In this document: positions 1-64,000 of the stretch, piece after piece
Position numbering within the stretch: position 1 is the first letter of the stretch
How the letters are laid out: each line of letters starts with the position of its first letter
NCBI RefSeq assembly: GCF_000760695.4
Contig: NZ_JHEG04000001.1
Location: 1,520,717-1,584,716, forward strand
DNA length: 64,000 nt
Direction: 5' to 3'
From: Tolypothrix bouteillei VB521301
GTDB taxonomy: Bacteria > Cyanobacteriota > Cyanobacteriia > Cyanobacteriales > Nostocaceae
The notes under the pieces: generated by a model
The model's input: only the letters and a program-made list of their open reading frames with translations
Told to the model about the DNA's origin: nothing
Databases searched by the model: none
Made by a program: the position numbers and the translations under genes

Positions 1-140
1 GTCAAAATATAAGCACCAATATCTCTACCATCAAGCGCAACACGTAGCATTGTAGCTAAATGTAAGGCATCTTCAAAAGGTGTGAGTCTACTTTCTCGAC
101 CCGCGATGCCTACGCTTTGTTTTCCTATTTTTTCTTTCAT
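1..140 (-). CDS. Partial unknown protein, N-terminus only (runs off the window)
   Basis: An open frame starts at an ATG at 140 on the minus strand and stays open to the window edge (46 codons; it begins MKEKIGKQSVGIAGRESR and ends ...DGRDIGAYIL). It overlaps the last 53 bases of the preceding gene in another frame. The composition (acidic/hydrophobic, no rare run of stops) looks protein-like. I do not recognise the family. Being the third gene of a tight minus-strand series after two small membrane proteins, it could be a soluble component of the same complex. That is inference only, and the 53-base overlap is longer than usual. Confidence 0.45.
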   Translation of the reverse strand, partial: MKEKIGKQSVGIAGRESRLTPFEDALHLATMLRVALDGRDIGAYIL

Positions 141-465
141 AATGAGACTCTAGAAAACTTTTATAACGAGCGGTGCCTCTTGTCCAGGTCGGAACACCTA
201 TAAACTTACTCAAAAACCGCCAACTTCTGCCCCCCGTTAATATCCACCAAGTTCCCATACCCCATCCAGCAATTAAGATGGTCCACAACCATTTTTGCCA
301 TTCATCTCGGAATGCACCTCCAAAAAAACCGTTAACAATCATGTAGGAGAGAAGGGCAATTATCGTCCAGGGAAAGATTTGATCGGCAGGAATTGGTCCT
401 AAGGAAGGTTGGCTTCCCAGAATTTGGTTGACAGGTCGAAATTCTTTGTCTCGGTCATCAGCCAT
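88..465 (-). CDS. Small two-helix membrane protein, unknown (VirB3-like in size and layout)
   Basis: The 125-residue product has a polar N-terminus (about 1-30), a first hydrophobic segment near 32-50 (WTIIALLSYMIVNGFFGG), a second near 58-77 (WLWTILIAGWGMGTWWILTG), and a strongly basic C-terminal tail (ERKNRKTKRRHRGSRK). It starts 15 bases after the upstream gene stops, so the two are probably co-transcribed. Size, two adjacent helices and position after a pilin-like protein recall VirB3/TrbD-type subunits of type IV secretion systems, but no diagnostic motif is visible. A conserved hypothetical cyanobacterial membrane protein is the safe call. Confidence 0.6.
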   Translation of the reverse strand: MADDRDKEFRPVNQILGSQPSLGPIPADQIFPWTIIALLSYMIVNGFFGGAFRDEWQKWLWTILIAGWGMGTWWILTGGRSWRFLSKFIGVPTWTRGTARYKSFLESHYERKNRKTKRRHRGSRK

Positions 466-480
466 AACGCATTCTCAAAC

Positions 481-1038
481 TTAGCCAATGATAAAAGATG
501 TCAACACATCAGCAATGGTAACAGCAATAACTACCAATAGGGGTGTTCTGGCTACGACTTGCCAATCTTCATCTTTACGAACGGCATTCACAACGCCAAT
601 AAGAGCAACAGCAATGTAAAGTAAGTAAAGCGCTCGTATAACATTAAACACCAAGCTCACTGCTGCGGCGGTTCCACTTCCTTGTGGAGACCCCTGAGTT
701 AAATTGTTTTTGAAAAAATTTTCTGCTTTACCAAAAAATTGGGCGGCGGCGGGAACGCTGAAGTAGTCTATCCAAAAGAAGCTAAGAATTGCAGCGATCG
801 CCAGAGTTTGTAAAAAAATTAGCCAATGTCTGGATATACGTGTCTGCTGCCCTATTTGCTGAATAACTGTTGTTGCTAAACCAATGAAAAGCAAGCAAAA
901 CAGTAAAACCGGGCTTTTCCAACAAATAACAGTCAAGAAAACAGCACAGGTAAGCAAAAATGGCACAGATGCTAAGAAGTGAGCGCACCAACGTTTCACT
1001 CGATAAAATGATTCTTTTTCAAAATTTTTTACAGACAT
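481..1038 (-). CDS. Multi-helix membrane protein, unknown (C-terminus pilin/VirB2-like)
   Basis: The 185-residue protein has hydrophobic segments near 20-40, 43-60, 72-92, 125-148 and 162-183. The C-terminal half has two helices separated by a short charged loop (VVNAVRKDEDWQVVART) after a Gly/Ser/Gln-rich stretch (NNLTQGSPQGSG), an arrangement like VirB2/TrbC pilins. The ATG at 1038 is preceded by a purine-rich GGGAAAG. It is first of the minus-strand series running off the left edge. A membrane location is clear from the sequence. A secretion-system role is only a guess from gene order and shape. Confidence 0.6.
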   Translation of the reverse strand: MSVKNFEKESFYRVKRWCAHFLASVPFLLTCAVFLTVICWKSPVLLFCLLFIGLATTVIQQIGQQTRISRHWLIFLQTLAIAAILSFFWIDYFSVPAAAQFFGKAENFFKNNLTQGSPQGSGTAAAVSLVFNVIRALYLLYIAVALIGVVNAVRKDEDWQVVARTPLLVVIAVTIADVLTSFIIG

Positions 1039-1594
1039 GGACTAACTTTCCCAACCTTTTTATTAGTAACAACTTGTACGCTGCTGCGCCTTTTTGTTAG
1101 TCTACCCTTCAAGTCAAGGCAGATCTCTCATCCTGCCAAGTAGCATGGCATTTTTTTTGCTTGTATGTTATTATACATTATTAAAGATAAAATAAGAAAA
1201 CTGGTAAACAATATAACATACTATCTGAAGAATTTTTTCAGAATGGATCGCCTTGTCTATTCTAAAGCAACTATCCAATAATTTAAGATGGAAGACAGAA
1301 GCATTGGATATAGAATCAAAAAAAACGTCATAGACTAGTCTCAGATTCTATAAAATATTATTCTTTAGTTACTTGAAAAGAGAAAGACGCAGTTATTAAT
1401 AACTATATTACCTTCTCTTAACCTAAGAGGATATTTGTTAAGTCTCAATTCATACTTACTTTTGCAACTAGTAGTATCTAAGAGTTACAGACAAAATAAT
1501 TATGAAATCGGTTTTGGCAATTATTATGCAGTTCAAATAGCAATACGACACAGCAATCAAGTTGAATTCTATGCTTCCTCATATAGAATTGGCA
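1039..1594. other. AT-rich intergenic region, 556 bp
   Basis: No convincing gene. It holds the upstream region of the membrane-protein series (reading left), an orphan Pho-box-like motif at 1390-1424 and otherwise A+T-rich DNA. A 64-codon open frame at 1435-1629 has no ribosome site and runs into the amidase 3' end, so it is not called. Confidence 0.6.
1390..1424 (+). promoter_or_regulatory. Orphan Pho-box-like motif
   Basis: Three 8-bp units at 11-bp spacing: ATTAATAA (1395-1402), TATTACCT (1406-1413) and CTTAACCT (1417-1424). The last matches the CTTAACC half-site of cyanobacterial PhoB/SphR boxes. The 35-bp block starting CAGTTATTAAT and ending CTTAACCT has the same internal spacing as the block at 6684-6718 in front of phoX. 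No gene follows it on the plus strand, so its target is unknown. Confidence 0.4.
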
Positions 1595-3073
1595 TTAGTA
1601 ACCAGATGGGTAAGAGAAAGCACCAATGACTCGATCTAACTCAGCCGCTATCGCTAACAATTCCATCTCACGCCACCGCTTCCCAACAATTTGGATTCCA
1701 ATCGGCAAATCATTCTGAGTTTGGCCGATGGGGATGACCACAGCAGGATGTCCGCTAAGATTAAATGGCATGGTGTAAGCCCCGTTAGCGACACCATAGG
1801 GATAGAGTTTGCCATCGATGTCAACAGCACTCCAAGACGGACGATGGGTAAAGGTAGGAGTTGCTGCTACTGGGCAAAGCCAGACATCCCATGGTTCCAA
1901 TGCCTCATCCATCTGGGTAGTAAAGCGATCGCGCTCGGTGAGGGCCTCAAAATATCCTTTTAGGCTGGGATTAAACAATTCTGGAAGTAAGCGGCTGAAA
2001 TTCCCTAATTTCCGGAGTGATTTGTCGCCTTGGGTAGCAGTGCGGAAAATTAGCTCCAAACTGCGCCGCATATTATGGCGATCGATTGGTTGGGAGTATA
2101 GAGTGATATATGCTGCCATCCGCCCATAAAGGTTCAGTATTTCTGATATGTCAAAGTTTTTGGGAAGCCAACGTTCGATTTGGGCACCAGCTTGAGAAAG
2201 AGTTTGTGAGAGCGCAGCCATTGCGGCTCGAATTTCAGAAGCAACAGGAACTTCCGCCCATTCATCTATCCAAGCAATTTTGAGATTCTGCAAAGACTTA
2301 CCAGAGGGAGTATCAAGTCCAATTGGGGGAACATCAGGGCGTCGGGGATCTGCACCTGCAATTAACGAAAAGCAGAGCCGAATATCTTCAAGCGCTCGTG
2401 CAAAACAACCTACTGTCATCATTTGTCGAATACACAACGGCATTCCAGGAACTTCAGGAATCTGCCCTGCTGTAGAAATGCGGCGATCGGTAGGCTTTAA
2501 ACCATATACGCCACAGAAGTGAGCGGGCTGACGCACTGAACCTGCAATATCGTTGCCTAAATCTAACGGCGACAGCCCTGCGGCGACAGCTGCCGCACTA
2601 CCCCCAGAACTACCGCCTGCAGTGTAGTCCAAATTCCAAGGATTATTCACCCGTGGGAACAGGGAATTTGTGCTCTGGTAATCGCCAGCCAGTTCCGCCA
2701 TGTTTGTTTTTCCAAGGATGACTGCTCCTGCTGCTTTGAGTCTCGCAACGACGGTTGCATCTTGTTGAGGTATATAATCTTTCAGGGGAATGTAACCTGC
2801 TGTAGTGAGCAGCCCTGCTGTTTCAAAAATATCTTTAATCGTGACGGAGACACCGTGCAAAGCACCCCAGTTTTCACCTCTAGCGAGAGCTTCATCAGCA
2901 AGCTTGGCTCTAGCACGGGCATTGTCTTCATCCAGCGTGCAAATGGCATTCAACTTCGAGTTGTGTTTGGCAATCTGAGTTAGGTACGCATCAAGAACCT
3001 CGACAGCAGAAACAGTGCGATCGCGAATCATCCGCGCAAGCTGATAAGCGGGAGTAAAGACCAGTTCGCTCAT
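1595..3073 (-). CDS. Amidase-signature family hydrolase
   Basis: The 492-residue product carries the amidase signature Ser-cisSer-Lys triad. The Lys is in HGVSVTIKDIFETAG (about 80-94), the Gly/Ser-rich loop is TAGGSSGGSAAAVAAG (about 152-167), and the nucleophile Ser is in DIAGSVRQPAHFCGVYG (about 175-191). Length and order fit amidase/GatA-like enzymes that hydrolyse small-molecule amides. The GatA role in tRNA amidation is unlikely to be this copy, because gatB and gatC are not nearby and the C-terminus is enzyme-type. It lies downstream of, and on the same strand as, a broken permease, so the two may once have formed a uptake-and-hydrolysis unit. Substrate unknown. Confidence 0.88.
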   Translation of the reverse strand: MSELVFTPAYQLARMIRDRTVSAVEVLDAYLTQIAKHNSKLNAICTLDEDNARARAKLADEALARGENWGALHGVSVTIKDIFETAGLLTTAGYIPLKDYIPQQDATVVARLKAAGAVILGKTNMAELAGDYQSTNSLFPRVNNPWNLDYTAGGSSGGSAAAVAAGLSPLDLGNDIAGSVRQPAHFCGVYGLKPTDRRISTAGQIPEVPGMPLCIRQMMTVGCFARALEDIRLCFSLIAGADPRRPDVPPIGLDTPSGKSLQNLKIAWIDEWAEVPVASEIRAAMAALSQTLSQAGAQIERWLPKNFDISEILNLYGRMAAYITLYSQPIDRHNMRRSLELIFRTATQGDKSLRKLGNFSRLLPELFNPSLKGYFEALTERDRFTTQMDEALEPWDVWLCPVAATPTFTHRPSWSAVDIDGKLYPYGVANGAYTMPFNLSGHPAVVIPIGQTQNDLPIGIQIVGKRWREMELLAIAAELDRVIGAFSYPSGY

Positions 3074-3261
3074 GATTGGACGTGTCCTAAGACGCAGAGC
3101 CGTGTAAAACTGATTGTATCAATACTGAGTGAATTGATTAAATCTCAAAAACTTTTCACGTTCATTTTGCAATTTCCGACGCCTCTGAATAGGAAGAGAA
3201 ATTTCAACTTCCTCCAAAGCCAGCTACGTTAGGATTGAAAAGCAGTTTTCATTAATCTTGG

Positions 3262-3793
3262 TTAAATTTTCTTGTTTAGTGCTGCTACTTCTTCAGGTGC
3301 TTGAGCAACTAATCGATTTCTGCTGTATAAAAAAAAGTAAACAGTTGCTATTAACATAACAATCACAATTCCCCAAATACCTGCTCGATAAGCAGGTACA
3401 AAGTAACAAGCAATCAAGGCAAAAATTGCCAGGATAGACCCAACAATTGCGCCATAAATCCCTAATGGGCTTTGATAAAGCTTTGATAAATTAAGATAAC
3501 TCAACTTGAGCTTGATGTAGCTGAGCATGGCAAGAATATAGGAAATGAGCGCACCAAATACAGCCATATTTAAAATCACCGCGTCCACTGCATCACTAGC
3601 TACATCAACGACCATGACACATAACAATCCGACGACTGTACCTAAAATTAATGCCCGGTAAGGAGTATGGTTTTCACTAGTGACGGAAATCCATCGCGGT
3701 ATATATCCTGCGCGGGACAGAGAAAAAATTATCCGCCCGTAACCATACATTACAGTGTGAAAGCTAGCTCCTAAGCCAATAGCTAATGAGCTT
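3262..3793 (-). pseudogene. 5'-truncated APC-family amino-acid/ethanolamine permease
   Basis: The frame opens only after a stop at about 3794-3796 and reads SSLAIGLGASFHTVMYGYGR, then IIFSLSRAGYIPRW, the conserved cytoplasmic segment of APC permeases (ethanolamine-permease type). About five transmembrane helices follow to the stop at 3262. Full-length relatives have about 12 helices and 430-500 residues, so the N-terminal 60% is absent. No remnant of it is visible upstream in 3800-4200. It is a truncated pseudogene, although the internal ATG at 3750 could still express a fragment. Confidence 0.78.
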
Positions 3794-4146
3794 TAAATAA
3801 CTTTTGGAAACATTTACGTATGAAACAATACCTTTCTTTTGCATAGGTATACTTTCTTGCTTATCGTATAACCTACGTATTCCCTAGTTGCTTTGATTGT
3901 CCGGAGATTTGTAATAAGCAGTAAAAATTAGAGATAGCTTGATTGCAAGAAATTTTGACCATATTCAGGTGAGAGACATCTATTTTTGAGGAAAAATGAA
4001 CTGATATTCATTATTACTATCCCTATAAAGGAGATATTAACAAAAGTTTGCTGCCCTGTTTTGGTTGGTCTTGGTTCTCAATATAATTTTTTAATTCCTC
4101 AACCATACACCTTAGTATCACCGTGTCGCTAACTAGTTCTAAAAGC

Positions 4147-4182
4147 AAAAATACGATAAATTATCTAATTCATCGTATTTTT
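4147..4182 (-). terminator. Hairpin terminator after the haloperoxidase
   Basis: A perfect 11-bp inverted repeat, AAAAATACGAT (4147-4157) and ATCGTATTTTT (4172-4182), with a 14-base loop lies 32 bases past the stop of the minus-strand haloperoxidase gene. The A/T run gives a U-tract on the transcript. Confidence 0.7.
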
Positions 4183-4213
4183 GGTGTATGCAAATTACTT
4201 TGTAAATACGAGA

Positions 4214-6013
4214 TTAGACTGTCACTTTTGTACCATCAAACTTGGTAAAGGTGAAGCCATCAAATTTTTCGTTGTATCCCAGTCTTTCATCTCGAAGAAT
4301 ACTAATGGCAATTTCTTCTCCTACAGCCAAGCCAGCGGCACCATCCGATCGCCAATGGATACCACCCAGATTGCGACCAATGACGTAGTTAGATGCAAAC
4401 TTGTTTAATTCGCCACCGACTGTCAGTGCTGGTCCATTGTAAGGAATTACTTTTGTAGGATCGTTAGGATCGGGAACGACAGGATCGGGAAGGACAAAGT
4501 TTTCGTCAAAGAAAGCTTTTAATAGTGTCACTTGGACACCAGCTATAGAAGCTGAACCAGCAGGGTAGGAAGAATGGAATGGTGCTCCTTCTGGATAAGC
4601 TTGAGGCAATAAATAGGTACCAAAGGTGCTAAAGGTCTGAGCTAACGCTTTGGAATTTAAAATCTCCGAATGAATTGGATAGTCAACTTTGTTAATTAGC
4701 TTATGATAAATCAATCCACCGTATGCTTCTGGTCTTAAACGACGGTGTACGTAGAACTTTTGCCAGTAGTTAGCTCTGATTGCTCGTGAAGGAGCTAGGT
4801 TAAGTAAGGCTTGATAATGAGCTGTTGCATGAGTAGCAGCAGAACCCTGTTGGGTTTTTGAATTAAGGTAGGGATTGCCTGGGTTTAATGGTGCTCCAAT
4901 ACCACTGAGAATTAAGAAAGCTCCAAAGAATAAAGCTCCACCAATGTGTGCGTACTCAGCTAAATCTCGGACAGTAAAGATGTAACGGCGTACTGGGTCG
5001 TACTGAATGGATTTACCAGAACTCCCTCCATTCTGAACAGTCAACCATTCGTTATAATCAGTAAGGAAATCGCCAGGAAGAGCAGTCCGAATTAGAGGCG
5101 AGATAAATTGCGTGTTGTAAGGAATTTGCCGCAAAAGAAACTGTGAGATATAAGGACCTTCTGAAACGCCAGGTGGAACAACGTGTTTTGTTGTTTTACC
5201 GGAAGGATCGTTTGGATCGACGTAAATGACACTACTCCGAAACAACGTTTGAGGAGTGACAGAACCATTCTGTTTTGGTCCTCTAAATTCTGAAAGTTTG
5301 TTCAAATCTTCAACTGCAGCTAAAACTTTAGCATCGTCAGTGTTATCCTGAAGCTTATTCAGAGGAACTTCACGCAGTAAAGCTTTCCAATAAATTTCAA
5401 CTGCCTCAGCAGCTTGTTCTGCACTATCTACAGTCGGTGGTACTGGAATTGCTATTTGAGCAGCATTAAGACCTTCCAAACTCAGTGCAAGCGGTCCTTG
5501 AGGGTTAACTAATTTTCGAGCCCCACCCAAGATGATGTTTTCAAAATCGTCAGGATTCTTGGTTGTGAGTGCTTTAATTAAAGAATTATAAGCATCTAGT
5601 TTAACTTCTCCACGCTCATCATGTGGTAAGCCTCTAGTGTCTGTGGCAATTTTGTTAGGATAACGTTCTTCATCTCCATTAGTGGGATGCGGCGGAGTGC
5701 CAAAATCAAGTTCAAGTTTTGCTGCTTGCAGACGAACTTGATAGGCTTTTTGACTAAAACCTTCATAGTCAAAGCTATACTGTCCCAGTGTAGTTTGTGC
5801 CAAAACGATATTTCCTCTTTTCTTAAAGGAAATAGGTGAAGTTATAATTCCTGTCGCAATCCCAGTTGCTGTAGCTGTTAACAAACCAGCACGACCAAGA
5901 AATGAACGTCTATTCAAACGACCCATGGATGAGGGTTTGCGATTTTCAGTCGTTACACCTTGTTTTTGTATTTTGTCGGAAGAAACTCGTTCAAAATTGT
6001 GTTCGGATGCCAT
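4214..6013 (-). CDS. Vanadium-dependent haloperoxidase, Tat-exported (PAP2 superfamily)
   Basis: Predicted to use vanadate and H2O2 to oxidise halide outside the cytoplasm. The N-terminus has a twin-arginine signal (NRRSFLGRAG and a hydrophobic stretch). Vanadate-pocket motifs are KFYVHRRLRPE (Lys and Arg eight apart, about residue 419), SYPAGSASIAG (about 483-492) and GRNLGGIHWRSD (Arg and His six apart, about 546-557); this spacing is as in algal bromoperoxidases. The SGH-type position reads AGS, with Ser where a His is usual. The ATG at 6013 is preferred over an in-frame GTG at 6028 because it has GGAG about nine bases upstream. It is divergent from phoX across a 0.9-kb gap. Family call firm, halide specificity unknown. 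Confidence 0.88.
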   Translation of the reverse strand: MASEHNFERVSSDKIQKQGVTTENRKPSSMGRLNRRSFLGRAGLLTATATGIATGIITSPISFKKRGNIVLAQTTLGQYSFDYEGFSQKAYQVRLQAAKLELDFGTPPHPTNGDEERYPNKIATDTRGLPHDERGEVKLDAYNSLIKALTTKNPDDFENIILGGARKLVNPQGPLALSLEGLNAAQIAIPVPPTVDSAEQAAEAVEIYWKALLREVPLNKLQDNTDDAKVLAAVEDLNKLSEFRGPKQNGSVTPQTLFRSSVIYVDPNDPSGKTTKHVVPPGVSEGPYISQFLLRQIPYNTQFISPLIRTALPGDFLTDYNEWLTVQNGGSSGKSIQYDPVRRYIFTVRDLAEYAHIGGALFFGAFLILSGIGAPLNPGNPYLNSKTQQGSAATHATAHYQALLNLAPSRAIRANYWQKFYVHRRLRPEAYGGLIYHKLINKVDYPIHSEILNSKALAQTFSTFGTYLLPQAYPEGAPFHSSYPAGSASIAGVQVTLLKAFFDENFVLPDPVVPDPNDPTKVIPYNGPALTVGGELNKFASNYVIGRNLGGIHWRSDGAAGLAVGEEIAISILRDERLGYNEKFDGFTFTKFDGTKVTV

Positions 6014-6076
6014 CTCGATTGTCTCCACACCTTAAGAAGTAAACTATACTTTGTTGAAGACTGTGTATACACATCA

Positions 6077-6101
6077 TTACAGTCTCCGTCAAAGCTGAAT
6101 T
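6077..6101 (+). repeat. Direct repeat copy A (haloperoxidase side)
   Basis: TTACAGTCTCCGTCAAAGCT followed by GAATT matches 6765-6788 (TTACAGTCTCGTGAAAGCTG followed by AATT) apart from one inserted base and one substitution. It lies about 65 bases upstream of the haloperoxidase start, so it is inverted relative to that gene but in the sense orientation relative to phoX. Function unknown. Confidence 0.6.
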
Positions 6102-6683
6102 AAACGAAACTACAGTCTGCTCTCAACTACCGTGTAACAGTGCCAATGCTTGTAGATTTTTGCCAGTAGGGCTTTAGCCCACCCTACGCTTAATAATAAT
6201 CTTCTAGCAGGGAGGGAATCGCGCGTTTAACAAAAAATCGGTCGATTTACCGTATTTTACAGTTATTATAATTTTGCACAAACAAACGTGAAAAGCAATC
6301 TATTTTATAAATGCTTGTTAAGCATTAACTGTTGAGAATCCTGTTCCTTATTTTCCAAAACTGCCATACCATCTAAGCAGTATAATGTCAAGTTACTTTC
6401 TGTTTTCCAGGGTTTTGACACCAACTTGTAACTGGTACATGAAGGGAGAAGGCGCAAAAGCTTTTAATGTAAGCTTTTTGTTTGTTACTAGTAGTTGGCT
6501 TATTTACGCCCCGGTGTACTCGTTAACAAATAAATTCTTGAGATTTGAGAGGTATCAACTATTAAGCAAGAACAAGAATCAAAAATAAAACTTTTGGTTC
6601 TCAAATCCAGTCACAAAGTTATAGAGATAGATCCACCACATCACCATAAATTATTTTTTGTCAAGAAAAAACCCTAAAAAAAT

Positions 6684-6718
6684 CAGTTATTAATTATAAG
6701 ATCATCTCTTCTTAACCT
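6684..6718 (+). promoter_or_regulatory. Pho-box-like motif upstream of phoX
   Basis: Units at 11-bp spacing are ATTAATTA (6689-6696), GATCATCT (6700-6707, weak) and CTTAACCT (6711-6718, strong). It lies 221 bases upstream of a PhoX-type phosphatase, which is a typical target of phosphate-starvation control. The motif recurs with identical spacing at 1390-1424. The middle unit is poor, so this is a candidate only. Confidence 0.5.
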
Positions 6719-6764
6719 AAAAAGCATACATTCATTTTTGGGTATATAGTACACAGGTTCAGTT

Positions 6765-6788
6765 TTACAGTCTCGTGAAAGCTGAATT
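6765..6788 (+). repeat. Direct repeat copy B (phoX side)
   Basis: Partner of 6077-6101; both contain ACAGTCTC and AAAGCTGAATT. It lies between the Pho-like box and the phoX start. Confidence 0.6.
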
Positions 6789-6939
6789 TTGTATAACAGC
6801 AATTAGCTTTTAATTTGCTGGGAAACAACCAGAGTTTCCGGAAGTTTTGCTTTGGAAAATTTCGGATCGTTTTTGGCTGCTTGCCTTATAAGACAAATTT
6901 TATAAGGGTGAAAACTTAATTCAAGAGGAAACTTCTATC

Positions 6940-9297
6940 ATGTCCAAGTTGGGTCGGAGACAAATACTGCTGTTCTTTGCAGGTACTGCGGGTGCTGTAG
7001 CCATCGATCAAATTTTAGGTGGTGCTGCTCATGTTGGACAAGCCAGGGGTCCGCGCTCTCTGAGTTTTACCCCTGTACGCTTGCCGCATCCTCTCGAAAT
7101 TTATCAAGACAAAAACAGTTTCTTGCCAGAGTCTATCGGTCAAGGAAAAGTTCTGGATAGCTCCAATCTCAATCTAGCCAGTTACAAAGTTATTGATGAT
7201 GTCGTTGTACCTCCAGAGTACGAGCGTTATGTGATTGTCAGTTGGGGCGATCGCGTTTTCCCTAACAAAGAAGAATATTTCGGCTATAACTGCGACTACA
7301 CTGGTTTTATTCCTATTGATGGCAGTAATGATGAAGGCTATTTATGGGTGAATCACGAGTACGTAAGCTATCCCATTTCCTTCTTAGCACCAGAGACACC
7401 TACAAATTTAACAGGATACCCAACAGTCTTTGAAAATGTCATCGGATTTTCGCTACCTTCGGAAAGAGGCATTGCCTTAGACGGAGAATTTTTATACAAC
7501 CTCGGTGGTTCTATCGTTCGTATTCGCCGAGAAAACTCCAAGGGTCGTTTTGTAGTTGTTAAAGGAGACGCCAAAAACCGACGCCTTCACGGTTTGTCTG
7601 GGTTGGGAATTAACAGCGAACGTCGCGATGGATATGAAAAAATAACTTCTTGGGGTAGCTTGAGCTATCAACAAGGTGATGAGAATTACTTGCTCGGTAC
7701 TGGACCTGCAGCACGTGAAGTCTTTTCTCTCAGTTCGGATGGATTGGGTAATAGAATTATTGGTACGGCATATAACTGTTCTGGCGGAACAACTCCTTGG
7801 GGTACAATCCTCTCTGGTGAAGAAAACTTTCAAGGAGGTACAGATTTTTTTGTCGGTGTAACAGAATCAGTCAAACCTGATGGCACACAAACAGGCTATA
7901 CTAAAGGAACTGTTGGTGAAACTTTTGGTCTAGTTGGAGAAAAATACGGTTGGATTGTAGAGGTCGATCCCGCAGATCCCCACTTCCGTCCGCGCAAACA
8001 TACTTGGTTGGGTCGTTTCCGCCACGAAAATGTTGGTTATCGTGCTGAAGCTGGCAACAAGTTAATTGCATATTTAGGCGATGACAGACGTGGCGGACAC
8101 ACTTGGAAGTTTGTCAGTGAAGGGACTATTGATTCAGTGACTGATAAGAGCAATAGCCAATTGTGGGAAGCAGGAACACTCTATGTTGCCCGTTTTAACC
8201 CAGATGGTACCGGTCAATGGATTGCTATAAACTCAGACACGCCAACGAATCCTATTAGACCATCAGTTATTTCTTCTGTAGAATTTGACGCTTTAGGAGC
8301 CGCTCAAAGAGACGGTCTGTTAAAATTACCCAGACGCAAAGGCATTGCTGAACAAACAGAAGATGGTGGTGCTTTTAACTGCGATCGCAAAAACGAAGCA
8401 ACTGCTTTACCCGACTACCAAAATAAAAAGCTTTCTGACTTCTACACCAGCCAAGGTGCAATTCTTAGCGATGCTTTCTTAGCTGCTAACTTAGCTGGAG
8501 GAACCCCCACAGCCCGTCCTGAAGATTTAGAAGTGCATCCTTACACCAAAGAAGTATTTATTGCTTACACAGATGGTGCGCCAGGAAGCGACGGTTATCC
8601 AGATTCGAGAATTTTTCAAGTTGCTAAGTTAAGCCCAGCTGTCAATGCCACCCAGCAATCTGGCGGGCTTTACAAAATTATCGAAGACAGTGAAGACGGT
8701 ACAGGTACCAGTTTCCGTTGGGAGAGATTTAAACAAGGTGGGGAAGATGGTTCTGAGTTGGGCGCTGGTTTTGCCAACGTAGACAACTTGCTCATCGATC
8801 CTAAAGGAAACGTTTGGGGTGTAACAGATATGTCTACTGACACCCACAACGGTTTTAGTCTTGGTGCTAATCCAACTCCAAACACAATTAACCACACAGC
8901 AACTGGTAACGTTTCTACCTTTACTGGTGTATTTGGTAACAACTGGTTGTTTGTCATTCCCACCAAAGGTCCTGATGCGGGAAAAGTTATCCCCTTTGCT
9001 TACGGTCCAGTCCGTTGCGAGATGACAGGACCAACTCTCGTAGGCGATACATTGGTGATTTCCGTACAGCATCCCGGTGAAAACGTGCCGATTAACGATG
9101 GGACTCAACTTAGCCGTACTATCGAATTACTGGATTTAGATGGTAAGCTATTTAACCAAACACGTACACTCCCTCGTGGTAGTAGTTGGCCAAGCAATAT
9201 TCCTACCGAATATGGTGGTGAAGGTAATGCAACAGGCGTACCCCGCCCATCTGTCATTGGTATTCACCGTAAGGATTCTAAAGGCAGATTTTTCTAA
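6940..9297 (+). CDS. phoX: PhoX-family (DUF839) alkaline phosphatase, Tat-exported
   Basis: The 785-residue product starts with a Tat-type signal (GRRQILLFFAGTAGA). It carries the PhoX metal-site block YNCSGGTTPWGTILSGEENF (about 272-291), whose Cys, Glu and backbone contribute Ca/Fe ligands in the family, and a VNHEYVS motif near 138. PhoX enzymes hydrolyse phosphomonoesters in the periplasm under phosphate limitation. The protein is longer than many PhoX proteins (about 550-700 residues). A GAGGAA ribosome site lies about nine bases before the ATG. The Pho-box-like motif upstream supports phosphate regulation. An alternative is a DUF839 protein with another phosphoesterase role, but the motif set is good. 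Confidence 0.87.
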   Translation: MSKLGRRQILLFFAGTAGAVAIDQILGGAAHVGQARGPRSLSFTPVRLPHPLEIYQDKNSFLPESIGQGKVLDSSNLNLASYKVIDDVVVPPEYERYVIVSWGDRVFPNKEEYFGYNCDYTGFIPIDGSNDEGYLWVNHEYVSYPISFLAPETPTNLTGYPTVFENVIGFSLPSERGIALDGEFLYNLGGSIVRIRRENSKGRFVVVKGDAKNRRLHGLSGLGINSERRDGYEKITSWGSLSYQQGDENYLLGTGPAAREVFSLSSDGLGNRIIGTAYNCSGGTTPWGTILSGEENFQGGTDFFVGVTESVKPDGTQTGYTKGTVGETFGLVGEKYGWIVEVDPADPHFRPRKHTWLGRFRHENVGYRAEAGNKLIAYLGDDRRGGHTWKFVSEGTIDSVTDKSNSQLWEAGTLYVARFNPDGTGQWIAINSDTPTNPIRPSVISSVEFDALGAAQRDGLLKLPRRKGIAEQTEDGGAFNCDRKNEATALPDYQNKKLSDFYTSQGAILSDAFLAANLAGGTPTARPEDLEVHPYTKEVFIAYTDGAPGSDGYPDSRIFQVAKLSPAVNATQQSGGLYKIIEDSEDGTGTSFRWERFKQGGEDGSELGAGFANVDNLLIDPKGNVWGVTDMSTDTHNGFSLGANPTPNTINHTATGNVSTFTGVFGNNWLFVIPTKGPDAGKVIPFAYGPVRCEMTGPTLVGDTLVISVQHPGENVPINDGTQLSRTIELLDLDGKLFNQTRTLPRGSSWPSNIPTEYGGEGNATGVPRPSVIGIHRKDSKGRFF

Positions 9298-9320
9298 AGG
9301 ATTTTCATTTGAAAATCCTT
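9297..9320 (+). terminator. Terminator-like hairpin after phoX
   Basis: AAGGATTTTC-ATTT-GAAAATCCTT is a perfect 10-bp stem starting at the last base of the phoX stop codon. There is no strong U-run after it, so transcript-end stabilisation is equally possible. Confidence 0.55.
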
Positions 9321-9358
9321 AATTTGAGGTGAGTTTAATAAAGTCAAACAAAACCTTA

Positions 9359-9381
9359 CCCCTCTCGAACAAGGAGAGGGG
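9359..9381. terminator. GC-rich hairpin between convergent phoX and MFS genes
   Basis: CCCCTCTC (9359-9366) pairs with GAGAGGGG (9374-9381), followed by TTTC on the plus strand. It sits between two convergent genes and could stop either transcript. The sequence also resembles a common cyanobacterial intergenic repeat. Confidence 0.5.
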
Positions 9382-9474
9382 TTTCAAAAGCACGCTTGTA
9401 ACGTTGTTTTTTCTACAGCAGCGGGAGTATGTGAGGTCTGTCGAACTCACGTTAAACTAGCATTTTGATATTGA

Positions 9475-10659
9475 TTAAAGAGCCAAAAGCCCAATAAACA
9501 AAGCTACAGGTGCTGCCAGCAATAGCCACATAGTCCATAACAAACCATACTCTTGGGCAATTAAGCCAAGTACAAGTGGTATTAAACCACCTACTAAACC
9601 AAACAAATTATGCAGCGTCATGACTGTACCACTCTGTCCGGGCATTGCTGTATATAACTGCCCTTGAAGAATTGAGTACCAACCGGAATTGAAAAAACCG
9701 AGAACGCCAAGAATGATTAATTTGACATTGATATTAGGTACAACTAAAAAAATAGGGTAAAGACACAAAACAATGACGGCACTGAACTTTAAATAATCTA
9801 ATCCCCGTACTCTTTCTAGTAAAGGAATCAGCAAAAAATCACCAAGCAAGCCAACTCCCAACCACACTGATACAGCAAAAGTTGCCCTTGTATTGGAAGA
9901 ACCGACTATATCCACAAAGTACAGTGCCAAAAAGCTACCCAAAACATCCAGCATTAAATCTGAAAATTCTAGCAATGTTAACCAACGCAGCACTTGTGGT
10001 CGTTTTAACGTCTCGATCGCATTGTGTATTCCATCAGTGAAACTGTACCTTGGTTCGCTAATTGGCGAAAGTGTTGCTTGAGTTGCAATCGGAAATTTCC
10101 ACAACATTCCTAATGTCAGGACAGTCAGCACGCTCAATGCTAGAAACACACTTCGCCAACTTTGATGTAATGCAATAGCACCGCTTAAAGCTAATGGTCC
10201 GATGACATTTCCCACGGACCCAGCCAAGGTCCAACGTGCCATATTTTGCTCGTGGCGTTTTGGTTCAATATCCATCAAAGTCGCTTCAGAAAGACTGACA
10301 AAGGAACCAGATGCTGGATAAAACAGGACAAACGCGACTAATAATAACGGAAAGTTATGGCTAAAGGAAATGAGCAGCAACGCGATCGCAAAAGCAATAC
10401 CTCCGCCTAAAATCAACGGTCGTCGCTGACCGATATCCCCCAATATTCCCAGAATCGGCTCTATCAGACTACTGATAGTATTGGGTATAGTTAGCAGCAT
10501 ACCAACCTGCACGTAGGAAAGATGCAGGTCATTGCGAATCGAGGGCCAAGCCGCACCCCTGACTCCATCTACAAGCTCGTCTAAGAATTCGATCGCCAGG
10601 AAGATAACGGTTAATAAAATTACAGTTCTGGTAGTTTTGTTTCCATCTTTGAACGACAT
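9475..10659 (-). CDS. MFS transporter
   Basis: About 394 residues with 12 predicted hydrophobic helices. The loop between helices 2 and 3 (GILGDIGQRRPLILGGG) matches the MFS GxxxDRxGRR-type signature. The preferred start is the ATG at 10659 (MSFKDGNKTTRT), which has GGGAG eight bases upstream. A longer frame to 10743 adds an unconvincing N-terminus. It is probably an inner-membrane exporter; the substrate cannot be told. It is convergent with phoX. Confidence 0.82.
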   Translation of the reverse strand: MSFKDGNKTTRTVILLTVIFLAIEFLDELVDGVRGAAWPSIRNDLHLSYVQVGMLLTIPNTISSLIEPILGILGDIGQRRPLILGGGIAFAIALLLISFSHNFPLLLVAFVLFYPASGSFVSLSEATLMDIEPKRHEQNMARWTLAGSVGNVIGPLALSGAIALHQSWRSVFLALSVLTVLTLGMLWKFPIATQATLSPISEPRYSFTDGIHNAIETLKRPQVLRWLTLLEFSDLMLDVLGSFLALYFVDIVGSSNTRATFAVSVWLGVGLLGDFLLIPLLERVRGLDYLKFSAVIVLCLYPIFLVVPNINVKLIILGVLGFFNSGWYSILQGQLYTAMPGQSGTVMTLHNLFGLVGGLIPLVLGLIAQEYGLLWTMWLLLAAPVALFIGLLAL

Positions 10660-10965
10660 CAAGTGATTCTCCCATCCTCTCAATTTGACAACCAACGCAA
10701 AATTACGAACAGGTTGGCTGTTGGAGGGGGAACCCACGAACAAAACTTTTGCCTTGCGTGTAAAGCTACAAGCTTGTTAAATTTTTTTTCTTACCAAGGA
10801 GGAAAAATCATAAAATCTAAGGTCAAAAAAGGGCTTCCAAGTTTCTGTAGCATATTGTAGTATATATAAGAAGTGGTAGCAATAGGTAATCCCGTTTACT
10901 CAAGTAAGCGCTAAGATTGAAGAATCCTTGCAATCAGCCATCTTTAATCCTGGCTCTCCAAATAT

Positions 10966-11301
10966 ATGGATCGACTGACTCAGCGCAAACTTTTTTCAGC
11001 CCTTTGTCACGGAGCAATATTTTTTAGCTCAACCATTGTCTCTGTAGGTATTCCTATAGGAATTTTGTTAACGACTGACGATACAGTTGTGAAAGACAAT
11101 GCTAAAGAATCGCTTAATTTTCACATAAATCTCTACATTTATGCATTTATCTTTTTACTATTAACTATTTTTATAATTGGGATTCCATTACTGGTGATAT
11201 TAGGGATCGTTAGCATTATCATGCCAGTGATTGCGATCGTTAGAGTCCTTGATAATCCGGATTTACCCTATCGTTACCCATTCATTTTTCGCTTGTTTTA
11301 A
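10966..11301 (+). CDS. DUF4870 / Tic20-like small membrane protein
   Basis: The 111-residue protein has a polar N-terminus (MDRLTQRKLFSALCHGAIFF), three to four helices, and the DUF4870 pattern KDNAKESLNFHINLYIYAF followed by IPLLVILGIVSIIMPVIAIVRV. The family is an integral membrane protein of unknown role, distantly related to Tic20. It stands alone and ends before an intergenic region without clear features. Confidence 0.75.
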   Translation: MDRLTQRKLFSALCHGAIFFSSTIVSVGIPIGILLTTDDTVVKDNAKESLNFHINLYIYAFIFLLLTIFIIGIPLLVILGIVSIIMPVIAIVRVLDNPDLPYRYPFIFRLF

Positions 11302-11661
11302 TAAAATATTATCGTTTTCAAATTCTTGTACAAACTCTCATAAAGCGTTCGCTCTAAATTTTTAGAAGAGAAATATCAAATTAAAATAATATTAACTTTC
11401 CGTTTGTGGGGAATTAATGTCCGAGTGATAGGTTGAATTCTGCAAAACAACAAATGACTTAATGGGATTTGCCAGTCCCAAGCGTCGAGGGAGGAACATG
11501 GCTACTTTGTCATAGCGCAACACCGAACCTTCTTGGCATGGTCGATCAAACGCCGTATTTGCCATTAACACTCAGCCTGAGTGGTCAATGCTTGAACGCT
11601 GAAGGCTTACTAGATACAGGGATAAATTAATATTTATATAAAATTTGATGATTGCGAATTT
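11302..11661. other. Intergenic region, 360 bp
   Basis: No gene seen. The sequence TTAACACTCAGCCTGAGTGGTC near 11566 contains the short dyad ACTCAGCCTGAGT. Nothing else supportable. Confidence 0.5.
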
Positions 11662-12198
11662 ATGAAGAGTACCGATCGCCTTCAAGCACTCTTAGCGAAT
11701 TCACCTGTTGGGACCGTATTACCTGCGATCGCGCAAATTAACCTTCCTAACTGGTGGCTGGCTGGTGGTGCTGTGCGGAATACTGTTTGGAGACAGCTTT
11801 TTGGTGAAGACTGTCGGTTGGTTATTAAAGATTTTGATGTTGCCTTTTTTGATGCGAAGGGCGATCGCTCTCAAGAACTAGCTGCTAAAGCAATCCTGAC
11901 GGAACAATTTCCCAATTACCTATTTGATATTAAAAACCAAGCTAGTTTTGCTCGCTGGCGTCCCGGTGACAAAACATATGACAGTACAGAAGATGGGATT
12001 AAAAATTGGTTGCACACTGCTACTGCAGTAGGAGTTCGCGTCAATACAGATGGGGAGTGGCAATTTTTCACACCTTATGGTTTGGATGACTTGTTTAATG
12101 GTACTATCCAACCAACAACAGCACACATTGACAATCCAGATGCAGAACGTAAAGCATCTGAGTTTTTGCAAAAATGTCCTTGCTTGCAAAAGGCATAA
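11662..12198 (+). CDS. Nucleotidyltransferase-family protein (DUF925-like)
   Basis: The 178-residue product has NWWLAGGAVRNTVWRQLFG (about 30-48) followed by KDFDVAFFD (about 58-66). This is the GG...DxD layout of the polymerase-beta-type nucleotidyltransferase fold, as in the DUF925 family. Relatives are usually about 180-190 residues, so it is complete or nearly so. Its acceptor is unknown. A DUF1349 gene follows after 35 bases in the same direction, so co-transcription is likely. Confidence 0.75.
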   Translation: MKSTDRLQALLANSPVGTVLPAIAQINLPNWWLAGGAVRNTVWRQLFGEDCRLVIKDFDVAFFDAKGDRSQELAAKAILTEQFPNYLFDIKNQASFARWRPGDKTYDSTEDGIKNWLHTATAVGVRVNTDGEWQFFTPYGLDDLFNGTIQPTTAHIDNPDAERKASEFLQKCPCLQKA

Positions 12199-12233
12199 AA
12201 ATCCACGAATTTCACATTTACCAAATAGATTCT

Positions 12234-12770
12234 ATGGAATGGTACAACGAACCGCTCTCTTGGAAAGATGAAAATGGTACTGTTAGTGTTACCTCTGGAG
12301 CCAAAACAGATTTTTGGCGGGTAACCCATTATGGTTTTATTCGTGATAGCGGAAATTTTTATTATCAAGAGGTTACGGGAGATTTTTGTATTAGTGTAAA
12401 AATCACAGGACTTTACCAAGTTTTGTATGACCAAGCAGGAATTATGGTCAGGTTAAACGAAAAAACTTGGATTAAGACTGGTATTGAATTTGTAAATGGC
12501 GTCCAGCAAGTCAGTGCAGTTGTCACGAGAGATTATTCTGACTGGTCCGTTGTACCATTATTGCAAAATCCTCCTTCTTTATGGTTGCGTTTGTACAGAA
12601 GAAGGGGCACAGTTGAGGTGCAATACTCATTTGACGGTCAAAATTACACTATGCTCCGGTTGGCGTATTTGACTGAGGTAGAAACACTGCAAGTCGGTCT
12701 GATGTGCGCTTCACCGGAAAGGGAGGGATTTCAAGTCACATTTGAGGATTTTACGATAGAAACTCTATGA
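12234..12770 (+). CDS. DUF1349 concanavalin-like protein
   Basis: About 178 residues from MEWYNEPLSW. The conserved blocks KTDFWRVTHYGF, GDFCISVKI, DQAGIMVRL, WIKTGIEF, and SVVVTRDYSDWS-like (here AVVTRDYSDWS) match DUF1349, a beta-sandwich lectin-like family found alone in bacteria and yeasts. I chose the ATG at 12234 because family members begin with a similar MxWxNEP. An upstream in-frame ATG at 12174 would overlap the preceding gene; neither has a clear ribosome site. Function unknown; probably cytoplasmic carbohydrate-related. Confidence 0.82.
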   Translation: MEWYNEPLSWKDENGTVSVTSGAKTDFWRVTHYGFIRDSGNFYYQEVTGDFCISVKITGLYQVLYDQAGIMVRLNEKTWIKTGIEFVNGVQQVSAVVTRDYSDWSVVPLLQNPPSLWLRLYRRRGTVEVQYSFDGQNYTMLRLAYLTEVETLQVGLMCASPEREGFQVTFEDFTIETL

Positions 12771-12966
12771 CACTTGTGCTATTTTGAAATCTTCACTAGT
12801 GTTAGAAGTTACTCGTATCGTCAATAATTTCTCCAGATAAAGCTTGACCTCTGACTCTTTTTGTGGTACTCTTGTACTATAAAAATTGTTTGACAAAGCG
12901 AAAAATTACTGCGCTTTTAACTAAAAAAATAGCATCCTTCTTATATCAGCAGGAGAGAAACTAGGA

Positions 12967-13401
12967 ATGAAACTGTCTAAGATAGATTTGAGCAACCTGG
13001 TGGCGATCGCTCACTCAGATGAGTACTTGCAATTGTTGATCGATCGAGGCGACGAGTTTGAATGCGTAGCCATTCCTGCACCGATACAAGCTTATGAAGG
13101 ACTGCAGCAACTGAATGCGATCGTTGCTGACTCTCCTGCACTTCCTCCATCACCGGAATCAATAGAGATGTTAACTGTAAGTTCATCAATGGCTAGCGCC
13201 GTAGGATACGACCCACACGAACAGGTTTTGCAGGTCGAATTTTATAATGGAGCAGTCTATCAATATTCTGGAGTAGAGCCTGAGACTTGGGAAGATTTAC
13301 ACGAGGCTGATTCCATTGGCAGATTTTTCAACGAAAACATCCGGGGTAGATATTCATCCGAGCGTATAGATGATATATATTACACGGATGATTGTTGTTA
13401 A
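12967..13401 (+). CDS. KTSC-domain protein
   Basis: The 144-residue protein has an N-terminal alpha/beta part (1-65) and a C-terminal KTSC domain (about 70-135). The domain has SSMASAVGYDPHEQVLQVEF and YQYSGVEPETWEDL, matching the short domain that often follows lysyl-tRNA-synthetase-like or phage proteins and is of uncertain function. AGGAGAG lies about ten bases before the ATG. A clean hairpin terminator follows. Function unknown. Confidence 0.75.
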   Translation: MKLSKIDLSNLVAIAHSDEYLQLLIDRGDEFECVAIPAPIQAYEGLQQLNAIVADSPALPPSPESIEMLTVSSSMASAVGYDPHEQVLQVEFYNGAVYQYSGVEPETWEDLHEADSIGRFFNENIRGRYSSERIDDIYYTDDCC

Positions 13402-13455
13402 GTATAAACAAAATACAAAATTTTCGGATTTTCGGCGCTCCTTGAGTCGCTAACT

Positions 13456-13492
13456 GCTAATTGCTCTTCAGGCAACGCTATTAGCAATTAGC
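13456..13492 (+). terminator. Hairpin terminator between convergent genes
   Basis: GCTAATTGC (13456-13464) pairs with GCAATTAGC (13484-13492), followed by GATTTTCTT. It lies 55 bases after the KTSC gene and before the convergent kinase gene. Confidence 0.65.
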
Positions 13493-13560
13493 GATTTTCT
13501 TAGCATTCGATAACTCCACCAGTCCGAGTGCAACACCCACTTGATGGCAATTATCAATTG

Positions 13561-14871
13561 CTACCCTTTGCCTGAGGTTCCACAACCTCCAGTAATAACC
13601 ATGGGTAATTGAACGCATACTGTAGTTCCTATTAATGCGTCAGATTGAATGGATAATTCTCCACCATGAGCATTGACGATACGTTTAGTAATAGCAAGTC
13701 CCAACCCAGTACCGCTAGGTTTCGTAGAAAAAAACGGCTGTGTTAGTTTTGAGAGCACATCTGGCGGAATAGGTTCACCATTATTGCATACATTAATGCA
13801 GAGGTTACCTCGATCCGAACTGTCTACTTGCCATTTAATCACATCTCCTGCTGAGACTGCTTCACAGGCATTGCGAACAATATTAATAAACACTTGTTTT
13901 AGCTTATCTCTGTCCCCCAAAATTTTGATTGTAGCTAACGCCGGAATAAATTCTATTTGCCGTGATAGAGCTTCTGGCATTTCACGAATTGACACAAGCA
14001 ACTCGCGAACGAATTCATTCACATCTAATTCTTGAAGTTGAAGCACTTGAGGCTTGGCATAGAGCAAAATTTCACTGAGCAGATTTTCCAGACGACTCGC
14101 TTCGCCAAGCGCTAGCGATAATCGCTCTCGATCTGGTTCAGCCAAAATAGTTTTCTTAAAATACTTCAATCCCATAATCATTGTTGTTAGGGGATTGCGA
14201 ATTTCATGCACGATTGTCGCCGCAAATTCACCAATTGCCACCAAGCGTTCCTGTTCTACAAGCTTGGCTTGTGCTGCTTGTAGTTGAGCAGTGCGTTTTT
14301 CTACTTCAACTTCCAACAGTTGATTAAATTGACACTGTTTTTGGTAAAGATGATAGTGGTCGATCGCAGTTGCTGCACGTTCTGCAAACAGTTCCACAAC
14401 TTGGATTTCTTCTTGTGTGAATTCCCGTGGTTGTTGGTGAAAAGAGCAAACCGTACCGAATACTTGACCTTCAGTCGTTTGTAATGGTATTCCCAAGTAA
14501 GCTCTGTAACCTGATGCAGGTCTGCCGTACTCTGGATTTGCCACTGCATCCTTAACAGCTAACGAGCGACCATTTTGAATAACAGTGGCAATCAATCGAC
14601 CGTGTAATGTATAGATACGAGGTGCATCTTCAGCCATTTCCAGGCTACTAGCTAGGATGGTTTCAAATCCCTCTTTGCAAAAAGTAACAACCGTCCAATC
14701 TACTCCAATGAGTTCGCTAACTCCGCAGGCAATATTATGCAAATAGCTGCCTAGTTCACCAGTGCGGTAGTTCAATGAGGACAGCCTTGCTATGATTTGC
14801 CGCTCGCGCTGCCAAGGTTGTTGCAACAACATATCTTCATCATCAGCTTTACTCGTGGATGCTTGTTGCAT
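13561..14871 (-). CDS. GAF-domain sensor histidine kinase
   Basis: 436 residues: a GAF sensor domain (about 25-172), a coiled-coil linker (180-212), and a HisKA domain with phospho-accepting His222 (ATIVHEIRNPL). The HATPase has an N-box (NIVRNACEAV), G1-like NNGEPIP and G2 GTGLGLAI. There is no membrane segment, so it is cytosolic. The GAF pocket lacks an obvious chromophore Cys of the phytochrome type and may bind a small ligand. No regulator gene is adjacent, so it is an orphan kinase. The HATPase order and length are normal; start MQQAS. Confidence 0.9.
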   Translation of the reverse strand: MQQASTSKADDEDMLLQQPWQRERQIIARLSSLNYRTGELGSYLHNIACGVSELIGVDWTVVTFCKEGFETILASSLEMAEDAPRIYTLHGRLIATVIQNGRSLAVKDAVANPEYGRPASGYRAYLGIPLQTTEGQVFGTVCSFHQQPREFTQEEIQVVELFAERAATAIDHYHLYQKQCQFNQLLEVEVEKRTAQLQAAQAKLVEQERLVAIGEFAATIVHEIRNPLTTMIMGLKYFKKTILAEPDRERLSLALGEASRLENLLSEILLYAKPQVLQLQELDVNEFVRELLVSIREMPEALSRQIEFIPALATIKILGDRDKLKQVFINIVRNACEAVSAGDVIKWQVDSSDRGNLCINVCNNGEPIPPDVLSKLTQPFFSTKPSGTGLGLAITKRIVNAHGGELSIQSDALIGTTVCVQLPMVITGGCGTSGKG

Positions 14872-15918
14872 GGTTTAGTAAATTTGTGTTAAATAAAAAA
14901 TTGTGAATTTTCCAGGTATTAACTCTGGATATTTCTATAAATTGAATGATATTCTACTATATCAATTCTAAGATCTTGCAATATCAATACGATCTTTTAT
15001 ATAAAGAAATGTAAATTGATTAAATAGTAAATCATTGATGACAAGTTAAGGCTGTAAGACAGTCATCAAGGGAATTTGTAGAAAAAGTATGAAAGAAAAA
15101 CTCCTTGGAGCCTCGCTGTTTTTCCGGAAATGGTGTGACAATTAACTGAAGGCTTGATTTTCGTTATCGTTTAACAATACCTTGCATATTGATTTTCATC
15201 GAGATGCGAAATACGTAACTGAGTTTGTTACTTGCCTTTTTTGAGAAGCAATATGATAAATAAGAAAAACCGCGATCGAACATCTTTAAAGAAATTGATT
15301 TTCACTTAAAAAGTGTTCTTTGATGGCTCTTGCAGTCGCATACGGTCACGCATTGCATTAAATTATTTATGCCTCTACCACTCTGTTATTTCTTGAAAGA
15401 TTTCTGATAGCTCTTGAGTCAATTTCTCTTAAGAGACTGTCCGACATTTGAGAGAATATGGACAATTAGCAATACTGCAAGGGCTGAGAATTTTTGTACG
15501 TTGAACAAACCCAACAAATACCTGTAAATGTTGGGTTTCGTTCCTCAAACGCCACATCGCTCAACGGGGGGCTTAGGGGTCCCCACGAAGTGAGGTTGGG
15601 GGGAAACCCTCAGCAATTGCTCCTCTTGGGCTTTGCCCAAGACCGCACTGCCACTAAGACTTTTGTTGGTTGCTGTCCTCTATCTAAGCTTTGCAATGAC
15701 TGTGTTTGGTAATTTAAGATTTTGTGAGAATTAGTATCTTAATCGTAAAAAACAGGCGATCGCTCCAATATCGAAAGTTTAGATTTTGCTGAGAAATTTA
15801 TGAGAAGCTTCTAGACAAACTTTCAGCTTTCTAAGTCTCAATCCTTACTCAATCATAATTTTTCACCCAATTCTTCAAGCAATAATTAGTTTAAAGTTTA
15901 AGGCAACAGTCCAATACT
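14872..15918. other. Gene-poor region, about 1.05 kb
   Basis: Holds the kinase promoter region and repeat-like DNA. Around 15505-15540 CCCAACAAATACCTG...TGTTGGG forms a hairpin common in cyanobacterial intergenic repeats. From 15550 to 15650 there is a G-rich repeat (CGCTCAACGGGGGG), a relative of the one near 51850. The open frame at 15494-15712 is an artefact of these repeats. No RNA gene recognised. Confidence 0.55.
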
Positions 15919-16045
15919 ATAGCAATCCTAAATCATTTGTAAAAATTTGAATAGCTAATAGCTAATGGCTAATGGCTAATAGCTATTAGCCATTAGCCAT
16001 TAGCGCTCTTTACTCTTATTCTTATATTTTATTTAGGACTGCTAT
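15919..16045. repeat. MITE-like element with a nested 44-bp heptamer palindrome
   Basis: Terminal inverted repeats ATAGCAATCCTAAAT (15919-15933) and ATTTAGGACTGCTAT (16031-16045) match at 14 of 15 positions. Between them, 15961-16004 is a perfect 44-bp palindrome made of TAATGGC/TAATAGC heptamers and their complements, centred on AGCT. It lies just upstream of the DM13 lipoprotein gene, ending 26 bases before its ATG. Confidence 0.65.
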
Positions 16046-16071
16046 AATCAATATCTTGAGGTATTTTAATT

Positions 16072-16581
16072 ATGAAATTAGGATATGTATTCACACTAAT
16101 TCTACTTACCACAGTTACGGTTAGCTGTACAACAGAAATTTCCAAGAATGATGTAACCCAAAGTTCTGCTCCAGCAAATGAAGCAGTCCCGGTAGCATCA
16201 ACTCAGACAAAGTCTACAAATACAACCAACATAATTTCCGGTACATTTGTTTCCGGAGAACATACAACACAAGGCACAGCTCGTATTACCAATAAAAACG
16301 GTAAGTCAGTACTGAATCTCGAGCAGTCATTTAAAACTTCAGAAATGGGTCCTGATTTAGTAGTCATTTTACATCGTTCAGAAAATGTAATAGGTTCAAC
16401 TAAGCCGCCATCCTATCCCCTAAAAAAGGGAGATTACATTGTTCTTGCTCCTCTCAAAAAATTTAGCGGTGCTCAAACTTATACGATTCCTAATAACATT
16501 AAGTTAGCTAACTACAAATCTGTTGTTATTTGGTGTCGCAAATTCAATGCTACTTTTGGTGCTGCTACTTTAAAAAGTTAA
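16072..16581 (+). CDS. DM13-domain lipoprotein
   Basis: 169 residues. The lipoprotein signal peptide has a lipobox-like TVSC at about 16-19, followed by a Ser/Thr/Asn-rich linker (20-55). A DM13 domain (about 58-168) has SGTFVSGEHTTQGTARI, a GPDLVVILH strand, YIVLAPLKKFSGAQTYTIP and a C-terminal VVIWCRKFNATFGAATL with the conserved Cys. DM13 domains are linked to redox or cell-surface roles. It is probably membrane-anchored facing the periplasm. Its promoter region coincides with the MITE-like repeat. Confidence 0.85.
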   Translation: MKLGYVFTLILLTTVTVSCTTEISKNDVTQSSAPANEAVPVASTQTKSTNTTNIISGTFVSGEHTTQGTARITNKNGKSVLNLEQSFKTSEMGPDLVVILHRSENVIGSTKPPSYPLKKGDYIVLAPLKKFSGAQTYTIPNNIKLANYKSVVIWCRKFNATFGAATLKS

Positions 16582-16723
16582 ATATTCACCCTATTTTAAA
16601 CAAAAAAGTCAACAGATACTTGGATGAAATACAGTCTAGGTAAAACTTCTTTGCTCCAAAATTTGTTAATTCAAAATGCAAAGTGTTATAACCAAAAACT
16701 CAACGATCGCAAGGAAAAAATTT

Positions 16724-17521
16724 ATGAAGCTACAAGGTAAAGTTGCTTTAGTCACTGGTAGCAGTCAAGGTATCGGACAGGGAGTTGTTCTGCGTCTTGC
16801 TCAAGAAGGAGCTGATGTTGTCATCAATTACCGCTCTCACCCAGAAGGAGCAGAAGAAACCTTAGCCAAGGTAGAGGCTATTGGCGGTAGGTGTCATATG
16901 GCTCAGTGTCCTAAATCTCATGGTTACACGCTGCAAGCAGATTTGGGAAGTGTATCGGAAGTCCGCCAACTTATAGCGGAAAGTATTCAACATTTTGGCA
17001 AACTAGATGTTCTGGTTAACAATGCTGGGATTGAAAAACACGCACCATTTTGGAACGTGACAGAAGCAGACTATGACGCTGTTATGAATGTCAATTTAAA
17101 GGGCGTGTTCTTTGCCACTCAAGCCTTTGTTCAACATTTGATTGAAACAAAACGAACTGGAAAAATCATCAATATCAGTTCCGTGCATGAGGAATTGCCA
17201 TTTCCCAATTTCACTGCTTACTGCGCCAGCAAAGGAGGGGTGAAGATGTTGACTCGTAACTTAGCAGTTGAATTAGGTTCTTTGGGGATTACAATTAACA
17301 ACGTCGCACCAGGGGCGATAGAAACTCCCATTAACACCAAACTATTGAACGACCCAAAAAAATTGAGTGCTTTGTTGCAGAACATTCCTCTGGGTCGTCT
17401 CGGAAAACCGCAAGATGTCGCTTCCCTAGTGGCGTTCTTAGCTTCCTCTGATGCTGACTACATTACAGGTAGTACCTTTTTTGTAGATGGTGGACTGCTT
17501 TGGAACTATCAGGAGCAATAA
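16724..17521 (+). CDS. SDR-family oxidoreductase (glucose-1-dehydrogenase-like)
   Basis: About 265 residues from MKLQGKVALVTG. The NAD(P) Rossmann motif TGSSQGIGQG is near 11-20, NNAG near 102, a Ser near 152 (INISSVHE), and the catalytic YxxxK in YCASKGG near 165. A C-terminal ITGSTFFVDGG typifies classical SDRs. The ATG at 16724 has AAGGA eight bases upstream; the longer frame from 16676 is not needed. An insert of about ten residues (CHMAQCPKSHGYTL) precedes ADLG, where most relatives have a short VQADV turn. The FMN-reductase gene starts 53 bases downstream, so this is a likely operon. Confidence 0.88.
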   Translation: MKLQGKVALVTGSSQGIGQGVVLRLAQEGADVVINYRSHPEGAEETLAKVEAIGGRCHMAQCPKSHGYTLQADLGSVSEVRQLIAESIQHFGKLDVLVNNAGIEKHAPFWNVTEADYDAVMNVNLKGVFFATQAFVQHLIETKRTGKIINISSVHEELPFPNFTAYCASKGGVKMLTRNLAVELGSLGITINNVAPGAIETPINTKLLNDPKKLSALLQNIPLGRLGKPQDVASLVAFLASSDADYITGSTFFVDGGLLWNYQEQ

Positions 17522-17574
17522 ATACCTTACTATCTCAAGAAGTTCAAAATTGCATCAATCACAGAAGAGGAATT

Positions 17575-18150
17575 ATGACAAACACCCCTCTATTTATTCC
17601 CGTCATTTTAGGTACTTCCCGTCAAGGTCGCCAAAGCGAATATGTAGCCAAATTTATTGTCGAGCAGATTGCGGTACGAAATGATATAAAGACGCAGCTG
17701 ATTGATATTCGTAACATTCCAATTACTACCAATGACGCAGGTGAGTCTGTTAAGGACCCTCAGTTTTCCAGTACTGTTGATCGGGCGGATGGATTAATTA
17801 TCGTTGTGCCAGAATATAACCACGGTTATCCGGGTTTGCTCAAGCACGTACTAGATACTTGCCTTAAGGAATACATCCATAAAGCCGTTGGCTTGTGCGG
17901 CGTTTCAGCCGGACCTTTTGGCGGTACGCGAGTCATCCAAAACCTTTTACCTGTGATGCGTGAGTTGGGTCTGATGACGATTTTCTACGATCTTAACTTT
18001 AGCAACGTCCACAATTTGTTTGATGAATCCGGTCATTTAATTGACAAAAAAACTTATACTCGCCGTTTGGAAAGCTTTATGAATGAGTTGGTTTGGATGT
18101 CAACGGTATTCAGGTATGGGCGACAAGAAATCAATCTTACTTCCCCGTAG
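17575..18150 (+). CDS. NADPH-dependent FMN reductase-like flavoprotein
   Basis: 191 residues with a flavodoxin-like fold. GTSRQGRQSEYVA (about 12-24) is the phosphate-binding loop, and VPEYNHGYPGLLKHVLD (about 78-94) is the conserved PEYN FMN-contact motif of the NAD(P)H:FMN/azoreductase/chromate reductase family. The start is an ATG with GAGGA five bases upstream. It follows the SDR gene closely and may supply or use reduced flavin in the same pathway. Substrate unknown. Confidence 0.88.
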   Translation: MTNTPLFIPVILGTSRQGRQSEYVAKFIVEQIAVRNDIKTQLIDIRNIPITTNDAGESVKDPQFSSTVDRADGLIIVVPEYNHGYPGLLKHVLDTCLKEYIHKAVGLCGVSAGPFGGTRVIQNLLPVMRELGLMTIFYDLNFSNVHNLFDESGHLIDKKTYTRRLESFMNELVWMSTVFRYGRQEINLTSP

Positions 18151-18339
18151 GTTATAAAATAAAACACACAAATTCGGCGATTGTTTACACCATTTCTCAC
18201 AAACTTACTATGACAGTCGCCATACATCTACAACCAGGTGAAAGTTGTTCAAACAACTAACAACTTCTTGACAAAGTTAGGTTTTTTCACACCCATCTAC
18301 TTACTAGCGATTCAACTAACAGTGAGTGACAGCTAAATT

Positions 18340-18834
18340 ATGAAGAAACGGTATTTTTTACAAGGTAGTGCAGCGGTAGTTGGCACTGTATGGTTATCTC
18401 ACTATTTATCAGAAAAACCCAAAACTATGGCAATTGAAAAGAATCAGTTTGAAATCACCAAAACCGACCAGGAATGGCGCAAGATTTTAACTTCAGAACA
18501 ATTTCGCATACTGCGACAGCATGGAACAGAATTCCCCGGTACTAGCTCACTAAATAAGCAATATGCTAAAGGGACTTATGTATGTGCTGCTTGCAACCTA
18601 GCCTTATTTACGTCTGAAACCAAATATGACAGTGGTACGGGTTGGCCTAGTTTTTACGCACCTATTGAGAATGCAATTGGTACATCCACAGACAAATCTC
18701 TTTTGATAACCAGAGTTGAAGTGCATTGTCGTCGTTGTGGCGGACATCTAGGTCATGTGTTTGATGATGGTCCTGCACCTACTGGGAAACGTTACTGTAT
18801 GAATGGGGTTGCACTCAAGTTTGTTAGAGTTTGA
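18340..18834 (+). CDS. msrB: Peptide-methionine (R)-S-oxide reductase with N-terminal signal/anchor
   Basis: 164 residues: an N-terminal KKRYFLQGSAAVVGTVWL segment (Tat-like or membrane anchor), then the MsrB domain from about 40. Zn-site cysteines are in VCAACNL and CRRCGGHLGHVF, the substrate loop is DSGTGWPSFY, and the catalytic Cys is in GKRYCMNGVALKF. It repairs oxidised methionine, here probably outside the cytoplasm because of the signal. MsrA is encoded elsewhere in this window (39297). Family call is firm; anchoring versus export is uncertain. Confidence 0.92.
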   Translation: MKKRYFLQGSAAVVGTVWLSHYLSEKPKTMAIEKNQFEITKTDQEWRKILTSEQFRILRQHGTEFPGTSSLNKQYAKGTYVCAACNLALFTSETKYDSGTGWPSFYAPIENAIGTSTDKSLLITRVEVHCRRCGGHLGHVFDDGPAPTGKRYCMNGVALKFVRV

Positions 18835-19038
18835 AGTTATCGCTCGTTAGTTAATGACTGGATGAGTGCGATCGCAATTAGATAAATTTTTCCTGAGTCT
18901 ATGCTGTATTTTGCTCGAACACTTTCACTATCAATTTTTCATCAAAGCCTTAGTTCTACTTAAGGTGTAGATGAGAGAGTACAGATAGCAAATAATTTCA
19001 CTCAATCAGAGCGTGTTTATTTTAGGAGAGGACTGATT

Positions 19039-21738
19039 ATGGCAACTCCAACCCAAGAAGAACTCAGATTGGAAGCAGCTCGGAATAATCAAGTAAAATG
19101 GCGTAAGTGGGGACCTTATTTAAGCGATCGCCAATGGGGAACGGTGCGAGAAGACTACAGCCCCAACGGTACTGCTTGGGATTACTTTACTCACGACCAA
19201 GCCCGTTCTCGTGCTTATCGCTGGGGTGAAGATGGCATAGCGGGAATTTCTGACGAACAACAACAGCTTTGTTTTGCGATCGCTCTTTGGAATGGTGAAG
19301 ACCAAATTCTTAAAGAAAGATTCTTTGGTCTGACTGGAAGTGAAGGAAATCATGGGGAAGATGTTAAGGAATATTACTTTTATCTTGACAATACTCCCAC
19401 CCATTCTTACATGAAAATGCTTTATAAATATCCACAAAAAGCATTTCCTTACTCTCAACTCGTTGCAGAAAACCAACGCCGCAGCCGCCAAGAACCGGAA
19501 TTTGAACTTCTAGATACAGGGCTATTCAATGAAAACCGCTACTTTGATGTATTCGTTGAATATGCCAAAAATTCTGCTGAAGATATTCTGATTCAAATTC
19601 AAGTTGTAAATCGGGGACCAGAAGCAAAGACACTGCATTTATTACCTACTCTTTGGTTTAGAAATACTTGGTCTTGGGATGGAGACGCTACTAAACCGAT
19701 ACTCCAAAAAAATCAAGTTGGTCATGCCCAAAATACTATAGAAGCTTTTCATCCATCTTTAGGAAAAAAATGGATGTATTTTGAAGGTGAAACTGAACTG
19801 TTATTTACCGAAAACGAAACAAATACTGAAAAGCTGTTTGGTTTTCCCAATGCTTCTCCTTGTGTTAAAGATGGTATTAATGAATACATAATCCATGGTA
19901 AACAAGAAGCCATCAATCCAAAACAAAGAGGAACAAAAGCTGCAATTCACTATACAGTTAGTATTAATCCCGGTGAAACAAAAACTATAAAATTGCGATT
20001 GAGCGATCTACCCGATTTAGCTGAAGCTTTTAGCGAAGAGTTCCAGACAATCTTTGCTATTCGCAAACAAGAAGCAGATGAATTTTATCAAAAGCTAACT
20101 CCTTTCTCGCTGAGCGAAGATATGCGAAATGTTCAGCGACAAGCTTTTGCCGGAATGTTGTGGACTAAACAATTTTATTACTATGATGTAGAAAAATGGT
20201 TAAAAGGTGATTTAGCTACTCCACCAAAAGAACGTAAATATGGTAGAAATCGTGAATGGTTTCACCTCAACAATCAAGACATTCTTTCTATGCCTGATAA
20301 GTGGGAATATCCTTGGTTTGCTGCTTGGGATTTGGCATTCCACTGTATTCCTTTGGCAACAATTGACCCTGATTTTGCTAAGAATCAATTAGATATTTTA
20401 ACGCGGGAATGGTATATGCATCCTAACGGACAAATTCCCGCTTATGAATGGCAATTCAGCGATGTGAATCCTCCCGTTCATGCATGGGCAACTTGGCGCG
20501 TCTACAAAATTGAACAAAAGATATATGGACGCAGCGACCGACAGTTTCTAGAACGGGTATTTCAGAAGTTGTTGCTCAATTTCACCTGGTGGGTGAATCG
20601 TAAAGATGCTGAAGGTAACAACGTTTTTCAAGGCGGATTTCTAGGATTGGATAATATTGGCGTCTTTGACCGCAGTGCGACTTTACCAACAGGCGGTCAT
20701 ATCAATCAATCAGATGGCACAAGTTGGATGGGAATGTATTGCTTGAATATGCTAGCAATAGCCCTAGAACTAGCAAAAGCGAACCCTGTTTATGAAGACA
20801 TTGCCACTAAATTCTTTGAGCATTTTCTTTACATTGCCGATGCTATGACTCATATTGGCGAAGACAAAACCAGTTTGTGGAATGAAGAAGATGCCTTTTT
20901 CTATGATGTATTGCATTTGCCAGAACGAGAAATTACGCTAAAAGTCCGGTCTATGGTAGGACTCATTCCTTTATTTGTTATTGAAACCATTGAGCCAGAA
21001 ACATTAAGAGCACTTCCTGCTTTTAAACAGAGATTGGAATGGTTTATAGAAAATCGTCCCGATTTACGAAGCAATGTAGCTTGTATGGAAACACAAGGAA
21101 TAGGTGCTAGGAGATTATTGGCGATTGTTTCCAAAGATAAGCTGCAAAAAATTCTACAGACAATGTTGAATGAAAGCGAATTTTTTAGCCCATATGGTAT
21201 CCGAGCAGTTTCTAAATTTCATGCAGAACATCCTTATATTTTTGATGTGAACGGCTCTCAATTTCGAGTCGATTACGAACCGGCTGAATCCAGTACTGGT
21301 TTGTTTGGTGGGAACTCTAACTGGCGCGGTCCCATTTGGTTTCCTGTGAATTTTCTCCTTGTTGAATCTCTACAAAAGTTTCATTACTACTTAGGAGACG
21401 ATTTCAAAGTAGAATGTCCAACGGGTTCCGGACAACTGATGAATCTTTGGGAAGTGGCTTCTGAATTATCACAACGGCTCATGCAAATTTTCTTAAGAAA
21501 TGCTTCCGAGCGACGCCCTGTTTATGGTGGAACCGAAAAGTTTCAAACCGATCCTTATTGGCGAGATTTAATTTTGTTCTACGAATACTTCCACGGTGAT
21601 AATGGAGCGGGAATTGGTGCAAGCCATCAAACCGGATGGACGGGTTTAGTTGCTAAACTGATTCAGCAATTTGGTGAGTATGAAGCACAGCATCATAAAC
21701 AAGAAATTGAGCAAGAGAAACAGGCGATCGCCGTATAA
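19039..21738 (+). CDS. GH63-like glucosidase (MGH1-type)
   Basis: 899 residues. The N-terminal part has [20 protein letters not shown] (11-30), and an (alpha/alpha)6 barrel follows. Conserved blocks include [50 protein letters not shown] (likely catalytic Glu/Asp), and a C-terminal [13 protein letters not shown]. It is an intracellular glycoside hydrolase of the GH63/mannosylglycerate-hydrolase-like group; there is no signal peptide. GAGAGGAC lies upstream of the ATG. It stands alone with a 470-bp gap after it. Likely acts on glucosylated compatible solutes or glycan fragments; the substrate is inference. Confidence 0.88.
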
Positions 21739-22210
21739 AAATCATCTTTGAGTTTTGAAATTTAGGTTCCAATCATAGCCTGCTGAGCGACTCCTTTATT
21801 TGTTATTTGTGTAGCCCCAGAATTCTATTCTGAGGGCAATTTGCACTCTTAGGGATGCTCCCCCCCAACCCTCAACCTGTTTCATCTTAAAGTAGATGTT
21901 TGCTGTTTAGATTTCCCTGTAGCGTGTTTTCAAACGACTCGTTTAGGTTCCTAATTTTCCAGAGCCCCTTGCAAAACGTTGATACATCACTAAAAACTTT
22001 TCACACGCCCTCTTAGAAATTTTCAAGCTATTCTTATTAGAAATTCATTTAATGTCTTATAAATTTATATATATTTTTAAATGGAAAAATTGTTCATTTC
22101 TGCCTCACCTAGAGAATTCTATTCACACAAAATTTCTCGGCACTTTTTTTAAAATAGATTTAGAGACTTAAAAAAACAGTAAAATTAAAACATAAAGTCC
22201 AACTAAAACA
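21739..22210. other. Intergenic region, 472 bp
   Basis: AT-rich, contains the kinase promoter region. I see no gene, clear hairpin or repeat. Confidence 0.5.
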
Positions 22211-23629
22211 GTGAAACATATCAGAACAATTTGGAGCAATATAGACCCTTTCTCCTTACAGTTACGCCTGACAATTGGCATGGCTGCATTTTCTACTTTA
22301 GTCCTGGGTAGTGTCTCTATATGGACGAGTTGGAAAATGCAGCAAATATTAATTAACAGTCACAAACAAAACATAGAACAAATAGCCCATAGTGTACCAC
22401 GGGATGTGCAACTTTATAGTGAAATGATGCAACCAGAAAGTGGTTTGCAAAAAGCTATTAAAAACCTAGAAAACACCAATACATTATTATGGATAAAAAG
22501 CCCCAGTCGGAGAATATTGGCACAATCGACTAATTTAAATTTGTTACCTCAGTCTACGGTAGCTCAGTTAATATCTTTAACTCAGATGCCTCTTAAAGCA
22601 CAAATTTACAAAATTGACAAAAGCTACTTTATTTTATCTGAAAATTCTATCCAAGTCGAAGGTAAAGTCCTTGGTAATTTATTTGTAGTTAAGAATATTA
22701 CTCGCGAACAATCAACATTTGTAGTCATGGTACGAAGCTTAGGCATTATTAGTGTTTTAGCAATTATTATCCTCACAACTGCGATCGCATTTTATATCAA
22801 GCATTCTCTGCAACCTCTACGCCAGCTTAATCAAATGACTGCTGTGATTTCCCTAGAGGAGTTAGGACAAGCACAGCTATACCTTAATAATGCACCCAGT
22901 GAAGTCAAAGAATTAGCCCAAACCTTAACAATGTTGTTATCGCGTCTGTCCCAATCATGGAAACAAGAGCGAGAATTTGTGAGTAATGTTTCTCACGAGT
23001 TGCGGACACCTTTAACCATTGTACATGGTTATTTGCAAAGCGTCTTGCGACGGCAAAACAACTTAACTCAAATCCAACAAGAAGCTTTAGAAACTGCTGC
23101 ATCAGAAGCTGAACGTACCATCCGCTTGCTACAAGATTTACTAGATTTAGCACGTGCAGACAGTGGTTATTTACACTTTCAAATGAAGTCTTACGTATTA
23201 AATGACTTAATCGAAGAAATTGTGATAATGGCAAAAAAGTATAGCGATCGCATCATTACTATCGAAGCAGCGCCTCACACAATTGAAGTCAAAATAGATT
23301 ACAGTCGGCTTAAACAAGTATTACTAAATTTGATTGACAATGCTATTAAGTATTCTGAGTCCGGTACACCTATCACTTTTAAATTATATCAATTTCAAGA
23401 TAAAGCAATTATTCAAGTTTGCGACGAGGGTTATGGTATTCCCCTGCAACACCAAGCACGTATTTTCGAGAGATTTTACCGTGTAGATGAATCTCGCAGT
23501 CATACAACTGGGGGTAGTGGTTTGGGTTTATCAATTGTCAAGACACTTGTAGAGGGAATGGGGGGTAGTGTCAGCGTGCAATCAAAGTTAGGAGAAGGAA
23601 GCACTTTTACGATCTGTTTACCTTTATAA
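22211..23629 (+). CDS. Membrane sensor histidine kinase (HAMP-type), full sensor loop
   Basis: 472 residues starting at GTG. TM1 is about 19-40, a periplasmic loop about 45-175, TM2 about 180-200 (VLAIIILTTAIAFYI). A HAMP-like linker precedes HisKA (FVSNVSHELRTPL, His near 261) and HATPase with NLIDNAIKYS, DEGYGIP and GSGLGLSI. No regulator gene is adjacent; the next gene is convergent. It is clearly paralogous to the kinase at 31136 (shared DPxSLQxRLT and matching HisKA), which lacks most of the periplasmic loop. Confidence 0.9.
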   Translation: MKHIRTIWSNIDPFSLQLRLTIGMAAFSTLVLGSVSIWTSWKMQQILINSHKQNIEQIAHSVPRDVQLYSEMMQPESGLQKAIKNLENTNTLLWIKSPSRRILAQSTNLNLLPQSTVAQLISLTQMPLKAQIYKIDKSYFILSENSIQVEGKVLGNLFVVKNITREQSTFVVMVRSLGIISVLAIIILTTAIAFYIKHSLQPLRQLNQMTAVISLEELGQAQLYLNNAPSEVKELAQTLTMLLSRLSQSWKQEREFVSNVSHELRTPLTIVHGYLQSVLRRQNNLTQIQQEALETAASEAERTIRLLQDLLDLARADSGYLHFQMKSYVLNDLIEEIVIMAKKYSDRIITIEAAPHTIEVKIDYSRLKQVLLNLIDNAIKYSESGTPITFKLYQFQDKAIIQVCDEGYGIPLQHQARIFERFYRVDESRSHTTGGSGLGLSIVKTLVEGMGGSVSVQSKLGEGSTFTICLPL

Positions 23630-23733
23630 ATACTGAACCTAAAATAATCAGCCATTAGGATTGGCTTCTGTCTATATCTAAAGGTTGGATTGGTAACACT
23701 CCATTGTGAAGAGTGACACAAGAAAAAGTATTT

Positions 23734-24447
23734 TTATTTATGCACGACATAGGGGAGAAAAGCACGGCGAACTTCCGAAGCACCTCGCAGGCTTGGCTCG
23801 ATCGTTGCTGTAAACCATGATGGATCTCCCTTAAGGAAGTGAGCGTGGAGATCGACGAATTGTCCGTAGCGGTTGGCAATTTCTTGAATGACAGCATTCA
23901 TGCGCTGGAGGTTCTTGCGGGCGATGGCTGCATCAATCCCTAAAAAGTTGCGTCGGTCATCTCCCAACGTAGGATCGTATACACTCCCTAGTAGAACGGG
24001 ACGGATGGGTAACTGCTTGACGAAAGTGTCGAGAGCATTAGCAAAGACTTCAATTTCAGCACCTGTGTCCTGAATTAATCCACCCAGTAAATCATTACCA
24101 CCGATGGTAAGTAATGCGATCGCCTTTCCATCAACCTGCAATCCCTGCGCTTGATATGGCAGTCCATCAACCGTTGCACCATCTCGGGCGCGATGTTCGA
24201 GGTGAGCCAGTCCGCGTGATGTGAGGTCTTTGCCTTGAAATTCGGGAAACAGCCGATCGTTATTTTTGACAAGGAGTTGTCCTGGATGAATGCCGAACTC
24301 GTTGTATCGTCCGCAGTCTAAAATTGAATCACCAAAGGTATATAAAGTTACCATTGCTTGCTCCTGCCGATTGCAGCCTAAGAGCGTCAGGACACCTCCC
24401 CCTCCAATCCCTTGAATAATTTGTCGTCGGGTAGGTCGAAAAGCCAT
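23734..24447 (-). CDS. SGNH/GDSL-type hydrolase, Tat lipoprotein
   Basis: About 237 residues from MAFRPTRRQ. The N-terminus has a Tat motif (TRRQIIQGIGGGG) and a lipobox LLGC. Block I FGDSILDCGR and block III IGGNDLLGG give the Ser, Gly and Asn of the SGNH oxyanion hole. The expected C-terminal DxxH block is not evident; a TIEPSLRGASEVRR segment stands there, so the acid-base His is replaced or supplied otherwise. GAGGAG precedes the ATG at 24447. It is the last gene of the minus-strand DoxX-GMC-SGNH run. Likely a periplasmic esterase/lipase; unproven. Confidence 0.8.
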   Translation of the reverse strand: MAFRPTRRQIIQGIGGGGVLTLLGCNRQEQAMVTLYTFGDSILDCGRYNEFGIHPGQLLVKNNDRLFPEFQGKDLTSRGLAHLEHRARDGATVDGLPYQAQGLQVDGKAIALLTIGGNDLLGGLIQDTGAEIEVFANALDTFVKQLPIRPVLLGSVYDPTLGDDRRNFLGIDAAIARKNLQRMNAVIQEIANRYGQFVDLHAHFLKGDPSWFTATIEPSLRGASEVRRAFLPYVVHK

Positions 24448-24536
24448 TACACTCTCCTCTTTGTTCGATGCTAACATGAGGAGCAGTAAAGATACCGAAC
24501 AAAAGGTAGATTTAGCTAAGGCTCTCTTATTAAGTT

Positions 24537-26093
24537 TTAAACCAAACTTTCAATGATGCGATCGCCAACACGCAAAGCATTGGCAATAATCGTCAGCGTA
24601 GGATTAACAGCCGCACTAGAACGAAAGAAACTTCCATCCACCACGAATAAATTATCAACATCATGAGTGCGACAATTCACATCAAGAACTGAAGTTCTGG
24701 GGTCTTCTCCAAAGCGACAAGTACCGCACTGATGGGCGACACCTTGCAACGGCAGTTTTTTCCGGAAATAGAAGGAACAGGGAATAATCCGTTCGCCACA
24801 ACCAATCATTTTTAGGACTTTCGTCCAGCGATGGACGAGACGGTTGTAAGCTTCAGTGTTATTCTCGGTGTAATTCAATTGGATAGAATCACCTCGAAGC
24901 GTGACGCGGTTGTTGAGATCGGGCAAATCTTCTGATGTGAGCCACCAGTCTACAGAGTGATTTGCGATCGCCTCAAAAGTATGTTTTTCCTGAAAAGAGG
25001 CTCCCAATACTGATGGAGACTCTTGGGCGATCGTATCTGCATTGACTTTCCCCAGTAACTGTACGTGTCCCATAGGGTAATCGAAATCCTCATCACCCCA
25101 GTAAAAATCATTAATTGCTAAAGTTTTTTGAAATACTGTGGGATTGGATTTCGAACTGACTCCAATCATAGCTCCGTTTTGATGCTTCATTAAATTACGT
25201 CCTACGAGATCGGAACTGTTTGCCAATCCATTGGGATGGCGATCGCTAGCAGAACGCAATAACAAAGCTGCTGAATTAATCGCTCCACAAGAAACCACAA
25301 CGATATTGCTAAAAAAGAAACAAACTTCTCCATTGATTTCGACTTCCACAGAAGTCACCTCTCGTCCGGATGGACTTGTGTGTAGTCTTTTTACCTTGGC
25401 TTCCGTTATCAGCGTGACGTTATCGTACTTCTCTACGGGGCGTATGCAGGTTATATCTGAATCTGCTTTAGCATCGACTAAACAAGGAAACCCATCACAG
25501 GTATTGCAACGAATGCAAGCACTCAAACGACGGTTAACTTCATTGAACTTAATCGCTAATGGCAAATAAAATGGATGGTAACCTTCTCCTTGCAAAGAAT
25601 CGTGAATTTCTTGAATACGCGGTTCGTGACGAATAGCCGGATAGGGATAATCCTCACTAGCAGATGGTTCGGTCGGGTCTAAACCACGCTTACCGTGAAC
25701 TTCGTAAAGTTTTTCTGCCTCAGTGTAATAAGGTTCTAAATCACGGTACTTTAAAGGCCATTCTGGAGAAATACCGCCTTTATGAATCACCTGTTCAAAA
25801 TCTTGTTCGCGCCAACGGAAGAGAGCACCACCATACAGTTTGGTGTTACCACCCACAAAATATGCAGTACCGGGGTGGATCTCGCGTCCTTTCTGGTCGT
25901 ACCAAGCTTCGTTGGTATGATAGCGGTCTTTCTGAAACACCTCAACCGTATCCCAGTTTGCTTTCTCACGAGGAAGAAAAGAACCCCGTTCCAAAATCAG
26001 AATTTTTTTGCCTGTAGGAGCAAGACGATAAGCCAGTGTACCACCACCTGCACCAGTACCAATGATAATCAAATCATAATGTGAAGAAGTCAT
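24537..26093 (-). CDS. GMC-family FAD oxidoreductase
   Basis: 518 residues. An N-terminal FAD Rossmann motif, IIGTGAGGGTLAYRL (9-23), is followed by the GMC signature region VGGNTKLYGGALFRWRE. CIRCNTCDGFPC near 195 is a Cys cluster common in the cyanobacterial/gluconate-dehydrogenase-like branch. The C-terminus has VAHQCGTCRFG and DGSFFRSSAAVNPTLTI, the conserved C-terminal GMC block with the AVNPT substrate-side motif. It oxidises an alcohol with FAD; the acceptor and substrate are unknown. The DoxX-like gene lies 36 bases upstream, so they are probably one transcript. Confidence 0.9.
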   Translation of the reverse strand: MTSSHYDLIIIGTGAGGGTLAYRLAPTGKKILILERGSFLPREKANWDTVEVFQKDRYHTNEAWYDQKGREIHPGTAYFVGGNTKLYGGALFRWREQDFEQVIHKGGISPEWPLKYRDLEPYYTEAEKLYEVHGKRGLDPTEPSASEDYPYPAIRHEPRIQEIHDSLQGEGYHPFYLPLAIKFNEVNRRLSACIRCNTCDGFPCLVDAKADSDITCIRPVEKYDNVTLITEAKVKRLHTSPSGREVTSVEVEINGEVCFFFSNIVVVSCGAINSAALLLRSASDRHPNGLANSSDLVGRNLMKHQNGAMIGVSSKSNPTVFQKTLAINDFYWGDEDFDYPMGHVQLLGKVNADTIAQESPSVLGASFQEKHTFEAIANHSVDWWLTSEDLPDLNNRVTLRGDSIQLNYTENNTEAYNRLVHRWTKVLKMIGCGERIIPCSFYFRKKLPLQGVAHQCGTCRFGEDPRTSVLDVNCRTHDVDNLFVVDGSFFRSSAAVNPTLTIIANALRVGDRIIESLV

Positions 26094-26129
26094 TTGTTTT
26101 CTCCAAGTGTAAAGTGAGAGGTACAGGCT

Positions 26130-26645
26130 CTACATATCATTATTAGAAGCGGTAAGAGTATAATCGGATGCTGCTTGGGTGCGACGGCGGCTCATTTTCT
26201 GTTCGTAAGCTTCGTAAGCAATGCACATCCAAATTAAAGTCATAAATAGGATGTTTTTGTTAAAGCTTTCTGCTGCGTTGGGAAACAAACTGCCAGCAGG
26301 TATAATACCAAATGCCAGAATGATGCTAAATGTCATCAGAATCAGTAGTAACCCCGTCCACCGTACCCAGTAGTTGAGAGCAAACAATGCACCCAGTACA
26401 ATTTCTGCTAGAGGTAGTAACCAGGCGTAGGGAATAGCAATTAGTCCAGGTAGCGGTCCTATACCTTCCCAACCTGGTGGAATTCCAGGACCAATCATTT
26501 GAAGTTTTTGAGTTAGGACGGTTTGGTAGAACCCGTTAGGAATACTGAAGTTGAGATAGTTAGCAATACCAGAGAGAAAAAAGAAAACGCCCATTGTGAC
26601 GCGATTAACAGTCACAGCAGTTCGGAGGTTGAGTAAGTATTTCAT
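26130..26645 (-). CDS. DoxX/MauE-like four-helix membrane protein
   Basis: 171 residues with four to five hydrophobic helices (about 14-32, 70-90, 97-118, 130-148). The pattern NRVTMGVFFFLSGIANYLNF and LPLAEIVLGALFALNYWVRWTGLLL resembles DoxX-type membrane subunits, which often accompany quinone-linked oxidoreductases. It sits between the NDH-2 gene (128 bases away) and the GMC gene (36 bases away), so an electron-transfer role is plausible but unproven. Confidence 0.72.
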   Translation of the reverse strand: MKYLLNLRTAVTVNRVTMGVFFFLSGIANYLNFSIPNGFYQTVLTQKLQMIGPGIPPGWEGIGPLPGLIAIPYAWLLPLAEIVLGALFALNYWVRWTGLLLILMTFSIILAFGIIPAGSLFPNAAESFNKNILFMTLIWMCIAYEAYEQKMSRRRTQAASDYTLTASNNDM

Positions 26646-26773
26646 AAGTACGCTCCTAAAGATAAAACCAATTTGAAAAAAGAATGTGACAGATAGTTAG
26701 GTGAAATGAAATCCTGCAAGGCTTTTGCAATTCAAAATCTCAAATCCACCCACGATAAATATGGGGAAAAACT

Positions 26774-28207
26774 TTAACGAGACGGGGGAGGGGGTGCAAG
26801 TCTATTAAGTAACGTCGGGACGCCCGTCCAACTTAGAGTTTGCTGAAATTGAAGCGGTTGAGCAGCTCGCCAAACTAGAGGAGTTGCCAAAATCATTCCT
26901 GCTGCTACAGTTGCAACCCCAAACAGCCAAGGTGTTTGTCCTAACTGCATATGGGAAAAAGGGCGATGGCGGTGGAATAATTTATCGGTCAGCCATTCTG
27001 TTGTGACTTTAAAGTTACGAGCAGGGGTTGGTAGCAGTTCTAAGTATGTTGCTTCTCGAAGCAGATGACCGGGCTGACCTTTGATTTGGACTTTATTAAA
27101 TAAGTTAGCAACACCTTCGTTGAGCCCCAGTTTCATCAACGTACCGCGCATTTGGATTTGTACGGGAATGGTGGGTTTGTTTTGCCAAAAATACTGAAGA
27201 TTGCGAGCGATCGCAATTCCTTGCTGATAAGCCACTTGTGCTGTTGGTGGTTGGGGATTGTCGCTATCTGTTGCACAGTCTCCCGCCACAAAAACTTCTG
27301 GAAAATCAGGGAGTTGCAATGTCGGCGTCACCACAAGACGCCCTCGTTTGTCTCGCCTTTCTTCTGAAATTGGGAGTTCCTTCAACAGAGGGCTCGGAGC
27401 CGTACCCGCAGTCCAAGCGATTGTTCCAGCTTGTAAAACCCGTGTTCGATCTTGTTGGCTGTACTCTACACCATCGGCTTGAATTTTCGTGACAGCCGCA
27501 TCAAACACAAAATCTACAGGAATTACCCGACGTTTGAGCGCCCTTTGTGCTATACAACGCAAATCGCTGTTGACGTCTCCTTTAAGGATTTCACGACTGC
27601 GGTTAACTAAGACAACCCGAATTTCACTAGCATCACCGCCGAGCTCGTCGTACCAAATAGGCAACAAATCTGCTAATGTGCATGCCAGTTCTATACCTGC
27701 AGGTCCTGCTCCAATAATGGCAACAGTCAGCAGTAAACGCCGACGTTCTGGGTCTTGAGTTTGAACTGCCAAATGCAAGCAGTGTCGTAAGTGTTTTCGC
27801 AAAGCGATCGCTTCTGCACCATTTGTAAATGGCATTGCATACTCTGCTGCACCAGGAGTATTAAAATAAGTGGTTTTGCCACCCAGTGCTAGAACTAAGT
27901 TACTGTAGTCAAACACTTTTCCAGAAGCTACACTCACTTTGCGTTCGTGCAGATGAACCGATTTCACCGTGTCTTGCATAAAGGTGACACGGCTTCCTGC
28001 TAGAAGCTCTTTATAACGTGGATAAACCTGTTCGCTATGGAGTTCTCCGCTCAGAAGTTCATACAACAACGGTTTAAAACTGAAGCGATCGCGTTGTTCA
28101 ATAAGAATAATAGGATGCGAATAATTTTGATGGCTTAAGTGTAGAGCTGTGAACAGTCCAGCAAAGCCACCACCTAAGATGACTGTGGGATGAGATGCTT
28201 GCTGCAT
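26774..28207 (-). CDS. Type II NADH dehydrogenase (NDH-2) family FAD oxidoreductase
   Basis: 477 residues. A first dinucleotide fold, TVILGGGFAGLFTALHL (9-25), binds FAD, and a second, AIIGAGPAGIELACTLADL (about 162-180), binds NAD(P)H. A conserved VFVAGDCATDSDNPQPPTAQ segment gives the third FAD motif. The C-terminal hydrophobic stretch (about 430-455) likely attaches it to the thylakoid or plasma membrane, where NDH-2 enzymes pass electrons to quinone without pumping protons. The 5' region is packed with heptamer repeats (28214-28312), which may affect its expression. Confidence 0.9.
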   Translation of the reverse strand: MQQASHPTVILGGGFAGLFTALHLSHQNYSHPIILIEQRDRFSFKPLLYELLSGELHSEQVYPRYKELLAGSRVTFMQDTVKSVHLHERKVSVASGKVFDYSNLVLALGGKTTYFNTPGAAEYAMPFTNGAEAIALRKHLRHCLHLAVQTQDPERRRLLLTVAIIGAGPAGIELACTLADLLPIWYDELGGDASEIRVVLVNRSREILKGDVNSDLRCIAQRALKRRVIPVDFVFDAAVTKIQADGVEYSQQDRTRVLQAGTIAWTAGTAPSPLLKELPISEERRDKRGRLVVTPTLQLPDFPEVFVAGDCATDSDNPQPPTAQVAYQQGIAIARNLQYFWQNKPTIPVQIQMRGTLMKLGLNEGVANLFNKVQIKGQPGHLLREATYLELLPTPARNFKVTTEWLTDKLFHRHRPFSHMQLGQTPWLFGVATVAAGMILATPLVWRAAQPLQFQQTLSWTGVPTLLNRLAPPPPSR

Positions 28208-28213
28208 AAGACT

Positions 28214-28312
28214 TATATAAGCTAATGGCTGATGGCTGATGGCTGATGGCTGATGGCTGATAGCTAATGGCTGATAGCTGATGGCTGATAGCTGATGGCT
28301 GATGGCTGATGA
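28214..28312. repeat. Heptamer tandem array (GCTGATG-type, STRR)
   Basis: About 13 copies of a 7-bp unit (mostly GGCTGAT, some AGCTGAT or GGCTAAT) lie directly upstream of the NDH-2 start. Read on the minus strand it gives an artefactual open frame rich in Ser/Gln/Pro. STRR heptamers are known in heterocystous cyanobacteria. Confidence 0.85.
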
Positions 28313-28403
28313 CCAATCGCTAATTTCCCATTAGACTTCTCCAGAAATTAGATTTTCACCCAGACAAGGAAAGAAAGCGTTCAGCGTCTTTTTCTGATAT
28401 GTC

Positions 28404-28445
28404 TATTAGCTATTAGCCATTAGCCATTAGCCATTAGCTATTAGC
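28404..28445. repeat. Heptamer array (TTAGCCA/TTAGCTA, STRR)
   Basis: Tandem ATTAGCCATTAGCC-type repeats lie 55 bases past the end of the secreted-protein gene. They belong to the same family as the arrays at 15961, 41622, 50960 and 55548. Confidence 0.85.
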
Positions 28446-28500
28446 AAATCGTGAATGATTCTTCCCAATTGCGTAACTTATGTTATTTAGTTGCCTTGAG

Positions 28501-28860
28501 TTATTTCACTTCGTTAGGTTCAAACTTAGCGACTTTACCTTTTTTAACAGCGACGATAACGTCATAGGTTGAACAGTAAGAAAAAGTGGTATCGTTAGCT
28601 TTGTTATAAAGGTTAACAACGTGACCTGCTCCACCAGGCTGAATACCGATTGGCTCCAAATCTCCAAAAAAGAAACGACGCAGTTGATCGCCACTCCCAA
28701 TCTGACCCTTATTTTTAGTTAGTAACGCTACTTTCTGCTGTACGGATAATTCTTGGGCTGATGCTTGAACTAATAAAGGATTTATCGCTTTTAATGGTGC
28801 TTCCCATACTGTAAAAAAACCAGTTAAGGCAACTGTAGCTACTAAAGGGGCAAATTTCAT
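28501..28860 (-). CDS. Small secreted protein, unknown
   Basis: 119 residues. An N-terminal signal peptide (MKFAPLVATVALTGFFTVWE) and an AQA-type cleavage region near 33-36 are followed by a compact domain with SGDQLRRFFFGDLEPIG and two Cys-free strands, then SYCSTYDVIVAVKKGKV. It is probably periplasmic. The family is conserved-looking but not recognised. An SD-like GGAGAC lies before the ATG. Confidence 0.7.
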   Translation of the reverse strand: MKFAPLVATVALTGFFTVWEAPLKAINPLLVQASAQELSVQQKVALLTKNKGQIGSGDQLRRFFFGDLEPIGIQPGGAGHVVNLYNKANDTTFSYCSTYDVIVAVKKGKVAKFEPNEVK

Positions 28861-29522
28861 TTCTGTCTCCTGTTATCCCGGACATCTAAAGCTTCTCAGT
28901 AGCTACTGAAGTTCATCTGAACCTAAGCCATGATTTTCATGAATTTCTTCTTTAAGCTTATTTAGGATATTCTCAGCGTTTTCTCATTAAAATACTGAGG
29001 CATGAAGCCCCGTTACTTTAGTACGGGGTGCTGACATAAGTAAACTCAGAGCTTGCACCTCTGAGTACAAACCCAGCTCATATAAAAATATCCGCGATAA
29101 GGATACCTAATTTTTGCTGGCTTCTATCAATAAATCAAGGGTTTTCATTCAGTACTGTGTAATAAATTTACATCAAATTTTCTTGGTAAAAGCTGTGAGT
29201 AGAGTCATAACTTGGCTTATTCTTGAAGAATACCGCCTCTTCTAGAGGTGCGTGTGTCAAACTTGCATTTAGTGTTCTCTCAGCAAAAACTTATTCCAAA
29301 CAGAATGATGAAGAGCTAATATAAGAATTCTAAAGCAAGGATTAAATTGACAAAGAAAGGCAGAGGGCAAGAGGCAGAAGGCAGAAGGCAGATCTTTTGA
29401 AGCCTCTCACCTTGTAGGAGAGAGGTTTTGGGTGAGGTCTGTTTTGACTTCATCGAACTTACCCGAAGCACCAAACAAAAGTCCTATATAAGGATCTATA
29501 TTTTTATTGCGGTGATGTTATC
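28861..29522. other. Intergenic region, 662 bp, with transposon-end hairpins
   Basis: No gene. It holds two IS200/IS605-type hairpins (29001-29260), a CTCAGAG/CTCTGAG hairpin at 29044-29064, and a GGCAGAA repeat near 29360-29390 in front of the EamA gene. Confidence 0.6.
29001..29260 (+). mobile_element. Transposase-less IS200/IS605-like end pair (MITE/PATE candidate)
   Basis: The first hairpin, CCCCG-TAC-loop-GTA-CGGGG (29008-29028), resembles terminal hairpins of tnpB elements. The second, near 29231-29258 (GAATACCGCCTCTTCTAGAG), aligns with the right end of the tnpB element at 53669-53701. The stem differs by compensating changes (CCTC/GAGG against CCCC/GGGG), and a GTCAA tail follows in both. 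No transposase or tnpB lies between or beside them. The exact ends are not determined. Confidence 0.5.
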
Positions 29523-30581
29523 ATGACTAAACTAAAAAGACCGCATCGCTTAATTCCCAGAATTTCAGGACAAATATATCTCTGGCTGGCAATCCTAATT
29601 TTTGGAGCGTCTAGTGCAGTCACTCGCAAACTCACAGAAATTGGAGCAAAACATATTATAGATGGTCGCAATCCAATTTCCTTGTGTAATGTTTTATTCG
29701 TGGGCAACCTTTGTGCCTTAATAGTGCTGATTCTCATCTATGGGAGACAGTGGAACAAAGCTACTTTGAAACAATTATCACGGAAGGATTGGATCGGTTT
29801 AACAGCTGTCGCTATTTTATCAGGAGCGCTTGCCCCTGGGTTAATTTTCCAAGCACTGGCACTGACAGGGGTTAATAATGTCATCTTGGTTGGACGAGTG
29901 GAACCACCTTTAACTCTAGCTTTATCAATTTGGTTGCTTAAAGAACGGGTAAACTTTTGGGAGATTGCAGGGGCGATCGCAGGGTTTGTTGGTGTTGCGC
30001 TCACGATTGTCCTTCAGTCTCCTGGGGAATCAATGATGAATATGGGAGGTTTGCAAGTGGGTGTAGGCGAACTTCTGGTAGCCTTTGGTTCTGCAGCTGT
30101 AAGCGTTTCCACAATTATCGGTAAAAAATACCTCGATCGAATTCCTTTAGGAATCTACAGTATCTTTCGTACTGCTTTAGGAACTGTAATATTTTTCTTT
30201 CTTGCTTTGGGGCTTTACGGTCACAATCATTTTGCTGATGTACTCTCACCTTTCCTGTGGAAGTGGATGTTCCTTTATGGTGCGTTAATTGTTGTGGTTG
30301 GCCAATCATTTTGGATTAAAGGGCTGAGGAGTTCAACAGTGTCTATGGCTTCTTTAATCAGTTCCTTTACCCCTATTGCAGGAATTGTAGCAGCTTATTT
30401 CATCTTAGATGAAGCTCCTACTCTAGCTCAATATATCGGCGGTAGCGTTATTTTAATTGGCATTTTTTTAAGTCATCTTGGTATCCGTTATCAAGCGTCT
30501 CGCAGAAGTATGTTTTCCAAGGTAATTTCTACTCAAGCAGAACAAAAAGTAGAATCTGGTATGGGATTTAAGGGAATTTGA
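29523..30581 (+). CDS. EamA-family (DMT) transporter
   Basis: 352 residues with about ten helices in two EamA repeats (about 17-155 and 178-325). The conserved LKERVNFWEIAGAIAGFVGV ends repeat 1 and LDEAPTLAQYIGGSVILIGI ends repeat 2, the latter with the DMT EEPT-like motif. It is a plasma-membrane exporter or permease for small metabolites, substrate unknown. The insert at 33-55 (TRKLTEIGAKHIIDGRNPIS) is longer than usual. The GTGATGTT upstream gives no strong ribosome site. Confidence 0.85.
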   Translation: MTKLKRPHRLIPRISGQIYLWLAILIFGASSAVTRKLTEIGAKHIIDGRNPISLCNVLFVGNLCALIVLILIYGRQWNKATLKQLSRKDWIGLTAVAILSGALAPGLIFQALALTGVNNVILVGRVEPPLTLALSIWLLKERVNFWEIAGAIAGFVGVALTIVLQSPGESMMNMGGLQVGVGELLVAFGSAAVSVSTIIGKKYLDRIPLGIYSIFRTALGTVIFFFLALGLYGHNHFADVLSPFLWKWMFLYGALIVVVGQSFWIKGLRSSTVSMASLISSFTPIAGIVAAYFILDEAPTLAQYIGGSVILIGIFLSHLGIRYQASRRSMFSKVISTQAEQKVESGMGFKGI

Positions 30582-31135
30582 CAAAAATTTATTGTAATTC
30601 TAAAATTATAATGACAATTCTCAGAAATTTGCCTCAGATTCTCAGGCAAAGTTTAAATTTCTTTCAGGAAAAACTCATCGTTTTTTTTAAGAGAGATATT
30701 AGATTGTAATTATAGGCAAAAAACAAATTTATCTCATACAGATTCAAAAAAAGCTCGCGACATATACCTCACCTGCTCTCTCTGCCTGCTCTCCCCCTTA
30801 CTAAGGCTATGCATTAGTCAAATCTTTCTTTACAATCTTGAAACCCTTGGATAAAATCCATTCTGGACACTGAAATTTTCAGTAAGCTTGACAAAATGGC
30901 ACTTATTCGTCTCGCAAAAATCTCATTTTCATTGAAAATGAATAACGAACGAATAAGGGTTAGAAAAAATGTGAGTAATTACTCTCGTAAATGTTAAGAA
31001 AGATTTGGGTAATAGATAGCTTACTGAGGTGAGGCTTGGGGAGAGGTCTTATTCATAGAGCGTATTCTTTTTTAAAATTGATATTAGCTTGACTTATGAA
31101 ATTCAGATTAAAATATAGAGAGATAAGTTACTCCC
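30582..31135. other. Intergenic region, 554 bp, with nested palindrome
   Basis: No gene. A nested inverted repeat spans 30902-30957: outer arms CTTATTCGT and ACGAATAAG, inner hairpin TCATTTTC-ATT-GAAAATGA. It is 180 bp upstream of the two-component operon. The rest is AT-rich with short CT-rich repeats. Confidence 0.55.
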
Positions 31136-32269
31136 ATGATTTTTTTAGACAAATTAAAGCGAAAATTACCCAGAGTTATTGGTGAGAGGATCGATCCTTC
31201 ATCGCTACAATTTCGCCTAACTGTTGAAATCATTGTTATCTTTACAGTGGGATTTAGCAGTTTTACAATGTGGATGGGTTGGGAAATCAAACAGTTTCTC
31301 ATAATGAACGATCGACAATATAGTGTTTGTTATGATAATCAGAGGCTGTTGATTGCGATTCAAAATGTGGGAACTGTAAGCGTTCTGATATTTATTACGA
31401 CCGCAATTCTCACGTTTATATTCATCAGGCGATCGCTCTTCCCGTTACGACAAATGAATCAGTGGGTAATAACTTACGGTGCAGAACTGAAACAATATCC
31501 ATCTCAGTTACGTAGGACACCTAGCGAAGTGAAAGCACTCGCTCAAACTTGGAATGAATTGTTAGCAAGACTTTCAGAAGTGAAAGAACAACAGCAACAA
31601 TTTACCAACGACTTAGCGCACGAGTTACGGACTCCTCTAAGCATGGTTTATGCATATTTACAAAGAACTTTGCAACGCAGTCAAAATCTGACAGAATCGC
31701 AGAAAGAATCTTTGGCGATGGCTGTTTCGGATGCAGAACGAATGACTTATATCTTACAAGATTTACTTGAATTAGCACGAGCAGGTAGCAATGCAATGCC
31801 CTTGCAAGCGAAACCACTGATCTTAAATGATGCGATCGCAGATATAGTGCAAATGGCAGAAAAGTTTGACCATCGGGCAATCCAGCTAAAACTTGCCTCG
31901 TTTCCGATTAAAGTAAAAGCAGAACGGGATCGGCTCATGCAGGTGTTATACCATTTGATTGATAATGCGTTTCAATATTCGGATGTGGGAGAGACAGTGA
32001 CAGTGCAACTGGGTTGGGTAAATGGTTGGGCAGTGATTCAAGTGAGCGACAAGGGCTGTGGTATTCCCTTGTCCGAACAAGCCCGTATTTTTGAACCCTT
32101 TTACCGAGTCGATCCATCCCGTACCCGTTCGACTGGAGGAACGGGCTTGGGTCTACCGATAGTAAAACGCCTTGTGGAGAGTATGGGGGGTAATGTTGGT
32201 ATTTGCTCGGAACCCGGTCATGGTAGCACCTTTATTTTAAAATTACCTGCATTGGGAGAAAAAATATGA
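31136..32269 (+). CDS. Membrane sensor histidine kinase with deleted sensor loop
   Basis: 377 residues. TM1 is about 30-50 and TM2 about 75-100, separated by only about 25 residues instead of a sensory domain. HAMP-like linker, HisKA ([13 protein letters not shown], His near 165) and HATPase with [17 protein letters not shown] and GTGLGLPI are intact. It overlaps the downstream regulator gene by 4 bases (ATGA), so the pair is translationally coupled. Sensing probably involves the membrane or a partner protein. Confidence 0.9.
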
Positions 32270-32940
32270 CAGCACATATCCTCCTGGTAGAAGATGAAGT
32301 TAAACTGGCACGATTTGTCGAATTGGAACTTAACAGCGAAGGATACAAAGTCAGTGTCGCCCATGATGGTATTACTGGTTTGACCTTAGCGCGGGAATCT
32401 TCACCAGATTTAGCAATTTTAGATTGGATGTTACCTGGGTTATCGGGCTTGGAACTTTGTCGGCGTTTGCGTGCGACTGGAAACAAAGTACCAGTGATTT
32501 TGCTGACAGCAAAAGATGAAGTCAGCGATCGCGTCGCCGGTTTAGATGCGGGTGCTGATGATTATGTAGTCAAACCTTTCAGTATTGAGGAATTGTTAGC
32601 CAGAATTCGCGCCCATTTGCGTCGCACTCAAGAAACAGAAGAAGAGTGGTTGCAGTTTGAAGACTTAAAGCTCAATCGCACCACACGTGAAGTTTTTCGA
32701 GGCAATCGAGCCATTGAGCTAACAGCAAAAGAGTTTGATTTATTGGAGTATCTCCTCAGCCATCCCCGTCAAGTATTTACCAGAGACCTCATTCTAGAGA
32801 AAGTTTGGGGCTATGATTTCATGGGAGATTCCAATATTATTGAAGTTTATGTCCGCTACCTGCGTCTTAAGCTTGAAGAAAATAATGAAAAGCGTTTGAT
32901 TCATACCGTGCGTGGGGTGGGATATGCCTTACGAGAGTAG
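32266..32940 (+). CDS. OmpR-family response regulator
   Basis: 224 residues. A receiver domain (1-115) has acidic residues near 9-11 (VEDE), phospho-acceptor Asp near 52 (AILDWMLPG), Thr/Lys positions ([12 protein letters not shown]). A winged-helix DNA-binding domain (about 125-222) has [16 protein letters not shown] and [22 protein letters not shown]. Cognate of the overlapping kinase gene. A strong inverted repeat follows the gene. Confidence 0.93.
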
Positions 32941-32998
32941 TAGGACAAATTTAACAGCAGTTATCAATGATCACATAAAGAAACTACAGCATTATTTT

Positions 32999-33050
32999 CT
33001 TGTGGTACGGGTGTCCTCATGCATTGGTATTGGGACACCCGTACCACAAG
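32999..33050. terminator. 18-bp perfect inverted repeat
   Basis: CTTGTGGTACGGGTGTCC (32999-33016) pairs with GGACACCCGTACCACAAG (33033-33050) across a 16-base loop. It lies 58 bases past the regulator gene and 24 before the convergent AAA gene, so it may be a shared terminator. The same GGTACGGG...CCCGTACC structure is common as a repeat in cyanobacteria. Confidence 0.6.
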
Positions 33051-33074
33051 AACTGAGATTTTTCTCAATTATCC

Positions 33075-35102
33075 TTAGCTCGGTCTTGGAAAATGCAGTA
33101 CGTGCGGAGTCGCTGGAACTCCTGCGTTTAAAGGAGAATTGAGATGAACGCGATCGCGTCCTTGCCTTTTTGCTTGAAACAGTGCTTCTTCAGCAGAATT
33201 TATCAGTAAATCTGGTGAATTGTCAGAACCTGGCATGATAGATGCAACTCCAACGCTGATGCTTAATACTTCAGATGGCAATCCGTCGATACCCGGTAAG
33301 TTGTATGGAATTCCCAATGCTTTCACGCTATCTCGCATACTTTCCCCAAGTTGCAGCACTTCCATGGAATTCACGTAGGGCAATATAGCTGCAAATTTTG
33401 TACCCCCATAACGCAGCAGGCTGGATTGCTTTTGCTGAATGCACTGACTTATGGCACTGGCAATCTGTTGCAAAGCAGCATCTCCAGACACATAACCGTG
33501 TGTATCGTTGTACCACTTAAAATAATCGACTTCACATACAATCAGTGACAGGAGTAAAAACTCTTTTCTCCATTGCTGCCAAGACGCTTCAAGAGATTGC
33601 TTGATATAGGTACGACTGACACTTTGAAGTTGTGGCTCAACTTTGTTTGAAAGTTTGACTGGTTGTTTTTCCAGAGTTAATAGTTGCTGTGGAGCATCTG
33701 TATGTTTTTCTGTCAGTTGTTGGTTAAAATAAAGGCGATATAGCTGACAACTTGGTTTTGCTTGATTGCCATCTAGTTGAATTAAACCCATGCTTTCTAA
33801 TTTGAAGGCAGTCAGGGCATCTAAACGCACGCTTTCTTCAGTACTCACAACTTTTAAAAGTGCTGAGGCTAGTTCCGGTTGTTCTTGCACCAGCGCCAAA
33901 TGATTTCTCAAATGGTTGCTGTAAATACCAGCTGCTGTTGGAGATGTTTCCAACAACCGATTTAATGTCATTTCTTTACGATACAAATGATAAAATGCCA
34001 AGTTAATTAAATAGGGATGTCCCCCTACCATAACCATCAATTGTTGGCAGGCTTTGCTATCAATCCAATTCAATCCATAACGTGATGCTAAATCTTGCAC
34101 TTCCTCTAATGTAAACTGAGGCAGCTTAATTGACAGCCCAACATTAAAAGGAGATTGATTAATTTTGAGAGGAATGTGTATTTCGGTAGAATGAACTATC
34201 ACCAACCGTAGGTTTTGCCAAATTTCTACCGTCCGTCCCACTTCATGCCAAAATCGCAGCATGGACAAAAAATCATTGGCAATTTGGAGATGCTCAAAAA
34301 GTCTGTTAACTTCATTTAATGCTAAAACAATGGGAGCATTGATTTGTTCGAGCACATATTCCTCAAAATAAATTTTACAGCTAACCTTGCTCCCCATGTC
34401 TTCATCCCAGTAATCATCAAGCTTGTTGTTTAGGTTTAACTGTCTGCTAACATTGGCGCAAAACCAGCGCAAAAATTTATCGAGGGATGTAAATAGAGTT
34501 TCGTCTGTCTCCTGAAAGTCTATATAAGCAATTTTATATCTATCATTTTGGGCACAAGCTATCATGCGGTTGAGGAGCGAACTCTTGCCCATCTTTCTAG
34601 GGGCTTTAATACGGATAAGACATCCCGGTTTGCTAATCTCCTTGTATGCCAGTTCTTCTATCCGCAGGCGATTAACGTAGAGCGAAGAGTTTAGGGGGAC
34701 AGGTCCACCAGGGTACTCTATCTCTTCTGCCTTTGTATTTGTATATTTTTTTTCTTTATAAAAAGCATTATTTCCCACAGAATTTGCAGCTTTATTCTCG
34801 GGTGCTGTTTGTTTAAAGCTTTGCTGCGTGCTCTCCTTGGGCTCTCCTTGGTTTTGCTGATACCGTGCTAAAACAAGATGTAAATTTTTCTTGGTTACCC
34901 TTTGACCTATCGCTTCTGACAGGTCATGCCACAATTGAGAGCCAACCTCTTTGAAGTAATTGCTACCGTAGCCAGAGTCTTGCGCCATTTCACCATAACC
35001 TTTTCCCTGCCATGATTGGCGCAAAATAACTTGTTCAATGGGGCTAAGCTGTCTAGATAGTAATACTTGCTCGACAATATCTAGAACTATATCGTCATTC
35101 AT
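33075..35102 (-). CDS. HTH-AAA ATPase-GGDEF-like fusion protein
   Basis: 675 residues. Residues about 10-85 look like the HTH found at the N-terminus of cyanobacterial VMAP/NACHT-like AAA proteins (SPIEQVILRQSWQGKGYGEM). A linker follows, then an AAA_35-type ATPase domain (about 135-410) with Walker A IKAPRKMGKSSLL. A GGDEF-like domain (about 495-655) has VDYFKWYNDTHGYVSGDAA, but the signature is GGTKF (566-570) instead of GGDEF/GGEEF. It is therefore probably not an active cyclase. The last 20 residues (VPATPHVLHFPRPS) are encoded by a repeat-like segment. No neighbour suggests a partner. Confidence 0.82.
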   Translation of the reverse strand: MNDDIVLDIVEQVLLSRQLSPIEQVILRQSWQGKGYGEMAQDSGYGSNYFKEVGSQLWHDLSEAIGQRVTKKNLHLVLARYQQNQGEPKESTQQSFKQTAPENKAANSVGNNAFYKEKKYTNTKAEEIEYPGGPVPLNSSLYVNRLRIEELAYKEISKPGCLIRIKAPRKMGKSSLLNRMIACAQNDRYKIAYIDFQETDETLFTSLDKFLRWFCANVSRQLNLNNKLDDYWDEDMGSKVSCKIYFEEYVLEQINAPIVLALNEVNRLFEHLQIANDFLSMLRFWHEVGRTVEIWQNLRLVIVHSTEIHIPLKINQSPFNVGLSIKLPQFTLEEVQDLASRYGLNWIDSKACQQLMVMVGGHPYLINLAFYHLYRKEMTLNRLLETSPTAAGIYSNHLRNHLALVQEQPELASALLKVVSTEESVRLDALTAFKLESMGLIQLDGNQAKPSCQLYRLYFNQQLTEKHTDAPQQLLTLEKQPVKLSNKVEPQLQSVSRTYIKQSLEASWQQWRKEFLLLSLIVCEVDYFKWYNDTHGYVSGDAALQQIASAISQCIQQKQSSLLRYGGTKFAAILPYVNSMEVLQLGESMRDSVKALGIPYNLPGIDGLPSEVLSISVGVASIMPGSDNSPDLLINSAEEALFQAKRQGRDRVHLNSPLNAGVPATPHVLHFPRPS

Positions 35103-35459
35103 TTATTATGATTGGTGTATTTTTACTGAGATTTTTATATTACAATCCTATGACAGCTGCGTACTTTAACGCAAGCTGTGGAATATCTACTGAGATATTA
35201 CACGACTTAAGTCATTATGCTTCGCTTATCGAACCCATTAAGTTATTAGGCTTTTTTATGTTATTTTAGCGTTTCTGCTTATTCATATAAAGTTATCTCA
35301 TGTTTTTCTTGAACGACAATTGATACTTCTGTCTCTAGGTAGATTTCTATATTTAAACTTAGAATTTTTTAACTTTAATATTAACCGCTCAAGAATTGTA
35401 GCTATCAATACTATAAATGGTTAGCAGTTCCCCTACGAACCACTAACCCCCAATCAATT
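35103..35459. other. Intergenic region, 357 bp
   Basis: AT-rich, between two minus-strand genes. Contains the promoter region of the AAA fusion gene and probably the 3' end of pxcA. No gene or clear structure seen. Confidence 0.5.
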
Positions 35460-36782
35460 CTATTCATTCATATTGTGATAAGTAGCTACAGCAGAAGGAG
35501 AGATGCGATTTAAGTAGCGGAATATCCAGTATTTAAATATAGTATCTAAGATGACTGGAAATGTAGCAATAAAGAGAAAGATGAAATCATGATTGGCTGG
35601 CAATCCCCAGTGCCGCGATATACCTTCTAGAATGACTTCCCAACCGTGAGGAGAGTGGAATCCTACAAAGATATCAGTAAATAGGATGATGATAAAAGCT
35701 TTAGCACTATCACTTAGACCGTAGACAACATGGTCAAAGAAATCTTTCAGCACTGCAATTTCTCGCTTGCTTGTCAGCAATAGCCAAGTGAAGGCAACGA
35801 TCGAGAATATATCTGCAAAAACATTTTTGATAGCATTTCCACTTTCATGCTGATATTCTTCAGCAATTTCACGAGCCTTATCTTTCACCTCTAGTTCCAT
35901 TTGCTCTTGAGACAAGGGTTCATGCTTACCAAGCAAACTATTAAATTTTATACGTTCTTCAAACCTTTCAAGTTCTGTCAGTGCCTCCTCTTCCATTTCA
36001 TAGTTGAGAAATATTTTTGCTTGTTCGGAATGTTTGCTAAAGTAAGATTCAACAACAGGTCCCACAAACAAAGCTTTTGATATTTGATGGGTTAAAATAG
36101 GAACTATGATGAGAAGTAAAAGAAACCTAACGGAGATTATGGTTCTTTTTTGAGTGTTACGGAAATTTTTAACAACATCTTGTTCTGCATTTGGATCTAA
36201 CTCAATTTGCAAACGAGTGATCGTGTTAAAAATCGACCGAGGTAGCACTCCAGTGGTATTGGTCTTACTCCGAGCACTGTTATCTAATTTATTTTTTGGT
36301 GTATTTTGCAGTTTGGTTTGATTTAAAGAAGGTTCTACTGGTACAATTGTACTCTGAGGTGATAGAGTGTTGGGTATTACTTCATCAGGCTTAAAAGAAT
36401 TGTATTTTGTTGTGACTTCATCAATAAAGTTAAGTTTTTCTAAAATAAGTGAAGGAGATGAGTATTCAATACCTACTTGCTTTGCAGTTTTTTGATTGGA
36501 TTCATCCAGGAAAAAACGGCTAAACTTAAATTCTGTTAACCGCATCCGAATGATTTTTAATTGTCTTTTCAATTCTGACTCAAAATAGTCCATAACACTA
36601 CCGCTATGCCTAGTAGAGTCGAAGTTAATTTTATTACCATTAAAATGCTCGTCTTCTATTGCCTTGATTTGCAAAGCAGCTTTATATGCCTTATCTAGAG
36701 AACGCTCTGAGGTTTGTAAGTAACGGTAGTAAGCCCTCAGTAGAAAAGGGTAGATCTTTTGGCGATAAACAGAGTTAATCAT
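35460..36782 (-). CDS. pxcA: Proton extrusion protein PxcA (CemA family)
   Basis: 440 residues: a soluble N-terminal part (1-210) with a polar Ser/Thr/Asn linker, then a membrane domain with about four helices. The C-terminus GFHSPHGWEVILEGISRHWG and FIATFPVILDTIFKYWIFRY are diagnostic CemA/PxcA blocks. In Synechocystis PxcA is needed for light-induced proton extrusion, linked to CO2 uptake and ion homeostasis. It is monocistronic here, divergent from the UvrD-like gene. The length fits the family. Confidence 0.93.
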   Translation of the reverse strand: MINSVYRQKIYPFLLRAYYRYLQTSERSLDKAYKAALQIKAIEDEHFNGNKINFDSTRHSGSVMDYFESELKRQLKIIRMRLTEFKFSRFFLDESNQKTAKQVGIEYSSPSLILEKLNFIDEVTTKYNSFKPDEVIPNTLSPQSTIVPVEPSLNQTKLQNTPKNKLDNSARSKTNTTGVLPRSIFNTITRLQIELDPNAEQDVVKNFRNTQKRTIISVRFLLLLIIVPILTHQISKALFVGPVVESYFSKHSEQAKIFLNYEMEEEALTELERFEERIKFNSLLGKHEPLSQEQMELEVKDKAREIAEEYQHESGNAIKNVFADIFSIVAFTWLLLTSKREIAVLKDFFDHVVYGLSDSAKAFIIILFTDIFVGFHSPHGWEVILEGISRHWGLPANHDFIFLFIATFPVILDTIFKYWIFRYLNRISPSAVATYHNMNE

Positions 36783-36958
36783 TTTTGCCAGCAGTTATCT
36801 AACATTGTTTTATATCTCTTAAACTTACGTTAACGTATAGTCCCCATAAATTAGGAGTTGGGGTTAGGGACTCAGGAAATCCCTAATGCTTATTTTCATT
36901 CCTTCTGGTACACGCAGTTCACGGTTGTCATTGTATCTTTCTCTAAAGAAGGTGGTTT

Positions 36959-39265
36959 GTGATTTCAAATTCTCTATGGATAACGGGTCCCAGTCGAAGT
37001 GGTAAAACAAGTCGCTTGGTAGAGCAGTTTTGCCATTGGGTCTTTAGTACAAATAGCAGCAAGAGACATTATACGAAAACTCAAGAACGAAAAAATAGCA
37101 ACAACTCGCCAAAACGCCTTTATCCCCAACAATCAGAACTAGGCGTGTTAGTCCTAGCAGCCAATAATGAGAATCGACGGGATTTTACCGATAAACTTGT
37201 GAGCGTAACTGAGGGGAAATACCCAGTACGCGGTAAGACTCCTCTTGGCTTTATTCAAGATGAAGTCATTTTATTTTGGCCATTGCTGATCGAGTCGTTA
37301 CAATTGAAAGCTCAATTCCCAGTGCGACTGCGTCCAGAAACAGAGCAGGAATTAGCAACAAAACTTTGGCGATCGCAATTCAATGAGGAGATACTGCGTC
37401 AGGTAGGTATTAATGAGTACCGATTGGTACGCCGCATTCTGGATACACTGCAATTAGCAGCATATAGCGGGACAAATTTTGCAGAAATTGAGAATATATT
37501 ATCCCGCTCGCTTGCCAATCAAGAAAGTATAAATTTAAACCCGGAATTAGTAGCCTCCTTATTACTGAACTGGCGCAACTGGTGTTTGGAAAGGGGCTTT
37601 TTGACCTATGGAATTATGACAGAACTGTACAGCCAGCACTTGCTACCACAGACTCGTTACCAGGAAGCGCTCTTCAGACGTTACCAAGCTGTTTTAGCGG
37701 ATGACGTGCAAGATTACCCAGCTGTGGCACGTCAACTGTTTGAGGTATTGTTGGAAGGAGGTGCAGTAGGAGCTTTTAGTTTCAATCCCGAAAGTGTGGT
37801 ACGTTTGGGATTGGGAGCAGATCCCAGTTATTTGCAACAGTTATCAGCCCGTTGTCAGCAAGAAATTTTGACTCAGTTTCCCCTTCAATCTCTTGCATAT
37901 AGTTTGGGGACACAAATCCAAGAAATAGCTATCGAGTCGGCAGGATTGCTAAGCTTACCAGAAGCAGTGCAGTCAATTCAAACAACTTCTCGCTCTCAAT
38001 TATTGCGGCAAACAGCAGAAGAGATTGTCCGTGCTATTAAAGAAGAACAAGTACAGCCCAAAGACGTGGCGATTGTTGCACCAGGTTTGGATGCGATCGC
38101 CCGTTACACCCTTGTAGAAATTCTCACCAAGCAAAATATTCCCGTCGAATTCCTCAACGATCAACGTCCTCTAATGAGTTCTCCCAATATTCGGGGTTTA
38201 CTGACAGTTTTAGCCTTTGTCTACCCTGGTTTGGGACGCTTGGTAGATAGGGATGCAGTAGCAGAAATGTTAGTTGTGTTAAGCAAGGGAGGAGAGGAGG
38301 AGAGAGCAAACGCGGAGTCCCCCGTCGCCTCCTCCTCTCGCATTGACCCAGTACGAGCGGGATTAATAGCAGATCACTGTTTTGTACCCCATCCCGAGCA
38401 TCCCAACTTACTTCCCGTAACAGCATTCGATCGCTGGGATAGATTGGGATATTCAGCAACGACAGCTTACAGTCAGATATTGCAGTGGTTGGAAGAACAG
38501 CGAAAGCAACAGGAATTGCGTTTGATTCCCAGCCCGATTTCCCTTTTAGATAGAGCTATTCAGCGTTTTTTATGGAATGGCAGCAATCTTCCCTACGACC
38601 AGCTAGCAGCGTTGCGCGAACTGTTAGAAACAGCCCAACACTATTGGGAAATCGATACGCGACTGCGACAGTTTTCCCCCACTTCCCTCTCTATTCCCCA
38701 AGAAAGTTCCGAGTCCCCACTCCCCCTACTCTCCACTCCCTATCACCCCTTATCCCCAGAGGGGACCTCACTTTCCCCAATCGCTGAATTCATACAACTA
38801 CTACGACGCGGTACAATTACTGCCAACCCCTACCCCATGCGTCCTGTGGGACTCCAATCCAACGCTGTCACCTTAGCAACAATCTTCCAATATCGTTCTT
38901 CTAGGCGATCGCATCGCTGGCATTTTTGGTTAGACGCAGGTTCTCCCTTATGGGAGAAAGGCGGTGCAGCCACTTTATTTGGTGCGCCATTCTTCCTGAG
39001 AGATAGAATGGGACAGCCTTGGACGGCAGAAGATGAAAAATTAGCAGATGAACAACGATTGCAAAGAATCTTGGCAGATTTACTTGCCCGAGTTTCTGAA
39101 AAAATTTATCTATGCCATAGCGATCTTGCTGTGAACGGACAAGAGCAATTAGGTCCCTTACTGTCCCTAGTTAATGCTTGTGTTCCTCTTGTCAGTAGTG
39201 TAGCAATGCAGGAAACCCACACCTACCCTGTAGAGTGGGATAGTTTACAATATGAACTTAAGTAA
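36959..39265 (+). CDS. UvrD/AddB-like P-loop ATPase (putative recombination protein)
   Basis: 768 residues starting at GTG. Walker [16 protein letters not shown] (about 8-22), followed by helicase-like blocks ([11 protein letters not shown] near 245 as a Walker-B/DDVQ motif; [45 protein letters not shown]) typical of UvrD/PcrA/AddB superfamily-1 proteins. It is a known cyanobacterial recombinase-type family; a nuclease domain is not visible. Two stretches of odd low-complexity sequence ([17 protein letters not shown] near 448; [17 protein letters not shown] near 588) look like repeats inserted in-frame. The end overlaps the frame just before msrA. Confidence 0.72.
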
Positions 39266-39296
39266 AGGAATTTATGAGAAATTAGAATCAAGAGCA

Positions 39297-39950
39297 ATGG
39301 TTTTATTTGGATTTGGTAAAAAATCAAGCCTTCCCACTCCCGACCAAGCATTACCCGGACGGGCAGAAGAAATGCCAGTACCCAGTCAGCACTATGTGTT
39401 AGGTAACCCACTCAAACCACCCTTTCCAGAAAGTATGGAGATGGTAATTTTCGGTATGGGTTGCTTTTGGGGAGCAGAACGGAAATTTTGGCAACTAGAA
39501 GGAGTTTATACCACTGCAGTTGGTTATGCTGCGGGAATTACTCCCAATCCCACTTATAAAGAAGTTTGTAGTGGAATGACCGGTCACAATGAAGTTGTGT
39601 TAGTAGTTTACGATCCAAAGGTTATCAACTACTCTCAGTTGCTAAAAGTTTTTTGGGAAAATCACAATCCCACTCAAGGAATGCGTCAGGGTAACGATGT
39701 TGGGACTCAATATCGTTCGGGAATTTATGTCTATTCTGAAGACGACAAAAAACTAGCAGAAGCATCTCTTAATGCTTACCAAGAAGCCCTGAACAAGTCC
39801 GGTTATGGCAAAATTACGACGGAAATCCTTGAAGCTCCCAAGTTTTACTACGCGGAAGCTTACCATCAGCAATATCTTGCTAAAAACCCCAATGGATATT
39901 GTGGATTGGGAGGAACGAACGTTGCTTGTCCTGTAGGAGTTAGTGGTTAG
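39297..39950 (+). CDS. msrA: Peptide-methionine (S)-S-oxide reductase
   Basis: 217 residues from [20 protein letters not shown], the usual start of cyanobacterial MsrA. The catalytic motif is [14 protein letters not shown] with the nucleophile Cys, and a C-terminal region has [14 protein letters not shown] with resolving Cys residues. It reduces methionine-S-sulfoxide, complementing MsrB. The last four residues (GVSG) and stop lie in a heptamer repeat (GTTAGTGGTTAG). It follows the UvrD-like gene by 31 bases. Confidence 0.93.
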
Positions 39951-39988
39951 TGGTTAGTGGTTAGTGGTTAACCACTAACCACTAACCA
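39941..39988. repeat. Heptamer array (TTAGTGG) forming a palindrome
   Basis: Forward TTAGTGG copies run to a TGGTTAACCA centre followed by inverted copies, between the convergent msrA and RHH genes. A bidirectional terminator is likely. Confidence 0.85.
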
Positions 39989-40453
39989 TCAGATCTGAAA
40001 ATCTTCGCTAATCTCTTGAAGTATTTCTTTAAGTTGAGCCATCGCGTCATCTGATAGCTGCGATCCCCCATCCAGTTCAATTTGCACTTTGAATTTTAGC
40101 TCGCTACCATCTGCTGCATTTTCCAATTCTACAACTCTTTGAGCCAACTCTTGAAGTTCTTGGGGTTGCAAGTAAGCTGCTGTTAAGCGCACATTTCCCT
40201 TCGGTTTAACTTCCCCTCCATTGGTTCGGTATTGAGCAGATGAATCTGAAACTCCAGGCTGTTTCACTGTCGCATCATTCCTTACCTGGACTTTCAGTTG
40301 ACGACTTTTTCCTTCAGCTTGAGATGGTTTAAGCCTTTGTTTGAGAATTAACACCGCCATTTGAGACAAAGAACGCTCTTCTGCGTCTGCTAATTTTTGC
40401 AGAGCTTCCTTGTCATCTTCTTCTATATAGAGAGTCACAGTTACTTTAGCCAT
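39989..40453 (-). CDS. Ribbon-helix-helix (CopG-like) DNA-binding protein, unknown role
   Basis: About 154 residues from MAKVTVTLYIEEDDKEALQK. Residues 1-45 fit a RHH fold (one strand and EDDKEALQKLADAEERSLSQ then a second helix, AVLILKQRL). The C-terminus is a predicted coiled coil/beta part without recognised motif. An upstream in-frame ATG would extend it to 40564; the internal start is chosen because the family-like RHH begins there. The start for 40631 and the start for this gene face apart, 177 bases, so they may share control. Confidence 0.6.
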   Translation of the reverse strand: MAKVTVTLYIEEDDKEALQKLADAEERSLSQMAVLILKQRLKPSQAEGKSRQLKVQVRNDATVKQPGVSDSSAQYRTNGGEVKPKGNVRLTAAYLQPQELQELAQRVVELENAADGSELKFKVQIELDGGSQLSDDAMAQLKEILQEISEDFQI

Positions 40454-40630
40454 TTTCCCATCATAGGCTCTGTTGCGTGTTTTGAGGGTAAACACACAAC
40501 AAAACATAAAAGCACACAAAAGTTGTGTTATTCTAATTTCTATCAATCCTTCATTAAAAGTCAAAAGCCAATGCTCGGCTTTCTACAGCTCGCACTGACT
40601 TTTGACCTCCCTATTCCAGGAGAATTTTTA

Positions 40631-40819
40631 ATGATAAAACCTGTTGGTTGCCAAACTGATGGGTACAGGGGCTATCTCCAAGCTTTAAGTGACTTTGATA
40701 TCAAACGAGTGACTGCTCCTAAGATGAGGAGCGACAAGCTTCCCAACTTTTTTAAGAAGTCAGGAATTTGGACGAACTTGAACCGTATCAACAGTCATTT
40801 AATTGCTAAGAAAATCTAA
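40631..40819 (+). CDS. Small unknown basic protein (62 aa)
   Basis: 62 residues from MIKPVGCQTDGYRGYLQ, basic and without hydrophobic helix. AGGAG lies eight bases before the ATG, which fixes the start. Three bases separate it from the next gene, so they are co-transcribed. No family recognised. Its operon-mate is a HTH protein. Confidence 0.55.
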   Translation: MIKPVGCQTDGYRGYLQALSDFDIKRVTAPKMRSDKLPNFFKKSGIWTNLNRINSHLIAKKI

Positions 40820-40821
40820 TT

Positions 40822-41139
40822 ATGAATCCTCGCCCTCTGACTCAGCAAGAGCTAGATTTAATCCGATTCTATAGTTGTTGTCAACTAGGAATGACGCCTA
40901 CTCAATTTTACGCCAAATGGCAAGTGAGCTATGAAATGATAGCTCAAATTTGCTCGCGATCGCCTTCGACTGTGAAAGGCTGGTTTTCTCATGGTTCCAA
41001 CTACCGCAGTCCCAAGCCTTCAGATTTACGCCATCTTGCTTTAATGGATTTCCTGTTGGAACACTTTGACGAGCTTCCTCCCGAACTCCTAATCGAACTT
41101 TGTTTTCCCAATATCAGCACGGACAAGAGCAAAGAGTAA
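40822..41139 (+). CDS. Helix-turn-helix protein (105 aa)
   Basis: Residues about 25-65 (TPTQFYAKWQVSYEMIAQIC and RSPSTVKGWFSHG) look like a helix-turn-helix with a recognition helix. The protein is small and acidic at the C-terminus. It follows the 62-aa gene by 2 bases. Likely a transcription or replication regulator; the family is conserved in cyanobacteria but I cannot name a function. Confidence 0.65.
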   Translation: MNPRPLTQQELDLIRFYSCCQLGMTPTQFYAKWQVSYEMIAQICSRSPSTVKGWFSHGSNYRSPKPSDLRHLALMDFLLEHFDELPPELLIELCFPNISTDKSKE

Positions 41140-41225
41140 AAAAAAGCAAGTCCATTTTGAAATGTCTTTTTCAGACATCCTCACGTAAGCTTGCTTCAGT
41201 TCAAAAATATTGTCAAGACAATTTT

Positions 41226-41432
41226 ATGACATACGCAGACAAATTAAGCCCCTGGTGTCTGGTTCGGCTTCAAGCCAATATGCAGAATGAAGTCGTTGCT
41301 CGGTTTCGTCGCCGCAACGATGCAGAAGCACACTTGCAGATCGTGAAAAGGCTAACTGGAGGCGGAAATTTTACCATCATGTTCAACCCAGTCTTAGAAT
41401 TGCAAGAACAAATCCCTGCTCGTAAAGGATAA
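41226..41432 (+). CDS. Small conserved-type protein (68 aa)
   Basis: 68 residues from MTYADKLSPWCLVRLQANMQ. It has a basic segment VVARFRRRNDAEAHLQIVKRL and a C-terminal NFTIMFNPV. The frame is open further upstream, but this ATG gives the compact protein. Same direction and 87 bases after the HTH gene. Unknown function; possible ribosome- or DNA-linked small protein by basicity only. Confidence 0.5.
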   Translation: MTYADKLSPWCLVRLQANMQNEVVARFRRRNDAEAHLQIVKRLTGGGNFTIMFNPVLELQEQIPARKG

Positions 41433-41478
41433 AGAATAAAGGATAAAGGATGAAAGTTAACCCTTCATCCTTTATCCT

Positions 41479-41595
41479 TCAGTTATCTTTCCTTTTTTTT
41501 GTAGTGAAAATAGTGGTAAACATCATGAGAAAACCACCTAAGAGAATTGCGATCGCAATTCCTCCTGTTATCCAATCAAGTGTGTTGTTGTCCAT
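41479..41595 (-). CDS. Small single-helix membrane protein (38 aa)
   Basis: Read directly from the sequence: MDNNTLDWITGGIAIAILLG then GFLMMFTTIFTTKKRKDN, stop TGA at 41479. One transmembrane helix (about 9-31) and a basic C-terminal tail follow the pattern of small photosystem- or complex-associated membrane proteins. A HIP1 octamer lies inside the frame. No clear ribosome site. It matches no known photosystem subunit that I can recall. Confidence 0.4.
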   Translation of the reverse strand: MDNNTLDWITGGIAIAILLGGFLMMFTTIFTTKKRKDN

Positions 41596-41621
41596 ATCAC
41601 TAGAAAATGTTAGTTATACAT

Positions 41622-41757
41622 TGCTAATAGCTAATAGCTAATAGCTAATTGAAGCAGAACCATTAGTTAATAGCTAATAGCTAATTGAAGCAGAACTATT
41701 AACCATTAGCCATTAGCCATTAGCTATTAGCCATTAGCCATTAGCTATTAGCCATTC
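41622..41757. repeat. Heptamer array (TAGCTAA/TTAGCCA) with internal direct repeats
   Basis: Forward TAATAGC copies, two copies of a longer unit (TAATAGCTAATTGAAGCAGA), then inverted TTAGCCATTAGCTA copies that end 2 bases before the cobO stop codon. Same STRR family as the other arrays. Confidence 0.85.
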
Positions 41758-41758
41758 A

Positions 41759-42895
41759 TTAAAAATCTACCCCACGCTTGAGTTCTACACCTTGATTGGC
41801 ATAATGTTTGTGGCAATAAACCTCAGAGTGTGTACTAGCCAAGTCAAAGTACGCGGGCTGATGTTGACATCGACCGGTGATAATGACTTCGGTATCGCGT
41901 GGTTTTCGGAGTAGAGCTTGAACAATAGGTTCAATCGGTAACAGTTCTAAATCTACAGTTGGATTGAGCTCGTCAAGAATAATGGTTTTGTACAAACCCG
42001 ATGCGATCGCCGTCTTGGCAATTTCCCAACCACGTTCGGCTTCTACGTAATCTAATTGTTGGCGGGAGTTACGCCAAACAATGGCATCTCGACCACAGCG
42101 TTGATGGTCTACAACTTCTGGATATGACTTTTGTAAAGCAGCTATGGCAGCATCTTCTGTGTATCCAGTACCCCCTTTGAGCCACTGCATAATTAATACA
42201 CGAGTAGAGCCTGGATGGTTGATGCCCCTACCAATTGCTTTTAAAGCTTTTCCCAAGGCACTCGTAGACTTGCCTTTACCCGCTCCAGTGTAAATTTCAA
42301 TACCTTTTATTCCTTGTAATTTTGCTGTTGGATGAACTTGAGGTTTCATCTCTGAGTGCAAATCCGCAATATCGAGTAACTGTTGTGGTGCAGCACGTCC
42401 AGTGGCAATAATTTCTAATTCTTGTGGCTTGGATTTTAACGTCTGAACAACTTCATCAACAGGAAGCAAACCTAAATCCAGGACCGGGTTAATTTCGTCT
42501 AGAACAACAACTGAATACAAACCAGAAGCAATAGCACCCTTAGCAACATCCCAACCCCGTGCTGCTTCAGCGCGATCGTAAGCTGTAATTTCATCGGGAC
42601 CAAAAAATTCTGCTCTGCCGGTACGCACTTGATCGATGAGGTGGGGAAATCCACTTTGTAATGCGGCAATAGCCCCATCTTCATCATAATCTCGTTCTGG
42701 ACCTTTAAGAAACTGTAGTAATAAAACACGGTTAGAATTGTTTCGTGCATTAATTCCCAAGCCAATAGAGCGTAAAACGACTCCCAGTGCAGCTTGTGAC
42801 TTGCCCTTTCCCGCGCCGTCATAAACATGAATCTGACCTGTTAGTCGTGAGGAACGCAATTGTGCTGTCCGGATACCGATGCCGTTTCTTGTCAT
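41759..42895 (-). CDS. cobO: Tandem CobO-type cob(I)yrinic acid a,c-diamide adenosyltransferase
   Basis: About 378 residues from MTRNGIGIRTAQLRSS. Two P-loop domains occur: Walker A GAGKGKSQAALG (about 29-40) and GAGKGKSTSALG (about 210-221). Each is followed by a VVLDEINPVLD- or IILDELNPTVD-type Walker B and an ATGRAAP/ITGRCQH motif. CobO adenosylates the corrinoid Co in cobalamin biosynthesis. The single-domain enzyme is about 200 residues, so this is a duplicated fusion. The stop is just after the STRR array. It is divergent from fraC. Confidence 0.8.
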   Translation of the reverse strand: MTRNGIGIRTAQLRSSRLTGQIHVYDGAGKGKSQAALGVVLRSIGLGINARNNSNRVLLLQFLKGPERDYDEDGAIAALQSGFPHLIDQVRTGRAEFFGPDEITAYDRAEAARGWDVAKGAIASGLYSVVVLDEINPVLDLGLLPVDEVVQTLKSKPQELEIIATGRAAPQQLLDIADLHSEMKPQVHPTAKLQGIKGIEIYTGAGKGKSTSALGKALKAIGRGINHPGSTRVLIMQWLKGGTGYTEDAAIAALQKSYPEVVDHQRCGRDAIVWRNSRQQLDYVEAERGWEIAKTAIASGLYKTIILDELNPTVDLELLPIEPIVQALLRKPRDTEVIITGRCQHQPAYFDLASTHSEVYCHKHYANQGVELKRGVDF

Positions 42896-43116
42896 CTCGT
42901 AAAAAGCTGTAACGTCGCAGTCTTCTATATTACACAAGGTTTTGTCTAATTGTATGTGGAAGCTTGAGTGTTGCAGAATATCGAGATATATAAAGAAAAG
43001 CAACAAAGACAGATTGGGACAAAAAGATGGTAAAAGAAGAATAAAATAATTACCTCTATCAGAATTCAGTATAGACGGTATACTTTCTGAGGTTACACCT
43101 TACCTATCACTCTTAT

Positions 43117-43662
43117 ATGTTTGAACTTCCCGAATTCCCACTTCCCAGGATTTTCCCTTTTGGCGCAATTCTGTTCAATTTCTTATTTTTACTGGTAGCT
43201 ATTCCTCTAGAATCCTTCATTTTAAATTCCAGATTAAGATTTGATAGAAAAACGAGTGTTTTCTATGCTATCGCCATCAATCTTTTTTCTAATGTCATTG
43301 GTTGGGTCGTATTTTTCTTTTCAGAGCCAGTACTACCGATACGGATAAAATCGGAACTCATTAACTATATTTTCTTCGATCGCTTGCAGTCAGCTAATAT
43401 TCAATCTTTAATTATCTTAACAGCGTTTATTATTTTCTTTGGGACTTTCATAGTCAAATATATCTTGTTAAGAATCTTGCTTTTGTCACTAGCAGAATTT
43501 GGAAAAGCACCACCAAAAGAACCCGTAGTAGAGCGAAACTCAAGTCGTGCCCAAAAAAGCAAATTGCAGAATTCAAATGTAGTCACCAGCATCCTAATAG
43601 CCAATGCACTCAGCTACAGTTTTATAGTTGCTGTTTTATTTATTCGTTCGCTCGATCTCTAA
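43117..43662 (+). CDS. fraC: Filament integrity protein FraC
   Basis: 181 residues with four hydrophobic segments (about 16-34, 48-70, 96-126, 155-178). The operon-mates downstream, FraD (342 aa) and FraE-type permease (259 aa), have the gene order and lengths known from Anabaena fraC-fraD-fraE. FraC and FraD are needed for septal junctions and cell-cell transfer between vegetative cells and heterocysts. The identification rests on this operon context and the sizes, more than on a motif. Confidence 0.8.
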   Translation: MFELPEFPLPRIFPFGAILFNFLFLLVAIPLESFILNSRLRFDRKTSVFYAIAINLFSNVIGWVVFFFSEPVLPIRIKSELINYIFFDRLQSANIQSLIILTAFIIFFGTFIVKYILLRILLLSLAEFGKAPPKEPVVERNSSRAQKSKLQNSNVVTSILIANALSYSFIVAVLFIRSLDL

Positions 43663-43742
43663 GAGCTAGGACTGGGAACTAGTATACGCAGGCAAAAGGA
43701 AAAACTAATTTATCGGTCGCTAATGACTGAGAGGGAAAAAAT

Positions 43743-44771
43743 ATGCAGATAGTTAGAGATTTATTTGGTGTATTCAATGTTGTTGGAGATATTTATGAAC
43801 GAATAAAGAAAATAGTCATTCCGCCAAAAGCATATTCCTGGCAGACATTAATTTATTTGAGTATTTTTTCTTGGTTCATGTCATCCATGTCTACAGGCTT
43901 TATAAAAGATACGATTGCCTTTTGCGGTTGGATCTTCTTAATTTTGGGAACTGCTTGGTATACAACGGATAGTCCAATACTCATTCCCAGCACTAATATG
44001 CCTGTAGGGGCTGTGATCACCGGATTTTTAGTCAGCGTTTTTGCTTTCGGTCATGACGAAACTATATTGACAACCAGAACAATAGTTCTTTGGCCAACAA
44101 TTTCAGCAATTATTACTGCAATACCAGAATTTTTTGAAGGAACTGGTACAGAAGCCAAAACACTGATTCCCAAAATAGAAGACCGTCAAAAGATTATCAT
44201 TTTAATTGGTAGCTGTGCCGTCATCAGTTGCTGGTTGCAATTTTACTTTGTAACGGAAAACTGGTTGAATGAGTACCCCAGTTTAGAGGTAGATAATTAC
44301 CAAGGCAGTGCTTTTGTCAGTAGAATAGAACCACCAGAGAGAATCCCGAGAAATGGCGTTGTTATTTTAGATAAGCTTGCACCTCAAATAGAACAGCAAT
44401 TAAATGAACAACCTTGGTCTCAAGTAGAACAATGGCTTCTTAATTCTAGACAAAACGTGGGTAGACTTGGCAGACAAGTCATTGAAACCAATTTGGCAAA
44501 ATATGAAGAGAAAGCTTTATGGGTTGTGGAACCGCGTGTAACGAATCTCAAGTCAGGTTACAAACTCGACTTACTTAGTATTTGGATGGGACCTAGTTCC
44601 ACCCCTCGTGGGTATTATCTAAGAAAGACCTGCCAAATAGACCCTGTTGCAAAAATTGGGAATACTAGAAGCAGAGTTGCTGATAAACCTGATGAAAAAA
44701 ATACATTGGCAGAAGTGAATTGTGAAGGGAAAACATCATTCTTCGCAGGTTCACCTCCACCTCAACAATGA
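43743..44771 (+). CDS. fraD: Filament integrity protein FraD
   Basis: 342 residues: five hydrophobic helices in the first 170 residues, then a periplasmic C-terminal part (about 175-342) containing a coiled-coil-like stretch (EQQLNEQPWSQVEQWLLNSR) and a terminal Pro-rich tail. In Anabaena, FraD localises at septa and its periplasmic part contributes to septal junctions. GAGGG lies before the ATG. A repeat hairpin separates it from fraE. Confidence 0.82.
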   Translation: MQIVRDLFGVFNVVGDIYERIKKIVIPPKAYSWQTLIYLSIFSWFMSSMSTGFIKDTIAFCGWIFLILGTAWYTTDSPILIPSTNMPVGAVITGFLVSVFAFGHDETILTTRTIVLWPTISAIITAIPEFFEGTGTEAKTLIPKIEDRQKIIILIGSCAVISCWLQFYFVTENWLNEYPSLEVDNYQGSAFVSRIEPPERIPRNGVVILDKLAPQIEQQLNEQPWSQVEQWLLNSRQNVGRLGRQVIETNLAKYEEKALWVVEPRVTNLKSGYKLDLLSIWMGPSSTPRGYYLRKTCQIDPVAKIGNTRSRVADKPDEKNTLAEVNCEGKTSFFAGSPPPQQ

Positions 44772-44782
44772 CGAAGATTTAG

Positions 44783-44860
44783 GGGTTAGTTGTTAGTCGT
44801 TAGTAGCAACTAACTCATTACCATTAACCACCAACAGCTAACCACTAACCACTAATTACT
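44783..44860. repeat. Heptamer-type inverted repeat between fraD and fraE
   Basis: TTAGTTGTTAGTCGTTAGTA (44785 on) pairs loosely with AACCACTAACCACTAATTAC downstream. This intra-operon hairpin may reduce fraE transcription relative to fraD. Confidence 0.6.
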
Positions 44861-44879
44861 GATGACTAAATAAATTTTT

Positions 44880-45659
44880 ATGAATTTCAATAGGGTTTTT
44901 GTACTAGCAAATAACGTGTTTCGAGAAGTGGTGCGCGATCGCATTCTTTATATTGTATGCTTTTATACTATAGTATTGGGGATTGCCATCCGTTTACTTC
45001 CTGATTTTGCCGCAGCAACAGAGGACAAAATGTTTTTGGACTTTGGCTTGGCGGCGATGAGCATCCTTGGGTTGATTGTTGCCATATTTGTTGGCACGGG
45101 ACTGGTTAACAAAGAAATTGAAAAACGCACTATTTTAGTACTTATTGCCAAGCCTGTTAGCCGAAGTGAATTTATTACGGGAAAATACTTAGGCTTGCTT
45201 ATGGTGTTAGCCGTATTGATGGCTGCCATGACAGTAATTTACTTGATATTTTTGCACATGGGCCATATTTCCTATCCAATAGTCAGCATTCTTGTAAGTA
45301 CTATTTTTCTATTTTTTCAGCTATCGTTAATGGCAGCGATCGCAGTTACCCTAGGTGTGTTTACCAGTTCCATTCTGGCTACAGCATTAACATTTGCAAT
45401 TTACCTAGCAGGTAATATCACTCAAGATTTACTTCAACTGGGTCGTCTCAGTCAGAACCCTAGTATAGAACGTATAACTCAAGCTTTATACTTAGTGTTA
45501 CCAGATTTATCTCGATTAGATTTGAAAAATGACGCTGTTTATGGATTTGGGGCGCTACCCGACCCAATAACGCTATTACTAAATGCTGGATACGGCTTGC
45601 TATACACTATGATGCTGTTGTTCATAGCTATTTTTAGCTTTTCACAAAGGGAATTTTGA
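44880..45659 (+). CDS. fraE: FraE-type ABC-2 permease
   Basis: 259 residues with six helices (about 20-40, 60-82, 105-128, 140-172, 180-198, 235-256). The first half has EVVRDRILYIVCFYTIVLG, and EKRTILVLIAKPVSRSEFI is the conserved ABC-2 permease coupling segment. In Anabaena fraE encodes an ABC transporter permease required for filament integrity and heterocyst function; an ATPase partner is not nearby. Strand and order agree with fraC-fraD. Confidence 0.85.
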   Translation: MNFNRVFVLANNVFREVVRDRILYIVCFYTIVLGIAIRLLPDFAAATEDKMFLDFGLAAMSILGLIVAIFVGTGLVNKEIEKRTILVLIAKPVSRSEFITGKYLGLLMVLAVLMAAMTVIYLIFLHMGHISYPIVSILVSTIFLFFQLSLMAAIAVTLGVFTSSILATALTFAIYLAGNITQDLLQLGRLSQNPSIERITQALYLVLPDLSRLDLKNDAVYGFGALPDPITLLLNAGYGLLYTMMLLFIAIFSFSQREF

Positions 45660-45724
45660 CTAGTACAGTACGGCGTAAATAAGGCAACCATGAGTAACAG
45701 ATAAAAAGCGGAAATTAGCGATCG

Positions 45725-45880
45725 ATAAAGAGAGAAGGTGGGGAAACGAATTCTACCCTGTTCCCCCTGTCTACCTTGTCTCTTGCCCCTGAAACTTTAC
45801 TAACCAATAAAGAGAGAAGGTGGGGGAACGAATTCTACCCTGTTCCCCCTGTCTACCTTGTCTCTTGCCCCTGAAACTTT
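45725..45880. repeat. Tandem 82-bp duplication
   Basis: Two 74-bp copies (45725-45798 and 45807-45880) differ by one base and are spaced by 82 bases. Each starts ATAAAGAGAGAAGGTGGGG and ends CCCCTGAAACTTT. It is a recent or maintained intergenic tandem duplication downstream of fraE, containing a CT-rich core. Function unknown. Confidence 0.85.
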
Positions 45881-45901
45881 GCACCCTGAGATTTAAATAA
45901 A

Positions 45902-46555
45902 CTAAAAGAATAATTGTGGGTAATGAATTGTACCATCTGGCATAATCGTACCGTGTAGCTTTGCACTTGTAAGATTTGTCTCCCAGAGATTGGCCTCACT
46001 TAAGTTTGCCTCTATTAAATTTGCCCACGTAAGATCTGCGCCCGTTAAATTGGCTTGATTTAAATTTGCTTCCAGCAAAATTGCCCCGCAAAGCTTTGCC
46101 CCTGAAAGATTTGCCCTAACCAAATTGGATTCAATCAGTGATGCTTCAATTAAGCTAGCTTCACTAAGATCGGCTTCACTTAAATCTGCATCACATAAAG
46201 ATGTTGACCATAGATTACTACGACATAATTTTACTCTCCATAAGAAGGCCCCACACAAATTTGCTTGCTGCAAATTTGCGCCGCTTAAATTTGCTTCGCA
46301 TAGAGAAGCTTCGTATAAATAAGCATCTTGCAAGTTCGCTTCTTGCAAATTTGCACCACTTAAATTGGCACCAGTGAGGATTGCCCCACTGAGGTTTGCA
46401 CCACGTAAATCAGTTCCTATCAAGTGAATTCCACTTAAATCCACTGCTCTTAAGTCAATTCCACTTAAGTTGCATCCACTCAAATCCCTTCGATGAAAAC
46501 ACGTATCTGTAATTTGGTTGAGAATAAATTCCTGTTTTTCAGCAAAGTTTCTCAT
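45902..46555 (-). CDS. Pentapeptide-repeat protein
   Basis: 217 residues from MRNFAEKQEFILNQI. From about residue 28 nearly the whole chain is A(D/N)LxX-type pentapeptides (e.g. GANLSGANLQEANLQDAYLY), about 35 repeats, giving a right-handed quadrilateral beta-helix. Cytosolic (no signal). Such proteins are common in cyanobacteria; roles are mostly unknown, some mimic DNA. AGAGG lies seven bases before the ATG at 46555; a longer frame is unneeded. Confidence 0.92.
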   Translation of the reverse strand: MRNFAEKQEFILNQITDTCFHRRDLSGCNLSGIDLRAVDLSGIHLIGTDLRGANLSGAILTGANLSGANLQEANLQDAYLYEASLCEANLSGANLQQANLCGAFLWRVKLCRSNLWSTSLCDADLSEADLSEASLIEASLIESNLVRANLSGAKLCGAILLEANLNQANLTGADLTWANLIEANLSEANLWETNLTSAKLHGTIMPDGTIHYPQLFF

Positions 46556-46867
46556 GGTATGACCTCTGGGTGTGTAAATACCTCCACGGGAGATACTTAA
46601 CAATTACTGCATCTCTGAGATTACACCGCAAACGGAGACAAGCTGGGTAAAGAATCTAAAAAAATTGGAGAAAATTTCGGGAAAAATTCGGGAAGACCGT
46701 AAAATAGGCAGTCTATGTCTTTTTGATGTCAAAATATCCTGATAAAGGTCACAAAAACTTGATAAGCTTCTTCTTTGCGGAACGGGAATAAGGCTTTTGG
46801 TTGGCAATGCCCACCCAAATACGCTTATTTCAACGCCTTATGCCCTTAGTGTAGCCGCCTGATTTTC

Positions 46868-47545
46868 TTAAGAAACCTGCTTCATCCGATATCCCAATCC
46901 GTGAATTGTCTCAATCAAATCGTCTGGAGCTGCAACAGATCTGAGTTTCTGACGCAAAGCTTTGATATGAGCTTTGACTGTATCTTCCTCTGGAGGGTTT
47001 TCGCTGTTCCATAGGTTTTCCAAAATGACCGCACGGCTGAGAACTCTACGTCCATTCCGAAGTAAAAGTTCTAAAAGACTAAATTCTTTGGGTGTTAACT
47101 GTAAAGGGGCATTGAGATATGTTACTTCGTAGGTACTGGGATTTAGGTGCAAACTACCCCAGGTCAAAGTAGGTGTAGGGGCAAAACTCCCACGTCGTAA
47201 TAAAGCACGAATGCGGGCTAATAATTCTTGCAAATCGAAAGGTTTGACAACGTAATCATCCGCACCAGCATCTAAACCGTTAATTTTATCGGTTCTTGTA
47301 TCACAAGCTGTTAGCATGAGTATTGGCAAAGTATAGCCATGATGCCGCAAGCGCTGGCAGAGACTGATACCGTCTAGTAGGGGAAGCATAATATCTAGCA
47401 AAATCAGGTCGTAAGCTATAATCTTTATCTGTTTCCAAGCAGACTCCCCATCTTTCACTAAATCCACAACATAAAGCTGATCCGTTAACGCTTCACATAA
47501 AGCTTCCGCTAAACGCCCATTATCTTCTACAAGCAAAATTCGCAT
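46868..47545 (-). CDS. OmpR-family response regulator
   Basis: 225 residues. Receiver with VEDN near 7-10, phospho-Asp in LILLDIMLPL near 51, KPF near 101. DNA-binding winged helix (about 130-222) with LTPKEFSLLELLLRNGRRVL and TVKAHIKALRQKL. Divergent from the CHASE3 kinase gene (98-bp gap), so they likely form a pair with a shared regulatory region. Confidence 0.93.
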   Translation of the reverse strand: MRILLVEDNGRLAEALCEALTDQLYVVDLVKDGESAWKQIKIIAYDLILLDIMLPLLDGISLCQRLRHHGYTLPILMLTACDTRTDKINGLDAGADDYVVKPFDLQELLARIRALLRRGSFAPTPTLTWGSLHLNPSTYEVTYLNAPLQLTPKEFSLLELLLRNGRRVLSRAVILENLWNSENPPEEDTVKAHIKALRQKLRSVAAPDDLIETIHGLGYRMKQVS

Positions 47546-47642
47546 ATCAACTACAAAGAAATTCTGAAAGAATCCTAATTCAAAAATTAGAAAGTGCTAT
47601 CAATCATCATAGAAATTTTAGAGAGATCTTGCAGTGTTGTAC

Positions 47643-49382
47643 ATGAAGCGGTTGTTAGAAAGAAAAATTCTTATTGGTGGATTTGCCCTCGCAGTACTTA
47701 TTCTCACTATTGTAAATACTATTTCGTATCAAAACACTGCAAAAGTTTTTACCACACAAAAACAAGTAGAGGCTTCCTATGAGGTGTTGCAAAAAGTTAG
47801 AGATATATTAACTACACTGCGAGATGCGGAAAGAGCAAGACGTGGTTATATTATTACAGGAAAAGAATCTTATCTAGAAACTTACGATACTGCTCTTAAA
47901 AGTATTAATACTGAACTCAGTGAAGCAAAAAATGCAACTTTTAATAATCAAAACCAACGTCACAGACTTAATCTTATTGAACCCCTGATAACGAAAAGAG
48001 TCAATTTAATTAAAACTTCAATTAAATTATACAAACAAAATCAATCAGATACAGAAACTCAAATAGCTTTGACCGATAAAGGTCTGCTGCTTCATGATGA
48101 AATTTGGCGGATTATTACTCAAATAGAAAACGAAGAGCAGCTACTATTACAGCATCGTAGGGCAGAGTCAGAAAAAAGTTTTCACTTCACAACTTTAATA
48201 ACGATCGCAGGTTCCTGCTTTAGCTTTAGTCTATTGTTTTCTGTCTATTCACTCCTTCAGGCACAAATTAAAAAACGACAGCAGTTAGAAAGTGTTTTAA
48301 GAGAAAGCAAAAAACGATACCGAAAATTATTTGCAGTTAATCCACACCCTTTATGGGTTTACGATCTAGCAACTTTAAAGTTTTTAGTGGTCAATGAAGT
48401 TGCTGTTAAGCACTATGGTTATTCTCAAGCAGATTTCTTATCCATGACTGTTAAGAATATTTTGCCATCCGAAGACATAGAAAGTGTTATGAAGAGAATT
48501 TATCAACTCTCTCCGACAATCAAGCAAACAGCGATCGAGAGGCATAAGAAGCAAGATGGTACAATAATCGATGTTGAAGTCATTTCCCACGAACTGATTT
48601 TTCGAGGAAGATGTGCGAGGTTAGTACTGGCTCGGGATATTACTATAGAAAAACAAGCAAGAGAAGCAGAAGAAATACGGCGTAATTTAGAAAAAGAACT
48701 AGAATTGCAGGAATTGAAAACTCGCTTTTTTTCAATGGTATCCCATGAATTTCGTACTCCCCTAAGCACTATTTTGATTTCAACTCAAGTTTTAGAAAAC
48801 TCCAAAGAATGGTCGGAAGAGAAAAAACGGAAAAATTTGCAACGCATTCAATCTTCAGCAAAAACAATGACACAACTATTGACGGATATTCTCACTCTGA
48901 CAAGAGCCGAATCAGGAAAATTAGAGTTTAAACCTCATCCTCTAAATTTAGAAGATTTTTGTCACTCCATAGTGGAGGAAATTCAATTTAGTACGGGCAC
49001 TCAACAAGATATTATTTTTATTCATCAATGTTTAGAAAAAATAGCTTGTATGGATGAAAAAATTCTGCGTTCAATTCTTACCAATCTACTTGATAATGCT
49101 ATTAAATACTCGCCTCAAAATAGTAAGATATACTTTACTCTCACAAAGAATAGCGAACAAGCTATTTTTCAAATTCAAGACCGAGGAATTGGAATTAGTC
49201 AAGAAGAGCAAGAACAACTATACCAAGCTTTCCAAAGAGGTCAAAATGTGGGTGATGTACCGGGAACGGGATTGGGACTAGCGGTTGTGAAAAAATGTGT
49301 GGAGTTACATGGTGGTAGTATCAATGTTGAAAGTCAGCTAGAGGTTGGAACTACTTTTACAGTTTTACTTCCTTGGATGTAA
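47643..49382 (+). CDS. CHASE3-PAS sensor histidine kinase
   Basis: 579 residues from MKRLLERK (an upstream GTG at 47634 is possible). TM1 is 10-30, a CHASE3-like extracytoplasmic domain spans about 35-180 (RDAERARRGYIITGKESYLE), TM2 about 182-205. A PAS domain (about 225-340; ...VNPHPLWVYDLATLKFLVVN) is followed by HisKA (FFSMVSHEFRTPL) and HATPase with NLLDNAIKYS, DRGIGIS and GTGLGLAV. It probably signals to the divergent OmpR-type regulator. Confidence 0.93.
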   Translation: MKRLLERKILIGGFALAVLILTIVNTISYQNTAKVFTTQKQVEASYEVLQKVRDILTTLRDAERARRGYIITGKESYLETYDTALKSINTELSEAKNATFNNQNQRHRLNLIEPLITKRVNLIKTSIKLYKQNQSDTETQIALTDKGLLLHDEIWRIITQIENEEQLLLQHRRAESEKSFHFTTLITIAGSCFSFSLLFSVYSLLQAQIKKRQQLESVLRESKKRYRKLFAVNPHPLWVYDLATLKFLVVNEVAVKHYGYSQADFLSMTVKNILPSEDIESVMKRIYQLSPTIKQTAIERHKKQDGTIIDVEVISHELIFRGRCARLVLARDITIEKQAREAEEIRRNLEKELELQELKTRFFSMVSHEFRTPLSTILISTQVLENSKEWSEEKKRKNLQRIQSSAKTMTQLLTDILTLTRAESGKLEFKPHPLNLEDFCHSIVEEIQFSTGTQQDIIFIHQCLEKIACMDEKILRSILTNLLDNAIKYSPQNSKIYFTLTKNSEQAIFQIQDRGIGISQEEQEQLYQAFQRGQNVGDVPGTGLGLAVVKKCVELHGGSINVESQLEVGTTFTVLLPWM

Positions 49383-49544
49383 GTAGGTCGGTGTTAAAAA
49401 TTGTCGTCATGACAAGATAGATGGCAGATGATGAACACCCGACCATAAGGATTCATTCCAGGAAAGGGAGATGGCACAGTTAATTGCTGTAAATGTTGCA
49501 TAAGAGAAGTCTAGCATTCCTTCATTGAAATTGGGCTTTGAATA

Positions 49545-50123
49545 CTAAGGGGTTCTCATAGGTAATGGTTGCCAGTTTGAGTAGTCAGCCATATGACCCC
49601 AATAGGTTAAATACCCAGTTAAAGCAAAAATGAAAGCTGCTGCTATCAGAATAATTGTGCCAACTAACCTTAGAGTACGATTGGTACGTAAATAGAGTGT
49701 TGGTGCTGCAAAAATTCCAGCCAATCCTGTTAGGATAAATCCAATTCCTGTAAGCAAGGGACGTTTTGTTAAATCTAGATTAATAATACGTATACCAATT
49801 AAAAGAGCAGCAAGCCCTGCAAAAAATCCGTAAATAGCAATCGTAATTAAATCCCACCCTTGGGCTAGAGCTATGGAAGTAGCAATAAACAAAATTCCAA
49901 ATAAAATAGTTGTTTCACCATAGGCAATATTGAAACTTCCTCGAACTGGCCAAGTAAAAGTCATGTGTAAGCCAGTCAAGAGTGCGATCGCTCCTGTTAT
50001 ACCAAAACCGGGAATCCAACGTTTTTGATTGGCTTGGTCCAAACCATAGTAAACGTAACTAGCAAGAAGAAACAGCCCTGCTACGAGATTTATTAACATT
50101 AAAGAGATGTAATTAATAAACAC
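49545..50123 (-). CDS. DUF981-family membrane protein
   Basis: 192 residues with six hydrophobic helices. Motifs such as RWIPGFGITGAIALLTGLHM, TWPVRGSFNIAYGETTILFG and YWGHMADYSNWQP fit DUF981. Divergent from the rhodopsin gene with 151 bases between, so both may share control. Function unknown; co-occurrence with the rhodopsin suggests an accessory role but is unproven. Confidence 0.8.
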   Translation of the reverse strand: MFINYISLMLINLVAGLFLLASYVYYGLDQANQKRWIPGFGITGAIALLTGLHMTFTWPVRGSFNIAYGETTILFGILFIATSIALAQGWDLITIAIYGFFAGLAALLIGIRIINLDLTKRPLLTGIGFILTGLAGIFAAPTLYLRTNRTLRLVGTIILIAAAFIFALTGYLTYWGHMADYSNWQPLPMRTP

Positions 50124-50274
50124 AATCTATCTTTCGGCACTGTTTGACCTGTATTTAAATATATAGGTTGGCTTTAATGAAATCTGCACCTAGAGATATT
50201 TTTCGCAATCAAAAATCTGACAAAATTTCAGATATCAACACAAAAATACATATTTATTAGGCTATAGACTTTGC

Positions 50275-50976
50275 ATGACTCAAGCTTGGCTTTGGATTGG
50301 TGTCATTAGCATGGCACTGGGAAGTGTTTTTTTTGGATTTGGCGCACATAATGCCAAAAGCGAACGCTGGAAAATTTTGCACACGCTCAATTTTTTTATT
50401 TGCTTAATTGCGGCTGGGCTTTACTTAGCAATGGCATTGGGTTTGGGAGTTAATATTATTAACGATCGCCCTACCTACTGGGTGCGATTCCTAACTTGGT
50501 TTTTTTCAACGCCCCTTTTGCTACTGGATTTAACTTTTCTAGGAAGAACGAGTTTACCCATTACAGGTAGCTTGCTGGGAGCCAATGCCTATATGCTAGC
50601 GACTGGCTTTGTTGCTACAGTAACACCCAAGCCCATGAGTTACATTTGGTATGTAACGAGTTGTGCTGCATATCTAGCAATTGTTTATCTACTTGTAAAA
50701 CCATATCGAGTTGAGGCTGAACGCCAACATCCGAGAGCGAAGCAAGCTTTCCGCAAGCTAGTAACGGTACATTTGGTATTATGGACACTTTATCCAATTG
50801 TATGGATTCTCAGCCCAGAAGGGTTTAGAGCCTTTGGTCAAGGTTCTGAGACAATGTTTTATACGCTGCTAGACATTGCTTCTAAAGTTGGTTTTGGTTT
50901 TCTCTCTTTGAACACTTTACACACTTTAGAACAGACAAGAGAATCAGTAAGAGAAACTCTAATGGCTAATGGCTAA
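50275..50976 (+). CDS. Microbial rhodopsin, cyanobacterial TSD anion-pump type
   Basis: 233 residues, seven helices. Helix C is RFLTWFFSTPLLLLDL (71-86). Aligned to bacteriorhodopsin, R71 is R82, T74 is D85, S78 is T89, D85 is D96, i.e. the TSD triplet of cyanobacterial halorhodopsin (as in Mastigocladopsis repens MrHR). The retinal lysine is K204 (LLDIASKVGFG), with D200 as the D212 partner, and LWTLYPIVW is helix F. The loss of the Asp counter-ion predicts inward Cl- (or sulfate) pumping rather than protons. The last four residues (MANG) and stop come from a heptamer array. No retinal-forming enzyme is in the window. Confidence 0.92.
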   Translation: MTQAWLWIGVISMALGSVFFGFGAHNAKSERWKILHTLNFFICLIAAGLYLAMALGLGVNIINDRPTYWVRFLTWFFSTPLLLLDLTFLGRTSLPITGSLLGANAYMLATGFVATVTPKPMSYIWYVTSCAAYLAIVYLLVKPYRVEAERQHPRAKQAFRKLVTVHLVLWTLYPIVWILSPEGFRAFGQGSETMFYTLLDIASKVGFGFLSLNTLHTLEQTRESVRETLMANG

Positions 50977-51030
50977 TGGCTAATGGCTAATGGTAAATTA
51001 CAATTAGCTGTTAGCTATTAGCTATTAGCA
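50960..51030. repeat. Heptamer array (TAATGGC) overlapping the rhodopsin stop
   Basis: Forward TAATGGC copies begin inside the rhodopsin gene, then inverted TTAGCTATTAGCTA copies follow from about 51003. A hairpin forms and may be the transcript end; purN begins 65 bases further. Confidence 0.85.
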
Positions 51031-51094
51031 AGTTTAGAGCAATTGCCAAACTCAGGTAAGATAATGTAGCGCAAATTACCCGCTCTACAGATTT

Positions 51095-51772
51095 ATGAGT
51101 CAAAATTCCATAACTGACACGCTAGATGTTAGCTTGATTTCTCCAAGCATTACCAGTTACAAATCGATAGATGGTACTTTAAAACTGGGAATTATGGCTT
51201 CGGGAAATGGTAGTAATTTTGAAGCTATTGCTCAAGCAATTGACGATGGACGCTTATCTGCTAAAATTCAAGTTTTAATTTACAACAACCCCGATGCTTA
51301 TGCTGCAGTACGAGCAGAAAAGAGGGGCGTACCTGTAGTACTTCTCAATCACCGCGACTACAAACGCCGTCAAGATTTGGACAGGCAAATCGTGCAGACT
51401 TTTCAGCAATACGGTGTGGAATGGATCGTTATGGCAGGTTGGATGCGACTGGCAACTTCTATTTTAATAGACGCTTTCCCTAACAGAATTCTTAATATTC
51501 ATCCAAGCTTGTTGCCTAGTTTTAAGGGAGCGTATGCTATAGAAGCAGCACTTGCTGCGGGAGTAAAGATTGCTGGCTGTACGGTGCATCTTATTTGTTT
51601 GGAAATGGATAGCGGTCCCATTGTGATGCAAGCTGCTGTACCCGTGTTACCCGACGATACACCAGAAACACTTCACGCTAGGATTCAAGTGCAAGAGCAT
51701 CGCATCTTACCAGATGCGATCGCTCTTGCCGCACTATCTCACAGTAATTTAAGGCGGAAGCCCACCAGTTAA
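51095..51772 (+). CDS. purN: Phosphoribosylglycinamide formyltransferase
   Basis: 225 residues with a 30-residue N-terminal extension, then LGIMASGNGSNFEAI (31-45). The formyl-folate and catalytic motif region is RILNIHPSLLPSFKGAYAI (Asn-His), and CTVHLICLEMDSGPIVMQ gives the C-terminal Asp. It transfers formyl from 10-formyl-THF to GAR in purine synthesis. A 13-bp hairpin terminator begins at its stop codon. Confidence 0.95.
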   Translation: MSQNSITDTLDVSLISPSITSYKSIDGTLKLGIMASGNGSNFEAIAQAIDDGRLSAKIQVLIYNNPDAYAAVRAEKRGVPVVLLNHRDYKRRQDLDRQIVQTFQQYGVEWIVMAGWMRLATSILIDAFPNRILNIHPSLLPSFKGAYAIEAALAAGVKIAGCTVHLICLEMDSGPIVMQAAVPVLPDDTPETLHARIQVQEHRILPDAIALAALSHSNLRRKPTS

Positions 51773-51802
51773 AGGGAGAAAACCGAAAAGTTTTCTCCCT
51801 TT
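51771..51802 (+). terminator. Strong hairpin terminator after purN
   Basis: AAAGGGAGAAAAC (51771-51783) and GTTTTCTCCCTTT (51790-51802) form a perfect 13-bp stem with a 6-base loop overlapping the purN stop codon. It could also end the minus-strand RHH gene. Confidence 0.75.
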
Positions 51803-52133
51803 AACGTCCTTCAGGGGTGGGAGGAAGCCGTAGGCAGACGCCAGTCCGCTCAACGGGGGGAACCCTCCGTTCGCGTAGCGTGTCCGTTAGGACATAGTTT
51901 GCGGCTTGGGGGTTTCCCCCAAGCCGCAACTTCTCTTTGCACGCGGCTGGCTCCTTTAGCTGCCGTCCCCACCTTTCAACTAATTCGCTAATACTGACAC
52001 CTTCAGACTCAGCCACTTGTTTCATTTTGTCCCAGGTACTAGGGGTGATCCATATTCCTTTTTGTATTTTGGTTTCTTCGTACAATAGCGGCTCATTTCT
52101 CTTAGCTTTTCTCTTTGGTCTAGAATTTGACAT
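51801..52133 (-). CDS. RHH-like protein, divergent partner of tnpB
   Basis: 110 residues. Residues about 1-59 (TKIQKGIWITPSTWDKMKQV then AESEGVSISELVERW) form a ribbon-helix-helix-like DNA-binding part with a basic N-terminus (RPKRKAKRNE). The rest (KLRLGGNPQAANYVL onward) is encoded by a common intergenic repeat and probably replaces the original end. Divergent from tnpB with 54 bases between starts; a product that binds the shared promoter is plausible. Similar genes accompany tnpB in cyanobacteria as I recall, which I could not verify here. Confidence 0.55.
   Translation of the reverse strand: MSNSRPKRKAKRNEPLLYEETKIQKGIWITPSTWDKMKQVAESEGVSISELVERWGRQLKEPAACKEKLRLGGNPQAANYVLTDTLRERRVPPVERTGVCLRLPPTPEGR
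51901..51927. repeat. 12-bp-stem hairpin inside the repeat invading the RHH gene
   Basis: GCGGCTTGGGGG and CCCCCAAGCCGC flank a TTT loop. The neighbouring G-rich tract (GTCCGCTCAACGGGGGG) also occurs near 15555, so this is a dispersed repeat. It falls within the 3' half of the RHH-like gene. Confidence 0.7.
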
Positions 52134-52187
52134 AGACTAGCTCCATGCATTAAGCTAATCGTAGGTCGATAAAGAGGATGAGTCAAG

Positions 52188-53687
52188 ATGCAAGTTAGTT
52201 ACCAGTACAAATTGCGCCCTAGGGAAAATCAATCAAAAGTTATGGATTCGTGGTTGGATATGCAGCGTAGTTTGTTTAACTGGTTTCTGGCTGACCGTAT
52301 TGACGGCTATTATCAAACCTTTGTTATGGGTGAGTATTGCGATATTAGAACAAGAACTGAGCAATGCCCATTAACTTGTTCGTTGAGCAAGAACTCAAAT
52401 TTGCACAATCCTTGGAAAAACCCAGACAAAAACGGAGTAGTCAAAAAGCGTTCTGCAAGTTTAATGCAAGATGCTTATTTGGCAGAAATGAAGCAAGCTA
52501 GACCTTGGTATAAGACAATCCACTCAAACGTGTTGCAAATGCTGGTAAAGCGTCTTGAGTGTTCTATGGAAGGCTTCTTTAAACATGGTCGTGGGTTTCC
52601 TTCATTTAAGAACAGGTCTAACTTTCGCTCTTTCCAGTACAAGCCAGGTGACGTTAAGCTCGACGGGAATAAAATATATCTGCCATTAATAGGGTGGATG
52701 CGTTTTTATAATTCTCGTCCTATCCCACAAGGATTCCAGATCCGTACCGTAACACTGCGTAAAAAAGCAGATGGTTGGTACACGAGTATATTAATTAGAG
52801 ATGATTCAGTTCCTGATTATCCAACCCCAAAAGAAGTTAATACTATTGTGGGAGTGGATATGGGATTGACTAAGCTTGTTCATTGCTCAGATGGTTCTGA
52901 GTTTGACAATCCTCGTCCTAGTACGTCCAAGAAAGGTAAACGCACTCTAAAAATCAGGCAGCGACGTTTATCTAGGAAAAAGAAAGGTAGCGCAAACCGC
53001 AAGAAAGAGGCGCAAAAACTGGCTCGACTCCACAAAAAACGCGCTGATAAACGTAGTGCCTACCAATGGCTAGTTGCCAGCAAGATAGTTAGAAAAGCTG
53101 ACGCTATTAGCGTGGAAGATCTCAACATCAAAGGGATGAAAGCAAGGTGTAAGCCTAAGCCTGATGATGTTAAACAAGGTCGATTTCTCAAGAATGGTCA
53201 ATCCGCTAAACGCGGTTTGAATCGTTCTATTTCAGATGCTTCATGGGGAACTTTGATAGAAAAAATTCAGTACGCGGCTGCGAAGTCGGGAAAAAGTTTT
53301 TTCAAGGTTGATCCAAAAAACACGAGCCGTACTTGTTCCAAGTGTGGTGTCGTTGATGCCTTGTCTCGCTTTGGAGAAAAGTTTGTTTGCACATCGTGCG
53401 GACATGAAGCGCACGCAGACAAACAAGCGGCAGTTAACATTAAAACCCGTGCTGTACAACAAAACGGGTTAACAATCAAGAAACTTAAAAAGGTACGCAG
53501 GGACTCTGCGGAACCCAAACAATTAATATTGTTTGAAACGCCCAACCCTGAATTAACAGCGATTAAAAGGAGACACCGTGCCAGCAATGGCAAGCGCGGT
53601 GTGCCTGGGAACCCGCCAACCTCAGTACTACTGAGTCTGTGGGATAACGCGGAAATGGCATATTCGCGTGAATCCCACCCCTTCTAG
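52188..53687 (+). CDS. tnpB: TnpB RNA-guided nuclease (RuvC-type)
   Basis: 499 residues. RuvC residues are all present: GVDMGLTKL (first Asp), ISVEDLNIKGM (Glu) and HADKQAAVNI (last Asp). The Zn finger CSKCG...CTSCG lies between them. An N-terminal domain with YKLRPRENQ carries an extended insert (about 40-85). It resembles active TnpB nucleases that use an RNA from the element's right end as guide. The stop codon TAG lies in the right-end hairpin loop, and the last residues are ESHPF. Confidence 0.93.
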   Translation: MQVSYQYKLRPRENQSKVMDSWLDMQRSLFNWFLADRIDGYYQTFVMGEYCDIRTRTEQCPLTCSLSKNSNLHNPWKNPDKNGVVKKRSASLMQDAYLAEMKQARPWYKTIHSNVLQMLVKRLECSMEGFFKHGRGFPSFKNRSNFRSFQYKPGDVKLDGNKIYLPLIGWMRFYNSRPIPQGFQIRTVTLRKKADGWYTSILIRDDSVPDYPTPKEVNTIVGVDMGLTKLVHCSDGSEFDNPRPSTSKKGKRTLKIRQRRLSRKKKGSANRKKEAQKLARLHKKRADKRSAYQWLVASKIVRKADAISVEDLNIKGMKARCKPKPDDVKQGRFLKNGQSAKRGLNRSISDASWGTLIEKIQYAAAKSGKSFFKVDPKNTSRTCSKCGVVDALSRFGEKFVCTSCGHEAHADKQAAVNIKTRAVQQNGLTIKKLKKVRRDSAEPKQLILFETPNPELTAIKRRHRASNGKRGVPGNPPTSVLLSLWDNAEMAYSRESHPF

Positions 53688-53756
53688 GGGTGGGTGCGTC
53701 AAAAATCTACGTTGCTATCCTAGAAGGATGCTTGTTAGGTACAGATGTGAGTTTTG

Positions 53757-54350
53757 CTATATCTTGAGTGACGACTGTCCAACCTTCCATAGAAAGCTAG
53801 AAATCACATTGGCAATCACATGAGCAACAATTGGCACCAGTAAATTACCGCTCAAAAGAGCGCTGTATCCTAGTAACAATCCAACAACAGTCGCCCAAAC
53901 TACATAAGGCCATTGTTGAGGACCGCTTAGGTGTAAGATACCAAAGCAAACGCTAGATATGATGACAGCTAAATGATTGAAGCCTAAGGCTGGTACCATA
54001 ACACCGCGAAATAACAATTCTTCACTCAAACCAGGTAGTAGCCCCAACCAAACGATGTCTGGTAAAGCAAGGGGCTTCAATACCATTTCTAAGTAATAGT
54101 TTGCACTTCTACGGTAAGGAGTCCAAAGGCGATAGACTATGCCACTTAAAGTGGTGATAGATAGACCCAAAAAGGCTCCTAGCATTAACTCAGTTTGTTG
54201 CCAACGCCAGGACATTAAAGTAATATTGCCAAAGCGCAACCACAGTTTAGCGACTATCCACAAAATAACTGCAGTTACTCCCATCGCCACCAACACTTGG
54301 GTGCGTGTCAGGTATGGAACTTCTGGCTCGTGCTTGTGCTGTTGTGCCAC
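53757..54350 (-). CDS. CPBP-family intramembrane metalloprotease
   Basis: 197 residues, about six helices, starting at GTG with AAGGAG six bases upstream. The catalytic EExxxR appears in LSEELLFRGVMVPALG (about 114-129), with a FGILHLSG second His motif and the C-terminal HVIANVISS. CPBP proteins are membrane peptidases, some in peptide maturation or stress; substrate unknown. Follows the tnpB element. Confidence 0.9.
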   Translation of the reverse strand: MAQQHKHEPEVPYLTRTQVLVAMGVTAVILWIVAKLWLRFGNITLMSWRWQQTELMLGAFLGLSITTLSGIVYRLWTPYRRSANYYLEMVLKPLALPDIVWLGLLPGLSEELLFRGVMVPALGFNHLAVIISSVCFGILHLSGPQQWPYVVWATVVGLLLGYSALLSGNLLVPIVAHVIANVISSFLWKVGQSSLKI

Positions 54351-54430
54351 GGGAGTCTCCTTAAGGAGGAAAATGAAAAAAATAATGAGTGCTTATTTAT
54401 GTTAGTCTTGAACGCTTAACAATTCATCAT

Positions 54431-55537
54431 TTATCTTTCATATTGTAATAATCGCAATCGGGATATTTTAGAACTGAGGGTGGATGGGTCGATCCCCGCT
54501 TGGTGGGCGACCAATACACCTATGGCTTCTAGATATGAATTGACTTGTATTGATTTGAGCCCCAATGGTTGGGGTGATACTTGTAGTTGAGTGTGATTTT
54601 CTGCCACTGTCACGATTTGGCATCGCTGAGTGCGGCTTAAGCTTAGTAAAGCGCTACTACCACAAGCAGTTGCAGGTACAATTGCCGCATCAACTTGATT
54701 AACCCAAATGTCTCCTGTTTTGGCTCCAATTTTGGGGCTTATTTTGGTTTCAGACTCGGACAATTGATGACTTTCCGCTACTAAAAATTGGGGTGCGCGA
54801 CTCAAACCAACAAGCACGCTTGTTAAAAAAGTATAACCCAATTCTTCAGCAGCAGAGCGGGGAGATAAATTGGCATCGAGGGGAGGAGGTAAAAAAGCGG
54901 GGGAATGGGCGCAAGGGATCTGAAAAGTTCTAACAATTAAGTGACTGATGACTGCTTCTGCACCTGCTATGGGATCGACTCCTTGCCCTTGACGGTACTT
55001 TTGCTCTATTTCCTCATCTATGTTATCGGGAAAACGCGCAACAACGGCGATCGCTTCTGCCCCTGCTTTTTCAATTAAGACGGATGCTGCTCTCAACAGG
55101 CTATCTGGGTTACCGATTGTTCCCCAACTTGCTCCCGAAGCCGATGTCTGTAATTGTACTTTTAGTGGAGCATCAGTTATGACATAATCTGTTAAAGATA
55201 AACCCAGTGTAGCTCTAGCTGCATCTGCTGCTTGCAGGTGCCGCAATTGTAACTCCGGTTCAATTCCTTGGTCTAAAATCAAACCTATTCGATTCCGATA
55301 GACAGGGCGAAGTCCCCACTCACCGGCGGCAAATTTGTCAAGCCCGTAACCTTCTACGTAAAGAGCATTGGGTAAATTCCAGTAGAGATTTGCTCCATTG
55401 AGAACATTTGGGTGAGTAATCAAGCGATCGCAAACCCCAGCCACAGCTTTTGCCACTGGCAATGCATCTCCTGCATAGCCGCCAATGGATGCTCCCACAC
55501 CAGTTGGTACAATTAAAATTGATGTATATAAATTCAC
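54431..55537 (-). CDS. DUF3326-family protein
   Basis: 368 residues starting MNLYTSILIVPTGVGASIGG, a family of unknown function found mainly in cyanobacteria and other phototrophs. It has a Gly-rich N-terminus, then KAVAGVCDRLITHPNVLNGA, and no membrane segment. A Rossmann-like fold is likely. The upstream side carries a heptamer array and a 58-aa gene. No function known. Confidence 0.8.
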   Translation of the reverse strand: MNLYTSILIVPTGVGASIGGYAGDALPVAKAVAGVCDRLITHPNVLNGANLYWNLPNALYVEGYGLDKFAAGEWGLRPVYRNRIGLILDQGIEPELQLRHLQAADAARATLGLSLTDYVITDAPLKVQLQTSASGASWGTIGNPDSLLRAASVLIEKAGAEAIAVVARFPDNIDEEIEQKYRQGQGVDPIAGAEAVISHLIVRTFQIPCAHSPAFLPPPLDANLSPRSAAEELGYTFLTSVLVGLSRAPQFLVAESHQLSESETKISPKIGAKTGDIWVNQVDAAIVPATACGSSALLSLSRTQRCQIVTVAENHTQLQVSPQPLGLKSIQVNSYLEAIGVLVAHQAGIDPSTLSSKISRLRLLQYER

Positions 55538-55547
55538 AATGGTTAAT

Positions 55548-55607
55548 TAATGGCTAATGGCTAATAGCTAATGGCTGATGGCTAACAATAATTAGCCATC
55601 AGCTATA
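55548..55607. repeat. Heptamer array (TAATGGC/TGGCTAA) near the DUF3326 start
   Basis: Forward TAATGGC and GGCTGATG units then an inverted TTAGCCATCAGC, about 10 bases upstream of the DUF3326 start codon and 5 bases from the next gene's stop. Confidence 0.8.
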
Positions 55608-55612
55608 AGGAA

Positions 55613-55789
55613 CTAGCTTTCGTTAGTTACAACAGCTTCAACAGAGCAAGTTTGCTTTTTAACATCTACCGAGGTGATAGCCCAACGGAGAGGTTCTCCC
55701 TGTTTTTTTAGTTCTGCTTCAATTGCTTTTTGCAGTTCGGTGGGAGTTTCTTGTAAGTCAATTTCTGCAGTAATAAAATGAGTTGTCAT
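55613..55789 (-). CDS. Small conserved-type protein (58 aa)
   Basis: Read directly: begins MTTHFITAEIDLQETPTELQ, ends ...VVTNES. Lysine- and glutamate-rich, no membrane segment, one Cys. AGGA lies eight bases before the ATG. Its position between DUF3326 and ferredoxin on the same strand suggests a shared transcript. Not recognised further; the length suits a small regulatory or accessory protein. Confidence 0.6.
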   Translation of the reverse strand: MTTHFITAEIDLQETPTELQKAIEAELKKQGEPLRWAITSVDVKKQTCSVEAVVTNES

Positions 55790-55896
55790 CGTGTTATTCC
55801 TAACTTGTGTACGGAGGAGATATATACGTCTGTTTAATCCCGCAGAGAGGGCTCCAACATTTGCTGAAGACCTCGCATTTTAGATGAGGTTGCTTC

Positions 55897-56211
55897 CTAT
55901 TTACCAAATTGCAACTGATAAACTATTTCTTCTTTCTCAGTTTCAATTTTCAAATCAGAGCGAGGATAGGCGACACAAAGCAATACGTAGCCCTGCTTTT
56001 GAAGGTCTGGACTAACGCCCATGCCATCAGTTTGATCCACAGTTCCGGAAATAATTTGAGCTGCACAAGTCGTGCAAACTCCTGCATGACAGGAACTCGG
56101 CAACTCTAAACTAGCAGCATCAGCGACTGATAGGATGGTTTCATTTTCGGCAACTTGCAAAGTATGAGTTTTGCCTTGGTGGATAATTTCAACTGTGTGT
56201 GTTGTGGGCAT
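55897..56211 (-). CDS. [2Fe-2S] plant-type ferredoxin
   Basis: 104 residues. Cluster cysteines are in SSCHAGVCTTCAAQ (C-x4-C-x2-C) and LLCVAYP, the fourth Cys. It is a soluble electron carrier, possibly to a nitrogen, stress or fatty-acid pathway. It is longer than photosynthetic ferredoxin (97) by an N-terminal extension. The start ATG is at 56211. Confidence 0.9.
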   Translation of the reverse strand: MPTTHTVEIIHQGKTHTLQVAENETILSVADAASLELPSSCHAGVCTTCAAQIISGTVDQTDGMGVSPDLQKQGYVLLCVAYPRSDLKIETEKEEIVYQLQFGK

Positions 56212-56605
56212 AGATAATGAGTCAGTATGAAGTATGAAGTATGAAGTATAAACTTATCACCTCTATGACATTGATAAAAGTAGGAAACATGAATCTTGAA
56301 AAAACTTGATTTTTCTGCTAACCGTAGCTTGGCATATCACAATAAGTTTTTCTGCGAACATTCATGCTTTATACTTCATACTTCTTCAGTCAAATATTTT
56401 ATCCTATGAATAGGCAGAAACCCAATTAAGAAAAGCAAACAAAAGAGTTATCTTAAAAGAGCTTGACTAAGAAACGCACATCGGAGCGTGATAATTATAA
56501 GTCCTTTTAAGAGGGGTTAGGGTAATGGGGTTAGGGACTAGAGAATTCCACCTGACCCCAGACTCCTAACCCCTAACCCGTGTAGTTGAATATCTGGAGA
56601 GCAGA
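56212..56605. other. 394-bp intergenic region with two repeat arrays
   Basis: It holds AGTATGA-type heptamers near 56221-56250 with complementary ATACTTC near 56365-56390, and a GGGGTTAG array with inverted CCTAACCC near 56510-56580 directly before acnB. A hairpin in the acnB leader is possible. Confidence 0.65.
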
Positions 56606-59269
56606 ATGTTAGAATCATACCGCAGACACGTTACAGAAAGAGCCGCCCTTGGAATCCCCCCCTTACCGTTAGATGCAAAACAAACATCAGAATTATGTGA
56701 ATTACTGAAAAATCCTCCTGCGGGTGAAGAAGAGACATTACTGCATTTGTTGCGCGATCGCGTTTCTCCTGGGGTCGATCCTGCAGCGTATGTCAAAGCA
56801 GGATTTCTCACTGCCATCGCAAAAAAGGAAGTAACTAGCCCCTTGATTTCACCTATTGCTGCAGTGCAATGGTTGGGTACGATGGTAGGTGGTTACAACG
56901 TCCAATCGTTAATTGAACTTTTGCAAACTCCCACCACATCCCTATCGGATTCTTCGGAAACACCCCTAGTGATGAAAGGGCAAGGAAAGGAACCGATAGC
57001 CGCCTATGCAGCAGAGGCATTAAGCAAAACCCTTTTGGTGTATGATTCCTTCCACGATATTCTAGAATTATCTAAAACTAATCCTTTCGCCAAACAGGTC
57101 ATTGATTCTTGGGCAGAAGCTGAATGGTTTACATCTCGTCCAACATTACCAGAATTCATCAATGTCACTGTCTTCAAAGTACCGGGCGAGACAAATACCG
57201 ATGACTTATCCCCCGCAACTCAGGCTACCACACGTCCCGATATTCCCCTACACGCCTTGGCAATGTTGGAAAGTAGATTGCCAGGTTCGCTGCAAACTAT
57301 CGCTGAGTTAAAGAAAAAAGGTTTTCCCATAGCTTACGTTGGGGATGTGGTAGGGACTGGTTCCTCCCGCAAGTCGGCAATTAACTCCGTACTGTGGCAC
57401 ATCGGGCATGATATTCCTTATGTACCCAACAAGCGATCGGGAGGGTATATTTTAGGCGGTACCATCGCGCCCATATTCTTTAATACTGCAGAAGATGCTG
57501 GTGCTTTACCCATCCAGTGCGATGTCACAAAGATGGAAACCGGGATGGTCATTACTATCTACCCGCATAGAGGAGAAATTACCAACGCAGATGGCGAAGT
57601 AATTTCCACCTTCACCCTCAAACCCGACACAATACTTGATGAAGTCCGTGCTGGCGGACGCATACCCTTACTGATCGGACGTACCCTCACGGATAAAACC
57701 AGACTTGCGCTTGGTTTAGAACCCAGCACCATCTTTATCCGTCCCAAGCAACCCGCCGACACGGGCAAAGGTTATACCTTGGCACAAAAAATGGTAGGTA
57801 AAGCTTGCGGTTTACCAGGAGTTCGTCCCGGTACATCCTGCGAACCGCTTGTGACAACCGTTGGTTCTCAGGATACAACAGGACCGATGACCCGCGATGA
57901 ATTAAAAGAACTTGCTTGTCTCGGTTTCTCTGCTGACTTGACGCTTCAGACTTTCTGTCATACAGCAGCTTATCCCAAACCAGTTGATATCAAAACTCAA
58001 AAGGAACTACCCGACTTCTTCGCCTCTCGTGGGGGTGTTGCTTTACGTCCCGGCGATGGTATCATTCACTCTTGGTTAAACCGGATGTTGTTACCAGATA
58101 CCGTAGGAACAGGTGGAGACTCCCACACTCGTTTCCCTCTAGGTATTTCCTTCCCCGGTGGTTCTGGACTGGTGGCGTTTGCTGCAGCATTGGGTGTGAT
58201 GCCATTAGATATGCCAGAATCCGTGTTGGTAAGGTTTAAAGGAGAGTTGCAACCCGGTATTACTCTCAGGGATATAGTGAATGCCATTCCCTATGTAGCA
58301 ATTCAGAAAGGTTTGCTTACAGTAGAGAAGCAGAACAAGAAAAATGTCTTTGCTGGGCGAATTCTGGAAATGGAAGGCTTGCCAGATTTGAAAGTTGAGC
58401 AAGCGTTTGAACTGACTGATGCAACTGCCGAACGTTCTTGTGCTGGTTGTACAATCAAATTGAGCGTTGAGACAATTTCAGAATATCTGCGTTCCAACAT
58501 AGCTCTGTTGAAGAACATGGTAGCACGGGGTTATCAAGATGCCCGTACTCTCATGCGGCGCGTTGCCAAGATGGAAGAGTGGTTGGCAAACCCGGTACTC
58601 TTAGAAGCAGATGCGGATGCAGAATATGCAGAAATTATCGAAATTGATTTGAACGAAATCAAAGAACCCATTGTAGCTGCGCCTAACGACCCCGATAACG
58701 TGAAATTATTATCGGAAGTTGCTAATGACCCAGTACAAGAAGTATTCCTTGGTTCTTGTATGACAAATATCGGTCATTATCGTGCCATGGCAAAGGTGTT
58801 GGATGGTGCGGGTGCAGTGAAAACGCGCTTGTGGGTTTCTCCACCAACTCGCATGGACGAACAGCAACTAAAAGAAGAAGGTGTTTATGGTATTTTTGGT
58901 GCTGCGGGTGCGCGGACAGAAATGCCAGGTTGCAGTTTGTGTATGGGTAACCAGGCGCGAGTTGCTGATGGCGTAACGGTGTTTTCTACTTCTACCCGCA
59001 ACTTCAATAACCGCATGGGTAAAGATGCACGAGTTTATCTCGGTTCAGCGGAATTAGCTGCAGTTTGTGCGCTGTTGGGAAGGATTCCAACCGTGCAGGA
59101 ATATTTAGATATTGTGGCAAACAAGATTCATCCTTTTGCTGATAATTTGTATCGGTATTTGAATTTCGATCAAATTGCTGGTTTTGAGGATGAAGGGCGG
59201 GTCATTCCGTTAGAACAAATGCCCAAAATAGAAGACATTTTGGGTATGCCTGCAGCGTCTAAAAAGTAG
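56606..59269 (+). CDS. acnB: Bifunctional aconitate hydratase 2 / 2-methylisocitrate dehydratase
   Basis: 887 residues, near the usual length of AcnB (about 865). The N-terminal HEAT-like domain is followed by the swivelling and catalytic domains. The cluster-ligand cysteines are in CAGCTIKLS, with [13 protein letters not shown] as the C-terminal block and [12 protein letters not shown] and [13 protein letters not shown] typical. It interconverts citrate and isocitrate via a [4Fe-4S] cluster. Preceded by the GGGGTTAG hairpin region. Confidence 0.95.
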
Positions 59270-60179
59270 TTTATCTATAGTGGGCAATACTAACCCTATC
59301 AAGGTGACTTAAAAAATTGCGATCCAAGCGGCAATTCCTCATCTTCTCTCTCTGTGCTCTCTGCGCCTGGTGCGGTTTAAAAGTAATTTATCTAACCGCC
59401 GAGACCCAGAGGACGCAGAGGTAAGAGGTGAGAAAGCGATTGATTTGTTGAAGTTTTTATTCACCTCAGCAGGGCTAGGTGGGCAATGCCCACTATAAAG
59501 ACACAAAAAAAGTTTAATCATTTATAGTAAGAAGGGAAGTGTCTTTTTTTACCACAAATTGCTACACGCTTTATCTTATCAGCCTTTCAAGCTCCTTTGT
59601 CACCCCTCAGGTATTAGACCTAACTCCAAGTGATACAACAAGAGATTCAATTTGGTTCGAGCGATCTCTGTTCTATCAGATTTTCGCGTTTGCTTGGGGT
59701 GTTGGAGGCATTCGCCTTTCTCTTGAACTAGAATCTACAGTGTTGTAGTGGTATAAGTCCACTATCCGAAGGAACAAAATAAATAAAACAGGACAAGAAA
59801 TAATGAGTTACTTGAAAATTGATGCCTTAATACAGGCAATAGTATATAGCGCTTCCCACTCTGCTGAGGTACGATTTGAAATTTGCTTGTATTATTGATA
59901 AGGGTTCAAAAAATCTAGGTGTACCTCATGTGCTTGGGAAAGGCTATATTGCGCTCAAGCAAGTCAACAAAATCTTGGGCGTCGATTTGCTGCTTATTTT
60001 AGACGAAAGCTAGGTAAAGCAGGAGCACATGGAGAAAGAAAACTTAAGGATCAAAGGATTTTTTTCAGTCTAACTTATATAAAAATATGCTATTCTTAGC
60101 TAAAGATTACCTGCATTTTTGATGCAACTTAAATTTAGCTTCTTAACTCAAAATATTGCTCAGAGTTCGAGTTATCTTT
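59270..60179. other. Gene-poor region, 910 bp
   Basis: Contains repeat-type DNA near 59350-59430 (CTCTGCGCC...GACGCAGAG). An open frame near 59940-60080 reads RLYCAQASQQNLGRRFAAYF and may be a transposon remnant, but I cannot identify it. Nothing else supported. Confidence 0.45.
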
Positions 60180-60401
60180 ATGAATTTTTTACTGAACTAT
60201 ACTATTGTTATACGTCCTGATGATAATGGTACTTTTGTCGCTTATCTTCCAGCAATTCCTGGCTGTCATGCATGGGGACAAACCCCAGATGAAGCTCGTA
60301 CTGAACTGGTTTGTGTTTTTGAAATGATTAAGCAAGAATACGAAGAACAAGGACGTTCTCTCCCTAATGATGTCGATCTAGTAATTGCCAATGCCAGCTA
60401 A
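60180..60401 (+). CDS. hicB: HicB-like antitoxin
   Basis: 73 residues from MNFLLNYTIVIRPDDNGTFV. It matches the short HicB antitoxin: YTIVIRPDDNGTFVAYLPAI, GCHAWGQTPDEAR. The C-terminal DNA-binding segment seen in longer HicB is absent. The hicA frame starts before its stop (overlap about 11 to 17 bases), so they are coupled. The order hicB-hicA is the reverse of Escherichia coli hicAB. Confidence 0.85.
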   Translation: MNFLLNYTIVIRPDDNGTFVAYLPAIPGCHAWGQTPDEARTELVCVFEMIKQEYEEQGRSLPNDVDLVIANAS

Positions 60402-60603
60402 AGCCAGCGAATTACAACGAGTTGCTCGGAAACTAGGGTTTGAAAAGGTGAGACAAAAAGGGAGTCACAGTCGTTGGCAACATTCAGATGGACGAGCAAC
60501 CACTATTCCCGTTCATGCTAACGCTGAAATTGGTAGTTGGTTGTTTCATCAGATTCTTAAGCAATTGGGTATTACAGAGGAAGAATTTAACCAGTTACGC
60601 TAG
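60391..60603 (+). CDS. hicA: HicA-like mRNA interferase toxin
   Basis: About 70 residues from MPAKASELQRVARKLGFEKV (or the Met two codons earlier). GSHSRWQHSDGR has the active-site His of HicA RNases. The dsRBD-like fold is expected. It is paired with hicB and overlaps it. The pair would form a toxin-antitoxin unit cutting mRNA under stress. Confidence 0.87.
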   Translation: MPAKASELQRVARKLGFEKVRQKGSHSRWQHSDGRATTIPVHANAEIGSWLFHQILKQLGITEEEFNQLR

Positions 60604-60663
60604 GTGGGGAGATCTCCAATTCACTCTCAGAACCAATTCTTGTATTTAACTGTAATTGCGACA

Positions 60664-60700
60664 TTAGCTGTGGTTTGTGCTCTGTTGGGAAGGATTGCAA
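60664..60700 (+). other. 37-bp fragment matching the acnB 3' region
   Basis: The segment starting TTAGCTGTGGTTTGTGC matches acnB 59054-59090 at 33 of 37 positions. It directly abuts the end of the Uma2 pseudogene, so a recombination or insertion breakpoint is likely. Confidence 0.65.
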
Positions 60701-60704
60701 AGCG

Positions 60705-61095
60705 CTCGGCAAACTTAAGGTAATAATCATCCCGCTAATTAGTACTAACGACTTCGACTACTAAGGGGACAGATGCCGATTGAGTGACTGTTGACTGTTT
60801 TTGAAAAAGAACCTCATTGCTGAGATTCTCAAGATTTAGCTAAAGCTGGTAAATAAGTAGATTTGGCAGAAGGTGTTTTAACAAAAGCTGTTTTAGGAAT
60901 ACGATACGGTAACCCTAATCTGACATACTCTATAGTGATTTTCTCGGCTAAAAATCCAACAACTTTTTCATGGTCTCCAGTTGGAGGTGGTATCTCTATA
61001 ATGACTCCATGGCGTAACTCGTAGCGCTTTCCATCGTTTGGGTACCAGCCAATAAATTCTTCGTAGGTTATTAATTTAGGTAGGGCGTGGGTCAT
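60705..61095 (-). pseudogene. Broken Uma2-family (DUF820) endonuclease-like gene
   Basis: Residues to about 80 read MTHALPKLITYEEFIGWYPN and KRYELRHGVIIEIPPPTGD, the Uma2 start. Then a frameshift near 60829, where the frame changes and continues as NLENLSNEVLFQKQ and SASVPLVVEVVSTN, followed by an in-frame TAG at 60735-60737 (expected Trp) and RDDYYLKF. The C-terminal part is missing, cut at the acnB-like fragment. Dead gene. Confidence 0.8.
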
Positions 61096-61355
61096 AAGTT
61101 AGCACCTCCCAATATATTTGCCTTCTATTCAGGGAGCATTAACATTGCTGAAATTATAATTCTATTGTAATCTCATGTTTTATTCCCTTCGGTGCTCTCA
61201 AATTATCGCTCTTGTTCTCCTCTTTCTTCGTGTCCTTTGCGTCTTTGCGGTTCATTTAAATAATCTTTAGGAGAGCAAGGACTAATTTCACAAGCATAAT
61301 ACCTTTGCCCTAGCTTCAATTATTTGCATCTGCATTAACCACACGGGAAGCACTA

Positions 61356-62129
61356 TCAAGCACTCTTAACTTCCTTGTGTTCGTCTTGAATTTCTGGAAA
61401 ATCCTCTTTAAGATTTTGCATGCACTCTTTTAACTGAGTTTGCAGCCAATTCTCATATAATTCGTTCAGCAGACGTTGCTTTGTTGCTTCATCTAATTGT
61501 GCTGGTAAAAACTTTTCAAGCCGCAGTATGACGATCCAATCACCTAAAGGCGTGGGTGGTAAAAGTTGACCGGGCTGAACGGATGACAGCATTTTTGCTA
61601 AGGCTGGATGGGGAACTCCTAACTCTACAGGACCGAGTATACCGCCTGTTTGTGCTTCCGGACCATCTGAATATTCGCGAGCGAGTTCGCTAAACGATTG
61701 TTCTCCTTCTTGAATTCGGAAGTACAATTCTTGGGCAATACAAATGTCTTTTACCCGTATCAGCGAATACACAACTCTATCTAACTTTGCTTTGCGTTGG
61801 ACAAAGTAAGATTGCAATTTATCTCCCCAAGTCGTTTTTTTGAAGGTTTCAAGTTTGACGTTACGGGTCACTTGATAATCGAGTTGTTTGCGGTCTATTC
61901 CACGGGCTTGCAACCAAGCTTCAAGCTCTGTATCGGAATTCAACTGTTGCTGTTGATAAAACTGCTTGTAAATCTGAGCTGTTTCTTCTGGTGATAGGGT
62001 AATATTAGAAATTGCCGATTCTACAACCATTTCTTGTACCAACTGCGGTAGTATTCCGTACTGCTTTAGTAGAGGAACAATGTTAGTTTTTGTAATTGTT
62101 TGCGAACCTATTTGTAAAATGGGAGTCAT
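61356..62129 (-). CDS. Parvulin-type peptidyl-prolyl isomerase (PrsA/SurA-like)
   Basis: 257 residues from MTPILQIGSQTI (a start at 62156 adds a few residues). The N-terminal part is SurA-like, and a parvulin domain spans about 128-225: VYSLIRVKDICIAQELYFRI, QSFSELAREYSDG and TGGILGPVELG are the conserved blocks. No signal peptide is obvious, so export or cytosolic location is uncertain. In cyanobacteria such genes often sit beside HlyB/HlyD-type exporters; here it does not. Confidence 0.85.
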   Translation of the reverse strand: MTPILQIGSQTITKTNIVPLLKQYGILPQLVQEMVVESAISNITLSPEETAQIYKQFYQQQQLNSDTELEAWLQARGIDRKQLDYQVTRNVKLETFKKTTWGDKLQSYFVQRKAKLDRVVYSLIRVKDICIAQELYFRIQEGEQSFSELAREYSDGPEAQTGGILGPVELGVPHPALAKMLSSVQPGQLLPPTPLGDWIVILRLEKFLPAQLDEATKQRLLNELYENWLQTQLKECMQNLKEDFPEIQDEHKEVKSA

Positions 62130-62303
62130 AAAATAGTTAAAGTTAAAAGATATCAAACACTCTGTAGATCGGCAAGCACCTTGTTTATTAATTTTACGTA
62201 AATTAAAAGTATAAATAAATACTTAATAATGGTTTAACAAGAAACTTAGCTCTTCTAAAGTATTTTAATTGTATTTCTCGTAGTTGGCATACCAAACAGG
62301 TGA

Positions 62304-62334
62304 GATTCCCGACTTCTCCAAGAAATCGGGAATC
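62304..62334 (-). terminator. Hairpin after the phosphodiesterase gene
   Basis: GATTCCCGA (62304-62312) pairs with TCGGGAATC (62326-62334). It lies 30 bases past the phosphodiesterase stop. There is no strong U-run; also a common intergenic repeat. Confidence 0.5.
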
Positions 62335-62363
62335 TTATGGCTGAGTAGAAATTTCGGGTTTCG

Positions 62364-64000
62364 TTAAGCGCTCAAGCCATCAGTATTGCCGATCGCTATG
62401 TTATCGTTAGCTAAACCATACTGCAACCCAGCAAGTCCCACGCGTGGGTCGAGATTGAGTGTTGTTCCTAACTCAAGCACGAGAATTTCATTGTTGTCCG
62501 GAGCAGACGATCGCCCACCACCACCGGGGTAGTTGTTATCATTGGCAACTAAGATCGTGTTGCGATCGAGCACCAACACATCCTCGATAGTCACAAAGGG
62601 GAAGGTAAACAATTGACTGCCATCGCCATTCAAGTCCTTTGGATCTTGAACGTTCAGCAGGTTGGCAACTTCCTCTTTAGCAACAAAGCCATTGGCATCT
62701 TTCTGAGAAAGGTCAACTTTGAAAATCTTTTTAAATTGTGCGGTAGCACCTTGACCGTTATCACGCTCAATGACAAGATACTCACTATCGTTAATAACGG
62801 TAAAATCACCAATGGCGTTGCTTGGGTTTTCCAGTTGATAGTAACCAGCAATACCATCAAACTTATTCGATACCAGATCGTATTGGTAGATTCTCAACGA
62901 ACCTACCGGATCGCCCACCACAGTTCCTTCAAGTAATGGGTACAGAGTCGTTTTACTGGGGTTAATTGCTAAGCCCTCAAATCCTCTAGAACCACCAAGA
63001 TTAGAAACTACGGGTTCTCCTACATACAAGTCGCGTACCGTATCGCCTGTTCCGGGGAAGTCTGTGAAGAAACCATCAACACCCAACTCGATGAACTGCT
63101 TGTACTCCTGTACGGGATCGCCGTTGTAATCTGATGCTAAGAAGACACTTTCATTGCGGAAGGTGTAAGGATGGACCAACAAACCGGCAGTATGGGCATC
63201 TTGAACTAAAGTTGTGGGATTACCCAAAACTCTATCCGCATCGTTAATAGTCCCATCACCATTAAGGTCATCTGGCTGACCGTCACCGTTGCGATCGACT
63301 GTTTGCGCTGGGACAATTAAACGTTTGTTGGGACCGATACCAGATGCGTAGTCATTGACAAAATCTAATCCTGTTGGGGTTGCTAAGTCGCCATAGGTAC
63401 GAGAGTCGCCACTGACTGTAAAGTCATAAGGCTTTTCTGTTGCATTACCATATAACTGAACCAGTGGCACGTCAATCCCTGCTTTGGGCAACAGTACATC
63501 ATTCAGTTCTTGTAAATTTCCCACTTCAAAGGATTGGATAAAGATCCGCGTTGGATCGGTAAAGCTCTTAGCAACTAAAGTATCAACTAACTCTTTACCC
63601 AAGTTGGTATTGATAGGGGTTCCATCGATACGTTTGCCTTCCGTGGCAAAATAGGTGGGGTGCTTAGTTTCAGGATAAATGCCTATCTTGCGCCCGGTTT
63701 CTTTTTCCACCTGCTGCACTAAGTCAATGACTTCTGCTAGGGTAGGAATCTTTAAACCATCATTGTTGTATTCAGTTCCTCGCAAATCGGGTAAGCGTTC
63801 GATAGCATTGAGAGTTTTAATTTCTGCGAGGGTAAAGTCTTCCGAGAACCAGCCCCGGATAGTACGACCGTCAATGACTTTAGTGGTCAGACGGTCGGCG
63901 AACTCAGGACGTTGGTAAACGTCCGTGCTGGTGTCCGAAGTGTTGAGCGTACCATCTGCGTTAAGAATGGCAAGAGCGTTTTCGTGACGGGCAATTAGGA
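62364..64000 (-). CDS. Glycerophosphodiester phosphodiesterase, partial (5' end outside window)
   Basis: The frame runs unbroken to the window edge, 545 codons here. [20 protein letters not shown] and [14 protein letters not shown] give the GDPD N-terminal His-Glu metal region (RHE), and [13 protein letters not shown] the second. Residues after about 160 carry [20 protein letters not shown], a dockerin/EF-like Ca-binding loop inserted in the barrel. The C-terminal 240 residues look like a phytase/esterase-like beta-propeller ([20 protein letters not shown]). It hydrolyses glycerophosphodiesters to glycerol-3-phosphate; a phosphate-scavenging role is likely. No signal is seen because the start is missing. 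Confidence 0.88.

Follow-up and report, generated by a model that had tools for sequence, protein, structure and literature searches.

The window, the whole stretch of DNA that was analysed (64,000 nucleotides of the cyanobacterium Tolypothrix bouteillei VB521301), carries an open reading frame at 50275-50976 that is, by its Bac_rhodopsin domain and the retinal lysine of its helix G, a type-1 (microbial) rhodopsin. Its match to the Pfam family Bac_rhodopsin (PF01036) scores 178 bits over residues 2-217 against a cut-off of 24.6, and so is not a chance match. Read from R71, helix C is RFLTWFFSTPLLLLDL, and the protein has the expected R71, T74, W75, S78, D85, H166, E182, D200 and K204. The frame lies on the forward strand and encodes 233 residues between an ATG start and a TAA stop. 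A sequence-only reading of the stretch had given the gene exactly these limits, and its numbering of T74, S78, D85 and K204 agrees with our residue check. The features of the locus are collected in Table 1.

Table 1. Features of the rhodopsin locus, in positions of the window
Feature	Position	Strand	Remark
OmpR-type response regulator	46868..47545	-	84% identical to those beside the L014 and L019 rhodopsins
CHASE3 histidine kinase, upstream	47634..49382	+	a relative is likewise placed in L014 and L019
DUF981 membrane protein, divergent neighbour	49545..50123	-	192 aa, 6 predicted helices; Pfam and modelled fold
Divergent intergenic region, 151 bp	50124..50274	.	conserved in scattered blocks only, in the five loci with the DUF981-rhodopsin arrangement
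Cyanobacterial halorhodopsin (CyHR) gene, MrHR orthologue	50275..50976	+	intact ORF, ATG start, TAA stop, 233 aa
Codon N63, residue of the anion entrance, fixed jointly with E182	50461..50463	+	role from PMC9525653, in part
Helix C motif codons T74 (50494-50496), S78 (50506-50508), D85 (50527-50529)	50494..50529	+	positions computed from ORF start
Codon E182, sulfate-blocking residue in MrHR	50818..50820	+	role from PMC9525653, in part
Codon K204, retinal Schiff-base lysine	50884..50886	+	residue check
TAATGGC heptad-repeat hairpin over the rhodopsin stop codon	50957..51039	+	folding: 27-bp stem, z -9.1
Formyltransferase (purN/GART-like), downstream	51095..51772	+	also close to the rhodopsin of L001, L002, L015, L017, L021 and L022

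Around the rhodopsin, the order DUF5357, ABC-2 permease, pentapeptide protein, rhodopsin and purN is partly seen across loci of Scytonema, Tolypothrix, Hassallia and Calothrix. Some loci have further genes within this stretch: the gene for the DUF981 protein, which adjoins the rhodopsin in the window and in the related loci L001, L002, L021 and L022, and the kinase-regulator pair (46868-49382), which three of 24 loci compared (the window, L014 and L019) have next to the rhodopsin. It is possible that the pair regulates the rhodopsin. A scan of the 151-bp divergent gap found no sigma-70-like promoter site. The last codons of the rhodopsin are built of the TAATGGC repeat, and similar repeats occur near 15960 and 55550; a repeat search of the window did not list the hairpin, although folding showed it. 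Downstream of purN lies a gene for a TnpB-like (OrfB_IS605/Cas12f1-like) protein (52188-53687, forward strand), of which no relative was found among the 23 related loci compared.

The solved structures nearest to the window rhodopsin are those of the halorhodopsins MrHR of Mastigocladopsis repens (PDB 6k6i, 6xl3; 458 bits) and SyHR of Synechocystis sp. PCC 7509 (PDB 7zou; 367 bits), with the next at 171 bits. The alignment to MrHR runs over residues 1-230 with zero gaps and identifies the protein as an MrHR orthologue: residues 63, 74, 78, 85, 118, 182 and 204 are identical, and the differences are scattered substitutions, among them residue 77, adjoining S78, which is F in the window protein and C in MrHR. 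SyHR shares with it the TSD motif, R71, the helix-F histidine and the retinal lysine. Cyanobacterial halorhodopsins are defined by the helix-C motif T-S-D, or by TSV, TSL or TSI (PMC9617919, in part), and the window protein has T74, S78 and D85. It also has the hallmark histidine of helix F (H166 in MrHR), at a position where 25 rhodopsins of other kinds carry L, F, T or V. In a tree, 130 CyHR rows stand apart from three cyanorhodopsin-like (CyR-like) rows, with the window protein on the CyHR side; MrHR and SyHR are not themselves rows of this tree, and their placement with the window protein rests on the best-structure matches.

A pattern scan of a collection of genome contigs returned 25 loci, namely 23 cyanobacterial halorhodopsins and two distant haloarchaeal rhodopsins. 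The best match came from Tolypothrix campylonemoides VB511288 (L001), 90% identical over residues 1-227; its rhodopsin gene likewise has a DUF981 neighbour but lacks the kinase-regulator pair. A retinal-based anion pump from T. campylonemoides has been published, to judge by its title (Rokitskaya et al. 2023, cited in PMC11528372, in part). If, as the species name suggests, L001 encodes that pump, its 90% identity means that a protein closely similar to the window rhodopsin has probably been studied already. The gene is thus an ordinary one, a further orthologue of a pump known from the laboratory. The halorhodopsin of L098 (G043:C14), 59% identical and with a TSL motif, T182, G63 and T118, is a more remote variant within the clade.

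Of 18 pairs formed with relatives, 15 allowed dN/dS to be computed, with ratios of 0.047-0.114; dS exceeds 1 in all 15 and could not be computed in the other three, so that the ratios are rough. A length filter had excluded L003 and L016, whose called frames are much longer, and the broken L021-L023. Such ratios agree with purifying selection on a coding gene, and the intact gene of the window is therefore probably in use. Its orthologues are broken in four near relatives (L021, L022, L023 and L092) by frame change, interruptions, internal deletion or reduction to a C-terminal remnant. The copy of L021, from a metagenome-assembled genome of Scytonema hyalinum, is split over two frames, which could be an assembly error; that of L022 (Scytonema NIES-4073) lies in three pieces across about 3.6 kb, that of L023 (Iningainema) lacks about residues 26-100, and a congener (G388, read as S. 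hofmannii PCC 7110) retains about residues 156-231. A rhodopsin match of at least 70% identity occurs in nine of 120 genomes, that of the window included, and four of those nine copies are broken. These losses indicate that the function of the pump is dispensable in this group of relatives. In the clade to which the gene belongs, the pump is kept under selection in some species and lost in several near relatives, and this bears on the cellular role of such pumps.

The sequence-only reading had noted that the window holds no carotenoid-cleaving retinal synthase. Indeed, all three RPE65-family carotenoid oxygenases of the genome (9.95 Mb in two contigs) lie outside it. The reading had also proposed a genome-wide search for a retinal-forming oxygenase; among the three is L029, which matches the Synechocystis apocarotenoid oxygenase 2biw with 660 bits and is, by this likeness, a diox1-type retinal synthase gene. 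The gene diox1 is present in 152 of 154 cyanobacterial genomes (PMC7541481, in part).

The genome encodes a second rhodopsin (L026:1486-2244; G000:C2:255225-255863) on the 455-kb contig C2, and thus on a separate contig from the gene of the window. It has the motif D-T-E and matches 6lm0, which we take to be cyanorhodopsin N2098R, with 512 bits; motif and match identify it as a cyanorhodopsin (CyR) of the proton-pump kind, by family an outward proton pump. Its neighbours are a divergent histidine kinase and a DUF326 protein rich in Cys, and in a near-identity search of plasmids with L026 the sole match was to the adjoining kinase region, on one Nostoc plasmid. One membrane could be polarised by both of these predicted light-driven pumps, the CyHR and the CyR.

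In MrHR and SyHR, chloride lies close to the protonated Schiff base, a water molecule and the residues T74 and S78, and is moved inward by light (PMC9525653 and PMC9617919, each in part). We consider that the window protein is very probably (about 0.9) a cyanobacterial halorhodopsin of the MrHR kind, with E182 and N63, and would be an inward pump of chloride and bromide. The sequence-only reading of a TSD-type anion pump finds support in the sequence evidence; transport itself, together with anion binding, direction and ion selectivity, we infer from the work on MrHR and SyHR. Light would isomerise the retinal bound to K204. The protonated Schiff base, together with T74 and S78, would hold a chloride (or bromide) ion, which would pass from the outer side into the cytoplasm and then be replaced through the extracellular mouth, by way of E182 and N63 and then R71. 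The interior of the cell would turn more negative.

The same reading had hinted at sulfate, which cyanobacterial TSD pumps move in one case, and it is here that it misfits the protein. Halorhodopsins of the MrHR type, which pump halide only, combine E182 with N63 at the anion entrance, as does the window protein; those of the SyHR type, which pump sulfate too, have T or another non-negative residue at 182/183, where the window protein has E182. SyHR itself pumps sulfate and has T183, A63 and A118 at its anion mouth (PMC9525653, in part), against E182, N63 and P118 here, all three MrHR-like. Wild-type MrHR pumps chloride with a merely faint sulfate signal, and its relative sulfate activity rises about 11-fold in the mutant E182T (PMC9525653, in part). 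Since E182 is kept, sulfate transport by the window protein is expected to be absent or faint, and we reject on this residue the improbable alternative that it moves sulfate as well as chloride in the manner of SyHR. Hardly any credence is due to the idea that the protein senses light or pumps protons instead of anions. A two-component system does lie upstream of the gene, and the single mutation T74D turns MrHR into a proton pump (PMC9617919, in part), but position 74 is T, not D, in 131 of 131 family proteins among the matches listed, and kinases of the CHASE3 family neighbour the rhodopsin at only three of the 24 loci compared, the window among them (see above).

The divergent DUF981 protein invites the further idea that rhodopsin and neighbour work as a functional unit, such as a pump and its partner channel. 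Its coordinates bear out the 151 bp between the two starts given by the sequence-only reading, and its frame scores 181 bits in Pfam against a cut-off of 29. The modelled fold may resemble that of the SatP and UreI channels, a fold (SatP/AmiS-UreI) that is marked by a six-helix protomer; a sequence search of the PDB with the DUF981 alignment gave only matches with E above 1, and a literature search found no paper containing the word DUF981. The genes lie side by side and divergent at five loci, the window's and four related ones. In a sample of 388 genomes of the order, DUF981 occurs in 49 and rhodopsin likewise in 49 (48 and 46 of them, respectively, exceed the cut-off); 13 genomes carry both, more than expected by chance (Fisher p 0.004, uncorrected for kinship). 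By their coordinates, however, they are adjacent in only one of those 13, the genome of the window (G000). Among 120 genomes drawn as relatives, its own included, 37 have DUF981, 21 a rhodopsin match, 13 both and four the two side by side (G000, G390, G394 and G413), and these four are all one locus; the linkage that the sequence-only reading had suggested looking for elsewhere is found only there, in close relatives. The genes also decay independently: DUF981 is cut to about residues 1-67 in L002, where the rhodopsin is whole, and is whole in L021 and L022, where the rhodopsin is broken. On this independent decay and the single adjacency we reject a functional unit, which is very improbable. 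With adjacency at one locus and each gene broken without the other, the link looks like a local arrangement, a matter of local history, and not a partnership or a general association in the genomes sampled.

The predicted halide pump of the window can be placed within its family by the residue at position 182. The family set comprised 131 CyHR clusters taken from the matches listed (the best 120 of 332, then 10 new among the best 120 of 447); distant members are under-sampled in it, and clusters are not species. Among these listed proteins, the window protein included, R71, T74 and H166 are present in all 131, S78 in 130, D85 in 126 and K204 in 130. Position 182 is T in 91 listed clusters, E in 20 and S in 20. 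An alignment-free pattern gave 72 T, 20 S and 18 E among the 131 listed, with 21 unmatched, and the printed alignment segments are free of gaps near this position. The counts include one protein (P0106) that has an odd end and W at the place of K204; the tree omits it. Among the matches listed, N63 marks all 20 of the E182 members and one of the 111 others, and V59 and S122 likewise mark the E182 group. The SyHR-like residues A63 and A118 occur in two and 19 of the 131. At position 63, E or D is found in 36 of the 131 listed, all among the 111 T/S members and none in the E182 group, and might restore a negative mouth in those members.

A quick tree of 133 rows, built with column 182 removed, places the difference between E and T/S as one change within the CyHRs. 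The E182 members, 25 rows including the window protein, form a single clade (SH-aLRT 96). With the CyR-like outgroups, this clade is nested within the T/S members, with SH-aLRT values of 96, then 88, 85, 61 and 10 toward the root; a single T/S clade was nevertheless not rejected (p 0.257) when 42 of the 133 rows were put to an AU test. In CyR pumps, E182 and E192 together make up the proton-release pair (PMC7541481, in part), and L026 and L074 have E at both 182 and 192. In the pattern scan, 20 of the 23 cyanobacterial loci have an open frame from T74 to K204. Seventeen of these have E182 (Nostoc, Scytonema, Tolypothrix, Calothrix, Hassallia and Spirirestis) and three T182 (Chlorogloea, Chroococcus and Aliterella). 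The open TSD loci of the order sample show E in four from the window's own family and T in three from other families.

According to PMC9617919, in part, E182 is a conserved residue for which SyHR alone has T, a statement that cites a supplementary figure and may concern only the sequences shown there. Our counts (T in 91 and S in 20 of the 131 listed clusters) disagree with it. We put forward, tentatively and at somewhat less than even odds, that sulfate-compatible mouths with T or S at 182 are the rule among CyHRs, and that the one E182/N63 clade, to which the window protein and the examined members of Nostoc, Scytonema, Tolypothrix and Calothrix belong, is predicted to be bound to halide. 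Against this reading count the relative sulfate activity of only 0.092 that T182 alone gives in MrHR (PMC9525653, in part), the scarcity of A63 and A118, and the E or D at position 63 of 36 T/S members.

Sulfate pumping may be commoner in the CyHR family than the printed statement allows. A residue proven by mutation to admit or exclude sulfate splits the E clade from the other sampled members, and the sulfate-permissive state is the commoner of the two. If the reading is true, SyHR would not stand alone, and a family divided between two kinds of mouth would offer a natural experiment in anion selectivity. It is the pattern in the family, more than the gene itself, that is of wider value, as it bears on whether many cyanobacteria can use light to take up sulfate.
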